Below, one piece after another: positions 1 to 48,683 of a stretch of 48,683 nucleotides of DNA. Each line of letters opens with the position of its first letter. Positions within the stretch are counted from its first letter, which is position 1. The translations under genes were made by a program, and so were the position numbers. The notes below the pieces were generated by a model. The model saw only the letters and a list, made by a program, of their open reading frames with translations, was not told the origin of the DNA and ran no database searches. Location: the NCBI GenBank assembly GCA_020438135.1, contig JAGQVF010000096.1:1-48683 (forward strand), read 5' to 3'. The stretch is from Bacteroidales bacterium. Lineage in GTDB: Bacteria > Bacteroidota > Bacteroidia > Bacteroidales > JAADJA01.

Positions 1-238
1 GGATTAAAAATTAATTATTTACGGACCATTTGACAAAGAATGAAACCGGTGATGTAAAAAAAGTATTACGATTTTTTTTTTATAAAATCAAGGTCAATTT
101 GGTTTTTTTTTCAAGTTTTTTTGAGGGAATTTTGTCGGAATTTCCAGCTTAGCAAGGGAGATTTTCCAACACTACTATCAGACGTAACAAATGAAGAAAA
201 TATTAAAATTTAAATTGCTTTAATACAATTATTTGAGA
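1..238. other. AT-rich region upstream of dnaA
   Basis: This region of about 240 bases has no credible gene. It is strongly AT-rich with several T-tracts (about 69-79, 102-111 and 115-121). I looked for DnaA boxes of the TTATNCACA type on both strands and saw none. I also found no convincing TTTG/TAnnTTTG promoter pair. It presumably holds the dnaA promoter and leader. An origin here is possible only in the weak sense that dnaA lies next to it. Confidence 0.5.
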
Positions 239-1678
239 ATGAAAAAAAATTGTAAAGCAGTCTGGGAGAATTGTCTAAATGTGATTCGTGACAATATTAG
301 TCATCAGAGTTTTAAAACATGGTTTGAGCCGATCAAACCAGTTAAACTCGAGGGCAATGTTCTTACAATTATGGTTCCCAGCCAGTTTTTTTACGAATGG
401 CTGGAGGAGCATTACATCACTTTGCTTAAAAAAACAATTAAAAAGGAATTAGGCAACGAAGGACGACTCGAATACAGCATTATCATGGATAGTGCTTACA
501 ATGGGAATACACAGCCATTCACAGTCAATTTTCCCACCTCCAATAAAAAAGATACGGCAAATCCGCCGGTTAATATGCCCATCGACCTGAATAAAGGTTC
601 ATCCAAAGAGATTCCCAATCCTTTTATCATTCCCGGGTTGAAAAAAATAAAGGTTAACTCACAACTGAATGAAAATTATTCGTTCGATAACTTTATTGAA
701 GGTGACTGCAACCGGCTTGCCCGTTCAGCAGGGTATGCTGTTGCCAGTAATCCTGGGAAAACGGCATTTAATCCACTGTTGATATACAGTAATGTGGGCC
801 TTGGTAAAACCCACCTGGCACATGCCATCGGTCTGGAAGTAAAAAATAATTTTCCTGAAAAAACAGTTCTTTACGTAACCTCCGAACAATTTACCAACCA
901 ATACATTGACGCTGTTAAAAACAACAGCCAGAACGACTTTGTCCATTTTTACCAGATGATAGATGTATTGATCGTGGATGATATACAATTCCTTGTAAAG
1001 AAAGAAAAGACGCAGGAAATTTACTTTCATATTTTCAACCATCTGCACCAGAACAATAAACAGTTGATCATCACCTCAGATAAGCCGCCTGTTGAGATGG
1101 AAGGGATGAATGCGAGGTTGCTATCGAGGTTTAAATGGGGGTTGTCCGCCGATTTGCAGGTTCCGGATTTGGAAACGAGAATTGCGATCATTGAAAAGAA
1201 ATTATATAAAGATGGGCTGGAAATGCCCAAAGATGTTGTCGAATACCTTGCTTACAGCATCACAACCAATATCAGGGAGCTGGAGGGCGCTCTGATCTCA
1301 ATTCTTGCACAATCATCCCTGAACAAAAAAGCAATAAATCTCGAATTGGCTAAAAAGATGATTGATAAGTTCGTTAAAAATACATCACGCGAAATATCAA
1401 TCGATTACATCCAAAAAGTTGTAAGTGATTATTTCGGATTACCGCTTGAAGCAATTCATTCAAAAACAAGAAAAAGAGAAATCGTACAGGCACGACAACT
1501 GGCCATGTATTTTTCGAAAAAACTTACCAAGGCTTCACTTGCAACTATCGGACTTCATTGTGGTAATAAAGATCACGCTACGGTTTTACATGCCTGTCGA
1601 ACGGTTAATAACCTGATAGAAACCGATAAGCAGTTCAGAAACTATGTTGAAGAACTCGATAAGAAAATCACTCTTTGA
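239..1678 (+). CDS. dnaA: Chromosomal replication initiator protein DnaA
   Basis: DnaA is the AAA+ ATPase that binds DnaA boxes and opens oriC. The protein has the family order: an N-terminal helicase-loading domain (about 1-85, with the W-F-E-P motif near residue 29), a variable linker, the AAA+ domain with Walker A GLGKT near residue 187 and Walker B around I-V-D-D-I-Q, and a C-terminal DNA-binding domain with the signature G-N-K-D-H-A-T-V. A TTG two codons upstream (233) is possible, but the ATG at 239 gives the usual N-terminus, so I use it (479 aa, normal length). No Shine-Dalgarno is visible. The gene stands alone, with a different unit starting at 1762. Confidence 0.97.
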   Translation: MKKNCKAVWENCLNVIRDNISHQSFKTWFEPIKPVKLEGNVLTIMVPSQFFYEWLEEHYITLLKKTIKKELGNEGRLEYSIIMDSAYNGNTQPFTVNFPTSNKKDTANPPVNMPIDLNKGSSKEIPNPFIIPGLKKIKVNSQLNENYSFDNFIEGDCNRLARSAGYAVASNPGKTAFNPLLIYSNVGLGKTHLAHAIGLEVKNNFPEKTVLYVTSEQFTNQYIDAVKNNSQNDFVHFYQMIDVLIVDDIQFLVKKEKTQEIYFHIFNHLHQNNKQLIITSDKPPVEMEGMNARLLSRFKWGLSADLQVPDLETRIAIIEKKLYKDGLEMPKDVVEYLAYSITTNIRELEGALISILAQSSLNKKAINLELAKKMIDKFVKNTSREISIDYIQKVVSDYFGLPLEAIHSKTRKREIVQARQLAMYFSKKLTKASLATIGLHCGNKDHATVLHACRTVNNLIETDKQFRNYVEELDKKITL

Positions 1679-1689
1679 TGCATAAAAAA

Positions 1690-1720
1690 TTTGAATTGTG
1701 CAGTAATTTTAGTAATTTAG
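1690..1720 (+). promoter_or_regulatory. Candidate Bacteroidota promoter for the phosphatase unit
   Basis: TTTG at 1690-1693 is followed by a 19-base spacer and TAATTTAG at 1713-1720, which matches TAnnTTTG at five of its six fixed bases. Transcription would start near 1726, about 36 bases before the ATG at 1762. The spacing is good, but the -7 box has one mismatch. Confidence 0.4.
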
Positions 1721-1761
1721 ACAACTCTTGATAAACTTCAGGTGTTAAAATCAAAAAAATT

Positions 1762-2232
1762 ATGAAAATTCTTTTCCTGTGCCATTCAAACATGTGCCGT
1801 TCCCCGCTTGCTGAAGGTCTTTTAAAGATGATCTTCAAAGACAAACAAATCAATGCCATCGTAGATTCTGCCGGTTTTGAAGCCTATTACATCAATGATG
1901 CTCCTGATGACAGGGCTGTGCAAAAGGCGCGTGAAAACGGTATCGATATTTCAACAAAAAAGGTGAGACTTTTTACACAGGAAGATTTCGACAAGTTTGA
2001 TAAAATTTATGTGATGGATACCAATTCATATCGAAATGCCATGTATTTTGCCAGGGACGAGAATGATATCCAAAAACTTGATTATTTGATGAATGTTATC
2101 AACCCCGGTAAAAACGAATCGGTTCCTGATCCCTATTATCATAAGCTGGAGGCCGGCAAAGAAACCTATGAAATTTTGAAGCGGGCATGTGAAAAAATTG
2201 CCAGTGGACTTGAATCCCAATATTTGAACTAA
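1762..2232 (+). CDS. Low-molecular-weight protein tyrosine phosphatase
   Basis: This is a 156-residue cytoplasmic phosphatase of the LMW-PTP/arsenate-reductase-like fold. The P-loop CHSNMCRS lies at residues 7-14, giving nucleophile Cys7 and phosphate-binding Arg13 in the C-x5-R arrangement. The general-acid loop D-P-Y-Y lies near residue 122. The length matches the family. In Bacteroidota such enzymes often act on tyrosine-phosphorylated polysaccharide export kinases, but no such kinase is in this window, so the substrate is unknown. The next gene starts three bases after the stop, so this is the first gene of a likely three-gene unit. The ATG start places the P-loop at the usual position. 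Confidence 0.93.
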   Translation: MKILFLCHSNMCRSPLAEGLLKMIFKDKQINAIVDSAGFEAYYINDAPDDRAVQKARENGIDISTKKVRLFTQEDFDKFDKIYVMDTNSYRNAMYFARDENDIQKLDYLMNVINPGKNESVPDPYYHKLEAGKETYEILKRACEKIASGLESQYLN

Positions 2233-2235
2233 TTA

Positions 2236-3207
2236 TTGAAATTGATCCATTTGAACAAAGTTCCTGATAAGGCTGCAATTGATGTTGCTGCCAACCGAAT
2301 TCAACATTTTATCCATAAAACTCCCATTCTAACCTCTCGAATACTCAATGAAGCGACAGGTGCAAATCTGTTTCTGAAATGCGAAAACCTTCAGAAAGCA
2401 GGGGCATTTAAATCAAGAGGTGCTGTCAATGCGCTGTTTAGCTTATCCGAAATTGAATTAAAAAAGGGAGTTTGTACCCATTCTTCTGGTAATCATGCAG
2501 CAGCGCTTGCAAGAGCGGCTGCTCTGAGAAATACAAAGGCTTACATCGTAATGCCTGAAAATTCACCTACCGTTAAAGTGGATGCCGTAAAATATTATGG
2601 CGGGCAAATCAGTTTTTGTGCCCCAAACCTGGCTGCGAGGGAATCAACGCTTAAAACGATACAGTTAGAAACTGGAGCTATTGAAATTCATCCCTATAAC
2701 AATTTTACCATTATTGCCGGACAAGCCACAGCAGCCAGGGAGATTTTTCTTCAACTCGATATGGAACCCGATTTTATTATTGCACCTGTGGGTGGGGGAG
2801 GATTGCTTAGTGGAACAGCATTGTCTGCTAATTATTTTTCTGGGAAAACAAAAGTAATTGCAGCCGAGCCTAAAGGAGCCGATGATGCATACCGCTCATT
2901 CAAAGCAGGTGAAATTATACCTTCTGAAAATCCGGTAACAATTGCCGATGGTTTACTTACATCTCTGGGTAGCAAAACTTTTCCAATCATTATGGAACAC
3001 GTACACCGCATTTTTACAGTTGAAGAGCATTCGATAGTAAAAGCGATGAAGTTTATTTGGGAACGAATGAAAATCGTAATTGAACCTTCCTCTGCTGTTG
3101 CTGTTGCGGCTGTTTTCGAAAACAAAGCATATTTTGAACATACAAATACGGCTCTTATCATCTCGGGTGGGAATTGCGACCTCAATAAATTACCCTGGCT
3201 CACATGA
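2236..3207 (+). CDS. PLP-dependent threonine/serine dehydratase or serine racemase-like enzyme
   Basis: This is a fold-type II pyridoxal-phosphate enzyme of the catabolic threonine dehydratase/serine racemase group (323 aa). Visible features are the PLP lysine in F-K-S-R-G (about Lys59), the S-S-G-N-H substrate loop near residue 85, and the glycine-rich phosphate-binding loop V-G-G-G-G-L-L near residue 186. There is no C-terminal ACT regulatory domain, which argues against biosynthetic IlvA. The start is a TTG at 2236; no ATG lies near, and the N-terminus fits homologues that begin just before a H-x-T-P-I/V-L motif. A TTG at 2251 is an alternative. Whether it deaminates threonine or serine, or racemises serine, cannot be told from sequence. 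Confidence 0.85.
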   Translation: MKLIHLNKVPDKAAIDVAANRIQHFIHKTPILTSRILNEATGANLFLKCENLQKAGAFKSRGAVNALFSLSEIELKKGVCTHSSGNHAAALARAAALRNTKAYIVMPENSPTVKVDAVKYYGGQISFCAPNLAARESTLKTIQLETGAIEIHPYNNFTIIAGQATAAREIFLQLDMEPDFIIAPVGGGGLLSGTALSANYFSGKTKVIAAEPKGADDAYRSFKAGEIIPSENPVTIADGLLTSLGSKTFPIIMEHVHRIFTVEEHSIVKAMKFIWERMKIVIEPSSAVAVAAVFENKAYFEHTNTALIISGGNCDLNKLPWLT

Positions 3208-3926
3208 TTGATCAGGAGAAGGGCATATTGTATCTGATACCATCTTATCTTCATCCTGAGAGCGAAGTATCCGTTATCCCATCCGGAAACATAGAAATCA
3301 TCAGAAAGATTGATTTTTTTGTTGTGGAAAATAAAAGGACAGCGCGTCGTATGTTGCGTAAAATGGGATTTGCCGAAGATTTTGATGAAAAAAAATTTGC
3401 TGAGCTAAATAAACACACTGATCCTGTGCAAATTCCGGATATGCTGATGCCAGCCCTTAAAGGCAATGATATTGGGTTATTGTCGGAAGCAGGACCACCT
3501 TGCATTGCCGATCCGGGCAGCATTGTTGTATCTTATGCCCATTCGAAAGGTATCAAGGTAGTTCCTTTGACCGGGCCTTCAAGTATTTTGCTTGCTCTAA
3601 TGGCCTCCGGTATGAATGGTCAGAATTTTGTTTTTCATGGCTACCTTCCTATTGATAATAAAGCGAGAAGTCAAAAAATCAGGGAAATAGAACAGTTATC
3701 CAAACAATCGGATCAAACTCAGGTATTTATTGAAACACCATTCCGAAATAACCAATTGTTGGAGGCCTTACTAAGAAACTGTAATGAAGGTACTTTGCTC
3801 TGTATCGCTTGTGATATCACCCATCCATCAAGTGAAATGATTCTCACAAAACCAATAAGATTTTGGAAAAACCACAAACCTGATTTACACAAAAAGCCGG
3901 TTGTTTTCTTGATTTACAGCAGATAA
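3204..3926 (+). CDS. RsmI-like SAM-dependent methyltransferase (tetrapyrrole methylase fold)
   Basis: This 240-residue protein has the tetrapyrrole-methylase fold and resembles RsmI, which 2'-O-methylates C1402 of 16S rRNA. The motif S-E-A-G-P-P-C-I-A-D-P-G (around residue 93) and the L-T-G-P-S-S stretch (around residue 121) are typical RsmI segments. The usual N-terminal T-P-I-G-N-L-x-D motif is missing: here an I-P-S-Y-L segment is followed by a divergent stretch. The protein is also shorter than RsmI (about 270-290 aa). I therefore call it a divergent RsmI paralogue; the true RsmI would be elsewhere. Its ATG overlaps the stop of the dehydratase-like gene (ATGA), indicating translational coupling. 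Confidence 0.78.
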   Translation: MIDQEKGILYLIPSYLHPESEVSVIPSGNIEIIRKIDFFVVENKRTARRMLRKMGFAEDFDEKKFAELNKHTDPVQIPDMLMPALKGNDIGLLSEAGPPCIADPGSIVVSYAHSKGIKVVPLTGPSSILLALMASGMNGQNFVFHGYLPIDNKARSQKIREIEQLSKQSDQTQVFIETPFRNNQLLEALLRNCNEGTLLCIACDITHPSSEMILTKPIRFWKNHKPDLHKKPVVFLIYSR

Positions 3927-3933
3927 GAAAAAT

Positions 3934-3964
3934 AAAGGCGGTAGATCATTGACCCACCACCTTT
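3934..3964 (+). other. Imperfect hairpin after the methyltransferase gene
   Basis: AAAGGCGGT (3934-3942) pairs with ACCACCTTT (3956-3964), giving eight pairs and one C-A mismatch around a 13-base loop, eight bases past the stop codon. No U-tract follows, so it is not a classical terminator. It may protect the 3' end of the mRNA. The rest of 3927-4055 shows nothing else I can name. Confidence 0.3.
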
Positions 3965-4055
3965 GCGCTGCTCTGTATAAAATATACCTTAATAACTGAT
4001 TAATACTATCTCATATTGTAATTTGAAGTTGCAAAGATGCCTGAAATTTGCGCAT

Positions 4056-4076
4056 AAAAAAACCCGCTTTCGCGGG
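4056..4076 (-). terminator. Rho-independent terminator of tRNA-Ser
   Basis: CCCGC-TTTC-GCGGG (4063-4076) is a perfect 5-bp GC stem with a four-base loop. Read on the minus strand it is followed by seven Ts (4056-4062 complement). It begins ten bases beyond the 3' end of the tRNA gene, so it is the expected end of that short transcript. A shorter A-run on the other side (the complement of a T-run) makes it unlikely to work as well for plus-strand transcripts. Confidence 0.85.
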
Positions 4077-4085
4077 AAAAAAGTG

Positions 4086-4170
4086 CGGAGAGAGAGGGAT
4101 TCGAACCCCCGGAGGTTTGACCCTCAACGGTTTTCAAGACCGCCGCAATCGACCACTCTGCCATCTCTCC
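4086..4170 (-). tRNA. tRNA-Ser (anticodon UGA)
   Basis: This is an 85-nt class II tRNA with the long variable arm of serine tRNAs. The acceptor stem pairs GGAGAGA (4170 down to 4164) with TCTCTCC (4093 down to 4087), and G is the discriminator base at 4086. The T-arm contains GGTTCGAATCC. The anticodon TGA is complementary to 4134-4136, in the loop C-T-T-G-A-A-A, with purines after the anticodon. It would read UCN serine codons, chiefly UCA. CCA is not encoded. It has its own promoter and terminator and is transcribed against the neighbouring genes. Confidence 0.96.
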
Positions 4171-4174
4171 GCGG

Positions 4175-4203
4175 CAAAAATACAATTTTTTTGATTTCTC
4201 AAA
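4175..4203 (-). promoter_or_regulatory. Promoter of tRNA-Ser
   Basis: On the minus strand TTTG (complement of 4200-4203) is followed by a 17-base spacer and TATTTTTG (complement of 4175-4182), a perfect TAnnTTTG. The -7 box ends five bases before the first tRNA base, so the transcript should begin at or almost at the mature 5' end. Confidence 0.7.
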
Positions 4204-4310
4204 ATAATTTCATCAATTAAAACATGTTTGAATCAATTATTGTAAACCCTGTTGAACCATTCACAATATAATTATGTCATTGAAATAAGTCAGTCAAAAT
4301 AATTATTTAA

Positions 4311-4318
4311 TACTTTTG
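4311..4318 (+). promoter_or_regulatory. -7 element (TACTTTTG) for the HlyD-VTC-DUF4956 unit
   Basis: TACTTTTG matches TAnnTTTG exactly and lies 27 bases before the ATG at 4346. No TTTG is seen at the expected -33 distance, so only half the promoter is recognised. The element covers the TTG that would otherwise give a longer reading frame from 4316, which is one reason to prefer the ATG. Confidence 0.45.
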
Positions 4319-4345
4319 ACGCTTTTACACAGTGGACAATTCAGC

Positions 4346-5404
4346 ATGAGGTTAAGCAGAAGGAATATCCTGTTAATTTTTCTGGTCGTATGTCTCTTGA
4401 TGGTTTTCGTACCCATCAGGATACCTTATAGTTTTGAATCTGTTGCCAAAATTTTGCCAGTGAAAGAGTGGCACTTGAAACGGGGACAGGATGATAGTTT
4501 CATTAGTGAGCTGAACGACAATAGCACCAACGTGGTCAGTCATATGAAGAACTATAAATTCGAGAGAGGAGATATTGCAGAGGTGTATCTGGATGAAGCG
4601 CTTGATACCGGAAAATATATCAAAAAGGGTGATACAATTGCCTTTATACATTCATATTATATTGAAAATGAAATTACCCGGCTGAAAAATCTGAAGAAGG
4701 TTGAAGAAAACGCGCTGCGAATGAATTTAAGCGGCGAAAAGCAGGAACTGATCGAACAGGCGGAAAACAAATATGCCTTCGCCCAACAACAACTCGACCT
4801 TGAAAGAAAAAAGTATGATCGTGAAAAGCAGTTGTTCAGGGATAGCATCATTTCGACTGCAGATTTTGAGATCACTGAAAATACATATCGCCTGGCTAAA
4901 ATTAATGTTGATATTGCCCACAGCGAATTAAAGTCATTGCGAACCGGCGTGAAGCCTGAACAAATCGATTATATTAAACAACAGATAGAAAGCTATAGCA
5001 ATGAAATTGGCAAGCTTGAAAATCAAGTGGAACAATACTACATAACACCTCCAATAAGTGGTGTTCTGTCATTTAATAAAGTGGTTGACGGGGTGGTATC
5101 AGTGAGTGACACAACCAAATATGTATTGCAAATTCCTGTTCAGGTTACTAATTTGAAGTTTATACAATCCATCTCAGCGATCAGATTTTCACTACCCGGC
5201 TACGATGAAAGGGTGAGCGCCTCTTTGCTGGATATTGAAGAAAATGTAAATGTAATTCCCGGTGAGCAAATGGTAATTGCGCGTGCATTGATTTCAGGAG
5301 GTAAATACCGTATCTATCCCGGAATGATGGTGCAATGCAAAGTTATTTGCGATAAAATTACAATACTTGAATACCTGAAAAGGGGAATACAGTTGAACAT
5401 CTGA
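4346..5404 (+). CDS. HlyD-like membrane fusion/adaptor protein
   Basis: This 352-residue inner-membrane-anchored protein resembles HlyD/EmrA periplasmic adaptors. Seen in sequence: a short basic N-terminus and one transmembrane helix (about 7-24); a first lipoyl-like half motif with R-G-D-I-A-E-V and K-K-G-D-T-I-A (about 75-100); a long charged helical hairpin predicted as coiled coil (about 105-225); then the returning lipoyl half with P-P-I-S-G-V-L, and a beta-rich C-terminus. No ABC transporter, MFS pump or outer-membrane channel accompanies it. The next two genes encode a VTC-domain protein (two bases downstream) and a DUF4956 membrane protein. It is therefore more likely part of that module than of a classical efflux pump, but this is inference. 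The ATG at 4346 is preferred over a TTG at 4316, which lies inside the promoter element. Confidence 0.75.
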   Translation: MRLSRRNILLIFLVVCLLMVFVPIRIPYSFESVAKILPVKEWHLKRGQDDSFISELNDNSTNVVSHMKNYKFERGDIAEVYLDEALDTGKYIKKGDTIAFIHSYYIENEITRLKNLKKVEENALRMNLSGEKQELIEQAENKYAFAQQQLDLERKKYDREKQLFRDSIISTADFEITENTYRLAKINVDIAHSELKSLRTGVKPEQIDYIKQQIESYSNEIGKLENQVEQYYITPPISGVLSFNKVVDGVVSVSDTTKYVLQIPVQVTNLKFIQSISAIRFSLPGYDERVSASLLDIEENVNVIPGEQMVIARALISGGKYRIYPGMMVQCKVICDKITILEYLKRGIQLNI

Positions 5405-5406
5405 CA

Positions 5407-6171
5407 ATGCGGTTTGAATTTAAATATATAGTTGCTGAAAGATACCTGGATGAATTACGAAATTCGGTAAGACCGTTCGTAGAAGTTGATCCTTTTGCCG
5501 ATGCAGAAGAGAAAAACGAATACACAGTCAGATCAATTTACTTTGATACACCCAATTTCGACTATTATTATGAAAAAATTGATGGCATCAAAAACCGCAA
5601 AAAGCTTAGGATACGTGGCTACGACGATGTTGAAAAAAACAACACGGTGTTTCTCGAAATAAAACGTAAATACGATGTACCCATAAAGAAGTACCGTGCT
5701 CCCGTTAATTTTGAAGATGCGCAGGATATTTTTAAAAAAAGTGCTATCAACGGTCATGTACTCAATCAATTACCCATCATTGAGGGCTACGCTAATTCAA
5801 AGCGATTTTTTTTCCAAATGTATAGCCGGAACCTGAGACCAACGGTATTGGTAGTTTATGATCGTGAGGCATATTACAGTAAATTCGATCGCACTGTCCG
5901 GCTGACTTTTGATAAACGACTACGTGGGGAGGCTTATCCTGAACTTAAAAACCTGTTTAATGAAAGAAATCTCAGGTCAGCCCTGCATGGCAGATTTATT
6001 CTCGAAGTAAAATTTAATAATCATTTTCCCTCATGGCTTCATCCTGTTATTTCAAGGTTTAATTTGAAAAGACAATCGGCCTCTAAATATGTAATAACAA
6101 TGGATGCATGCAATGTGATCGGAAAACCGGGTAGATCAACTTTGTATACCCGCGCAAAGTGGTACGTTTAA
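5407..6171 (+). CDS. VTC-domain (CYTH/triphosphate tunnel) protein, polyphosphate polymerase-like
   Basis: This 254-residue protein matches the VTC domain, the catalytic fold of the yeast polyphosphate polymerase Vtc4 and a member of the triphosphate-tunnel superfamily. The tunnel residues can be followed strand by strand: R-F-E-F-K-Y at the N-terminus, S-I-Y-F-D-T near residue 47, K-L-R-I-R-G near residue 64, the charged E-I-K-R-K strand near residue 82, Y-D-R-E-A near residue 155, V-R-L-T-F-D near residue 164, and L-E-V-K-F near residue 198. No signal peptide or membrane segment is seen, so the active site is probably cytoplasmic. In other bacteria this domain is commonly linked to DUF4956 genes, as here. 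The product (polyphosphate or another phosphate polymer) is not established. Confidence 0.85.
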   Translation: MRFEFKYIVAERYLDELRNSVRPFVEVDPFADAEEKNEYTVRSIYFDTPNFDYYYEKIDGIKNRKKLRIRGYDDVEKNNTVFLEIKRKYDVPIKKYRAPVNFEDAQDIFKKSAINGHVLNQLPIIEGYANSKRFFFQMYSRNLRPTVLVVYDREAYYSKFDRTVRLTFDKRLRGEAYPELKNLFNERNLRSALHGRFILEVKFNNHFPSWLHPVISRFNLKRQSASKYVITMDACNVIGKPGRSTLYTRAKWYV

Positions 6172-6184
6172 ATGAAAAAGAATT

Positions 6185-6868
6185 ATGTTTGAACAATTTC
6201 AAGATCTAGACCTCTTCCCGGTAAATGTATTCGATGTTGTAAGCAATTTACTTGTTGCACTGGTGTGCGGTATTATCATTGCCCTGGTGTACAGGTTTAT
6301 ATATAAAGGTCCGAGTTATTCGTCCACATATGTAAACTCATTGGTGTTGTTAACTTTGATCACTTCTGTTGTAATTCTCGTAATCGGGAATAATTTGGCA
6401 AGGGCATTTGGCCTTGTAGGAGCCATGTCTATAATTCGTTTCAGGACTGCAGTGCGGGATGTACAGGATATTGTTTTTATATTTTTTGCATTATCCATTG
6501 GTATGGCCTCAGGTGTAGGTTTGCACGTAATCGCTCTGGCAAGTACCATCATTATCAGTCTCATCGCTATTGTTTTGGTAACTTTCAACTTTGGATCGCC
6601 CCGACGTCAGGAATTTCTTTTGCAGGTATCATATGACTCCTCGGGAATTACTGAGGACCACATCGTGCAGATCATCAGGCGATATTCAGGAAAATACAAA
6701 CTTGTTAACCTCAAAAATCTTGGTGGAGATAATGTGGAGGCTTTTTACCACGTGGGCTATAAAACCAAAAAAAACAGTGGTGAATTACTCAGGGAACTCC
6801 GGTCAATTACCGAAGTGCTGAATGTAAACCTGTTTTTTGATGACGACGATTCCGATCACATTGCCTGA
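6185..6868 (+). CDS. DUF4956 family membrane protein
   Basis: This 227-residue protein has several hydrophobic helices in its first 145 residues and a soluble C-terminal domain. The helix-loop segment G-A-M-S-I-I-R-F-R-T-A-V-R-D (about residue 79-92) is the hallmark of DUF4956. It starts 13 bases after the VTC gene and completes the three-gene module. The biochemical role of the family is unknown. Because it repeatedly accompanies VTC-domain proteins, a channel or membrane anchor for the polymer-forming enzyme is a reasonable guess. The C-terminal half ends in an acidic D-D-D-D-S-D stretch. Confidence 0.85.
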   Translation: MFEQFQDLDLFPVNVFDVVSNLLVALVCGIIIALVYRFIYKGPSYSSTYVNSLVLLTLITSVVILVIGNNLARAFGLVGAMSIIRFRTAVRDVQDIVFIFFALSIGMASGVGLHVIALASTIIISLIAIVLVTFNFGSPRRQEFLLQVSYDSSGITEDHIVQIIRRYSGKYKLVNLKNLGGDNVEAFYHVGYKTKKNSGELLRELRSITEVLNVNLFFDDDDSDHIA

Positions 6869-6958
6869 ACAAACCTGAACCCTTTTCTTTTTGCTATGTT
6901 TTATTGATAAGCAAATCTTCATTGCTGAATTTTTTAATTTTACCGAAATTTAGGGTTT

Positions 6959-7081
6959 ATGGCAAAAACAATGTGCAAAACGAAAAAGGATAAAGAGTTC
7001 AAAAATCCGAAATTCAAATGCAAAAAATGTGAAGCCACTGCCAAAGAAAAAAAGCAGGTTTGTAAACCGGTAAAACTCTGA
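6959..7081 (+). CDS. Small cysteine- and lysine-rich protein, 40 residues
   Basis: An ATG at 6959 opens a 40-codon frame ending in TGA at 7079-7081. It has 14 lysines and four cysteines (Cys6, Cys21, Cys24, Cys35), two of them in a C-K-K-C pair. That pattern suggests a small metal-binding (zinc-ribbon-like) or nucleic-acid-binding protein. There is no signal peptide or membrane segment. It ends eight bases before the nucleotidyltransferase gene and looks like the first gene of that unit. I do not recognise a named family. The regular cysteine pattern and tight spacing argue that it is real; conservation in relatives has not been checked. Confidence 0.55.
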   Translation: MAKTMCKTKKDKEFKNPKFKCKKCEATAKEKKQVCKPVKL

Positions 7082-7089
7082 CAATATTC

Positions 7090-7827
7090 ATGAAAGCAAT
7101 GATTTTTGCTGCCGGACTTGGCACCCGCCTGCGTCCGCTCACTGATCAAATACCGAAAGCACTGGTTCCTGTTAACGGAATGCCACTTCTGGAAATTCAA
7201 ATCCGTAAACTGAAAAGCATTGGTATTAATGAAATCATAGTCAATGTTCACCACATGGCCGGCGAAATAAAAAAATTCCTGAAATCTAAAGATCATTTCG
7301 GAATCCGTATCGAAGTTTCTGACGAATCCGACCAATTGCTTGATACAGGTGGTGGAATAGCGAATGCATCATGGTTTTTTAAAGCGGATGAAAACTTCCT
7401 TGTGCACAATGTAGATATTCTTACAAATATCAACCTGGGATCGCTAGTCCAAAAACATAAAGATACAGGGGCCCTCGCCACACTTGCAGTGCGTCTACGG
7501 AAGTCAAGCCGGTATTTACTGTTCGATTCAAAAAACCGGCTTACCGGTTGGAAAAATGAAAAAACCGGTGAACTGATCCGTTGCGGCACTGCAACAATAG
7601 AGAAAACTTTGGCATTTAGTGGGATTCACGTAATAAATGCCCGTATTTTTAACCTCATGCAAAATGCAGGTAAATTCTCAATCATTAAAACGTATCTGTC
7701 GCTTGCTCCTGCAAACCTTATCTACGGATTGGAAGATAGTGGTTCGTATTGGTTTGATGTAGGCACTCTGCAAAAACTGGCTGAAGCCGAAGCTTTTATC
7801 AGGCAAAAAAATATTGAAATTGTATAA
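7090..7827 (+). CDS. Sugar-1-phosphate nucleotidyltransferase, MurU-like
   Basis: This 245-residue protein has the NTP-transferase (Rossmann-like) fold that joins a sugar 1-phosphate to a nucleoside triphosphate, releasing pyrophosphate. The signature G-L-G-T-R-L-R-P-L-T lies at residues 9-18, followed by the conserved P-K-A-L lysine, a metal-binding aspartate in H-N-V-D-I, and a W-F-D-V-G-T segment near the end. The short length without a left-handed beta-helix resembles MurU (N-acetylmuramate-1-phosphate uridylyltransferase, cell-wall recycling) and related mannose-1-phosphate guanylyltransferases. The kinase AmgK that usually accompanies MurU is not in the window, so the substrate is uncertain. 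The next ATG follows one base after its stop. Confidence 0.85.
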   Translation: MKAMIFAAGLGTRLRPLTDQIPKALVPVNGMPLLEIQIRKLKSIGINEIIVNVHHMAGEIKKFLKSKDHFGIRIEVSDESDQLLDTGGGIANASWFFKADENFLVHNVDILTNINLGSLVQKHKDTGALATLAVRLRKSSRYLLFDSKNRLTGWKNEKTGELIRCGTATIEKTLAFSGIHVINARIFNLMQNAGKFSIIKTYLSLAPANLIYGLEDSGSYWFDVGTLQKLAEAEAFIRQKNIEIV

Positions 7828-7828
7828 C

Positions 7829-10639
7829 ATGGAGACTTTTCTGGAAAAAACCGCACAATATGTTGTAGCAAAATATGGCGATAATTTACGGAATCTCTGC
7901 ATCGTGCTACCAAACAGGAGGGCCTCATTATTCCTGAAAAAAGCCTTATCAAAAAATATTGCAAAACCTGTCTGGTCTCCTGAAATTCTTGCTGTGGAGG
8001 ATTTCGTTTACAAAAGTACCGGATTACTTCCGGCAGATAACATGTTCCTTCTTTTCGATCTGTATGAAATATACAGAGATAGCACAAAAGAAGCAATAGC
8101 TGATTTTGATGAATTTATTGGCTGGGGCGAGGTGGTTTTAAACGACTTTAATGATGTTGACCTGTACCTGGCGGATACACGGCAGCTTTTTACCTATCTG
8201 AGTGATGTAAAGGCAATTGGTTTATGGAACCCGGATGGTAAACCCCTCACCCCGTTTCAGCAAAATTACCTTCGTTTTTTTAATTCCCTTGAGGGGTTGT
8301 ACTCCAATCTCAAAGAACGCCTTTTGAATAGCGGACAGGCGTATCAGGGGCTGGCATACAGGGAATTGGTGCATGCGCTTGAAAACAATCCTCTTTTGGT
8401 ACCTTATCAACAAGTGATATTTGCAGGATTTAATGCTTTAACGCCGGCCGAATCTGCTATTTTTTCTTTGTTGGAGAAGGCAGGGAAAGCTGATGTTTTA
8501 TGGGATGCGGATCGTTATTATATCGACCAACCCGAGCAGGAAGCCGGATTTTTTCTGCGGAATGTATTTAAAACCAACGAAGAGAATCGCCCGAACTGGC
8601 TTTTTGATAATTTTAGATCAGCATCAAAATCGATCAGGATCATTGGTGTTCCTCAAAAAGTTGGACAAGTTAAAACAGCCGGTAACATCATAAAAAATCT
8701 TATTTCTGAAGGTGAAAAACAGGACTCCCTGGCGGTGATCTTGAATGATGAAACCCTGGTTTTCCCTCTGCTGAATTCGATACCCAAAGAGCTGGAGCGT
8801 TTTAACGTTACGATGGGCCTGCCGCTGAAGGAAACATCTCTCTACAAATTGCTCGATTCTGTAATATCCCTGCAGGAAAATGCTGATCGTTTTGCCCGGA
8901 CAGGCTACCGCAAACTCAGTTTTTATCATGCTGATTTAATCCGGGTTTTAACGCATCCGTTTATGCATTTTATTGTTCCGTCGGCGGATGCGTTAGTGGT
9001 TAAAGAGCAAATACAGCTTTCGAACAGAGCTTTCCTGACCGGTCTGGAAGTTAAAAACCTGATTGCAGAAAATACTGAGAATGTACCTGAGATATTGATA
9101 CGCCTGACTGATCCATGGGAAAATAATATCCAGCAGGCAGTGCAGTTTATCTCGGCCTTGCTTCACACATTAACTGAAAGAATGCTTGCTTCTGAGAAAA
9201 AGCATCAATCGGGTATGGAGCTTGAATATATTTTTCATTTTACTAAGGTTGTTAACAAGCTGGAAGAGATCATCAAAGCGGTTGATTTCGTTCAGAACCT
9301 CGGTACATTCAGATACTTGTTTAACAACCTGGTGAAAGGCATCCGCATTCCGTTTTATGGCGAACCACTGCAAGGTGCGCAGGTGATGGGAATGCTTGAA
9401 AGCAGGGTGCTTGATTTTGAGAATATAATTATGCTTTCAGTGAATGAAGATTTTATCCCGGCCGGAAAATCTGACAATTCATTTATTCCATTTGAAGTTC
9501 GCAGAGTTTTTAAACTACCCACCATCCGCGAAAGGAATGCGGTTTATGCATATCACTTTTATCGCCTGCTTCAGCGTTCGTCAAATGTGTATTTGCTTTA
9601 TAACACTGAAGCCGGAAATTTGGGAGGGGGGGAGCGTAGCCGTTTCCTTTCACAGATATTGCATGAAATGAGGGCTTTTAGTTCGAATGTTGAGATCACT
9701 GAAGACATTCTTGAAATGAATATTCCTGAAGTCAGCGAGGAACCCGATATCAATATCCACAAGTCAGTTGATATCATGCAACGACTTGATGAATTGGCAG
9801 TTTCAGGATTTTCAGCTTCATCACTCAATGTTTACAGGAATTGCAGCCTGCAGTTTTATTTTAATCATATTTTGGGGCTTGGAGAGGCTGACCAGGTAGA
9901 GGAAACCATCGAAAATGCTACATTAGGAAAGGTGATTCACCATGTATTGCAATTGCTGTATGAGCCTTTGGAGAACAAAAAGCTAACAGCCGGCGAACTA
10001 GAAGTTATGAAGAAAAGAGTTCCTGCTTTGGTTGAAAAGTCATTTCAGGAAAATTATGCAGGTGGAGAAGTTCATTTCGGAAAAAATTTACTGATTGTTA
10101 AGGTGGCAGAATCCTACCTGTTTCGATTTCTCGACAACGAACAACAACTAGTTTCTGACAGTGAGGTAGTGATCAAAAAAATGGAACAAAGGCTCGTTTC
10201 GCAGGTTCAGTTAAAATCCGGGAAAATCATAAAAATCAAGGGGTTCATCGATCGGTTTGATGTTACTGATGGAATCACAAGGATCATCGACTATAAAACG
10301 GGAAAAGTTGAACAGAAAGAACTTAACTTAAAACAATGGGATGACCTTCAGAGTGCTGATGGTTTTGATAAGGCCTTTCAGTTATTGTTTTATTCCCTGC
10401 TATACCAGAAGACGGAAAAGGTTTCATACATCGATTTTCAGGCGGGAATTTACTCGTTTCGAAACCTGAAGGAAGGATTACTGGCAATCCGGTTTCCGGT
10501 GAATGACTGGCCCGAGAGTTTCGAAAGTTACCTGGTTGAACTGCTAGGTGAGATCTATGATCCCGTTAAGCAGTTTACACAAACAGTTGATAAGGACCGA
10601 TGTCAGTATTGTACCTTTAAAAGTGTTTGCAACCGTTAA
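7829..10639 (+). CDS. AddB-like PD-(D/E)XK nuclease with iron-sulfur motif
   Basis: This 936-residue protein resembles AddB, the partner of the AddA helicase-nuclease in recombinational repair. The N-terminal helicase-like region has L-P-N-R-R-A-S where an active helicase would have a Walker A loop, so the motor is probably inactive. The C-terminal nuclease carries G-K-V-I-H-H and the catalytic D-Y-K-T-G motif. Four cysteines, one in Y-R-N-C-S near residue 674 and three in C-Q-Y-C-T-F-K-S-V-C at the end, match the AddB 4Fe-4S arrangement that flanks the nuclease. The UvrD/AddA-like partner is not in this window. The longer frame from a TTG at 7814 overlaps the upstream gene; the ATG at 7829 is preferred. 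Its stop abuts that of the convergent LysM gene with no base between. Confidence 0.85.
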   Translation: METFLEKTAQYVVAKYGDNLRNLCIVLPNRRASLFLKKALSKNIAKPVWSPEILAVEDFVYKSTGLLPADNMFLLFDLYEIYRDSTKEAIADFDEFIGWGEVVLNDFNDVDLYLADTRQLFTYLSDVKAIGLWNPDGKPLTPFQQNYLRFFNSLEGLYSNLKERLLNSGQAYQGLAYRELVHALENNPLLVPYQQVIFAGFNALTPAESAIFSLLEKAGKADVLWDADRYYIDQPEQEAGFFLRNVFKTNEENRPNWLFDNFRSASKSIRIIGVPQKVGQVKTAGNIIKNLISEGEKQDSLAVILNDETLVFPLLNSIPKELERFNVTMGLPLKETSLYKLLDSVISLQENADRFARTGYRKLSFYHADLIRVLTHPFMHFIVPSADALVVKEQIQLSNRAFLTGLEVKNLIAENTENVPEILIRLTDPWENNIQQAVQFISALLHTLTERMLASEKKHQSGMELEYIFHFTKVVNKLEEIIKAVDFVQNLGTFRYLFNNLVKGIRIPFYGEPLQGAQVMGMLESRVLDFENIIMLSVNEDFIPAGKSDNSFIPFEVRRVFKLPTIRERNAVYAYHFYRLLQRSSNVYLLYNTEAGNLGGGERSRFLSQILHEMRAFSSNVEITEDILEMNIPEVSEEPDINIHKSVDIMQRLDELAVSGFSASSLNVYRNCSLQFYFNHILGLGEADQVEETIENATLGKVIHHVLQLLYEPLENKKLTAGELEVMKKRVPALVEKSFQENYAGGEVHFGKNLLIVKVAESYLFRFLDNEQQLVSDSEVVIKKMEQRLVSQVQLKSGKIIKIKGFIDRFDVTDGITRIIDYKTGKVEQKELNLKQWDDLQSADGFDKAFQLLFYSLLYQKTEKVSYIDFQAGIYSFRNLKEGLLAIRFPVNDWPESFESYLVELLGEIYDPVKQFTQTVDKDRCQYCTFKSVCNR

Positions 10640-12967
10640 TTATTCGCCGGTGAATGTAATTTTCCTGAACCGGTAATCCTCATAACGGCCTAAGTTCCAG
10701 TACGAATTTCGGTAGCCGTTCCCCTCTGAATGTTTAAACCTGAATTGTGTTTGGAGAAGTGCTATGTCCATAAAATTGAGACAGTCGGTAAAATCAGGGC
10801 CAAAACGGTTCAGGGCATTCAGGAAATACCAACCGGTATCAAAACCATCGAAAGCATAATTTTCAATTGTAGGTTCGGTTTTAAATCGTTTCCTGAAATC
10901 TAGAATCCATCGTTCCGTTGAAGGATTTGTATAATTAACTGCAGAATGTGTAAAAGCGTGAAAATCGAGATTGAGCAAATGTTGGGTTTCGAGATCTTCA
11001 TATTTTAACCAGGTTGGCAGCCCGAACAAAATGATATCATGATCCAGTGATAGTTTATTCAGCTCTGAAAGAATCTGTTTTGAGAATACGATGTCATCAC
11101 TAATTGCAATTACAATGTTTTTCCTGACTTTTGAAAGATTCAGTTCCAATCCGCCTATGCTGTCATTAACATAGATAACTTCTTTTACGAGGTTGGTAAA
11201 ATAGGTACTATCCGACGGAGATTTCTTCAATTGTACCGGATCGATCATTTTGTTTTCAGTCAGAGTTTTATCCCTGATATCATTTTCTTTCAAATTTTGA
11301 ATAATCCTCGTATTATTCAAATAAATATGAGAAGGTCTACTGGTGTTGAGGGTATTTCTTATAAATGATACTTCAGCCTGGTATTTGTATTTGTTATGCC
11401 GAACCAATACTACATTTGAATTTGGGTAAGTTTGTGCTACATAGGCTATCAATTTGTCAACCTGGTCTTCCTCTGATGGCCTGATCTTAAAAACATCAGG
11501 ATTGCCAATGATAATTTCCTCTCGCTCTGATAATGGATTTACGATGGGAATTCCATATGTTTTTGCAAATGCAGAAACTTTTGAAAAAGCTTTGCTGAAG
11601 AGCGGGCCAATGATCAGATCCATGCTGCTGAGTTCCGAACCGCTTAGCACTTTAATCACTTTTTCCTCTGAAAAATCAACATCATAAACAAATAGATTAA
11701 CCTTCATCCCTTTCTGCTTCATCGAATCGAGTGCCATTTGAAATCCGGCATAAAAATCGAGAAAACGAAAAGCATGCAGATTTCTCAAACTGCCATAATC
11801 AGTAATATTTTCAGCAGCAATGGTGTCCACTTCTTCAAGATATAGCGGCAACATCAGAGCAACATTATAGGTTTTTTTTGTGCCCGGTAATTTGGGAGAG
11901 CATCCTGTGGTATGGATCCTTGACAACTGTGGTTCGAAGTTCGCACTGTCAGACAATACAGGTTCGGGTTCAACCGGAATTTTTACATACTGCCCTTTTT
12001 TTGCTTTTCGGTTGATGTCGGGATTGATCTTGGATATTTCATCATATTCAACATCATACAGATTGGCAATTTCTTCCAGTTTTTCTTTTTTATCAGGGTT
12101 ATGAATGATGAAAGATTTTGTGTGAGCAGTTTCAGGAATACGGATCAGTTGCCCCGGTTCGATCTCACTGCTCAATCCGGGGTTGTACTTTTTTAGTGAA
12201 TCGATGCTTACCTGGTTTTCCCTGGCAATCTGATACAGGGTTTCTCCTTTGGTTACAATATATTCCCTGAATCGGTTTTTTGTAATACCTCCTGTTTCGA
12301 CCTTTATTTCATCTTCTTTTGGGTTTAGTTGATTGGGAATCAGAATAACATCTCCGATCGAAAGATTATTGGTCAGACCCGGATTGGCATTGATGATTTC
12401 ACCGGTTGTAACATTGTAGTTTTTAGCAATTCCATACAAGGTTTCACCGGCCTCAACTGTGTGTTGTACAGTTAATCCGTCCCAGCTTTCCTGGTTTTCG
12501 GTTGAAAGGTCATGTTTCACAGGGATCTTGAGTGTTTCTCCCTCTTTTGGGTAATCTCCGAGATCCGGGTTGAGTTTTTTGATATCTGCTATTGGTACTC
12601 CATATTTTTTTGATAATCCATATAAAGTTTCCTGTTTTTTGATAATGTGATAAAAGTAGGTATCAGGCTTTTCATCTCCAATTGCCTTATTCGTTTTTGC
12701 ATTAACTTTTACAGGAATTTTCAGGATTTTTCCCTGGCTAATACCAGATTCTGCCCCGGGATTGGATTTAAATATATCATTTACAGTGATGTCATAAGCA
12801 CGTGCAATACCAAACAGTGTTTCACCCTTTTTTACAAAATGGAGATAATAATCTTTACCATCGAAATTTTCAACAATACCTGACCTGGTTATTTCAACCT
12901 CGTTTTGTGAAAAAGCTGAGAACCCGGCCAAAAACAGGATAATAATATAAAATGTGCGTTTTAGCAT
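10640..12967 (-). CDS. Five-LysM protein with C-terminal periplasmic-binding-protein-like domain
   Basis: This is a 775-residue exported protein. A signal peptide (about 1-20, cleavage near F-S-Q-N) is followed by five LysM repeats at about 41-86, 105-150, 168-211, 235-278 and 285-332; the fifth is divergent. Each has the G-E-T-L-Y/F-G-I-A type core or a relic of it, ending in I-P. Residues from about 365 form a type 1 periplasmic-binding fold (L-M-L-P-L-Y at the start, I-I-G-P-L-F further on). LysM binds peptidoglycan. A binding-protein-like domain in the envelope recalls LpoA, the activator of penicillin-binding protein 1a, but an amino-acid-binding or sensing role is equally possible. It follows guaA by 47 bases on the same strand, a pairing I associate with Bacteroidota. 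Confidence 0.85.
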   Translation of the reverse strand: MLKRTFYIIILFLAGFSAFSQNEVEITRSGIVENFDGKDYYLHFVKKGETLFGIARAYDITVNDIFKSNPGAESGISQGKILKIPVKVNAKTNKAIGDEKPDTYFYHIIKKQETLYGLSKKYGVPIADIKKLNPDLGDYPKEGETLKIPVKHDLSTENQESWDGLTVQHTVEAGETLYGIAKNYNVTTGEIINANPGLTNNLSIGDVILIPNQLNPKEDEIKVETGGITKNRFREYIVTKGETLYQIARENQVSIDSLKKYNPGLSSEIEPGQLIRIPETAHTKSFIIHNPDKKEKLEEIANLYDVEYDEISKINPDINRKAKKGQYVKIPVEPEPVLSDSANFEPQLSRIHTTGCSPKLPGTKKTYNVALMLPLYLEEVDTIAAENITDYGSLRNLHAFRFLDFYAGFQMALDSMKQKGMKVNLFVYDVDFSEEKVIKVLSGSELSSMDLIIGPLFSKAFSKVSAFAKTYGIPIVNPLSEREEIIIGNPDVFKIRPSEEDQVDKLIAYVAQTYPNSNVVLVRHNKYKYQAEVSFIRNTLNTSRPSHIYLNNTRIIQNLKENDIRDKTLTENKMIDPVQLKKSPSDSTYFTNLVKEVIYVNDSIGGLELNLSKVRKNIVIAISDDIVFSKQILSELNKLSLDHDIILFGLPTWLKYEDLETQHLLNLDFHAFTHSAVNYTNPSTERWILDFRKRFKTEPTIENYAFDGFDTGWYFLNALNRFGPDFTDCLNFMDIALLQTQFRFKHSEGNGYRNSYWNLGRYEDYRFRKITFTGE

Positions 12968-13014
12968 AATGTAACAATTAACTGGTAAAACAGTGATTTA
13001 TTTCATGGTTGCTG

Positions 13015-14547
13015 TTATTCCCATTCAATGGTAGCAGGTGGTTTGGAACTGATATCATAAACAACCCTGTTAACACCTTTAACTTTATTGATGATATCGT
13101 TTGAAACTTTTGCCAGAAAATCGTATGGAAGCTGAGACCAATCTGCCGTCATTCCGTCAGTGGAAACCACTGCCCTGAGTGCGATTACATTTTCATAGGT
13201 TCTTTCGTCACCCATCACGCCAACCGAGTGAATCGGTAAGAGAATAGCTCCCGCCTGCCAAACCTTATCGTACAATCCCCTCTCTTTCATGGTTTCTATG
13301 TAAAGATGGTCGGCATCCTGTAAAATCCGAACTTTTTCGGGGGTGACATCTCCCAGTATCCTTATACCCAGTCCGGGACCTGGAAAGGGATGGCGACCGA
13401 TCAGCAATTGATCCATCCCAAGTGTTTTACCGATAATTCTCACCTCATCCTTGAAAAGTGTATTTAACGGCTCAACGATTTTGAGTTTCATATAATCCGG
13501 TAAACCACCCACATTGTGATGGGATTTGATTGTTGCCGACGGACCTTTTACTGATTTTGATTCGATGACATCCGGATAAATAGTTCCCTGTGCAAGCCAT
13601 TTTACATCTTTGATTTTATGGGCTTCTTCATCAAACACTTCAATAAAGGTTTTGCCGATGGCTTTTCTTTTTTCTTCCGGATCGGTTATGCCCTTCAGAG
13701 CCTTATAAAAACGGTCTTTTGAATCAACACCTATCACATTCAGCCCCATATGCTCATATGAATCAAGCACCGTTTTAAACTCATTTTTTCTGAGTAAACC
13801 GTTATCAACGAAGATACACGTTAGGTTTTCACCGATAGCTTTATCAAGCAAAACAGCGCTTACACTTGAATCAACACCCCCCGATAGACCCAGCACCACT
13901 TTATCATTTCCGAGTTTGGTTTTAAGTTCCTCAACGGTGGTTTCGATAAACGAAGACGGTGTCCACGACTGACTGCAGCCGCAAATATCGACAACAAAAT
14001 TCTGTAATAGCTTTTTTCCTTCGGTAGTATGATAAACTTCCGGGTGGAATTGAATTCCGTAAGTTTGTTCGCCCGACACCTGGTACCCGGCCACTTCAAC
14101 GTCATCTGTGCTGGTGATGATCCTAAAATCGGAAGGTAAATTGAGGATGGTATCACCATGCGACATCCACACCTGAGAGCCCATTGTCATCCCTTTCATC
14201 AATTCATTTTGCATATCAATATAGGCGAGGTTTGCCCTTCCATATTCCCGTGTGGTGCTTGGCATCACCTGTCCTCCGGATGTTTGCGCCATATACTGGG
14301 CACCATAACAAACCCCCAGCAGCGGAAAATGCTTCCTGATATGATCGAGTTCCGGAGCAGGTGCGTAGGTGTCCAAAACCGAAAAGGGACTTCCGGAAAG
14401 AATTATTCCTTTCACTTCCGGGCCAGGGTTGGGGTAATCATTATACGGATGTATCTCGCAATAAACATTCAGTTCTCTTACGCGGCGGGCTATCAGTTGG
14501 GTGTATTGGGATCCAAAATCAAGTATCAGGATTGTTTGTTCGTGCAT
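13015..14547 (-). CDS. guaA: GMP synthase (glutamine-hydrolysing)
   Basis: GuaA converts XMP to GMP using glutamine and ATP (510 aa, normal length). The N-terminal class I glutamine amidotransferase has the nucleophile in G-V-C-Y-G-A-Q-Y and the H-P-E triad segment in Q-F-H-P-E-V. The ATP pyrophosphatase P-loop S-G-G-V-D-S-S lies near residue 222. The C-terminal dimerisation domain ends with the expected K-P-P-A-T-I-E-W-E. It is transcribed from the strong promoter at 14565-14596 and probably co-transcribed with the LysM gene. Confidence 0.97.
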
Positions 14548-14564
14548 CAGGTATTTTTGGGTCG

Positions 14565-14596
14565 CAAAGGTAGAGTCGTTGACTTTTATCTACAAA
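14565..14596 (-). promoter_or_regulatory. Promoter of guaA
   Basis: Read on the minus strand, TTTG (complement of 14593-14596), a 20-base spacer and TACCTTTG (complement of 14565-14572) match the Bacteroidota consensus fully. The predicted start is near 14559, about a dozen bases before the guaA ATG. This is one of the clearest promoters in the window. Confidence 0.75.
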
Positions 14597-14716
14597 TTTA
14601 GTTTTAAACATTGTAAAATGTTGGTAAATGATTATGATCCAACCTGATTAAGGTGGAATTTTTTTGGTATACATGATGGACGGTAAATAGGTAGAAATCA
14701 CATTATTTTATTTTAA

Positions 14717-14724
14717 TAATTTTG
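14717..14724 (+). promoter_or_regulatory. -7 element (TAATTTTG) before the radical SAM unit
   Basis: TAATTTTG is an exact TAnnTTTG and lies 18 bases before the ATG at 14743. No TTTG is seen at the -33 distance. With the guaA promoter it makes 14548-14742 a divergent promoter region; nothing else is apparent there. Confidence 0.45.
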
Positions 14725-14742
14725 CGTGTATTGATGTGATGC

Positions 14743-15633
14743 ATGATAGCGCAATTCTTATCATATGATGAGCCACTTTTCAGGCCGCCCAGTGAGGCAT
14801 ATTCAGCCATTTTTCAGGTAACTACCGGTTGTTCATGGAATAAGTGTGCATTCTGTGAAATGTATACTTCTAAAAAGTTCAAAATTAAACCGATGGATCT
14901 GGTTGATAAGGAAATTGATCGGATGGCCGAAATGCTGCCACAAACCCGCAAAGTTTTTCTGGCAGATGGAAATGCCATGGTATTAAGTTTTTCGAAACTT
15001 GAAAATATTCTTGATAAACTTCGCTGCCGTTTCGATCATTTGGTTCGTGTTTCGGCTTATGCCACACCTTCGGATTTGCAAAACAAAACCGATGAAGAAT
15101 TGAAACTGCTTGAAAGAAAAGGGTTAAAGCTGTTGTACGTTGGGATTGAAACCGGCAATGAAGAGCTTTTGACGAGAATAAATAAAGGCGAAACCAGGGA
15201 GTCAATCCGTATTAATCTGGTAAAAGCCAGGAAAGCCGGTATTAAATTGTCTGTAATGATCCTTACCGGATTGGGCGGAAAACAGCTTTCGGAAGAACAT
15301 GCCCGTGATTCTGCTAACATCGTAAACGAAATTCAGCCTGAGTATTTATCCACCCTTGTGTTGAGCTATCCCTATGGATTGGATCACTTTAGAAGCAGGT
15401 TTGCGGGTGATTTCGAACCACTTGACCTATCTGGTCTGCTGAACGAACAATTTTTATTTCTCAATGAAACAGCGCTTGATAAAACAGTGTTTCGAAGCGA
15501 TCATGCTTCAAATTACCTGGTGTTGAAAGGAATTTTGGGCAGGGATAAAAGTCAGTTGCTCGATAAACTTAAACAAAGTATTAATGATCCTTTTCATCCG
15601 GAAATACGGGCCGAATGGATGAGAGGTCTCTAA
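14743..15633 (+). CDS. Radical SAM protein, function unknown
   Basis: This 296-residue protein has a radical SAM core. The N-terminal cysteine motif G-C-S-W-N-K-C-A-F-C (about residues 29-38) should hold the 4Fe-4S cluster. Its spacing is C-x4-C-x2-C rather than the commonest C-x3-C-x2-C. The segment G-I-E-T-G-N-E-E-L-L around residue 138 is the SAM-binding G-x-E region seen in COG1032-type proteins. No cobalamin-binding or TRAM domain is attached. The substrate cannot be deduced. The SDR gene starts 12 bases downstream, and five genes run on in the same direction with short gaps. Confidence 0.85.
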   Translation: MIAQFLSYDEPLFRPPSEAYSAIFQVTTGCSWNKCAFCEMYTSKKFKIKPMDLVDKEIDRMAEMLPQTRKVFLADGNAMVLSFSKLENILDKLRCRFDHLVRVSAYATPSDLQNKTDEELKLLERKGLKLLYVGIETGNEELLTRINKGETRESIRINLVKARKAGIKLSVMILTGLGGKQLSEEHARDSANIVNEIQPEYLSTLVLSYPYGLDHFRSRFAGDFEPLDLSGLLNEQFLFLNETALDKTVFRSDHASNYLVLKGILGRDKSQLLDKLKQSINDPFHPEIRAEWMRGL

Positions 15634-15645
15634 CCGATTTGCTAT

Positions 15646-16422
15646 ATGGAATTAAATCTGAAAAATAAACTGTTTATCGTTACAGGAGCCACCGCCGGTC
15701 TTGGAAACGGCGTTGCTGTTAACCTGATCAAAGAAGAAGCGAAAATCATTGCGGTTGCCAGAAATACAGAAAACCTGGAAAACTTAAGAATGCAATATCC
15801 TGAACAGGTCGAAACCGTGGCAGGAGATATAACCGACCCTGTAACATACCTGAAGGTTTTAGAAGTTTTAAGTGACAGGTATCTGAATGGGGTGCTGGTT
15901 AATTCAGGTGGACCTCCGGCCAAAGCATTTCTTGAAACTACACCGGATGACTGGGATAAAGCATATCAAACACTGTTGCGGTGGAAGGTCGTTTTTACTT
16001 TAGAGCTTCTGAAGGTATTCAGAAAACAACAGTATGGCAGGTTGGTTTATATTGAAAGCTCAGCTGTTAAACAACCTGTAAGCAACCTTGTTCTGAGCAA
16101 TTCTGTGCGCATGGCTGTTGTAGGTTTTGTGAAGACACTTTCACAGGAAATTGCAAATGAAGGAATTACCTTAAATGTTCTGGCACCGGGTTTTCATGAA
16201 ACTGCAGCGGCGGAAAGGTTATTCGTGAAAAAAAGTGAGGTTGAAGGGATCACGATCGATGCAGCAAAGCAACAATATACCAGCGAAATAAGTGTTGGTA
16301 AAATGGGAGACCCTCATGAGTTTGGAATGCTTGCAACATGGCTTCTGTCTGAGTATTCAGGCTATATTACCGGACAAACCATCAGTGTGGATGGAGGGAA
16401 TATTAAAGGGATGATGGGATAA
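15646..16422 (+). CDS. Atypical short-chain dehydrogenase/reductase
   Basis: This is a 258-residue SDR-family protein. The NAD(P)-binding motif T-G-A-T-A-G-L-G is at about residues 12-19, an N-S-G-G segment stands in place of N-N-A-G near residue 84, and the C-terminal I-S-V-D-G-G motif is present. The catalytic Y-x3-K site is replaced: the aligned positions read S-N-S-V-R (about residues 151-155), so both tyrosine and lysine are missing, although the preceding serine region (E-S-S) is kept. This variant recurs in a subgroup of SDRs, and its chemistry is uncertain. Annotation as a 3-oxoacyl-ACP reductase would not be safe. Confidence 0.85.
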   Translation: MELNLKNKLFIVTGATAGLGNGVAVNLIKEEAKIIAVARNTENLENLRMQYPEQVETVAGDITDPVTYLKVLEVLSDRYLNGVLVNSGGPPAKAFLETTPDDWDKAYQTLLRWKVVFTLELLKVFRKQQYGRLVYIESSAVKQPVSNLVLSNSVRMAVVGFVKTLSQEIANEGITLNVLAPGFHETAAAERLFVKKSEVEGITIDAAKQQYTSEISVGKMGDPHEFGMLATWLLSEYSGYITGQTISVDGGNIKGMMG

Positions 16423-16441
16423 TGTAATATCTCTCTGCAAA

Positions 16442-17617
16442 ATGGATTACACAATTAGCAGGCTCATTGACGCTTTCATCAGCTACTACGGTTCATCCGG
16501 ATTTCAGATCCGTGCCTTTTGGGCACCGGGCCGTGTAAATTTGTTGGGTGAACATACCGATTACAATGGCGGATATGTTTTGCCTTTCAGTATCCAGCAG
16601 GGAACCTATTTGTTGATCAGGCCTACCACAGATGGTTTATGGAAGTTTCGCTCGGAGAATATTCCCTTTTATGCAGAGATATCTATACAGGAAGAACCTG
16701 AGAAAATCGGTAATACCTGGATCAACTATCCACTGGGAGTGATCAGAGAATTTACCGGGAGAAATAAAATGACTGGTGGATTTGAGTTCTTATTTTTTGG
16801 AGAGATCCCGAACGGTGCCGGACTATCTTCTTCTGCTTCGGTTGAAATGGTGACCGCGATGGCTCTTAATGTTTTGATGAATGCGCATTTTACCATTACC
16901 GAATTGGCTCATCTTTGTCAACATGCCGAAAACGAATTTGTGGGTATGAACTGTGGAATCCTTGACCAGTATGCCGTAGGGCTTGGAGAAAAAAATAAAG
17001 CGCTGTTTCTCAATTGCTCAACTTTGGAATTCGAGCAGGTTCCTCTGCTTCCGGGAAATTACAGCTTCATGATATGCAATACCAATGTCCGTCGCGAACT
17101 GGCCGGGAGCAAATATAACGCAAGACATGCTGAATGCCGCGAGGCATTAAAGTTGCTTTCAGATCACAAAAGCCCTGAGAATTTGGCTTCCATATCCATC
17201 GATATGTGGAAATCACTAAAACGGAAGGTTGAAGATGACAAACTTAAAAGAAGAGTTGACCATGTAATAAATGAAAACAAGCGGGTTCAGGATGGGGTTG
17301 TCGCATTGAAGCAAAACAACATCAGGCTGTTTGGTGAGCTTATGCATGAATCTCATCAATCCCTGAGGTATGATTTTGAAGTATCATGTCGTGAACTTGA
17401 CATCATGGTTAACCTGGTTATGGAAACAAACGATGCAGTCGGTGCCAAAATGACGGGGGCCGGGTTTGGTGGATGTGTTATTGCACTTGTTAGAACCGAT
17501 GCAATTGAAACCTTTAAAAAAGTTGTGGGTAAGAAGTATGCCGGCGAAACAGGTTTGAATCCTGATTTTTATATGGCCAAAAGCGGTTCCGGGCTGAAAG
17601 AAATTGAATTAAAATGA
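16442..17617 (+). CDS. galK: Galactokinase
   Basis: GalK phosphorylates alpha-D-galactose at C1 with ATP, the first committed step of the Leloir pathway (391 aa, normal). The signature R-V-N-L-L-G-E-H-T-D-Y-N-G-G is near residue 29, the GHMP-kinase ATP loop P-N-G-A-G-L-S-S-S-A near residue 123, and the C-terminal G-A-G-F-G-G-C near residue 340. GalM, which supplies the alpha anomer, lies 1.4 kb away on the opposite strand (19002-20042). GalT and GalE are not in the window. It starts 19 bases after the SDR gene. Confidence 0.95.
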   Translation: MDYTISRLIDAFISYYGSSGFQIRAFWAPGRVNLLGEHTDYNGGYVLPFSIQQGTYLLIRPTTDGLWKFRSENIPFYAEISIQEEPEKIGNTWINYPLGVIREFTGRNKMTGGFEFLFFGEIPNGAGLSSSASVEMVTAMALNVLMNAHFTITELAHLCQHAENEFVGMNCGILDQYAVGLGEKNKALFLNCSTLEFEQVPLLPGNYSFMICNTNVRRELAGSKYNARHAECREALKLLSDHKSPENLASISIDMWKSLKRKVEDDKLKRRVDHVINENKRVQDGVVALKQNNIRLFGELMHESHQSLRYDFEVSCRELDIMVNLVMETNDAVGAKMTGAGFGGCVIALVRTDAIETFKKVVGKKYAGETGLNPDFYMAKSGSGLKEIELK

Positions 17618-17633
17618 AAAAGAAATATCAGTT

Positions 17634-18437
17634 ATGAATGACTTAAATTCAGAAAACGATAAAAAAATCGATGACAAGTTTTATGAAAAAGAACTTGTAA
17701 GACTGCAGATCGAACTGGTTAAACTCCAGGAATGGATTCGTGCCCGCGGGCTAAAAGTGGTTGTAATATTTGAAGGGCGGGATGCAGCCGGCAAAGGAGG
17801 AACCATTAAACGGATAACTGAAAAACTCAATCCTCGGATATGCCGGATTGTAGCACTTGCCAAGCCAACAGAAAGAGAACAAACCCAGTGGTATTTCCAA
17901 CGTTATGTCGCTCATTTGCCGGCTGCCGGTGAAATGGTGCTGTTCGATCGTAGTTGGTACAACAGGGCAGTGGTTGAACGGGTTATGGATTTTTGTTCGG
18001 ATGAGGAATACTGGGAGTTTCTCCGGTCATGCCCCAACTTCGAAAGAATGCTGATCAGATCAGGAATAATATTAGTTAAGTATTGGTTTTCGGTGAGTGA
18101 TATGGAACAGGAAAAACGATTTCGCTCAAGACTTAACAATCCGGCCAAACGATGGAAATTCAGTGAAGTTGATCTTAAATCATATACGAAATGGGATGAT
18201 TACTCCAAAGCCAAAGATGAAATGTTTGGCTATACCGACACAAAACAGAGCCCGTGGTACGTGGTGAATGCAGATGATAAAAAACGGGCAAGACTCAATT
18301 GTATTTCTCATTTACTTTCGATGGTGCCGTATGATTACATTCCGCCTGAAGAGATCGATTTGCCTGAAAGACAGAATAAAACAGGATATGTGAGAACTCC
18401 TATTTCCGAGCAAACATTTGTTCCTGAGATTTACTAA
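17634..18437 (+). CDS. Polyphosphate kinase 2 family protein
   Basis: PPK2 transfers phosphate between polyphosphate and nucleotides, usually to make ATP or GTP from polyphosphate in the cytoplasm. This is a one-domain, 267-residue protein. Walker A is G-R-D-A-A-G-K-G-G (about residues 46-54), Walker B is F-D-R-S-W-Y-N-R-A (about 104-112), and the lid region is arginine-rich. The size and the A-G-K-G-G-T-I sequence resemble class I PPK2 enzymes, which mostly phosphorylate NDPs. It is 16 bases after galK. No ppk1 is in the window, but a VTC-domain enzyme lies about 11 kb upstream, so the cell may have more than one route into polyphosphate. Confidence 0.93.
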   Translation: MNDLNSENDKKIDDKFYEKELVRLQIELVKLQEWIRARGLKVVVIFEGRDAAGKGGTIKRITEKLNPRICRIVALAKPTEREQTQWYFQRYVAHLPAAGEMVLFDRSWYNRAVVERVMDFCSDEEYWEFLRSCPNFERMLIRSGIILVKYWFSVSDMEQEKRFRSRLNNPAKRWKFSEVDLKSYTKWDDYSKAKDEMFGYTDTKQSPWYVVNADDKKRARLNCISHLLSMVPYDYIPPEEIDLPERQNKTGYVRTPISEQTFVPEIY

Positions 18438-18461
18438 TGAATACGAATTTATCCTATAAAA

Positions 18462-18977
18462 ATGAAAGAAACTGATGTACATGAACTGATCAACGAATCA
18501 ATTCAGCTTGAGTTAAGAATGGCAAACCTATATAAGATTTATAGCACTGAATTTACGGAAGACAGGGGATTTTGGTGGCAACTGGTAATTGAAGAGCAGG
18601 GGCATGCCGCTCTCCTGCGATCAGGAAGGGACCACTTTTTGCCCGCAGATACTTTTCCTGAAACGCTGGTTGACCCTTCATTGATAAACCTAAGAAGGTC
18701 GAACAATATGGCGGAAAGCTTTTTGAAAAGAATAAATGCTTCAATTCCCGATAAAGAAACTGCTTATAGCGCAGCCTATCATTTCGAAAATCTTGTAGGT
18801 GAGTTCACTTTCCAAATGTTTATGGCTAAAAATGCGAATAGTCGCTTGGAAGAGGTTTTTCAGCAATTGAACAAGGATAGCGTTGATCATGCCGAACGAA
18901 TTTTGTCGCATATGAAAGAAAACGGAACCGTTCTGCTTGGTTCAGAAGAATCCTTTACAGCCAAAGGCAGCTTTTGA
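18462..18977 (+). CDS. Ferritin-like/rubrerythrin-type di-iron protein
   Basis: This 171-residue all-helical protein has the ferritin-like four-helix pattern. Likely iron ligands are glutamates in I-Q-L-E-L-R (about residue 17), E-E-Q-G-H (about 44-48, an E-x2-H pair), E-N-L-V-G-E (about 109-114) and D-H-A-E (about 145-148). It lacks the C-terminal rubredoxin domain of true rubrerythrin. A role in iron handling or peroxide reduction is likely but not proven. It is the last gene of the run from 14743, and its end faces galM across 24 bases; I see no clear terminator there. Confidence 0.7.
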   Translation: MKETDVHELINESIQLELRMANLYKIYSTEFTEDRGFWWQLVIEEQGHAALLRSGRDHFLPADTFPETLVDPSLINLRRSNNMAESFLKRINASIPDKETAYSAAYHFENLVGEFTFQMFMAKNANSRLEEVFQQLNKDSVDHAERILSHMKENGTVLLGSEESFTAKGSF

Positions 18978-19001
18978 TCGTTACTTGTTTATAAAACCAG
19001 G

Positions 19002-20042
19002 TTAACTTGTAATTCCAAATCGATAAATTGTTTTGTGCAAATACAATTCACCCGGTTTTAGAAGTGTAGAAGGAAAAGCGGGCTGATTTGGAGTATCGGG
19101 GAAATGTTGTGCTTCAAGACAAAACCCTGAATAATTTTTGTAGGTGCGGTTATTTTTACCCCGAACAGGTTTATCCCCGAAATTTGCTGTATAAAACTGA
19201 AGGCCCGGTTGTGTTGTGAAAACTTCCATTTTCCTTCCCGATTTTGAATCTCTTACAATGGCTGCTTTTTTAAGTGCATTTCCACTATTATTGATTTCAA
19301 AGTTGTGATCGTACCCACCTTCTATTTGATCAATCCGGCAGCCAATCCTCCTAGATTGCGTGAAATCAAATGGTGTTCCCGAAACATTAATAAATTTTCC
19401 GGTTGGGATCAGGTCACTGTTAACTTCGGTATACCTGTTTGCATCGATCCATAAATAATTATTCAAAATATCGTTGTCAGGGTCACCGGACAGATTAAAA
19501 TAGCTGTGTTGGGTCAGGTTTACGTGGGTTGGTTGATTGGTTGTAGCGCGGTAAGTTATTCGGAATTCATTGCTATTCGCCAATTCATATGTAACCTCAA
19601 CATCTACATTCCCGGGATATCCTTCTTCTTTATCAGGAGAATTATAAATTAACCTGATTCCAACCACATCGTCCTGCTTGATCTCATTGGCCTGCCAAAT
19701 AACCTTGTCAAATCCTTTTTCTCCTCCATGAAGATGAATGTTACCGTGGTTCCTTGTTAATTTATAGTGTTTGTTTTCTATGTTAAATGTACCACCTGCA
19801 ATCCGGTTGGCAAATCGGCCGATAATTGCACCGAAGTAGGGTTCATTTTTACAGTAATCATCAAGATTATCAAAACCAAGCACTACATCTTCTATGTTTC
19901 CTGATCTATCCGGGACTTGTATAGAAGTAACTATGCCTCCATAATTGGTAATCTTCAGGGACATTTTGTAATCATTAGCCAGCGTAAAAAGGGTAATCTG
20001 CCTGCCATCAATTTCTCCGAAAGGGATAGTTGAAATATTCAT
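19002..20042 (-). CDS. galM: Aldose 1-epimerase (galactose mutarotase)
   Basis: GalM interconverts alpha and beta anomers of galactose and glucose (346 aa, normal). The active-site segments are present: N-H-G-N-I-H-L-H-G-G near residue 93, the catalytic histidine in L-T-Q-H-S-Y-F-N-L-S-G near residue 178, and the catalytic glutamate in C-L-E-A-Q-H-F-P-D near residue 310. No signal peptide is visible, so it is cytoplasmic and fits with GalK. It lies 93 bases downstream of the amidotransferase gene on the same strand, and that gap (20043-20135) shows no obvious promoter. Confidence 0.95.
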   Translation of the reverse strand: MNISTIPFGEIDGRQITLFTLANDYKMSLKITNYGGIVTSIQVPDRSGNIEDVVLGFDNLDDYCKNEPYFGAIIGRFANRIAGGTFNIENKHYKLTRNHGNIHLHGGEKGFDKVIWQANEIKQDDVVGIRLIYNSPDKEEGYPGNVDVEVTYELANSNEFRITYRATTNQPTHVNLTQHSYFNLSGDPDNDILNNYLWIDANRYTEVNSDLIPTGKFINVSGTPFDFTQSRRIGCRIDQIEGGYDHNFEINNSGNALKKAAIVRDSKSGRKMEVFTTQPGLQFYTANFGDKPVRGKNNRTYKNYSGFCLEAQHFPDTPNQPAFPSTLLKPGELYLHKTIYRFGITS

Positions 20043-20135
20043 CTAAGAAGCTCGGTTGTTTTGATTGATAAGATTTAAGTTTATTCCATGTTCAGAATTC
20101 ATGTTGAAATAACTTCCGCTGCAAAAAGAATCGGA

Positions 20136-20939
20136 TTACTTTCGCGACATATCCTTGCGTTTGGCGCAGCGAATAAATAGTTTGGCAACTTCATCTGACA
20201 GTGGGATTGTATGATCCATTTTCTCCGGATGCCATTGAACGCCCAGCAGAAAAGGCTTCCCGGTTGTGTCAGCGTAACTGATTGCTTCAATTAATGAGTC
20301 AGGAGAAAAAGCTTCAGGTTGAAGGCTTGTTGCCAGCAATTCAACGCCCTGGTGATGATTGCTGTACACTTTATCGGTTTTCCCTTCCAGACCATTCAGA
20401 TAATTGGCATTATCGGTTATATTCACTTCATGAAAAGCCGGTTTGTATCCGGGGTAGCGGTGTCGTGTTTCTTCACCGATCATCACCGGTAAATCGAAAT
20501 AAAGCGTTCCTCCAAAATAGACATTGATCATTTGCATACCTCTACAGATACCCATTACAGGAATTTGATTCAGTAAAGCGGTTTCAAGGGCAGTATATTC
20601 AAGGCTGTCGCGGTAACGGTTAGGTTCATCACAGAGAGCGGTATCGATCATTTTACCGTACAATCCGGGATAAATATCTTCCCCTCCGGTTAAAAGCAAT
20701 CCATCGCAATTTTCAATTACCAACCGGGCTGAATCTAATCCGAGGCTGTAAAGATCGACCCATTCAATTGTTGAATCAGCCCGTTGCAACCACGAAATGT
20801 AGGTTTGATATTTCTCGACCGGCGTTGCCTTCGAAATGGCAATTAAAAACTTTTCATCATTAACTTTTTCCTCATTACATGATATCAGAAGTATGAGAAA
20901 AAGAAATAAAGGTGATGATACAAAATTGAATTTTATCAT
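20136..20939 (-). CDS. Class I glutamine amidotransferase-like (peptidase C26) lipoprotein
   Basis: This 267-residue protein belongs to the gamma-glutamyl-gamma-aminobutyrate hydrolase (PuuD)/peptidase C26 group. The nucleophile is Cys132 in G-I-C-R-G-M-Q, and the histidine/glutamate pair lies in Q-W-H-P-E (about His237). The N-terminus has a lipobox (L-I-S-C at Cys21) followed by N-E-E, so it is predicted to be exported and lipid-anchored, possibly surface-exposed. PuuD itself is cytoplasmic, so the compartment is unusual and the substrate is likely an external gamma-glutamyl compound. Its ATG overlaps the stop of the upstream membrane-protein gene by ATGA, so the two are translationally coupled. 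Confidence 0.88.
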   Translation of the reverse strand: MIKFNFVSSPLFLFLILLISCNEEKVNDEKFLIAISKATPVEKYQTYISWLQRADSTIEWVDLYSLGLDSARLVIENCDGLLLTGGEDIYPGLYGKMIDTALCDEPNRYRDSLEYTALETALLNQIPVMGICRGMQMINVYFGGTLYFDLPVMIGEETRHRYPGYKPAFHEVNITDNANYLNGLEGKTDKVYSNHHQGVELLATSLQPEAFSPDSLIEAISYADTTGKPFLLGVQWHPEKMDHTIPLSDEVAKLFIRCAKRKDMSRK

Positions 20940-21547
20940 ATTTCGACTGTTGTTGAATGATCAGGTTTTTTTTCAAAAAACATAAGTATCCCCGCGACCA
21001 TAAGTGCCAGTGAGAGTTTAACAACTATTCCGGTGATTGTAAAGGATGGGATCAGTACAAATCCGGCAAGGAAAGTTCCCAGGATACTTCCCAGGGTAGA
21101 TAAAGCATAAAGATTCCCGGCGGTGGCACCTGATGTAGTAACAGAATGGATCCTGAGCCGGACTGCGAATGGTGAAACCATCCCCAATAGCACTGCCGGA
21201 GGGGAAAACAGCAGGAGGGAAGCCAATATGGAGATCAGTTTGATATTGCCTGAAGCATCTGTTAAAAAATCAAGCAAAATGTTTTTAATAAACACGGTGA
21301 AGAGCATAAAAAATGCAGCAAGTAAAATAATTACAGCCAGCAAAACCGGTTTTGGAAAACGGTCAGATAGCCTTCCACCAGCATAATATCCAACAGCCAG
21401 ACTTAATAATATGATACCGATGATGGATGACCAAACAAAAGCTGAAGTGCCAACATAAGGGCCGAGCATTCTCGAACCCACAATTTCAAATGCCATAACA
21501 ACAGCACCACATACGAAAACCGTAATCTCCAGTAGAAATCTTTTCAT
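20936..21547 (-). CDS. Spermidine synthase-type membrane domain protein without the synthase
   Basis: This protein of about 203 residues has six or so hydrophobic helices. It resembles the N-terminal membrane half of fused MFS/spermidine synthase proteins: E-I-V-G-S-R-M-L-G-P-Y-V-G-T-S near the N-terminus, G-Y-Y-A-G-G-R-L-S-D-R after the third helix, and a loop with N-L-Y-A-L-S-T-L-G-S. The methyltransferase-like synthase domain is absent; the frame ends and the C26 lipoprotein starts at once. A longer frame reaches 21658, but that extension would overlap the divergent HAD gene, so the ATG at 21547 is used. Function unknown; transport or a scaffold role is possible. Confidence 0.75.
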   Translation of the reverse strand: MKRFLLEITVFVCGAVVMAFEIVGSRMLGPYVGTSAFVWSSIIGIILLSLAVGYYAGGRLSDRFPKPVLLAVIILLAAFFMLFTVFIKNILLDFLTDASGNIKLISILASLLLFSPPAVLLGMVSPFAVRLRIHSVTTSGATAGNLYALSTLGSILGTFLAGFVLIPSFTITGIVVKLSLALMVAGILMFFEKKPDHSTTVEI

Positions 21548-21560
21548 GATCTTAGAAAAG

Positions 21561-21568
21561 CAAATGTA
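21561..21568 (-). promoter_or_regulatory. -7 element (TACATTTG) for the minus-strand unit
   Basis: The complement of 21561-21568 reads TACATTTG, an exact TAnnTTTG, 13 bases before the ATG at 21547. No -33 TTTG is seen at the proper distance. The element supports the shorter start of the membrane protein. Confidence 0.4.
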
Positions 21569-21608
21569 GAGAATAATTAATTTTACATCTCCGGAAAAAA
21601 TAAAACTT

Positions 21609-22265
21609 ATGAACGAATTTGCTGTGATCTTTGACATGGATGGTGTGGTTGTGGACAATTTTAAATATCATAAAAGGGCATGGGATATCTTCTGCGATCG
21701 TCATGGAATAGATTTATCCGATGATTTTAAATCAGGAATTTTTGGTGGAACCAATAAAGATCACCTCGAGTCATTTTTTAAAAAGCCTTTATCGAAATCT
21801 GAAATTGGCAAATATGAAGATGAAAAAGAAGCGATTTACCGCGGGATTTATGAACCCTTTATACAACCTCTCAATGGATTAAAGGTGTTTCTTGATGAAC
21901 TCCATGCTCAAAATGTTCCGGTGGCACTGGCAACTTCTTCTCCACCGGTAAATGTATCATTTGTACTTGGAAAAACCGGATTGAAAAAGTCTTTTACTGT
22001 GATAACACATGCCGATGATGTCCGGCACGGCAAACCCGATCCCGAAATCTACCTGCTTTCTGCAAGAAGATTAGGCATTATACCTGATAAATGTTTTGTT
22101 TTTGAAGATTCTGAGGCAGGTATTAAATCGGCAAAATCTGCAGGAATGAATGTTATTGCAGTTGCCACAACGCACAGCAGAGAAGAAATTGAAGGAGTTT
22201 CAGGTATCATTGAGAACTTTACTGAGATTAATCTGTCTTACCTTAAAAATTTTACTTCAGGTTAA
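21609..22265 (+). CDS. HAD-family phosphatase, beta-phosphoglucomutase-like
   Basis: This is a 218-residue haloacid dehalogenase superfamily enzyme. Motif I F-D-M-D-G at residues 8-12 gives nucleophile Asp9 and acid Asp11. Motif II is the serine in A-T-S-S-P near residue 115, motif III the lysine in G-K-P-D-P near residue 140, and motif IV F-E-D-S-E-A-G near residue 163. A helical cap lies between motif I and II, as in beta-phosphoglucomutase. The adjacent alpha-amylase fits maltose/trehalose breakdown through beta-glucose 1-phosphate, but a general sugar-phosphate phosphatase is possible. The gene is divergent from the minus-strand unit across 61 bases. Confidence 0.85.
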   Translation: MNEFAVIFDMDGVVVDNFKYHKRAWDIFCDRHGIDLSDDFKSGIFGGTNKDHLESFFKKPLSKSEIGKYEDEKEAIYRGIYEPFIQPLNGLKVFLDELHAQNVPVALATSSPPVNVSFVLGKTGLKKSFTVITHADDVRHGKPDPEIYLLSARRLGIIPDKCFVFEDSEAGIKSAKSAGMNVIAVATTHSREEIEGVSGIIENFTEINLSYLKNFTSG

Positions 22266-22266
22266 A

Positions 22267-22278
22267 ATGGCTTGCCAT
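22267..22278. other. Short inverted repeat after the HAD gene
   Basis: ATGGCTTGCCAT can form a four-pair stem with a CTTG loop right after the stop codon, followed by CTCTTTT. It is too short and T-poor to call a terminator with confidence. Confidence 0.25.
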
Positions 22279-22309
22279 CTCTTTTCGAATGAATTATTAA
22301 TTTTCTTTC

Positions 22310-22317
22310 TATTTTTG
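22310..22317 (+). promoter_or_regulatory. -7 element (TATTTTTG) for the GH13 gene
   Basis: TATTTTTG is an exact TAnnTTTG, 39 bases before the ATG at 22357. The -33 position lacks TTTG. It suggests the amylase gene can be expressed independently of the HAD gene. Confidence 0.4.
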
Positions 22318-22356
22318 ATGCCCAATCCAACTTTAGTTTTACTTAAAATTTAATCG

Positions 22357-23751
22357 ATGAAATATTTTGGTCCGTTTCCCATCCGCTTAACCTTTCTGGT
22401 TTTGGTTATTTCTCTTATATCATGCAACCAGCATAGTTCAAAAGATCAAAAAAATGATCAGGATGCACAATTGGCACAACAAAAATCCATGCATCCGGAA
22501 TGGAGTAAAAATGCAAATATCTATGAGGTAAATATCAGGCAGTATACTCCCGAAGGCACTTTTAAAGCTTTTGAAACACACTTGTCCAGGTTGCAAAAAA
22601 TGGGAGTTAAAATTCTTTGGTTGATGCCTGTTCATCCAATAGGAGTGAAGAACAGAAAAGGATCAATGGGAAGTTATTATGCCGTGAAGGATTATAAGGC
22701 TGTTAATCCTGAATTCGGAACCATGGATGATTTTAAATCCCTGGTCAGGGAAGCACACAATTTGGGTTTTAAAGTGATCATCGATTGGGTTGCAAACCAT
22801 TCGGCCTGGGACAATCCCTGGATCACTGAACATCCTGAGTGGTATTCAAAAGATTCAACAGGAAATATGATCGCACCTTTTGATTGGACAGACGTTGCTG
22901 ATTTGAATTATGATGAACCCGGTTTACGTGATGCCATGATAGATGCACTGAAATTCTGGGTGAAAGAAGCAGATATCGACGGCTATCGCTGTGATGTTGC
23001 CGGCATGGTTCCTACCGATTTTTGGAACAGGGCAAGAATTGAACTAGATTCAATTAAGCCGGTATTTATGCTTGCTGAGGCCGAACAGGTTGATTTACAC
23101 GAAACTGCATTCGATATGACCTACGCATGGGAATTGCACCATATATATAATAGTATAGCAAAGGGGGAAAAGAATGTGAATAGCCTTGAACAATATTTTA
23201 GTAAAATGGATACTACTTATCCCAATGAAGCATACCGTATGAATTTTATCACCAATCACGACGAAAATTCATGGAACGGAACCATTGAAGAAAGATTGGG
23301 CAACGGTGCAGAAACTTTTGCTATGCTTACTTATACCCTGCCGGGAATGCCTCTCTTGTACAGTGGACAGGAAACAGGCCTTGATAAGAGACTCAGATTT
23401 TTCGAAAAGGATACTATCGAATGGGACTTCAATTCCCCCTGGATGGATTTTTATACCAGGATGACATCCCTGAAAACCCAAAATCAGGCTTTGTGGAACG
23501 GAACCTTTGGTGGAGCTTTTGAAAGACTGGCTACCAGCGATGAAGAAAATATTCTTGTATTTAAACGAGTAAAGGCAGGCAACGAAATTTTGGTTTTGGC
23601 CAATCTCTCACCCGATGAACATGCCTTTACGATAAATGGTGAACATCCGGAAGGTGAATTTAAGAATGTACTTACTGGCAAAGAGATGCCTTTTGAACCA
23701 GAGCAGAAATTCAACCTTGGTCCCTGGGAGTATCATATTTTAAAAAAATAA
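22357..23751 (+). CDS. GH13 alpha-amylase family lipoprotein
   Basis: This 464-residue glycoside hydrolase of family 13 acts on alpha-glucans. Conserved regions are visible: D-W-V-A-N-H-S near residue 143, G-Y-R-C-D-V-A with nucleophile Asp213, A-E-A-E with acid Glu241, and T-N-H-D-E with Asp302, so the catalytic triad is intact. The N-terminus is a lipoprotein signal with lipobox I-S-C near residue 23, then a charged linker, so it is predicted to be envelope-anchored and perhaps on the cell surface. No SusC/SusD pair is nearby, so this is not a canonical starch-utilisation locus. The C-terminal beta domain is present. Confidence 0.92.
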   Translation: MKYFGPFPIRLTFLVLVISLISCNQHSSKDQKNDQDAQLAQQKSMHPEWSKNANIYEVNIRQYTPEGTFKAFETHLSRLQKMGVKILWLMPVHPIGVKNRKGSMGSYYAVKDYKAVNPEFGTMDDFKSLVREAHNLGFKVIIDWVANHSAWDNPWITEHPEWYSKDSTGNMIAPFDWTDVADLNYDEPGLRDAMIDALKFWVKEADIDGYRCDVAGMVPTDFWNRARIELDSIKPVFMLAEAEQVDLHETAFDMTYAWELHHIYNSIAKGEKNVNSLEQYFSKMDTTYPNEAYRMNFITNHDENSWNGTIEERLGNGAETFAMLTYTLPGMPLLYSGQETGLDKRLRFFEKDTIEWDFNSPWMDFYTRMTSLKTQNQALWNGTFGGAFERLATSDEENILVFKRVKAGNEILVLANLSPDEHAFTINGEHPEGEFKNVLTGKEMPFEPEQKFNLGPWEYHILKK

Positions 23752-23848
23752 CAGGCAAAATCAAAAAGCCCAAAATTGATTCGGAAAAACTGAATTTGAA
23801 CACCTGGAGAGAATAATGAATTTTTTAAATAAAAATTAAGACAAAAAA

Positions 23849-23878
23849 TTTGTTTCTTAAAAAAAATTCTTACTTTTG
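23849..23878 (+). promoter_or_regulatory. Promoter of the str-S10-spc-alpha operon
   Basis: TTTG (23849-23852), an 18-base spacer and TACTTTTG (23871-23878) match the Bacteroidota promoter. Transcription should begin near 23885, leaving a leader of about 225 bases before rpsL. The flanking sequence (23821-23870) is very AT-rich, as expected for a strong ribosomal promoter. Confidence 0.75.
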
Positions 23879-23884
23879 CACCCG

Positions 23885-24109
23885 CTTTAAGCGTACGTTC
23901 AGTATTTAATTGATTGATTTATAAAGGAATTTAGGAAACCTGAGAAAATAAGACGGTAATAGGTTCCAGCCTGCTGAAAATCATTGTTCAAAACAAAACA
24001 AACACAGTAGGTTCGTCTTAGCAATCCCGCCTTATTTGTGTTTCCATAATTTATAAAAATTTTTCAACTGTTCTGTTCGCAGATCAGTGCGATAATTAAA
24101 TTGTTTCAT
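23885..24109 (+). promoter_or_regulatory. Long, potentially structured 5' leader of rpsL
   Basis: No ATG occurs in this stretch, so an upstream peptide is unlikely. A two-part stem can form: TAAGACG (23949-23955) with CGTCTTA (24014-24020), and AGCCTGCTG (23968-23976) with CAGTAGGTT (24005-24013, two G-U pairs). The two partners on the 3' side are contiguous; the 5' side has a 12-base bulge. The loop (23977-24004) is A-rich. An alternative pairing, AAACACA (24000-24006) with TGTGTTT (24037-24043), would break the end of this stem. A regulatory leader is an inference. Confidence 0.45.
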
Positions 24110-24484
24110 ATGCCTACAATACAACAGTTAGTAAGAAAAGGTAGAAAAAAATTAACGGACAAAAGCAAATCTCCGGCATTGGACTCATGTCCGCAGCGCA
24201 GGGGAGTTTGTGTGAGGGTTTATACTACAACCCCGAAAAAACCGAATTCTGCAATGCGTAAGGTTGCCAGGGTAAGGCTGACCAATCAAAAGGAAGTGAA
24301 TGCCTATATCCCGGGTGAAGGCCATAATCTGCAGGAACACTCGATCGTACTGATCCGTGGCGGCAGGGTAAAGGATCTTCCGGGTGTAAGGTATCATATT
24401 ATTCGTGGTGCGCTTGATACTTCAGGTGTAGAAGGTAGAACACAAAGGCGTTCGAAATACGGAACCAAAAGGCCTAAGAAATAA
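24110..24484 (+). CDS. rpsL: 30S ribosomal protein S12
   Basis: S12 sits at the decoding centre of the 30S subunit. The protein is 124 aa, as usual. T-P-K-K-P-N-S-A near residues 41-48 includes Lys43, and K-D-L-P-G includes Lys88 and Asp89, so the streptomycin-related positions are wild type and the RimO methylthiolation aspartate is present. The ATG at 24110 gives the standard N-terminus; a TTG three codons upstream is rejected. It is the first gene of the ribosomal block, behind a leader of about 225 bases. Confidence 0.97.
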
Positions 24485-24514
24485 AACAGGAAATACGATT
24501 TAATCTTTATATAA

Positions 24515-24982
24515 ATGAGGAAATCTAAACCGAAAAAAAGAGTCATTCTTCCCGATCCTAAGTATAATGATACGATGGTGACGAAGTTCGTGAACAACCT
24601 GATGTTGCAAGGCAAAAAAAGTCTTGCATTTGAAATTTTTTACGATGCCATCGATGTTGTATCCGAAAAGTCGGGTGAAGAAGGATTGGATGTCTGGAAA
24701 AAAGCTTTAACAAATGTTACCCCTTCGGTTGAAGTAAGAAGCCGCAGGATAGGTGGTGCAACTTTTCAGATCCCTACTGAGATTCGCCCAAGCAGGAAAC
24801 TTTCTATTGGCATGAAAAACCTGATCGGTTTTGCCCGTAAACGTCACGAAAAATCGATGGCGCAAAAACTTGCCGGCGAAATACTTTCAGCATACAAAGA
24901 AGAAGGTTCAGCATTTAAAAGAAAAGAAGATACCCACAGAATGGCAGATGCCAACAAGGCATTCTCGCACTTCAGGGTGTAA
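24515..24982 (+). CDS. rpsG: 30S ribosomal protein S7
   Basis: S7 nucleates assembly of the 16S rRNA 3' major domain. The protein is 155 aa, and the N-terminal part contains the family stretch [12 protein letters not shown] near residue 26. The C-terminus keeps [13 protein letters not shown]. It follows rpsL by 30 bases. In E. coli S7 represses its own operon at the rpsL-rpsG junction; I see no obvious stem-loop in this short gap, so any control here would have to act elsewhere. Confidence 0.97.
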
Positions 24983-25003
24983 ATTGAAATTGAGGTATAG
25001 TAC

Positions 25004-27112
25004 ATGTCCGAAAGGTTAACACATATCAGGAACATCGGCATTATGGCGCACATCGACGCGGGTAAAACCACAACGACTGAGCGTATATTGTACTATACAG
25101 GTATCAACTACCGTATTGGTGAGGTGCATGAAGGTGCAGCCACTATGGATTGGATGGCCCAGGAACAGGAACGTGGAATTACAATCACTTCTGCTGCAAC
25201 TACTGTTTTCTGGCCTTTTAATAATGATAATTACCGGATCAATATCATCGATACACCTGGCCATGTCGATTTTACCGTTGAGGTAGAAAGGTCATTGAGG
25301 GTGCTCGACGGAACCATTGCCATATTCTGTGCTGTGGGTGGTGTTGAACCCCAATCTGAGACGGTCTGGAACCAGGCAAATCGCTACAGGGTCCCACGAA
25401 TTTGTTATGTGAATAAGATGGATCGCGCGGGTGCCGACTTTTTTAAAGTGCTCGGTGAGATCAAAGATAAACTCATTGCGAATCCTATTCCTGTGCAATT
25501 GCCGATTGGAGCAGAAGATGATTTTGAAGGTATCGTTGATCTGATTGCAAACAAAGCATACAAGTGGAATGACGAATCGCTGGGAAAAGAGTATTTTGAA
25601 GTTGAAATTCCGGAAGATATGCGCGAACAGGTTGCTGAATACCGGAAATCGCTTATTGAAGGTGCTGCCGAAGAAAATGAACAGCTTTTTGAGAAGTACC
25701 TTGAAAATCCAGATTCGATTACTGAAGACGATATTATTTTATCATTGCGCAAAGCCACACTGGAACTGAGAGCTACTCCGGTACTGTGTGGTTCCTCATT
25801 TAAAAACAAAGGCGTTCAGTTGTTATTGAACGCAATTGTAGGATTCCTTCCTGATCCGACGGAAGTTCCTGCAATCAGTGGTGTAAATCCCTATACCGAA
25901 AAAGAGGAAAAAAGGGAAGCCGATTCATCCAAACCATTTGCCGCTCTGGTATTTAAAATTGCTACGGATGCATATGTTGGAAGAGTGGCTTATTTCAGGG
26001 TATATTCAGGTAAACTCGATGCCGGTGAGCAAATATTGAATGCAGATACCAATAAAAAAGAACGGATCATGCGTTTGATGCAAATGCACGCCAACAAACA
26101 AAAACCACTTAAAACGATTGAAGCCGGTGATATTGGTGCTGCAGTCGGGTTTAAGCAGATCCGTACCGGAGATACCTTATGTGCACCACAACATCCGATT
26201 ATACTGGAAAAAATGCAGTTTCCGGAACCTGTTATCCGAATGGCAGTTGAACCGAAAACACAGGATGACGTGGAAAAACTGGTTGTTTCTCTGGAAAAAT
26301 TGGCAGAGGAAGATCCGACATTCACTATTAAGTTGGATGAAGAAACAGGCCAAACCATCATCAGCGGTATGGGTGAGCTTCATTTGGATATTATCCTCGA
26401 CCGTTTAAGAAGAGAATTTAATATCGAATGTAATCGCGGTAAACCTTCTGTAGCTTATAAGGAAGCAATTACAGAAGCTGTTTCTCATACAGAGGTATAT
26501 AAAAAACAAACAGGAGGTAAAGGTAAATTTGCTGAAATTCAGGTGATACTTTCTCCGGTTGATGATCCTGATTTTAAAGGGTTACAGTTTGTTGATGAAA
26601 CCCGTGGAGGTAGTGTCCCGAAGGAATTTATCCCCGCTATTAAAAAAGGTTTTGAATCTTCCATGTCGAATGGTGTATTATTGGGTTTTGCTTTAACGAG
26701 CCTCAAGGTACGTTTGCTGGGCGGTTCTTACCATTCAGTCGATAGTGATTCAATTGCTTTTGAAGCTGCCGCAGCAAGAGCATTCAGGGAAGCCTGTAAA
26801 AATGCGGGACCTGTATTACTCGAACCGATTATGAAACTGGATGTGGTTACCCCCGACGAATATCTTGGTGATATCACCAGTGATCTAAACAAACGTCGCG
26901 GACATGTCACCAATGTTGAATCAGCTGTTGGAAGGCAACAAGTTCATGGAACGGTTCCACTGGCTGAGATGTTTGGATATGTAACAGCATTACGAACGAT
27001 GACATCAGGAAGGGCAACGTCAAGTCTTGAGTTTTCGCACTATGCTGTCACCCCAAAAGATATCATGGAAGCAGTAATGCTTAAAATAAAAGGATATTTG
27101 GTTACTGTATAA
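25004..27112 (+). CDS. fusA: Elongation factor G
   Basis: EF-G is the GTPase that drives translocation on the ribosome (702 aa). G1 is [10 protein letters not shown] near residue 15, G3 is D-T-P-G-H-V-D-F near residue 86, and G4 is N-K-M-D near residue 140. Domains II-V follow at normal length, including the G-E-L-H-L-D motif of domain III. It starts 21 bases after rpsG. No tuf gene follows, unlike the enterobacterial str operon; rpsJ comes 17 bases later, joining the str and S10 groups. Confidence 0.97.
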
Positions 27113-27129
27113 ATATAAAATTTATCAAC

Positions 27130-27435
27130 GTGAGTCAGAGAATACGAATTAAGCTCAAATCATACGATCATAACCTGGTTGACAAGTCAGCTGAAAAGAT
27201 CGTTAAAACAATTAAATCGTCGGGCGCAGTGGTTAGCGGTCCAATTCCGCTTCCCACCAATAAAAAGATTTTTACCGTTAACCGTTCGACATTTGTTAAT
27301 AAGAAATCAAGGGAGCAATTCCAGTTATGCGCTTACAAAAGACTGCTGGATATTTACAGTTCCACTACAAAAACCATTGACGCGCTCATGAAGCTGGAAT
27401 TACCCAGTGGTGTTGAAGTTGAAATCAAGGTTTGA
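27130..27435 (+). CDS. rpsJ: 30S ribosomal protein S10
   Basis: S10 is part of the 30S head, and its homologue NusE acts in antitermination. The protein is 101 aa with the conserved I-R-I-K-L-K-S-Y-D start and G-P-I-P-L-P-T near residue 37. The start codon is GTG at 27130; no ATG is near and the N-terminus matches homologues. A G-T-T-less, A-rich leader without a Shine-Dalgarno is typical of this genome. Confidence 0.97.
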
Positions 27436-27476
27436 TAAAATTTAACAAGAATATTTGATTTTAAAAAGATAATCAC

Positions 27477-28106
27477 ATGTCAGGAATTATCGGAAAAAAA
27501 GTAGGAATGACCAGCATCTATGATACGGAGGGACGAAATATACCCTGTACCGTTATAGAAGCAGGGCCTTGTGTTGTTACGCAGGTGAAAACAAAAGACA
27601 AGGATGGTTATGAAGCCATTCAGCTTGCGTTTGATGAAAAGAAAGAAAAACATACTACACAGGCACTCAAAGGTCACTTTGCCAAAGCAGGTGTGTCACC
27701 TAAAAAGATTTTGGCTGAATTTACACGTTTTGAAGCCGGGCATACCAAAAAATTCGGTGACGTTCTTAAAGCTGATGTTTTTATTGAAGGAGAGTTTATT
27801 GATGTGGTTGGTATCTCTAAAGGTAAAGGTTTTCAGGGCGTTGTAAAACGTCATGGGTTTGCCGGGGTAAATGATGCTACACACGGGCAGCACAACAGGT
27901 TACGTGCCCCCGGATCAATCGGTGCTTCTTCCTGGCCTTCACGTGTATTTAAAGGAATGAGAATGGCTGGTCAAACCGGTAATCGCAGGGTGAAAATGAT
28001 CAACCTGCAGGTAATGAAGATCATTCCTGAAAAGAATGTTGTAGTTGTTAAAGGGGCTGTGCCAGGTCCCAATGGTTCATATGTAAAACTTGAACGATGG
28101 AGTTAG
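27477..28106 (+). CDS. rplC: 50S ribosomal protein L3
   Basis: L3 is an early assembly protein that reaches the peptidyl transferase centre. The protein is 209 aa, beginning with [10 protein letters not shown] and containing the long internal loop with [14 protein letters not shown] near residue 140. Its last ten bases overlap the start of rplD, so translation of the two is probably coupled. It lies 41 bases after rpsJ. Confidence 0.97.
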
Positions 28107-28729
28107 AAGTATATAATATCAGCGGTCAGAAAACCAGTAAGAAAGCTGAACTCAGCGATGCCGTCTTCGGAATCGAACCGAACGATCATGCCATTTATCT
28201 TGCAGTTAGGCAATATATGGCAAATCAAAGGCAGGGAACACACAGTTCCAAAGAAAGAAGCATGGTGATGGGAAGTACCCGCAAGATCAAAAGACAAAAA
28301 GGTACTGGTACGGCCAGGTTTGGTGATATCAAAAACCCCCTTTTCCGCGGAGGTGGACGAATTTTCGGACCCAGACCCAGGGATTATAGTTTTAAACTGA
28401 ATAAAAAACTCAGGAAACTTGCCAGGCTTTCCGCTTTGTCATACAAAGCCAAAGAAAATGGCATAATCATTCTTGAGGACTTTAGTTTCGATACCCCGAA
28501 AACAAAGACCTTTGCCGATATGCTGAAAAGTTTTGAATTGCAGGATAAGAAGGTACTTGTAATTGTTAACGATAATGACAATAACCTCTACCTTTCATCC
28601 CGTAATCTTCAAAAAGCAAAGGTTATCAGGGCCGATTCCATAAATACATATGATATCCTGAATGCGAATAGCTTACTGATCGCTGAAGGATCCCTCGGAG
28701 TGATTGAAAAGATGCATGCAGAAAATTAA
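28097..28729 (+). CDS. rplD: 50S ribosomal protein L4
   Basis: L4 lines the peptide exit tunnel; in E. coli it also represses the S10 operon. The protein is 210 aa. The tunnel loop K-G-T-G-T-A-R-F-G and G-G-G-R-I-F-G-P lies near residues 69-92. The start is inside the end of rplC (ten-base overlap) in another frame. This overlap, not a spacer, is the sign of close coupling here. Confidence 0.96.
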
Positions 28730-28743
28730 AAATTTGTCTGACA

Positions 28744-29034
28744 ATGAATATCATAATTAAACCGGTAATAACAGAAAAAATGACGGAGCTTGGTGAAAAG
28801 CTCAACCGCTTTGGATTTATCGTCGATAAAAGGGCTAATAAAATCCAGATTAAAAATGCGATTGAGGATTTTTACGGTGTAGACGTTGTGGCTGTTAATA
28901 CCATCAACTATTCCGGTAAAGAAAAATCGAGGTTCACCAAAAGAGGAGCCATCACCGGAAGGACCAATTCATACAAAAAGGCTATCGTTACTTTAGCCGA
29001 AGGAGAAACTATTGATTTTTACAGCAATATATAA
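28744..29034 (+). CDS. rplW: 50S ribosomal protein L23
   Basis: L23 surrounds the exit tunnel and forms the docking site for trigger factor and SRP. The protein is 96 aa, with the early K-P-V-I-T-E-K segment and N-K-I-Q-I-K-N-A-I-E near residue 32, both diagnostic. The length is normal. It lies 14 bases after rplD and six before rplB. Confidence 0.96.
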   Translation: MNIIIKPVITEKMTELGEKLNRFGFIVDKRANKIQIKNAIEDFYGVDVVAVNTINYSGKEKSRFTKRGAITGRTNSYKKAIVTLAEGETIDFYSNI

Positions 29035-29040
29035 GAAATA

Positions 29041-29865
29041 ATGGCTTTAAAAAAATTCAAACCGACGACATCCAGTCAGCGCTTCAAGATTATCAGTGCG
29101 TTTGATGAAATTACGACCTCAACACCGGAAAAGAGTCTGCTGGCACCGATGAAGAAATCCGGAGGTAGGAATAATGAAGGTAAAATGACCATGCGATATA
29201 TGGGAGGTGGTCACAAGCAAAAATACCGGATCGTTGATTTTAAGAGAGATAAAGAAGGTGTGCCTGCAACGGTAAAAACCATTGAATACGACCCCAACAG
29301 AACCTCTCGTATTGCATTGCTGTTTTATGCTGACGGCGAAAAAAGGTATATCATTGCACCACACGGATTGAAAGTGGGCCAGGAGGTTAATGCAGGTCAG
29401 GGCGTAGCACCTGAAGTTGGAAATTCAATGTACCTGAGTGAAATACCTTATGGTACTGTGATACACAACATTGAACTTCGTCCGGGACAAGGTGGTAAGA
29501 TGGCCAGAAGTGCCGGTTCTTATGCACAACTTGTTTCTCGGGATGGTAAATTTGCTATTGTTAAATTGCCTTCAGGTGAAACCAGGATGATACTTCAAAC
29601 CTGTAAAGCTACAGTAGGAATGGTTTCAAACCCCGATCACAGCCTCGAAGTTTCAGGAAAAGCTGGAAGAAAGAGATGGCTCGGACGCAGGCCAAGAACC
29701 CGTGGTGTTGTTATGAACCCTGTTGACCATCCAATGGGTGGAGGTGAAGGTAGAGCGTCAGGCGGTCATCCAAGATCGAGAAAAGGTTTACCTGCAAAAG
29801 GATATAAAACCCGTGCAAAGAAAAAAGCATCAAGTAAATACATCATCGAAAGACGGAAAAAATAA
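29041..29865 (+). CDS. rplB: 50S ribosomal protein L2
   Basis: L2 bridges the subunits and supports peptidyl transfer. The protein is 274 aa. The C-terminal region carries the histidine motif [12 protein letters not shown] near residue 225, and the N-terminal half has [10 protein letters not shown]. Length and ends match the family. It is six bases after rplW and six before rpsS. Confidence 0.97.
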
Positions 29866-29871
29866 TAGTAT

Positions 29872-30150
29872 ATGAGCCGATCATTAAAAAAAGGACCCTA
29901 CATCCATTATAAACTTGAGAAAAAAGTGATGGATAATGTTGAAGCAAAAAAGAAGACTGTGATCAAAACATGGTCGAGGGCTTCGATGATTTCACCTGAT
30001 TTTGTAGGGCAAACCATTGCCGTTCATAACGGAAATAAATTTATCCCGGTGTACATCACCGAAAACATGGTAGGTCATAAACTCGGTGAATTTGCTCCTA
30101 CACGCATTTTCAGAGGCCATGCCGGTGCAAAGGATAAAGGTAAAAGATAA
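29872..30150 (+). CDS. rpsS: 30S ribosomal protein S19
   Basis: S19 binds 16S rRNA in the 30S head with S13. The protein is 92 aa, starting S-R-S-L-K-K-G-P-Y and containing T-W-S-R-A-S near residue 34 and [11 protein letters not shown] near residue 68. It is the usual length. Spacing from L2 is six bases; rplV follows after 31 bases. Confidence 0.97.
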
Positions 30151-30181
30151 TTGAAGCATTAATATTGAAATATTCTGAAAA

Positions 30182-30589
30182 ATGGGATCCAGAAAAAGAA
30201 TAGCGGCTGAAGCAAGAAAAGAGGCAAATCAAAAAGTGGCCTTTGCCAAATTGAACAATTGCCCCACTTCTCCCCGCAAAATGCGTATCGTTGCTGATAT
30301 GGTGAGAGGCATGAAAGCCGAACAGGCCCTGCATGTACTCAAACATTCACCCCAGGATGCAGCGGGCAGACTATATAAACTTCTGCTATCTGCAATTTCA
30401 AACTGGCAGGCAAAAAATGAAGGTGTCAGACTCGAAGATGCTAATCTGTTTGTAAAAGACATTTTTGTGGATAGCGCCAGAATGCTTAAAAGAATTCAAA
30501 CCGCTCCGCAGGGAAGAGCTTACCGAATCAGGAAACGCTCGAACCATGTGACGGTAATTGTAGATAATTTAACTGAAAGTCAACAATAA
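30182..30589 (+). CDS. rplV: 50S ribosomal protein L22
   Basis: L22 spans the large subunit and its beta-hairpin lines the exit tunnel. The protein is 135 aa with a slightly long basic N-terminus before the core that starts at [12 protein letters not shown] near residue 28. The C-terminal hairpin [11 protein letters not shown] is present near residue 112. Spacing to rpsC is 19 bases. Confidence 0.96.
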
Positions 30590-30608
30590 GAAACAATACA
30601 TTTTTCTA

Positions 30609-31325
30609 ATGGGACAAAAAACAAATCCGATAGGTCTGAGACTGGGAATCATCCGGGGATGGGATTCAAGCTGGTACGGCGGTAATAATTACGGCCCGAA
30701 GATCGTTGAAGACGAACAGATCAGAAAATATCTCAACGCCAGGTTGTCGAAAGCCGGAATATCAAAAATCCTGATCGAAAGAACACTTAAACTCGTCACT
30801 GTTACCATTTTTACTGCCCGTCCGGGTATCATCATCGGCAAAGGCGGACAAGAAGTGGATAAACTGAAGGAAGAGCTTAAAAAACTTACCGGTAAGGAGA
30901 TTCAGATCAATATTTCAGAGATCAAAAGGCCTGAACTGGATGCAATGATCGTTGCAACAACCATTTCAAAACAAATCGAAGGAAGGATATCCTACAGGAG
31001 GGCGATTAAAACAGCGATTGCTTCCACAATGCGAATTGGCGCCGAAGGTATTAAAGTGTTGATTTCAGGACGTTTGGGTGGTGCCGAGATGGCTCGTAGC
31101 GAAATATACAAAGAAGGTCGTATTCCACTGCATACACTCAGGGCAGATATAGATTATGCATTGGTTGAAGCACACACAACCTACGGACGTATCGGAGTTA
31201 AAGTCTGGATAATGAAAGGCGAAGTGTATGGTAAAAGAGACCTTACACAACAATTTGTACCCGATAAGAAAAAGGGACCGGCTCCGGCAGGAGGAGGACG
31301 TGGAAAATCCAGGAGAAGAAGGTAA
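30609..31325 (+). CDS. rpsC: 30S ribosomal protein S3
   Basis: S3 lies at the mRNA entry tunnel and contributes to helicase activity. The protein is 238 aa. The KH-domain motif I-I-I-G-K-G-G-Q-E is near residue 75, and the C-terminal domain has [10 protein letters not shown] near residue 155. The tail is basic and glycine-rich, as in Bacteroidota homologues. It precedes rplP by 29 bases. Confidence 0.97.
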
Positions 31326-31354
31326 TTTTTGGAAACACTTAATGGAATAAGATC

Positions 31355-31777
31355 ATGTTACAGCCAAAGAAAACAAAATACAGAAAACAGCAAAAAGGCA
31401 GAATGAAAGGCAACGCCCATCGCGGTCATGAACTCGCATTCGGATCTTTCGGGATCAAATCATTGGAGTTTGCATGGGTTACAGGCCGGCAGATCGAAGC
31501 TGCCCGTCAGGCTGTTACGAGGCATATGAAACGTGAAGGGCAACTTTGGATCAGGATTTTTCCCGACAAACCCATCACCAAAAAACCTGCAGAGGTTCGT
31601 ATGGGTAAGGGTAAAGGTGCTCCCGAAATGTTCGTGGCAAGAGTAAATCCGGGCCGTATGTTATTTGAAGCAGGCGGGGTACCCCTCGAAACAGCGAGAG
31701 AAGCTTTAAGACTCGCAGCCCAGAAACTTCCGGTTACAACCAAGTTTGTGGTCAGAAGAGACTATGTTGAAGAATAA
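31355..31777 (+). CDS. rplP: 50S ribosomal protein L16
   Basis: L16 helps position tRNA in the A site. The protein is 140 aa. The family segments [11 protein letters not shown] near residue 6, R-M-G-K-G-K-G near residue 81 and F-E-A-G-G-V near residue 104 are present. The length is normal. rpmC begins 14 bases later. Confidence 0.97.
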
Positions 31778-31791
31778 AAACAATATCTGTG

Positions 31792-32007
31792 ATGGAACAA
31801 GATGTAATTAGAGAACTGTCGACGTCTGATCTGAAGGATCGTTTGGAAGATGAGACCAAACAACTTATCAAGTTGAAACTGAACCATGCTGTTTCACCGC
31901 TTGAAAATCCGAATAAGATCAAGGCATACAGGAAAATCATAGCTCGGATTAAAACCGAATTGCGTAAACGCGAGCTTGAAGAAATCAATAACAGTAATTC
32001 AAAATAA
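31792..32007 (+). CDS. rpmC: 50S ribosomal protein L29
   Basis: L29 is a small helical hairpin at the exit tunnel rim. The protein is 71 aa, with [13 protein letters not shown] at the N-terminus. An ATG at 31792 and a GTG one codon earlier (31789) are both possible; ATG is preferred. The last base of its stop codon is the first base of the rpsQ ATG (TAATG), so the two are tightly coupled. Confidence 0.95.
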
Positions 32008-32264
32008 TGGAAACCAGGAATTTAAGAAAAGAAAGAATCGGTCTGGTAGTGAGCGACAAAATGGATAAATCCATCGTCGTTATGGTTGAACGGAAAGTAA
32101 AACACCGTACCTACGGGAAGTTCGTGAAAAAGACTTCCAAATTTATGGCCCACGATGAAAATAACGATGGCCATACCGGTGATACGGTTAAGATTATGGA
32201 AACCAGGCCGCTCAGTAAAAATAAATGTTGGAGATTAGTTGAAATCATTGAAAGGGCTAAATAA
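32007..32264 (+). CDS. rpsQ: 30S ribosomal protein S17
   Basis: S17 is a primary 16S rRNA-binding protein of the OB fold. The protein is 85 aa with [16 protein letters not shown] near the N-terminus, the H-x-x-Y-G-K segment and a C-terminal R-P-L-S-K-N-K. Both ends overlap neighbours by one base (TAATG junctions), which fits coupled translation from rpmC through rplN. Confidence 0.97.
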
Positions 32265-32632
32265 TGATACAACAGGAATCAAGATTAGCAGTAGCTGATA
32301 ATAGCGGAGCAAAGGAAGTACTTTGCATCAGGGTGTTGGGTGGCACCAAAAGAAGGTATGCCTCCATCGGTGATAAAATTGTAGTTACCGTAAAGCACAC
32401 CATTCCCTCAGGGAATGTTAAAAAAGGAACAGTTTCGAAGGCAGTTGTGGTGCGTACCAAGAAGGAAAAAAGACGTCCGGATGGATCATACATCAGCTTC
32501 GACGACAATGCAGTTGTACTGCTTAATAATGCTGGCGAAATGATCGGTACCCGTATTTTCGGACCCGTTGCCCGTGAGCTTAGAGAAAAGCAGTATATGA
32601 AAATCGTTTCACTGGCACCTGAAGTGCTGTAA
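32264..32632 (+). CDS. rplN: 50S ribosomal protein L14
   Basis: L14 forms part of the subunit interface. The protein is 122 aa, the standard length, beginning [16 protein letters not shown] and containing N-A-V-V-L-L-N and [11 protein letters not shown]. Its ATG shares a base with the rpsQ stop. rplX follows after 12 bases. Confidence 0.98.
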
Positions 32633-32644
32633 ACATTATCAATC

Positions 32645-32968
32645 ATGCGAAAGAAGTTACATATCAAAAAAGGCGACAACGTAATGGTGATTTCCGGAAA
32701 CGCTAAAGGCGACCAGGGAAAGGTATTGTTTGTTGATGTCGACAAACAAAAAGCCATCGTTGAAGGCGTAAATATGGTTTCTAAACATACCAGGCCAAAT
32801 GCTGAAAATCCAAAGGGTGGGATCGTTAAAAAGGAAGGATATATCCATGTATCCAATTTAAAATTGATCGATGGGTCGGGAAAACCAACCCGCGTTGGCC
32901 GCAAACTGGATGAGAAATCAAATAAATCAGTTCGTTACTCTAAAAAATCCGGGGAGGTAATTAAATAA
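32645..32968 (+). CDS. rplX: 50S ribosomal protein L24
   Basis: L24 is an early 50S assembly factor with a KOW motif. The protein is 107 aa: [14 protein letters not shown] near residue 9 is the KOW segment, and G-V-N-M-V-S-K-H near residue 41 follows. The length is typical. Its stop overlaps the rplE start by one base. Confidence 0.97.
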
Positions 32969-33525
32969 TGGAATACATACCTAGGCTTAAGACCAAATAT
33001 AAGGAAGAGATCGCTCCCGCATTAAAGGAGCAGTTTGGCTACAAAAGTACCATGGAAATCCCTGAGTTGACAAAAATCAGTCTGAACCAGGGTTTGGGCG
33101 CTGCCATTACCGATAAAAAGATCATTGATAAAGGTATTGAAGAAATGACCATGATCACAGGTCAAAAGGCGGTTGCAACAAAATCTAAAAAGGATATTTC
33201 AAATTTTAAACTTCGTAAGGGAATGCCGGTTGGCGTTCGGGTTACCTTGCGCGGTGAAAAAATGTATGAGTTCCTCGATCGGCTCATCTCTGTAGCAATT
33301 CCGCGTATCAGAGATTTCAGGGGGATTAATGATAAAGGTTTCGACGGACGTGGAAATTACACATTCGGAGTTCCTGAACAAATTATTTTCCCGGAGATCG
33401 ATATCGATAAAGTGACACATATCAACGGCATGGATGTTACTTTTGTAACCAGTGCGAAAACTGATAAAGAATGTTTCGCTTTGTTAAAAGAATTTGGTTT
33501 ACCGTTTAAAAATCAAAATAAATAA
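32968..33525 (+). CDS. rplE: 50S ribosomal protein L5
   Basis: L5 binds 5S rRNA and contacts S13. The protein is 185 aa with I-S-L-N-Q-G-L-G near residue 38, [15 protein letters not shown] near residue 79, and [11 protein letters not shown] near residue 133. The length is normal. Only two bases separate it from rpsN. Confidence 0.97.
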
Positions 33526-33527
33526 AT

Positions 33528-33797
33528 ATGGCTAAAGAATCAATGAAGGCGCGTGAGGAAAAAAGGCGCGAGATGGTTGAAAAATATGCCGAAAAAAGAG
33601 CAGCATTAAAAGCTGAGGGAGATTTTATCGCATTGCAAAAGTTGCCTAAGAATTCTTCAAAGGTACGTTTGCACAATCGTTGTAATCTTTCCGGCAGACC
33701 TAAAGGTTATATGCGCATGTTTGGTATCTCACGTATCAATTTCAGAGAGATGGCATTAAAGGGACAGATCCCTGGTGTAAAAAAAGCAAGTTGGTAA
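33528..33797 (+). CDS. rpsN: 30S ribosomal protein S14, zinc-independent form
   Basis: S14 is a late-assembling protein of the 30S head. At 89 aa this is the long, C-minus type: it has [15 protein letters not shown] and ends K-K-A-S-W, without the four-cysteine zinc ribbon of the 61-residue form. It is the only S14 gene in the window; whether a zinc-binding paralogue exists elsewhere is unknown. It lies between rplE and rpsH as usual. Confidence 0.97.
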
Positions 33798-33817
33798 ACA
33801 TTAAAAGCTGAAGAAAA

Positions 33818-34216
33818 ATGAATACAGATCCAATTGCAGATTATCTGACCAGGGTCAGAAACGCAGTGATGGCAAAACACCGGCTGGTTGAAATCCCTGC
33901 TTCGAACATTAAAAAGGACATCACAAAGATCCTGTTTGAAAAGGGTTATATTCTCAATTATAAATTTGAGGACGATGACAAACAGGGTAAAATAAAAATT
34001 GCATTAAAATATCACCCGGTGACCAAACTTCCGGCCATTAACAAAATGGAAAGAGCCAGTAAACCCGGTCTCAGGAAATACGCCGGATCAGACAGCCTTC
34101 CCAGAGTGCTGAATGGTTTGGGAATATCCATCATTTCAACCTCGCAGGGAGTGATGACCGATAAAGAAGCCAGAAAGCTCAATATCGGGGGTGAAGTTTT
34201 ATGTTATGTTAGTTAA
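33818..34216 (+). CDS. rpsH: 30S ribosomal protein S8
   Basis: S8 is a primary binder of the 16S central domain; in E. coli it represses the spc operon at rplE. The protein is 132 aa, opening with [14 protein letters not shown] and ending with G-E-V-L-C-Y-V-S; the R-V-L-N-G-L-G and S-T-S-Q-G-V-M-T-D segments lie between. The length is normal. Confidence 0.97.
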
Positions 34217-34234
34217 TTTGAATGAATTAGTATT

Positions 34235-34792
34235 ATGTCACGTATAGGAAAATTACCTGTTGAAATACCTGCCGGAGTCGAAATTAAAGTTTCCGGTGAA
34301 AACGTGGTATCTGTGAAAGGGAAACTGGGTGAGTTATCTCAACCTGTCGACTCAGCTATCGAAGTGAAAGTTGAAGACGGGTCACTGACACTTGTCAGAA
34401 CCAACGAATCCAAAGATACGCGTTCCAAACACGGACTTTACAGAGCATTGATCGCAAACATGGTTCAGGGTGTTTCTGAAGGATTTACCACTGTTCAGGA
34501 ATTGGTCGGCGTTGGTTACAAAGCCGAAGCAAAAGGACAGTTGCTGGAACTTTCACTGGGATTCTCTCACAACGTTGTTTTTGAAATGCCTGATGAAATA
34601 ACGCTTGAGACAAAAACCGAACGTGGAAAAAATCCGCAGATCATTTTAAAATCTCATGATAAACAACTACTGGGACAGGTTGCGGCAAAGATTCGTTCAT
34701 TGCGTAAACCTGAGCCATATAAAGGAAAAGGTATCCGGTTCCAGGGTGAAGAGATCAGAAAGAAAGCCGGTAAGGCAGCAGCTGAGAAATAA
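34235..34792 (+). CDS. rplF: 50S ribosomal protein L6
   Basis: L6 lies near the GTPase centre and the sarcin-ricin loop. The protein is 185 aa with S-R-I-G-K-L-P-V-E-I-P at the start, V-G-V-G-Y-K-A near residue 90, and the C-terminal R-x-P-E-P-Y-K-G-K-G-I-R signature near residue 154. It is followed by rplR after 24 bases. Confidence 0.97.
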   Translation: MSRIGKLPVEIPAGVEIKVSGENVVSVKGKLGELSQPVDSAIEVKVEDGSLTLVRTNESKDTRSKHGLYRALIANMVQGVSEGFTTVQELVGVGYKAEAKGQLLELSLGFSHNVVFEMPDEITLETKTERGKNPQIILKSHDKQLLGQVAAKIRSLRKPEPYKGKGIRFQGEEIRKKAGKAAAEK

Positions 34793-34816
34793 TAAAATAC
34801 CAGAAATTTTAAAGAA

Positions 34817-35173
34817 ATGGTTACAAAGAATAGAAAACAGTTCAGAAGAAGCAGGATTAAAATGCGCATTCGGAAAGTCATTCTTGGCACACCCGATCGT
34901 CCGCGCATGTCTGTTTTCAGAAGCAACAAACAGATTTATGTTCAGTTGATCGACGATTCAGTGGGCAACACTTTACTTTCGGTTTCATCCACTAGCGCTG
35001 CCGATGAAAAGATCAATAAAATAGAACAGGCCAAAAAAGTCGGGAAGGAAGTAGCTGAAAAAGCAAAGAGCGCCGGTATTGAAACGGTTGTTTTCGACAG
35101 AAATGGTTATTTATATCACGGCAGGATCAAAGCCCTGGCTGAGGCTGCCAGAGAAGGAGGACTTAAATTTTAA
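34817..35173 (+). CDS. rplR: 50S ribosomal protein L18
   Basis: L18 binds 5S rRNA with L5. The protein is 118 aa; the basic N-terminus is followed by [12 protein letters not shown] near residue 31 and ends with [16 protein letters not shown]. The length is standard. rpsE begins five bases after the stop. Confidence 0.97.
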
Positions 35174-35178
35174 GCATT

Positions 35179-35697
35179 ATGTCAGACGTAAACATTAAAA
35201 GAGTAAAATCAAGCGATATTGAGTTCAAGGACAGGTTGGTCAGCATCCAGCGTGTTACCAAAGTAACCAAAGGGGGTCGGACTTTCAGCTTCTCAGCCAT
35301 TGTGATTGTTGGGAATGAAAAAGGTGTGGTTGGATATGGTCTTGGAAAAGCCAAGGAGGTAACTTCAGCAATTGCCAAAGGAATTGATGATGCGAAGAAA
35401 AATCTGATCAAGGTGCCTATTCTGAACGGAACTTTACCTCATGAGCAGGAGGGTAAATACAGTGGTGCAAGGGTATTTCTGAAACCTGCAGCGCCGGGTA
35501 CCGGTGTAATTGCCGGTGGTGCAATGCGTGCCGTTCTTGAAAGTGTGGGCGTCAGAGATGTACTTGCCAAATCAAAAGGTTCCTCCAATCCGCATAGTGT
35601 TGTTAAAGCTACCATCAATGCATTGATCCAACTCAGAGATCCTTACACAGTAGCGCAACTCAGGGGAATAGAACTGGAGAAAGTTTTTAACGGATAA
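35179..35697 (+). CDS. rpsE: 30S ribosomal protein S5
   Basis: S5 contributes to decoding fidelity and mRNA unwinding. The protein is 172 aa. The N-terminal dsRNA-binding-like domain has [10 protein letters not shown] near residue 31 and G-Y-G-L-G-K-A near residue 54; the C-terminal domain has [11 protein letters not shown] near residue 135. The length is normal. The next gene, rpmD, begins 17 bases later. Confidence 0.97.
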
Positions 35698-35714
35698 TTT
35701 TTCAAATTACCAAA

Positions 35715-35894
35715 ATGAAAAAATATAAAATTACACAGGTAAGAAGTATTATCAAACGTCCGGAAGACCAGAAAAGGACGATGGCTGCCCTGGGCCTGCG
35801 GAAGATGAATCAGTCAAAAGAGGTGGAAGGAACTCCTCAGGTAATGGGTATGATAAATAAAGTGAAACATTTGTTAAATGTTGAAGAGATTTAA
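35715..35894 (+). CDS. rpmD: 50S ribosomal protein L30
   Basis: This 59-codon gene (ATG at 35715, TAA at 35892-35894) lies between rpsE and rplO, the normal L30 position. The protein contains Q-V-R-S-I-I-K-R-P near residue 8, the L-G-L-R-K-M-N segment near residue 26, and M-I-N-K-V-K-H-L near the end, all diagnostic of L30. It is short enough to be missed by length-limited gene finders. Confidence 0.95.
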   Translation: MKKYKITQVRSIIKRPEDQKRTMAALGLRKMNQSKEVEGTPQVMGMINKVKHLLNVEEI

Positions 35895-35917
35895 TAACCC
35901 CAAATAATTTAGAAAAG

Positions 35918-36364
35918 ATGGATTTAAGTAATCTAAAACCGGCAAAAGGTTCAGTCAAAGGCAGAAAACGGATCGGAAGAGGTCAGGGCTCAGGATATGG
36001 CGGAACCTCGACAAAAGGACACAAAGGGGCCAAATCGAGATCGGGCTATAGCAGAAAGATTGGTTTCGAAGGTGGTCAAATGCCCTTATACCGTCGTATT
36101 CCAAAATTCGGATTCAAAAACCTGAACCGGGTCGAATACAGGGGAATTAATATTGATACACTGCAAAAACTGGCCGACGAAAAAAAGATCAGTAGTATCG
36201 AACCTGAAACTTTGGTTGAAAATGGACTTGCTTCAAAAAAAGATCTGATTAAGATTCTTGGCAGAGGTGAATTAAAAGCTAAACTGGAAGTTAAAGCTCA
36301 TGCATTTTCAAAAACTGCGATCCAGGCCATTGAAGCACAGGGTGGGGTTGCAACAAAAATCTGA
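35918..36364 (+). CDS. rplO: 50S ribosomal protein L15
   Basis: L15 is an internal stabiliser of the 50S subunit. The protein is 148 aa, with the glycine-rich N-terminus G-R-G-Q-G-S-G-Y-G-G-T-S near residue 22, then G-F-E-G-G-Q-M-P-L-Y-R-R-I-P near residue 47, and a globular C-terminal domain. The length is typical. secY starts six bases downstream. Confidence 0.97.
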   Translation: MDLSNLKPAKGSVKGRKRIGRGQGSGYGGTSTKGHKGAKSRSGYSRKIGFEGGQMPLYRRIPKFGFKNLNRVEYRGINIDTLQKLADEKKISSIEPETLVENGLASKKDLIKILGRGELKAKLEVKAHAFSKTAIQAIEAQGGVATKI

Positions 36365-36370
36365 TAACAG

Positions 36371-37738
36371 ATGAAGAAACTTATCGAAACAATACGAAAT
36401 ATTTCGAAAATTGAGGACCTGAGAAACAGGATTTTATACACTTTGGGTATTATTCTGATCTACCGTCTGGGGTCGTATATTACCCTGCCCGGTGTTGATC
36501 CGCATATGCTCTCGGCGTTACAAAATCAAACAAGTGAAGGATTGCTGGGGCTGCTGAATATGTTCTCTGGTGGAGCCTTCTCCAATGCAAGTGTATTTGC
36601 TTTGGGTATTATGCCCTACATCTCAGCTTCGATTGTTGTTCAGTTGCTCGGTATGGCTATACCTTACTTCCAGAAATTACAGAAGGAGGGTGAAAGTGGC
36701 AGAAGGAAAATTAACCAGATCACGCGATATTTAACCGTAATCATCCTTATTTTCCAGTCACCGGCTTATATTGGCAACCTGGTGCGTCAACTTCCCCCAG
36801 AAGGAATTTATCCCTTTGATCCGGGCATGACTTCGCATTCGATATTCTCATTCTTCGGAATATCTTCTATTATCATTCTTACAGCCGGTTCTATGTTTAT
36901 CATGTGGCTGGGTGAAAGAATTACGGATAAAGGTATAGGAAACGGTATTTCGCTTATCATCATGATCGGTATTATTGCCCGGTTGCCATTTGCACTTTTC
37001 AGTGAGTTTATTTCAAGAATGGAAGAACAGGGAGGCGGATTGGTTTATTTCGTGCTAGAAATAGCGATCCTGGTTCTGGTTATTCTGTTGTCGATTCTAT
37101 TGGTTCAGGGTACGAGGAAAATTCCGGTGCAGTATGCCAAAAGAATTGTTGGTAATAAACAGTATGGTGGAGTAAGACAGTATATACCGTTAAAAGTTAA
37201 TGCTGCAGGGGTAATGCCTATCATCTTTGCACAAGCAATTATGTTTCTGCCCATCACCCTGGCCGGCTTCGCTTCTTCTGAAGCATTGAGTGGCTTTGCT
37301 GCTGCTTTCGCCAATATCAATGGGTTTTGGTATAATTTCACCTTCTTTATCATGATCATTTTGTTTACCTATTTTTATACAGCCATTACAATCAATCCGA
37401 ATCAAATGGCAGATGATATGAAAAAGAACGGAGGTTTTATTCCGGGGGTTAAACCAGGCCGGAAAACGGCTGAGTTTATCGATAATGTAATGTCAAGGAT
37501 CACACTACCGGGATCGATATTCCTTGGATTTGTAGCCATTATGCCTGCTTTGGTTAGCCTGATGGGAGTGAGCACACAGTTTGCACAGTTTTATGGCGGA
37601 ACATCGTTGCTGATTTTGGTTGGGGTTGTTTTGGATACATTACAGCAAATTGAAAGTCACCTGTTGATGCGACATTACGATGGTTTAACCAAGTCGGGTA
37701 GGATCAAGGGACGTTCTTCCTTTAGTATGACCGGATAA
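36371..37738 (+). CDS. secY: Preprotein translocase subunit SecY
   Basis: SecY is the channel of the inner-membrane Sec translocon, used for export and membrane insertion. The protein is 455 aa with ten predicted transmembrane helices. Visible landmarks are the plug/loop after G-S-Y-I-T-L-P-G near residue 36, G-I-M-P-Y-I-S-A-S-I near residue 78, and the cytoplasmic loop with P-V-Q-Y-A-K-R near residue 252. It is slightly longer than E. coli SecY, as in other Bacteroidota. No adk follows; map comes next. Confidence 0.97.
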   Translation: MKKLIETIRNISKIEDLRNRILYTLGIILIYRLGSYITLPGVDPHMLSALQNQTSEGLLGLLNMFSGGAFSNASVFALGIMPYISASIVVQLLGMAIPYFQKLQKEGESGRRKINQITRYLTVIILIFQSPAYIGNLVRQLPPEGIYPFDPGMTSHSIFSFFGISSIIILTAGSMFIMWLGERITDKGIGNGISLIIMIGIIARLPFALFSEFISRMEEQGGGLVYFVLEIAILVLVILLSILLVQGTRKIPVQYAKRIVGNKQYGGVRQYIPLKVNAAGVMPIIFAQAIMFLPITLAGFASSEALSGFAAAFANINGFWYNFTFFIMIILFTYFYTAITINPNQMADDMKKNGGFIPGVKPGRKTAEFIDNVMSRITLPGSIFLGFVAIMPALVSLMGVSTQFAQFYGGTSLLILVGVVLDTLQQIESHLLMRHYDGLTKSGRIKGRSSFSMTG

Positions 37739-37759
37739 GGAAGGACAACAGGAATTGAT

Positions 37760-38542
37760 ATGAATTTGGTAAAAACAGAAAACGAAATAAATTTAATCAG
37801 AGAAAGTTCTTTGCTTGTTGGTAAAACGCTGGCCGAGGTGGCCCGCAACATTTCACCGGGAATTCAAACCCAGAAACTAGATCAAATTGCCGAGCAATTT
37901 ATCAGGGATCATGGAGCGGTGCCGGGTTTTAAAGGATATAATGGATTTCCATTTACGCTGTGTATATCAGTGAATGAAAATGTAGTTCATGGATTTCCTT
38001 CGGCAAGAGAATTGATAGACGGTGATATCGTATCAGTTGATTGTGGTGTGCTGATGAATGGTTTTTATGGTGATTCGGCATACACTTTTGCAGTTGGAGA
38101 TGTGAACGAAGAAACCCTCGCTTTGCTGAACAGGACTAGGGAATCGCTTTACAAAGGAATTGAAAAAGCAGTGGCAGGAAATAGAATCGGAGATATCGGA
38201 TTTGCAATTCAAAGCTTTGTTGAAGATTTCGGATACGGAGTAGTTAGGGATCTGGTAGGACACGGTTTGGGGAAAAATCTCCACGAAAAACCTGAAGTGC
38301 CGAATTTCGGAAGAAGGGGAAAAGGGCCCAAACTTGTTGAAGGGATGGTACTTGCCATTGAACCAATGGTAAACCTGGGAGACAAGAGGGTAGTGCAGGA
38401 AAGTGACGGTTGGACATTCCGTACAGTCGACAGAAAGCCATCGGCCCATTTCGAACATGACGTGGTGATCAGAAAAGGACAGGCAGAAATTTTATCAACT
38501 TTTGATTTTATCGAAGAAGTATTAAATAACAAATTAAACTGA
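37760..38542 (+). CDS. map: Type I methionine aminopeptidase
   Basis: Map removes the initiator methionine from nascent proteins. The protein is 260 aa. The five metal ligands can be placed: Asp in S-V-D-C-G, Asp in G-D-S-A-Y, His in G-H-G-L-G, Glu in A-I-E-P-M, and Glu in H-F-E-H-D. The absence of an N-terminal zinc-finger extension is normal for type Ia. It lies between secY (21 bases) and infA (14 bases). Confidence 0.97.
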   Translation: MNLVKTENEINLIRESSLLVGKTLAEVARNISPGIQTQKLDQIAEQFIRDHGAVPGFKGYNGFPFTLCISVNENVVHGFPSARELIDGDIVSVDCGVLMNGFYGDSAYTFAVGDVNEETLALLNRTRESLYKGIEKAVAGNRIGDIGFAIQSFVEDFGYGVVRDLVGHGLGKNLHEKPEVPNFGRRGKGPKLVEGMVLAIEPMVNLGDKRVVQESDGWTFRTVDRKPSAHFEHDVVIRKGQAEILSTFDFIEEVLNNKLN

Positions 38543-38556
38543 AGTAATCCGTATTT

Positions 38557-38775
38557 ATGGCAAAACAAGCCTCTATAGAACAAGATGGTACAGTGATCGA
38601 ATCACTCGGAAATGCAATGTTTCGTGTAGAACTTGAAAACGGACATATCATTACGGCCCATATTTCGGGTAAAATGAGAATGCACTACATAAAAATCCTT
38701 CCGGGTGATAAGGTTAAACTGGAAATGTCGCCTTATGACCTTACAAAAGGACGGATAACATTCAGATATAAATAA
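38557..38775 (+). CDS. infA: Translation initiation factor IF-1
   Basis: IF-1 occupies the 30S A site during initiation. The protein is 72 aa, the standard length, one S1/OB fold. It shows G[13 protein letters not shown], H-I-S-G-K-M-R and the C-terminal [10 protein letters not shown]. Its stop codon TAA runs directly into AGGAG, which forms a strong ribosome-binding site for the next gene. Confidence 0.97.
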
Positions 38776-38780
38776 AGGAG
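38774..38780 (+). promoter_or_regulatory. Strong Shine-Dalgarno sequence for rpmJ
   Basis: AAAGGAG overlaps the infA stop codon and lies eight bases before the rpmJ ATG at 38789. It complements the 16S 3' end well. That is unusual in this window, where ribosomal genes start without such a motif. It may make L36 synthesis follow different rules from its neighbours. Confidence 0.5.
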
Positions 38781-38788
38781 AACACAAA

Positions 38789-38905
38789 ATGAAAGTAAGG
38801 GCATCGATTAAAAAAAGAACACCTGACTGTAAAATTGTCAGAAGAAAAGGAAGGTTATACATCATTAACAAAAAGAATCCCAAATACAAACAAAGACAGG
38901 GATAA
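38789..38905 (+). CDS. rpmJ: 50S ribosomal protein L36, zinc-independent form
   Basis: This 38-codon gene (ATG at 38789, TAA at 38903-38905) sits between infA and rpsM. The protein has the M-K-V-R-A-S start, K-I-V-R-R-K-G, and K-Q-R-Q-G end of L36. The usual zinc ligands Cys11, Cys27 and His32 are threonine, a non-cysteine residue and tyrosine; only Cys14 remains. It is therefore a C-minus form that should not bind zinc. It has a visible Shine-Dalgarno. Confidence 0.95.
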
Positions 38906-38946
38906 CGGTTAATCGACAAAAAGTAAATTATATAAATTAATACAAT

Positions 38947-39327
38947 ATGGCTCGTATAGCAGGAATTGACATCCCGAAAAATAAGAGAGGTGAAATAGCC
39001 CTTACTTATATTTACGGTATTGGCAGGCCAACTGCACAAAAAATCTTAACTGATGCTGGTGTCGACTTGAACAAAAGGGTTCAGGACTGGACCGATGAAG
39101 AACAAGGTGCCATCAGAACCGTCATTGGTGATAATTTTAAGGTAGAAGGTGAATTGCGTTCACAGGTGCAAATGAACATCAAGAGGTTGCAGGATATCGG
39201 CACGTATCGTGGAATTCGCCATCGTATCGGGTTACCTGTTCGTGGACAAAGTACCAAAAACAACGCCCGCACCAGGAAAGGAAGAAAGAAAACTGTTGCC
39301 AACAAGAAAAAGGCACCAACAGGTTAA
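38947..39327 (+). CDS. rpsM: 30S ribosomal protein S13
   Basis: S13 is in the 30S head and contacts P-site tRNA and L5. The protein is 126 aa, with [10 protein letters not shown] at the start, Y-I-Y-G-I-G near residue 22, and the C-terminal [15 protein letters not shown]. The length is normal. The gap after rpmJ is 41 bases, AT-rich, with no clear promoter. Confidence 0.97.
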
Positions 39328-39360
39328 TAGTTAATCAATTAAGCTAGTAAATAAACATTT

Positions 39361-39750
39361 ATGGCAAAGAAAGCAAAAGTTTCAAAGAAGAGGGTTGTTA
39401 AAGTAGAAGCGTTAGGAAAGGCATATGTCAGTGCTTCTTTTAACAATATCATTGTCACACTGGCCAACAACTCAGGACAGGTGATATCATGGGCCTCAGC
39501 CGGTAAAATGGGATTCAGGGGTTCTAAAAAGAACACTCCCTACGCAGCGCAATTGGCTGCGGAAGACTGTGCTAAAACAGCCTACGACCTCGGATTACGT
39601 AAAGTTAAAGTGTACGTAAAAGGCCCCGGATCTGGCAGGGAATCTGCTATCAGAACAATCCATTCGGCAGGTATTGAAGTTACTGAAATTGTTGATGTAA
39701 CCCCGATGCCACATAATGGTTGCAGGCCTCCCAAAAGAAGAAGAGTATAA
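39361..39750 (+). CDS. rpsK: 30S ribosomal protein S11
   Basis: S11 lines the E-site mRNA path. The protein is 129 aa; [10 protein letters not shown] near residue 22, S-A-G-K-M-G-F-R-G near residue 44, G-P-G-S-G-R-E near residue 87 and the C-terminal [13 protein letters not shown] are all present. The length is standard. Spacing on each side is 33 bases. Confidence 0.98.
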
Positions 39751-39783
39751 TTAATTTTTAAGAAGTTTAGAAAATCCAATAAT

Positions 39784-40389
39784 ATGGCAAGATACGTTGG
39801 TCCAAAATCGAAAATAGCCAGAAAATTCAGGGAACCCATCTATGGTCCGGATAAAAGTTACGAAAAGAAAAACTATCCTCCGGGGCAACATGGCGCTTCC
39901 AAAAGAAGAAGGAAACAGTCGGAATACAGCATCCAGTTGATGGAGAAGCAGAAAGCCAAATATACCTACGGAATTCTGGAACGTCAGTTTAAAAATGTGT
40001 TCAACCAGGCATCCCGCAAAAAAGGTATTACAGGTACAATTTTGCTCCAGTTGATTGAAGCAAGGCTTGACAATGTTGTATTCAGGATGGGAATTGCACC
40101 TACGCGTGCGGGAGCAAGACAACTGGTTTCGCACAGGCACATTACTGTGAATGGAGCAGTTGTGAACATTCCTTCTTATGCGATTAAACCGGGAGATATT
40201 GTAAGTGTAAGGGAAAAATCAAGATCGCTTGAAGCCATCACAAATTCACTGGAAGGTCGGGCTCATAATTTCTCCTGGATCGAATGGGACGATGACCAGA
40301 TGCGCGGTAAATTCCTGAATTATCCTGAAAGGGAAGATATTCCTGAAAATATTAAGGAACAACTGATAGTTGAGTTGTATTCGAAATAG
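39784..40389 (+). CDS. rpsD: 30S ribosomal protein S4
   Basis: S4 starts 30S assembly and, in E. coli, represses the alpha operon. The protein is 201 aa. It has the N-terminal M-A-R-Y-x-G-P-K without the cysteines of zinc-binding S4, the P-P-G-Q-H-G segment near residue 35, and the S4 RNA-binding motif with [10 protein letters not shown] near residue 114. It precedes rpoA by 47 bases. Confidence 0.97.
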
Positions 40390-40436
40390 TAAGTGAATTA
40401 CCGATCATTTCATAAACAAAATATAAAAAGCTGATA

Positions 40437-41429
40437 ATGGCAATTTTAGCATTTCAAAAACCAGACAAAGTTATAATGATTAAGGCCGACGAATTCAAAG
40501 GTATCTTTGAATTTCGTCCGCTTGAACCAGGCTTTGGAATAACTGTTGGAAACGCATTGAGACGAATTCTGCTATCTTCTCTCGAAGGTTATGCTATCAC
40601 CTCTATCAAAATTGAAGGGGTCGACCAGGAATTCGCTACCATAAAAGGTGTTGTTGAAGACGTTACCGAAATCATATTGAATTTTAAAAAAATCCGGTTT
40701 CGTAAGCAAATTGATGGCGAAAACAGTGAGAAAGTTCACATCGTTATTGGTGATCAGGATGTTTTTAAAGCCGGAGATATCAATAAGTTTTTGTCGGTGT
40801 TCCAGGTGTTAAATCCGGATGTTGACATCTGTCACATGGAATCCAACGTAAAACTTTCAATCGAATTGAATATTGAAAAAGGGCGCGGTTATATTCCCGC
40901 TGAAGAGAATAAAACATTAAATGCCCCTGTAGGAACTATTTTTATGGATTCGATCCACACACCAATAAAAAATGTAAGATTCAACATTGAAGATTACAGG
41001 GTAGAGCAAAAAACCGACTACGAAAAGCTGGTTATGGAGCTCGAAACGGATGGTTCTATACACCCCAAGGATGCTTTAAAAGAGGCAGCTAAAATTCTGA
41101 TTCACCATTTCATGTTGTTCTCTGATGAAAGAATTACGCTCGATTCAGAAGAAAAGACGGTTACAGAAGAATTCGATGAAAGTTCGCTGCATACCCGTCA
41201 ATTGCTGAAAACCAAACTCGTTGACCTGGATCTTTCGGTCAGAGCACTGAATTGTTTGAAAGCTGCCGATGTGGATACCCTGGGCGACCTCGTTCAATTC
41301 AATAAAAACGATTTGTTGAAATTCAGGAATTTTGGTAAAAAGTCACTCACAGAACTTGAGGAACTTGTTAAATCAAAAGGCCTCGAATTTGGAATGAATA
41401 TCTCGAAGTATAAATTAGATAAGGAATAA
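40437..41429 (+). CDS. rpoA: DNA-directed RNA polymerase subunit alpha
   Basis: The alpha subunit nucleates RNA polymerase assembly and contacts activators and UP elements. The protein is 330 aa. The N-terminal domain has [19 protein letters not shown] near residue 30, and the C-terminal domain shows the helix-hairpin-helix [11 protein letters not shown] near residue 299. Both domains are intact and the length is usual. rplQ begins five bases later. Confidence 0.98.
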
Positions 41430-41434
41430 CAGAG

Positions 41435-42181
41435 ATGAGACACAGGAGAAAAATCAATCATTTATCAAGAAAAACCGCTCATCGCCGGCAGATGCTTGCC
41501 AACATGGCTTCATCATTGATCATGCACAAACGGATCCACACAACTTTGGCGAAAGCCAAAGCATTGCGGGTTTATATCGAACCGATAATTACACGTTCAA
41601 AGACGGATAATACACATTCGCGACGTGTTGTTTTCAGTTATCTGCAAAACAAAGATGCTGTTTCTGAACTCTTCAGAGATATTTCGGTAAAGGTTGCTGA
41701 CCGTCCGGGGGGATACACAAGGATCATAAAAATTGGTGCCCGTCTTGGAGATAATGCCGAAATGTGTATGATGGAACTGGTCGATTACAACGAAAATCTG
41801 CTCGGTACTCAAGATGCAGGAAAAGGTAAATCAACCAGAAGGAGAAGGGGCCGTGGTGGTAAAAAATCAGATACTCCTGAAACTGCTACTGCTACTGTTG
41901 CCGCATCTGAGGCTGCACCTGTTGAAGCTGCTGATGACGTAAAAGAAGAAGCCATCGTGGAAGATGTGACAGCTGAGGAAGTTAAAGATGAAGCTGTTGT
42001 TGAATCGCAGGAAGAAAAAGCAGAAGAGCCTGTTAAGGAACAAGAACCGGCTGCTGAAGAAAAGCCAGCAGAAGAACCTGTTGCTGAGGTGAAGGAAGAA
42101 GAACCCAAGGCAGAAAAACCTGCTGAAGATGAGAGCAACGAGGAAGGTGATAAAGATGACGAAAAAACGGAAAAATCTTAA
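41435..42181 (+). CDS. rplQ: 50S ribosomal protein L17 with long acidic C-terminal tail
   Basis: L17 lies near the exit of the peptide tunnel. The first 125 or so residues are normal L17: [11 protein letters not shown] at the start, then [10 protein letters not shown] and the R-P-G-G-Y-T-R-I segment. After a basic [10 protein letters not shown] stretch comes an extension of about 100 residues, rich in glutamate, alanine, proline, lysine and valine, giving 248 aa in all against about 127 in E. coli. The frame runs on cleanly to a TAA and a terminator follows, so the tail is not a frameshift artefact. Bacteroidota L17 is often extended, but the role of the tail is unknown. Confidence 0.95.
41868..42178 (+). 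repeat. Low-complexity Glu/Ala/Pro coding region in rplQ
   Basis: This is the DNA for the L17 tail. It encodes imperfect short units such as E-E-x-A, E-K-P-A-E and E-E-P-V, built largely from GAA, GCT, GTT and AAA codons. It could vary in length between strains by slippage or recombination; this has not been checked. Confidence 0.6.
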
Positions 42182-42206
42182 GAAACGTTAAGTTTAAGTT
42201 ATAATA

Positions 42207-42240
42207 AAAGGATAAAGTATTGCACTTTGTCCTTTTTTTT
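42207..42240 (+). terminator. Rho-independent terminator of the ribosomal operon
   Basis: AAAGGATAAAGT (42207-42218) pairs with ACTTTGTCCTTT (42224-42235) in 12 pairs, one of them T-G, around a five-base loop, and five further Ts follow (42236-42240). It lies 25 bases past the rplQ stop and marks the end of a transcript of about 18 kb. Confidence 0.85.
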
Positions 42241-42247
42241 ATTTTTG
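42240..42247 (+). promoter_or_regulatory. -7 element (TATTTTTG) for enolase
   Basis: TATTTTTG is an exact TAnnTTTG 39 bases before the eno ATG. It begins at the last base of the terminator, so any -33 contact would lie within the terminator stem; no TTTG is found at the right distance. The order suggests termination and immediate re-initiation. Confidence 0.35.
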
Positions 42248-42280
42248 CTGAAAATTGGAAGATAACATTTTAATAATTAG

Positions 42281-43576
<1,296 letters not shown>

Positions 43577-43604
43577 GTTAATTAACTAATAACTGTGTTA
43601 TAAG

Positions 43605-43639
43605 AATGCAAATGGGTGAAAATCCCGTTTGCATTTTTT
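43605..43639 (+). terminator. Rho-independent terminator of enolase
   Basis: AATGCAAA (43605-43612) pairs with TTTGCATT (43628-43635), with GGG/CCC (43614-43616 and 43624-43626) extending the stem past a T-G pair. Four Ts follow, then ATTTT. The strong symmetric stem just after eno makes a terminator the best reading. Confidence 0.8.
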
Positions 43640-43669
43640 ATTTTACAGGTAACAATTCTGCGGGTTTTG

Positions 43670-43677
43670 TACTTTTG
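43670..43677 (+). promoter_or_regulatory. -7 element (TACTTTTG) for the FkbM-like gene
   Basis: TACTTTTG is an exact TAnnTTTG, 22 bases before the ATG at 43700. No -33 TTTG is seen. As it lies between the eno terminator and the next gene, it plausibly starts the unit 43700-46314. Confidence 0.45.
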
Positions 43678-43699
43678 AACTTTCCTCAAACTAAAAAAT

Positions 43700-44557
43700 A
43701 TGTCCAGATTCAGGCACTTTCTGAAAGATAAATTTCTGATGCTCAAGATCAGAAATCGTTTCAATCCTTCTGTTCAGATTTCGCAATTGCAAATGTTTCA
43801 CTATTATCGCGATGGTATTCGAAACAAAAACCTGCCGCAATTGAAAGATACCGGTTTCAGGGTTTTTTCGCAGTTCGAAGAGGATGGCAAACTCCTTTTT
43901 ATATTTTCGGTGCTTGGGATGAGAAACAAAATATTTGTCGAAATTGGTTCTGATGATGGAGTTAACAGTAATTCTGCAAATTTATATTTCAATTTTGGAT
44001 GGCATGGGCTTTTTATTGATGGAAATCCTGAAAGCATCAAAAGGGGAAAGCGTTTTTTTAGCAAATATCCCCATCCATGGACTTTTCAACCCAAATTTAA
44101 ATGTGCCAGGGTGACCCGTGAAAATGTTAACGAACTGATAGGAAATGCGGGAATTGAAGGGGAGATTGGGCTTCTTTCCATCGATATTGATGGCAATGAT
44201 TATTGGATATGGGAAGCAATAAAAGTGATTGAGCCACAGGTTGTCATCATTGAAACCCACAACGAATTTGGAATGAATAACATCGTTGTTCCGTACGATT
44301 CAAAATATGTTTATCCAGGCAAACATCCGGTTTATCATGGCGCTTCACCCGTTGCCATGACCAGGCTTGCCGCGAAGAAGGGCTATCGGTTGGTTGGGGC
44401 GAATGAGTTGGGTTTTAATTTTATTTTCGTGAAAAATGGCCTGGGTGAGGATCTTATTCCGGAAGTTACGGTTGAGTCGGTTTTACAACATCCATCAGTG
44501 AAAGAAGGATATAAGACCTTTGAGGAGATAAAAGATTGGGAATATCTTGAAGGATAA
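43700..44557 (+). CDS. FkbM-like SAM-dependent methyltransferase
   Basis: This 285-residue protein has class I methyltransferase features like those of the FkbM family: F-V-E-I-G-S-D-D-G-V-N-S-N near residue 77 (the SAM-binding glycine loop), L-F-I-D-G-N-P-E near residue 101 (the acidic ribose-binding position), and L-L-S-I-D-I-D-G-N-D-Y near residue 155. FkbM-type enzymes O-methylate sugars or other hydroxyl groups. No signal peptide or membrane helix is seen. Its stop TAA is followed directly by the ATG of the epimerase gene, indicating one unit. The substrate is unknown. Confidence 0.75.
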   Translation: MSRFRHFLKDKFLMLKIRNRFNPSVQISQLQMFHYYRDGIRNKNLPQLKDTGFRVFSQFEEDGKLLFIFSVLGMRNKIFVEIGSDDGVNSNSANLYFNFGWHGLFIDGNPESIKRGKRFFSKYPHPWTFQPKFKCARVTRENVNELIGNAGIEGEIGLLSIDIDGNDYWIWEAIKVIEPQVVIIETHNEFGMNNIVVPYDSKYVYPGKHPVYHGASPVAMTRLAAKKGYRLVGANELGFNFIFVKNGLGEDLIPEVTVESVLQHPSVKEGYKTFEEIKDWEYLEG

Positions 44558-45550
44558 ATGCAAAACATGCCCTTACAATATGCGATAACAGGAGCCAGCG
44601 GGCATGTGGGCAATCACCTTTGCCGAAAACTTATCGAACAGGGTGCCGACGTGAAGATACTTCAGCATAAAGAGTCAGCAGCATTTATACACACTGATTT
44701 GGAGTTGATTCCCGGAGATATCAGGAATTTCGATTCTGTAAACCGGTTAGTAAAAGATTCGGATATCGTTTTTCATCTTGCTGCCAAAATAGCAATTTCC
44801 AACAGAAACGGAAAAGCAATCAGGGAAGTAAATGTAGATGGAACAGCTAATGTGGTTGAAGCCTGTTTGAGGAATCATGTAAAACGTTTGATTCATTTTG
44901 GTTCTATTCATACGCTTGAAATGTTTGATACGAATGATCAAATTGATGGATCGGGTCAGCTCAGTAATAGCCACACCAATGTATATGAACATTCAAAAAC
45001 AGAGGCAGAAAAAATTGTAACTGATGCGATAAAAAGAGGACTGGATGCTGTGATTATTACGCCAACCGCTATTATAGGACCGTACGATCAAAAACCCTCT
45101 TACCTCGGACAGGCTTTGATTAAGATCAATAAAAATAAAATCCCTATGCTCATTGAGGGAGGTTACAATTTTGTGGATGTGAGAGATGTTGTTGAGGGTG
45201 CAATACGTGCATCCTCCCATGGGAAACGCGGTGAACGCTATATTTTATCAGGAAAATGGTACAGCTTAAAAGAGTTGTCAGAAATGATTGGTAAAATATC
45301 AGGGAGCAAAACACCTCAATGGGTTGCGCCGGAGTGGTTTGCCTTGTTGGGTTTGCCATTTATTCAAATGTTTGCGCGTATTTCAGGTCTGGCACCTCTC
45401 TACACAAAACAATCGCTTCATATGTTGAAACATTCCGGGAGGAATATTTCATTTGCAAAGGCAGCTAACGACCTGAATTATAAACCCAGACCATTACAAG
45501 AAACACTTCAGGATACTTTTACCTGGTATCGAAATAATAATTTGTTGTGA
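44558..45550 (+). CDS. NAD(P)-dependent epimerase/dehydratase or 3-beta-HSD-like SDR
   Basis: This is a 330-residue extended SDR. The Rossmann motif G-A-S-G-H-V-G is near residues 11-17, and the catalytic Y-E-H-S-K (tyrosine and lysine intact) lies near residue 145. Overall it resembles the NAD-dependent epimerase/dehydratase and 3-beta-hydroxysteroid dehydrogenase groups, which overlap in sequence. The C-terminal half has a hydrophobic stretch around residue 265-285 that may associate with the membrane. The ATG at 44558 abuts the upstream stop; a second ATG at 44567 is also possible. The adjacent 5-alpha-reductase-like gene favours a lipid or terpenoid substrate, by inference. Confidence 0.82.
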   Translation: MQNMPLQYAITGASGHVGNHLCRKLIEQGADVKILQHKESAAFIHTDLELIPGDIRNFDSVNRLVKDSDIVFHLAAKIAISNRNGKAIREVNVDGTANVVEACLRNHVKRLIHFGSIHTLEMFDTNDQIDGSGQLSNSHTNVYEHSKTEAEKIVTDAIKRGLDAVIITPTAIIGPYDQKPSYLGQALIKINKNKIPMLIEGGYNFVDVRDVVEGAIRASSHGKRGERYILSGKWYSLKELSEMIGKISGSKTPQWVAPEWFALLGLPFIQMFARISGLAPLYTKQSLHMLKHSGRNISFAKAANDLNYKPRPLQETLQDTFTWYRNNNLL

Positions 45551-46314
45551 TACAGCTGTCATCAAACATATTCAATTTGATGCTTTACGCCTGGATAGGA
45601 ATTGCCATTCTGATCTTTCCACTTCTATTAAAAGTTACGGCACCCTACGGCAAACACGCTAAAAGTACCTGGGGGCCGATGATTAACAATCGTATTGGTT
45701 GGTTTATCATGGAGTTGCCGGCATTGCTTGTATTTGCTATTTTCTTTCTAAAAGGAGTAAATAAAATTTCTGTGGTTTCGGCACTGTTTTTCATTTTATG
45801 GGTAAGCCATTACTGCTACCGATCAATTGTATTTCCTTTAAGAATTAAAACCGATAAAAAGAAGATGCCACTTCTTATTGTGATATTTGCCATTTGCTTT
45901 AATTGTATAAATGGATTCTTAAATGGCTACTGGTTTGGTAATTTAAGCGATGTTTATGCGCTTTCCCGGATTTGGGATGTTCGGTTTATTTCGGGGTTTG
46001 TGCTTTTCTTTAGCGGTTTTGCTATTCACCACTATCACGATCAGATATTGATTTTAATAAGACAGGACAATCCTGATGCCTATCAAATTCCGAAAGGTGG
46101 CTTGTTTCGGTTTATTTCATGCCCCAATTTTCTGGGAGAGATCGTTGAATGGGCTGGTTTTGCTTTGCTTACCTGGTGTCTTCCGGCCTTTTCTTTTTTC
46201 CTTTGGACATTCGTTAATTTGGTTCCACGTGCCCTGGATCACCATCGCTGGTATAAAAGAAAATTTGAGAACTACCCCACAGATCGAAAAGCCATATTCC
46301 CATTTCTCTTATAA
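45547..46314 (+). CDS. Steroid 5-alpha-reductase family membrane protein
   Basis: This 255-residue polytopic membrane protein (six or seven hydrophobic segments) matches the 3-oxo-5-alpha-steroid 4-dehydrogenase family. The C-terminal part carries the NADPH-binding hallmark: G-G-L-F-R-F-I-S-C-P-N-F-L-G-E-I-V-E-W near residue 180 and H-R-W-Y-K-R-K-F-E-N-Y-P near the end. Such enzymes reduce C=C bonds conjugated to a carbonyl in steroids, polyprenols or fatty acyl chains. It starts with GTG at 45547, overlapping the previous stop (GTGA). An internal ATG 11 codons later is possible, but the coupled GTG is preferred. Confidence 0.88.
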   Translation: MIQLSSNIFNLMLYAWIGIAILIFPLLLKVTAPYGKHAKSTWGPMINNRIGWFIMELPALLVFAIFFLKGVNKISVVSALFFILWVSHYCYRSIVFPLRIKTDKKKMPLLIVIFAICFNCINGFLNGYWFGNLSDVYALSRIWDVRFISGFVLFFSGFAIHHYHDQILILIRQDNPDAYQIPKGGLFRFISCPNFLGEIVEWAGFALLTWCLPAFSFFLWTFVNLVPRALDHHRWYKRKFENYPTDRKAIFPFLL

Positions 46315-46321
46315 TTTGTTG

Positions 46322-46349
46322 TTACCGGATAATAACATCGAAACGGTAA
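46322..46349. other. Inverted repeat between the reductase and RND genes
   Basis: TTACCG (46322-46327) and CGGTAA (46344-46349) form a perfect 6-bp inverted repeat with a 16-base spacer. This could be an operator-like site or a weak hairpin. Apart from this the 97-base gap 46315-46411 is AT-rich and I see no full promoter. Confidence 0.25.
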
Positions 46350-46411
46350 AAATTCAAATTATTTAATTATTTTCACCATGAAATCAACACCCTTGAATCA
46401 GTCTTATTACA

Positions 46412-48646
46412 ATGCATAGTTTCCCTTACCATATTGTAAAAAACCGATGGCTTATATTGATCCTTGTACTCTGCCTTACGGTTTTTCTTGGTTTTAAAAT
46501 CAGAAATCTAACCATTGATGCAGATATTATCGGTTCCTTGCCCGATGATGATAAGGATGCCGTTTTACTCAGAGAGATCAGTGATCGCTTTGGTGGTAAT
46601 AATATGGGTGTATTGATCATGGAAACGGATGATATTTATCAAACTGAAGTTTTAGAGCATATCCGTGATCTCACCGATTCTATTGGCTCCACCCCCGGAA
46701 TAACTACTGTTACGAGTCTTACCAATATCATTAATATTCAGTCGAATGAATACGGGATTGAGATAGGAAAACTTGTTGATGAATATAATTTTCCACAATC
46801 GGAATCAGCCCTGAGATCATTACGAAACAAGGTTGAAGCAAATGATCTGTACAAGGGTTCCATCGTTTCTGAGGATGGTAAAGCAACCCTGATCGTTTTT
46901 ACATTATCTGATGGGGCTGAAGTAAAACAGGTGGCTGAATCCGTAAGAAAAAAAACAGAAAGTCTTGACTTGCCTGAAAATATCTATTTCACTGGTTCTC
47001 CCATGTTGGTTACCTATATTTCCGACCTGATGACCCGCGATCTGACCCGTTTATTGCCGGTGGCTTTGCTGTTGATCACATTGATCCTGGCCTTGAGTTT
47101 TAGATCGATCCGTGGTGTGGTGTTGCCACTTATCACTGCAGTTATTGCCATTCTCTGGACCCTGGGTATCATGGCGCTTCTGGACATTCAAATGTCGATG
47201 ATCTCAAATAATATCCCGATTATCTTACTTGCGGTTGGCAGTGCTTATACCATCCATGTCGTTAACAGGGTTTACCAAATAATTCAAAGTGACCAGAAAA
47301 AAGCGGTTAGAGAAGCGCTGGGATATGTTTTTATTCCTGTGATACTTGCAGCGATTACAACGATGATAGGTTTTGTTTCTTTTATTTTTGGAGCCTATCT
47401 TGAAATGATTCGTGAATTCGGTATATTTACAGCCCTGGGAACATTTTTTGCCTGTTTGCTCACTCTGTTTTTTATTCCTTCCTTACTTACTTTTTTCCCA
47501 TATTCTGATAAACGGGCAGTTCAATCGCATAAAAAGGACTCATACCTTTCAGGAAAAGTACTAAAACCACTCAATATTTTGCTTTTCCGGCATCCAAAAG
47601 CGATTATCATTGTTTGGTTATGTTTGATCTTGCTTAGCCTTGCCGGTATATTTTTTATCCAAAGGAGTGTCGATATCAGGGAATATTTCAGGAAGGATGA
47701 TCCCACGCGAAAAGCAGAGAACATCATGATCGATAAATTTGGTGGAACAAAACCGGTATTTGTCCTTTTTAAGGGAGATATGAAAAATCCGGAACTTTTA
47801 AAAACCATGATGGAAACCGAAGCATATATGGAACAAAGTCCGGATATTTCCAATACCCAATCCGTGGCTGATCTGATTGCAGAAATTAACGGTTTAATAG
47901 GAGGGGAGCAAAAAATTCCGGATGACCAGGACCGAATTGAGCAGTTGTGGTTTTTACTTGAAGGAAATGAAATGATGTCGAGACTTGTAACTGAGGATCT
48001 GGATCAGGGGATTATCATGTCGCGATTTTTGTCAGCCGACAATGAAAGCAAAAAGGAGTTTGTAGCTTATATGCAGGAGTTTATAGAAAGTCATGCATCA
48101 AAGGAGTTCACCATCGAAATAACCGGAATGCCCTTCGTTGATATAACCATGGATCGCAGCCTGATCAACAGCCAAATTGGAAGTTTGGCCATTGCCATTA
48201 TTTTTGTGGTGATTGTGGTCGGATTAATTCTTCGATCACTTCGAAGTGGATTGCTGGCTACCTTTCCGATTGTTGCTTCTATTCTCATTCTTTTTGGGGT
48301 TATGGGATTAACCGGTATACCTTTGAATATAGGAACAGTACTGGTGGCAAGTGTGGCTTTAGGCATCGGGATAGATTATGCAATTCATGTGATCTCTCAC
48401 TTTAACCATATTTTTAAAACTACAGGCGATGCAGCTGTGGCAATGGAAGAAACAATCATGGTGAGCGGCAAAGCAATTTTAATCAATGTGTTTTCAGTAG
48501 CAGGTGGATTCCTGGTGCTGATATTTTCGCAAATGGTCCCTCTGCAGTATTTCGGACTTCTGATTGCCCTAAGTATGGTAGGTTCCAGTCAGTCGGCTCT
48601 TACACTGCTGCCTGCTTTGTTGATTTTGGTCTACAGAAAAAATTAA
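46412..48646 (+). CDS. RND/MMPL superfamily exporter
   Basis: This 744-residue inner-membrane protein has the duplicated RND/MMPL plan: a TM helix near 14-30, a large periplasmic domain, a cluster of TM helices (about 210-365), another TM near 395-415, a second periplasmic domain and a final TM cluster (about 590-740). The second half has V-A-L-G-I-G-I-D-Y-A-I-H with the proton-relay Asp-Tyr pair; the first half reads A-V-G-S-A-Y-T-I-H, with alanine in place of aspartate, as in many proteins of this branch. Relatives export lipids, including hopanoids and mycolic precursors. It lies 98 bases downstream of the reductase gene on the same strand, so joint function is plausible but not shown. Confidence 0.88.
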   Translation: MHSFPYHIVKNRWLILILVLCLTVFLGFKIRNLTIDADIIGSLPDDDKDAVLLREISDRFGGNNMGVLIMETDDIYQTEVLEHIRDLTDSIGSTPGITTVTSLTNIINIQSNEYGIEIGKLVDEYNFPQSESALRSLRNKVEANDLYKGSIVSEDGKATLIVFTLSDGAEVKQVAESVRKKTESLDLPENIYFTGSPMLVTYISDLMTRDLTRLLPVALLLITLILALSFRSIRGVVLPLITAVIAILWTLGIMALLDIQMSMISNNIPIILLAVGSAYTIHVVNRVYQIIQSDQKKAVREALGYVFIPVILAAITTMIGFVSFIFGAYLEMIREFGIFTALGTFFACLLTLFFIPSLLTFFPYSDKRAVQSHKKDSYLSGKVLKPLNILLFRHPKAIIIVWLCLILLSLAGIFFIQRSVDIREYFRKDDPTRKAENIMIDKFGGTKPVFVLFKGDMKNPELLKTMMETEAYMEQSPDISNTQSVADLIAEINGLIGGEQKIPDDQDRIEQLWFLLEGNEMMSRLVTEDLDQGIIMSRFLSADNESKKEFVAYMQEFIESHASKEFTIEITGMPFVDITMDRSLINSQIGSLAIAIIFVVIVVGLILRSLRSGLLATFPIVASILILFGVMGLTGIPLNIGTVLVASVALGIGIDYAIHVISHFNHIFKTTGDAAVAMEETIMVSGKAILINVFSVAGGFLVLIFSQMVPLQYFGLLIALSMVGSSQSALTLLPALLILVYRKN

Positions 48647-48651
48647 TTTTG
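48644..48651 (+). promoter_or_regulatory. -7-like element (TAATTTTG) at the end of the RND gene
   Basis: TAATTTTG overlaps the RND stop codon and lies 17 bases before the ATG at 48668. TTTG occurs upstream at 48625-48628 and 48616-48619, but the spacers (15 and 24) are off. A weak candidate promoter for the next gene. Confidence 0.25.
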
Positions 48652-48667
48652 CAGAAATTCAACATGT

Positions 48668-48683
48668 ATGAAAACCAATCTCA
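48668..48683 (+). CDS. Start of a further gene, cut by the window edge
   Basis: An ATG at 48668 opens M-K-T-N-L before the window ends; another ATG in a different frame lies at 48664. The basic start would suit a signal peptide. In related operons an RND/MMPL exporter is often followed by an outer-membrane lipoprotein-sorting-like gene, but five codons cannot show this. Confidence 0.3.

Follow-up and report, generated by a model that had tools for sequence, protein, structure and literature searches.

A conserved HlyD-VTC-DUF4956 gene trio in Bacteroidota: a candidate envelope-spanning machine for polyphosphate

The window, by which we mean the whole stretch of 48,683 nucleotides of Bacteroidales DNA analysed here, contains three closely spaced genes that encode a periplasmic adaptor of the HlyD/MFP type, a triphosphate-tunnel enzyme with a VTC domain and an inner-membrane protein of the DUF4956 family (Table 1). 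The intergenic gaps measure 2 bases (HlyD/VTC) and 13 bases (VTC/DUF4956), which confirms the tight spacing described in the first-pass annotation of this DNA; all three genes lie on one strand. The trio is flanked by a tRNA-Ser gene and a nucleotidyltransferase gene, and in the genome to which it belongs VTC and DUF4956 genes each occur once. Upstream of the adaptor gene lies a TAnnTTTG box (TACTTTTG), which is likely the -7 element of a Bacteroidota promoter. The same box stands between -32 and -36 in 11 of the 12 other trios of the genus among those listed, and in 37 of 99 trios overall, where 12.2 would be expected from shuffling. Because the box precedes the HlyD gene and is kept in congeners, this gene probably opens the transcription unit.

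Table 1. Positions of the trio and of other features in the window.
Feature	Position	Strand	Remark
tRNA-Ser gene	4085-4170	-	flanks the trio
TAnnTTTG box	4311..4318	+	35 bases 5' of the HlyD start; read directly
HlyD/MFP-type periplasmic adaptor gene	4346..5404	+	352 aa open frame
VTC-domain triphosphate-tunnel enzyme gene	5407..6171	+	254 aa open frame
DUF4956 inner-membrane protein gene	6185..6868	+	227 aa open frame
PPK2 gene	17634-18437		TIGR03707, E 1e-114

The VTC protein matches its Pfam family well above the curated threshold (PF09359, E 9e-42; the score is 143.6 bits and the cut-off 23); this was its only Pfam match, and neither an SPX domain nor the VTC membrane domain was found within it. 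Built from 64 VTC proteins, a family profile aligns along the tunnel with that of yeast Vtc4 (E 1e-22). The Vtc4 tunnel residues K200, R264, R266, K281, R361, E426 and SK(Y/F) are all matched in the window protein, and Vtc4 R253 aligns with K57, the residue being basic in both. Across the aligned trios, K6, K57, R64, K66, R68, R70, E84, K86, K95, R153, R165, E200, K202 and K227 are invariant, so that the tunnel residues of the enzyme, previously described as apparently intact, are indeed preserved. When R264, R266 and E426 of Vtc4 are mutated together, the yeast enzyme becomes inactive (PMC9911596), and the matching positions are kept in all aligned trios. The intact tunnel residues mark the protein as a likely polyphosphate polymerase. 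A longer VTC fusion of 778-787 residues in one genome (G194, locus L117) was set aside, as the extension seems to be a spurious frame read from GC-rich DNA upstream of the VTC gene, which has its own ATG there.

The adaptor consists of an N-terminal membrane anchor (residues 5-21), a beta/lipoyl region and a C-terminal beta domain, and in the AlphaFold model (pLDDT 85.5) it extends a long alpha-hairpin which is kinked on each arm (residues 104-165 up, 171-229 down). It has no match in Pfam, and its NCBIfam matches (PRK03598 'secretion protein HlyD', E 1e-14, as well as EmrA, CzcB and RND_mfp) all fall below the curated cut-offs for HlyD/MFP proteins, which suggests a divergent subfamily. The family profile matches MacA, AcrA and EmrA in the PDB, and in a Foldseek search the model has MacA as its best match (E 3e-13), with EmrA at E 8.5e-12. 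The motif R-x3-L-x6-S at the tip of the hairpin is the TolC-docking motif of such adaptors. The window protein carries R159-x3-L163-x6-S170 in register with MacA, and among 42 homologues R159 is kept in 42, L163 in 40 and S170 in 37. In the wider trio set of 103, the counts are 97 of 100 for R159, 97 of 100 for L or M at position 163 and a weaker 74 of 100 for S170. The protein thus models as an adaptor of the MacA/EmrA type with a TolC-docking-like tip.

The third protein belongs to DUF4956 (PF16316, E 6e-16), and its AlphaFold model (pLDDT 81.7) comprises five transmembrane helices followed by a C-terminal ACT/ferredoxin-like domain. The charge distribution points to an N-out/C-in topology, which would place this domain on the cytosolic side, together with the TM3-TM4 loop and its invariant R85-F-R87. 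Several comparisons lead towards MgtC: Foldseek retrieves the C-terminal domains of MgtC proteins (2lqj at E 8e-4, and 7qa5, with E values near 1e-3) together with numerous other ferredoxin-like folds, hhalign aligns the two families at E 1e-5, and 25 of 67 DUF4956 members give weak matches to Pfam MgtC (E<=0.01, best 2.6e-5). The window protein itself stays below the threshold of that family (14.6 bits against a gathering value of 31.4), and phmmer against the PDB returned chance-like matches only. We therefore describe DUF4956 as MgtC-like on the strength of profiles and models, and not as a member of the MgtC family.

The association of the three genes is widely conserved. VTC is present in 36 of the 60 relatives sampled and, across the window's phylum, in 62 of 392 genomes. 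Eighty neighbourhoods were retrieved. Among 79 VTC loci, the window included, the order is HlyD-VTC-DUF4956 in 41 and VTC-DUF4956-HlyD in 13; in two further loci HlyD-VTC borders on the end of the contig or on a gene that was not recognised. In 11 of the 79 loci a DUF2490 gene takes the place of HlyD, which we read as an alternative outer-membrane partner. Counted by family codes, trios with HlyD in first place come from at least 14 families of the phylum. Of 80 DUF4956 loci found in GTDB contigs, 72 carry HlyD-VTC-DUF4956, several of the rest being cut by contig ends, and the records bearing the trio are titled Bacteroidales, Saprospiraceae, Ignavibacteriales, Melioribacteraceae, Calditrichia, Neomarinimicrobiota, Zixiibacteriota and Kryptonia, Calditrichota also being among the contig titles. 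Cultured carriers include Alkalitalea saponilacus, Natronoflexus pectinivorans, Belliella buryatensis and Alkaliflexus imshenetskii. After removal of duplicates, 103 distinct loci share the gene order HlyD-VTC-DUF4956, and their median gaps measure 3 and 11 nt. The first-pass annotation had named two conditions that would refute it, loss of the HlyD gene beside VTC/DUF4956 in relatives and lack of the tunnel residues in the VTC protein; neither applies.

The trees of the three genes are also correlated: their pairwise distance correlations are 0.83, to which shared species ancestry contributes, and none of 999 permutations exceeded 0.14. Searched against the 392 genomes, the HlyD profile scores at least 182 bits at 31 places, the next other HlyD reaching 124 bits. 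By comparison of coordinates, all 31 members of this subfamily adjoin DUF4956 and 30 adjoin VTC. VTC and DUF4956 are the only constant neighbours across the loci, and no ABC, RND or MFS transporter accompanies them regularly. The linkage far exceeds the level of chance, and a functional connection of HlyD, VTC and DUF4956 is, in our judgement, practically certain.

In some relatives the trio is joined by a TolC-type outer-membrane channel (OEP). One locus has the order HlyD-VTC-DUF4956-OEP with genes that overlap or almost touch (L202; OEP E 6e-39), another carries CotH-HlyD-VTC-DUF4956-OEP in one operon (L077; E 8e-27), and a third reads DUF4956-HlyD-OEP-VTC (L122; E 4e-17). The only member of the HlyD subfamily that lacks a VTC neighbour, in genome G225, is arranged HlyD-DUF4956-OEP (L255; E 1e-34). 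Ten loci of one family (L256-L264 and L272) show DUF4956 and HlyD beside a TolC-like gene, with no VTC detected. The TolC assignment is weaker in this group, being based on OEP matches in 2 of the 10 members and on an hhalign match to the OEP of L122 (E 1e-6); comparison with the OEP of L255 gave no match. A similar gene set occurs at L268, and the TolC-like genes of L263 and L268 have no Pfam match. The OEP candidate of L254 proved to be an HlyD and was disregarded in the OEP comparison. Taken together, the operons that bear TolC and the HlyD-DUF4956-OEP cassettes suggest that DUF4956 acts at the inner membrane as partner to an adaptor/TolC conduit whose usual cytosolic enzyme would be VTC.

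These observations, drawn from sequence and from models of single proteins, can be combined in the proposal that the trio forms one envelope-spanning machine, in which VTC makes polyphosphate and DUF4956, HlyD and TolC pass it out of the cell, an explanation to which, as a whole chain, we give about an even chance. In such a machine, the cytosolic VTC enzyme would take phosphate from ATP and thread the growing chain through its tunnel, handing it over to DUF4956, whose ACT-like domain would be on the VTC side of the membrane and whose invariant arginines would lie at the cytosolic mouth. DUF4956 would stand in for the transporter that normally serves an adaptor/TolC conduit, and the chain fed into it by VTC would proceed through the channel of the adaptor, docked on a TolC-type protein, to the cell surface or the exterior. 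A precedent exists in yeast, where the VTC complex couples synthesis to membrane passage via a basic channel (PMC9911596). Two observations count against DUF4956 as a pore or conduit: its invariant arginines lie at the membrane edge rather than along a pore, and to our knowledge MgtC is not known as a polymer channel. Against export speaks the lack of a TolC gene in the operon of the window and in most other trio operons; the own genome holds several OEP genes, and the TolC partner could there be supplied from elsewhere in the genome. The idea of a phosphate polymer being moved across the envelope, already raised in the first-pass annotation, has gained the TolC-bearing operons, the docking-like tip and the HlyD-DUF4956-TolC cassettes in its favour, while we still infer the polymerase activity, the role of DUF4956 as conduit and the direction and end point of export.

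The cassettes devoid of VTC imply that the conduit may carry something else, and in this they count against the proposal. HlyD, DUF4956 and TolC could form an exporter of a saccharide, a peptide or another anionic polymer, with VTC modifying, energising or regulating the export, a possibility that we rate as rather unlikely. It would account for L255, for the ten further loci and for the similar set at L268, and it is consistent with the occurrence of DUF4956, VTC and CotH beside Pel polysaccharide genes in Gram-positives (PMC7112168). However, no glycosyltransferase, peptide precursor or protease is common to the trio loci, and VTC remains the most constant partner of the HlyD subfamily after DUF4956.

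The proximity of CotH genes to VTC suggests a second variant, in which polyphosphate is not secreted as an end product; brought to the periplasm or the surface, it would donate phosphate to secreted CotH kinases or to a phosphorylated surface matrix. In the phylum set, 32 of the 79 VTC loci have a CotH gene no more than six genes away from VTC, and 27 of 80 DUF4956 loci have one equally close to DUF4956, whereas 1-2% would be expected by chance, according to our own estimate from the four CotH genes in the own genome of about 4 Mb. CotH is encoded together with the trio in the L077 operon, and the CotH proteins near these loci often bear secretion tails; the Gram-positive sets likewise unite CotH with VTC and DUF4956. 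Nevertheless, CotH is missing near the trio in the window, where all four CotH genes of the genome lie elsewhere, and in most loci, and CotH kinases are ATP users for which the use of polyphosphate is speculation. We consider this variant improbable. The same counts revise the earlier view that HlyD stands in place of CotH: CotH is found near the VTC or DUF4956 anchor in at least about 30% of the loci that also have HlyD, and the two often occur together.

Polyphosphate might also remain in the cytosol, with DUF4956 and HlyD serving only to tether VTC to the inner membrane or to regulate it there, in the manner of an MgtC-like control of ATP or phosphate. MgtC regulates ATP synthase and phosphate uptake, and the resemblance of DUF4956 to MgtC, together with an ACT-like domain on the cytosolic side, would fit such a role. 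This reading seems very doubtful to us, as it leaves a full-length adaptor with a TolC-docking-like tip and the operons containing TolC without a role. Moreover, PPK1 already supplies cytosolic polyphosphate: one PPK1 is encoded in the own genome and the enzyme is present in 41 of the 42 carrier genomes checked, so the absence of the standard enzyme does not account for VTC. Finally, the genes surrounding the trio are also syntenic within the genus, but as the trio persists in 14 families while all other neighbours have changed, and occurs on contigs named for other phyla, chance neighbourhood or the ordinary synteny of a single lineage can be dismissed as next to impossible.

The PPK2 gene downstream in the window had been regarded as dedicated to the trio. 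The gene is a genuine PPK2, but in five congeners neither it nor galactokinase was found in the roughly 20 kb retrieved to the left and right of the trio, and its dedication to the trio is therefore rejected. PPK2 is described as an enzyme that mainly uses polyphosphate in vivo (PMC10657179).

Each of the three protein families is already known. Bacterial polyphosphate is usually explained by cytosolic PPK1 and PPK2. In the open-access literature we found no description of the trio or of the HlyD-DUF4956 pairing, none of a bacterial apparatus passing polyphosphate outwards and no report of a bacterial VTC-domain protein making polyphosphate, and a review treats VTC as eukaryotic (PMC10657179). 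In its widest form, which we hold with somewhat less than even confidence, our proposal amounts to a new secretion machine, in which VTC as a template-free polymerase would be coupled to an MgtC-like DUF4956 conduit standing in for the ABC, RND or MFS pump of an adaptor-TolC assembly. Such a machine would secrete polyphosphate through both membranes of Bacteroidota and of several other phyla, and in some lineages it would provide phosphate for secreted CotH kinases. If the proposal holds true, it would provide a genetic handle on how bacteria could place polyphosphate on or outside the cell, it would give DUF4956 a role as inner-membrane partner of adaptor/TolC channels, and the association of VTC, DUF4956 and CotH in Gram-positives would become testable.

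Among known systems, PPK1 and PPK2 share with the trio a link to polyphosphate metabolism, but their folds are unrelated to VTC, and PPK1 co-occurs in the same genomes. The MgtC/SapB family shares five membrane helices, a C-terminal ACT-like domain and weak profile similarity with DUF4956, which differs by falling under the Pfam MgtC threshold and by having its own conserved motif (GNNLARAFGLVGAMSIIRFRTA) and its own partner genes. MacAB-TolC, EmrAB-TolC, AcrAB-TolC and type I secretion have in common with the trio an adaptor of MacA/EmrA fold with a TolC-docking-like tip and, in some trio relatives, a TolC-type channel in the operon; in contrast to these tripartite exporters, the trio has no ABC, RND or MFS transporter as a constant operon partner, its inner-membrane partner is MgtC-like and its engine would be a polymerase. 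The set in the Gram-positive Pel clusters shares the VTC and DUF4956 pair, often with CotH, whereas no adaptor is listed among the accessory genes of these monoderms (PMC7112168), which fits HlyD as the part that serves the second membrane. The eukaryotic VTC complex (Vtc1/Vtc3/Vtc4) shares the TTM/VTC catalytic fold, the active-site residues and the coupling of a cytosolic-face enzyme to a membrane partner in which basic residues are conserved. The trio differs from it in the lack of SPX and of the three-helix membrane domain of the Vtc1 type, in having DUF4956 as the membrane partner and in the addition of an adaptor, and of TolC, for the second membrane, and it would, if our proposal is correct, represent a two-membrane counterpart of the yeast complex.

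In seven of the relatives' loci (see table), among them L077 with its CotH-HlyD-VTC-DUF4956-OEP operon, the first or second gene 3' of DUF4956 encodes a beta-propeller protein predicted to be SdiA-regulated/phytase-like; this recurring accessory may have relevance to phosphate. In the window, the trio of HlyD-type adaptor, VTC-domain enzyme and DUF4956 membrane protein genes is followed by nucleotidyltransferase and PDDEXK nuclease genes (7090-10639), which are kept in most congeners and not beyond the genus.

Coordinates of genes in the relatives' loci
Gene	Position	Strand	Domains
SdiA-regulated/phytase-like	L077:4039-4926	as DUF4956	PF06977, PF13449
SdiA-regulated/phytase-like	L088:5489-6283	as DUF4956	PF06977, PF13449
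SdiA-regulated/phytase-like	L105:8418-9191	as DUF4956	PF06977, PF13449
SdiA-regulated/phytase-like	L106:5519-6313	as DUF4956	PF06977, PF13449
SdiA-regulated/phytase-like	L108:5510-6277	as DUF4956	PF06977, PF13449
SdiA-regulated/phytase-like	L157:6520-7290	as DUF4956	PF06977, PF13449
SdiA-regulated/phytase-like	L223:6611-7384	as DUF4956	PF06977, PF13449
Short DUF4956	L265:7998-8555		
Short DUF4956	L266:7965-8522		
Short DUF4956	L267:7962-8522		

Many carriers among the neighbourhoods L146-L225 look alkaliphilic or from soda lakes, namely the CSSed and T3Sed isolates, Alkaliflexus, Alkalitalea and Natronoflexus. Besides its normal trio, the congener G003 harbors a second VTC gene (L066:7932-8699), which adjoins a CotH gene and beside which no DUF4956 was recognised, and the HlyD gene next to VTC in genome G247 is split into two open frames (L082:5946-6994).

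Three loci encode short DUF4956 proteins of 185-186 aa, near which neither VTC nor HlyD was found; these adjoin an opposite-strand gene of ~625-631 aa, with a PPDK_N ATP-binding domain in the single partner scanned (L265). In the VTC-free DUF4956-HlyD-TolC-like sets (L256-L264 and L272), a DUF6580 membrane protein gene is conserved directly 5' of DUF4956.

The NELoc-2 locus of C. perfringens reportedly encodes two VTC proteins together with two "tubulin/FtsZ GTPases" (PMC11677781), and because DUF4956 shows chance-level likeness to FtsZ, the latter may be DUF4956 proteins.
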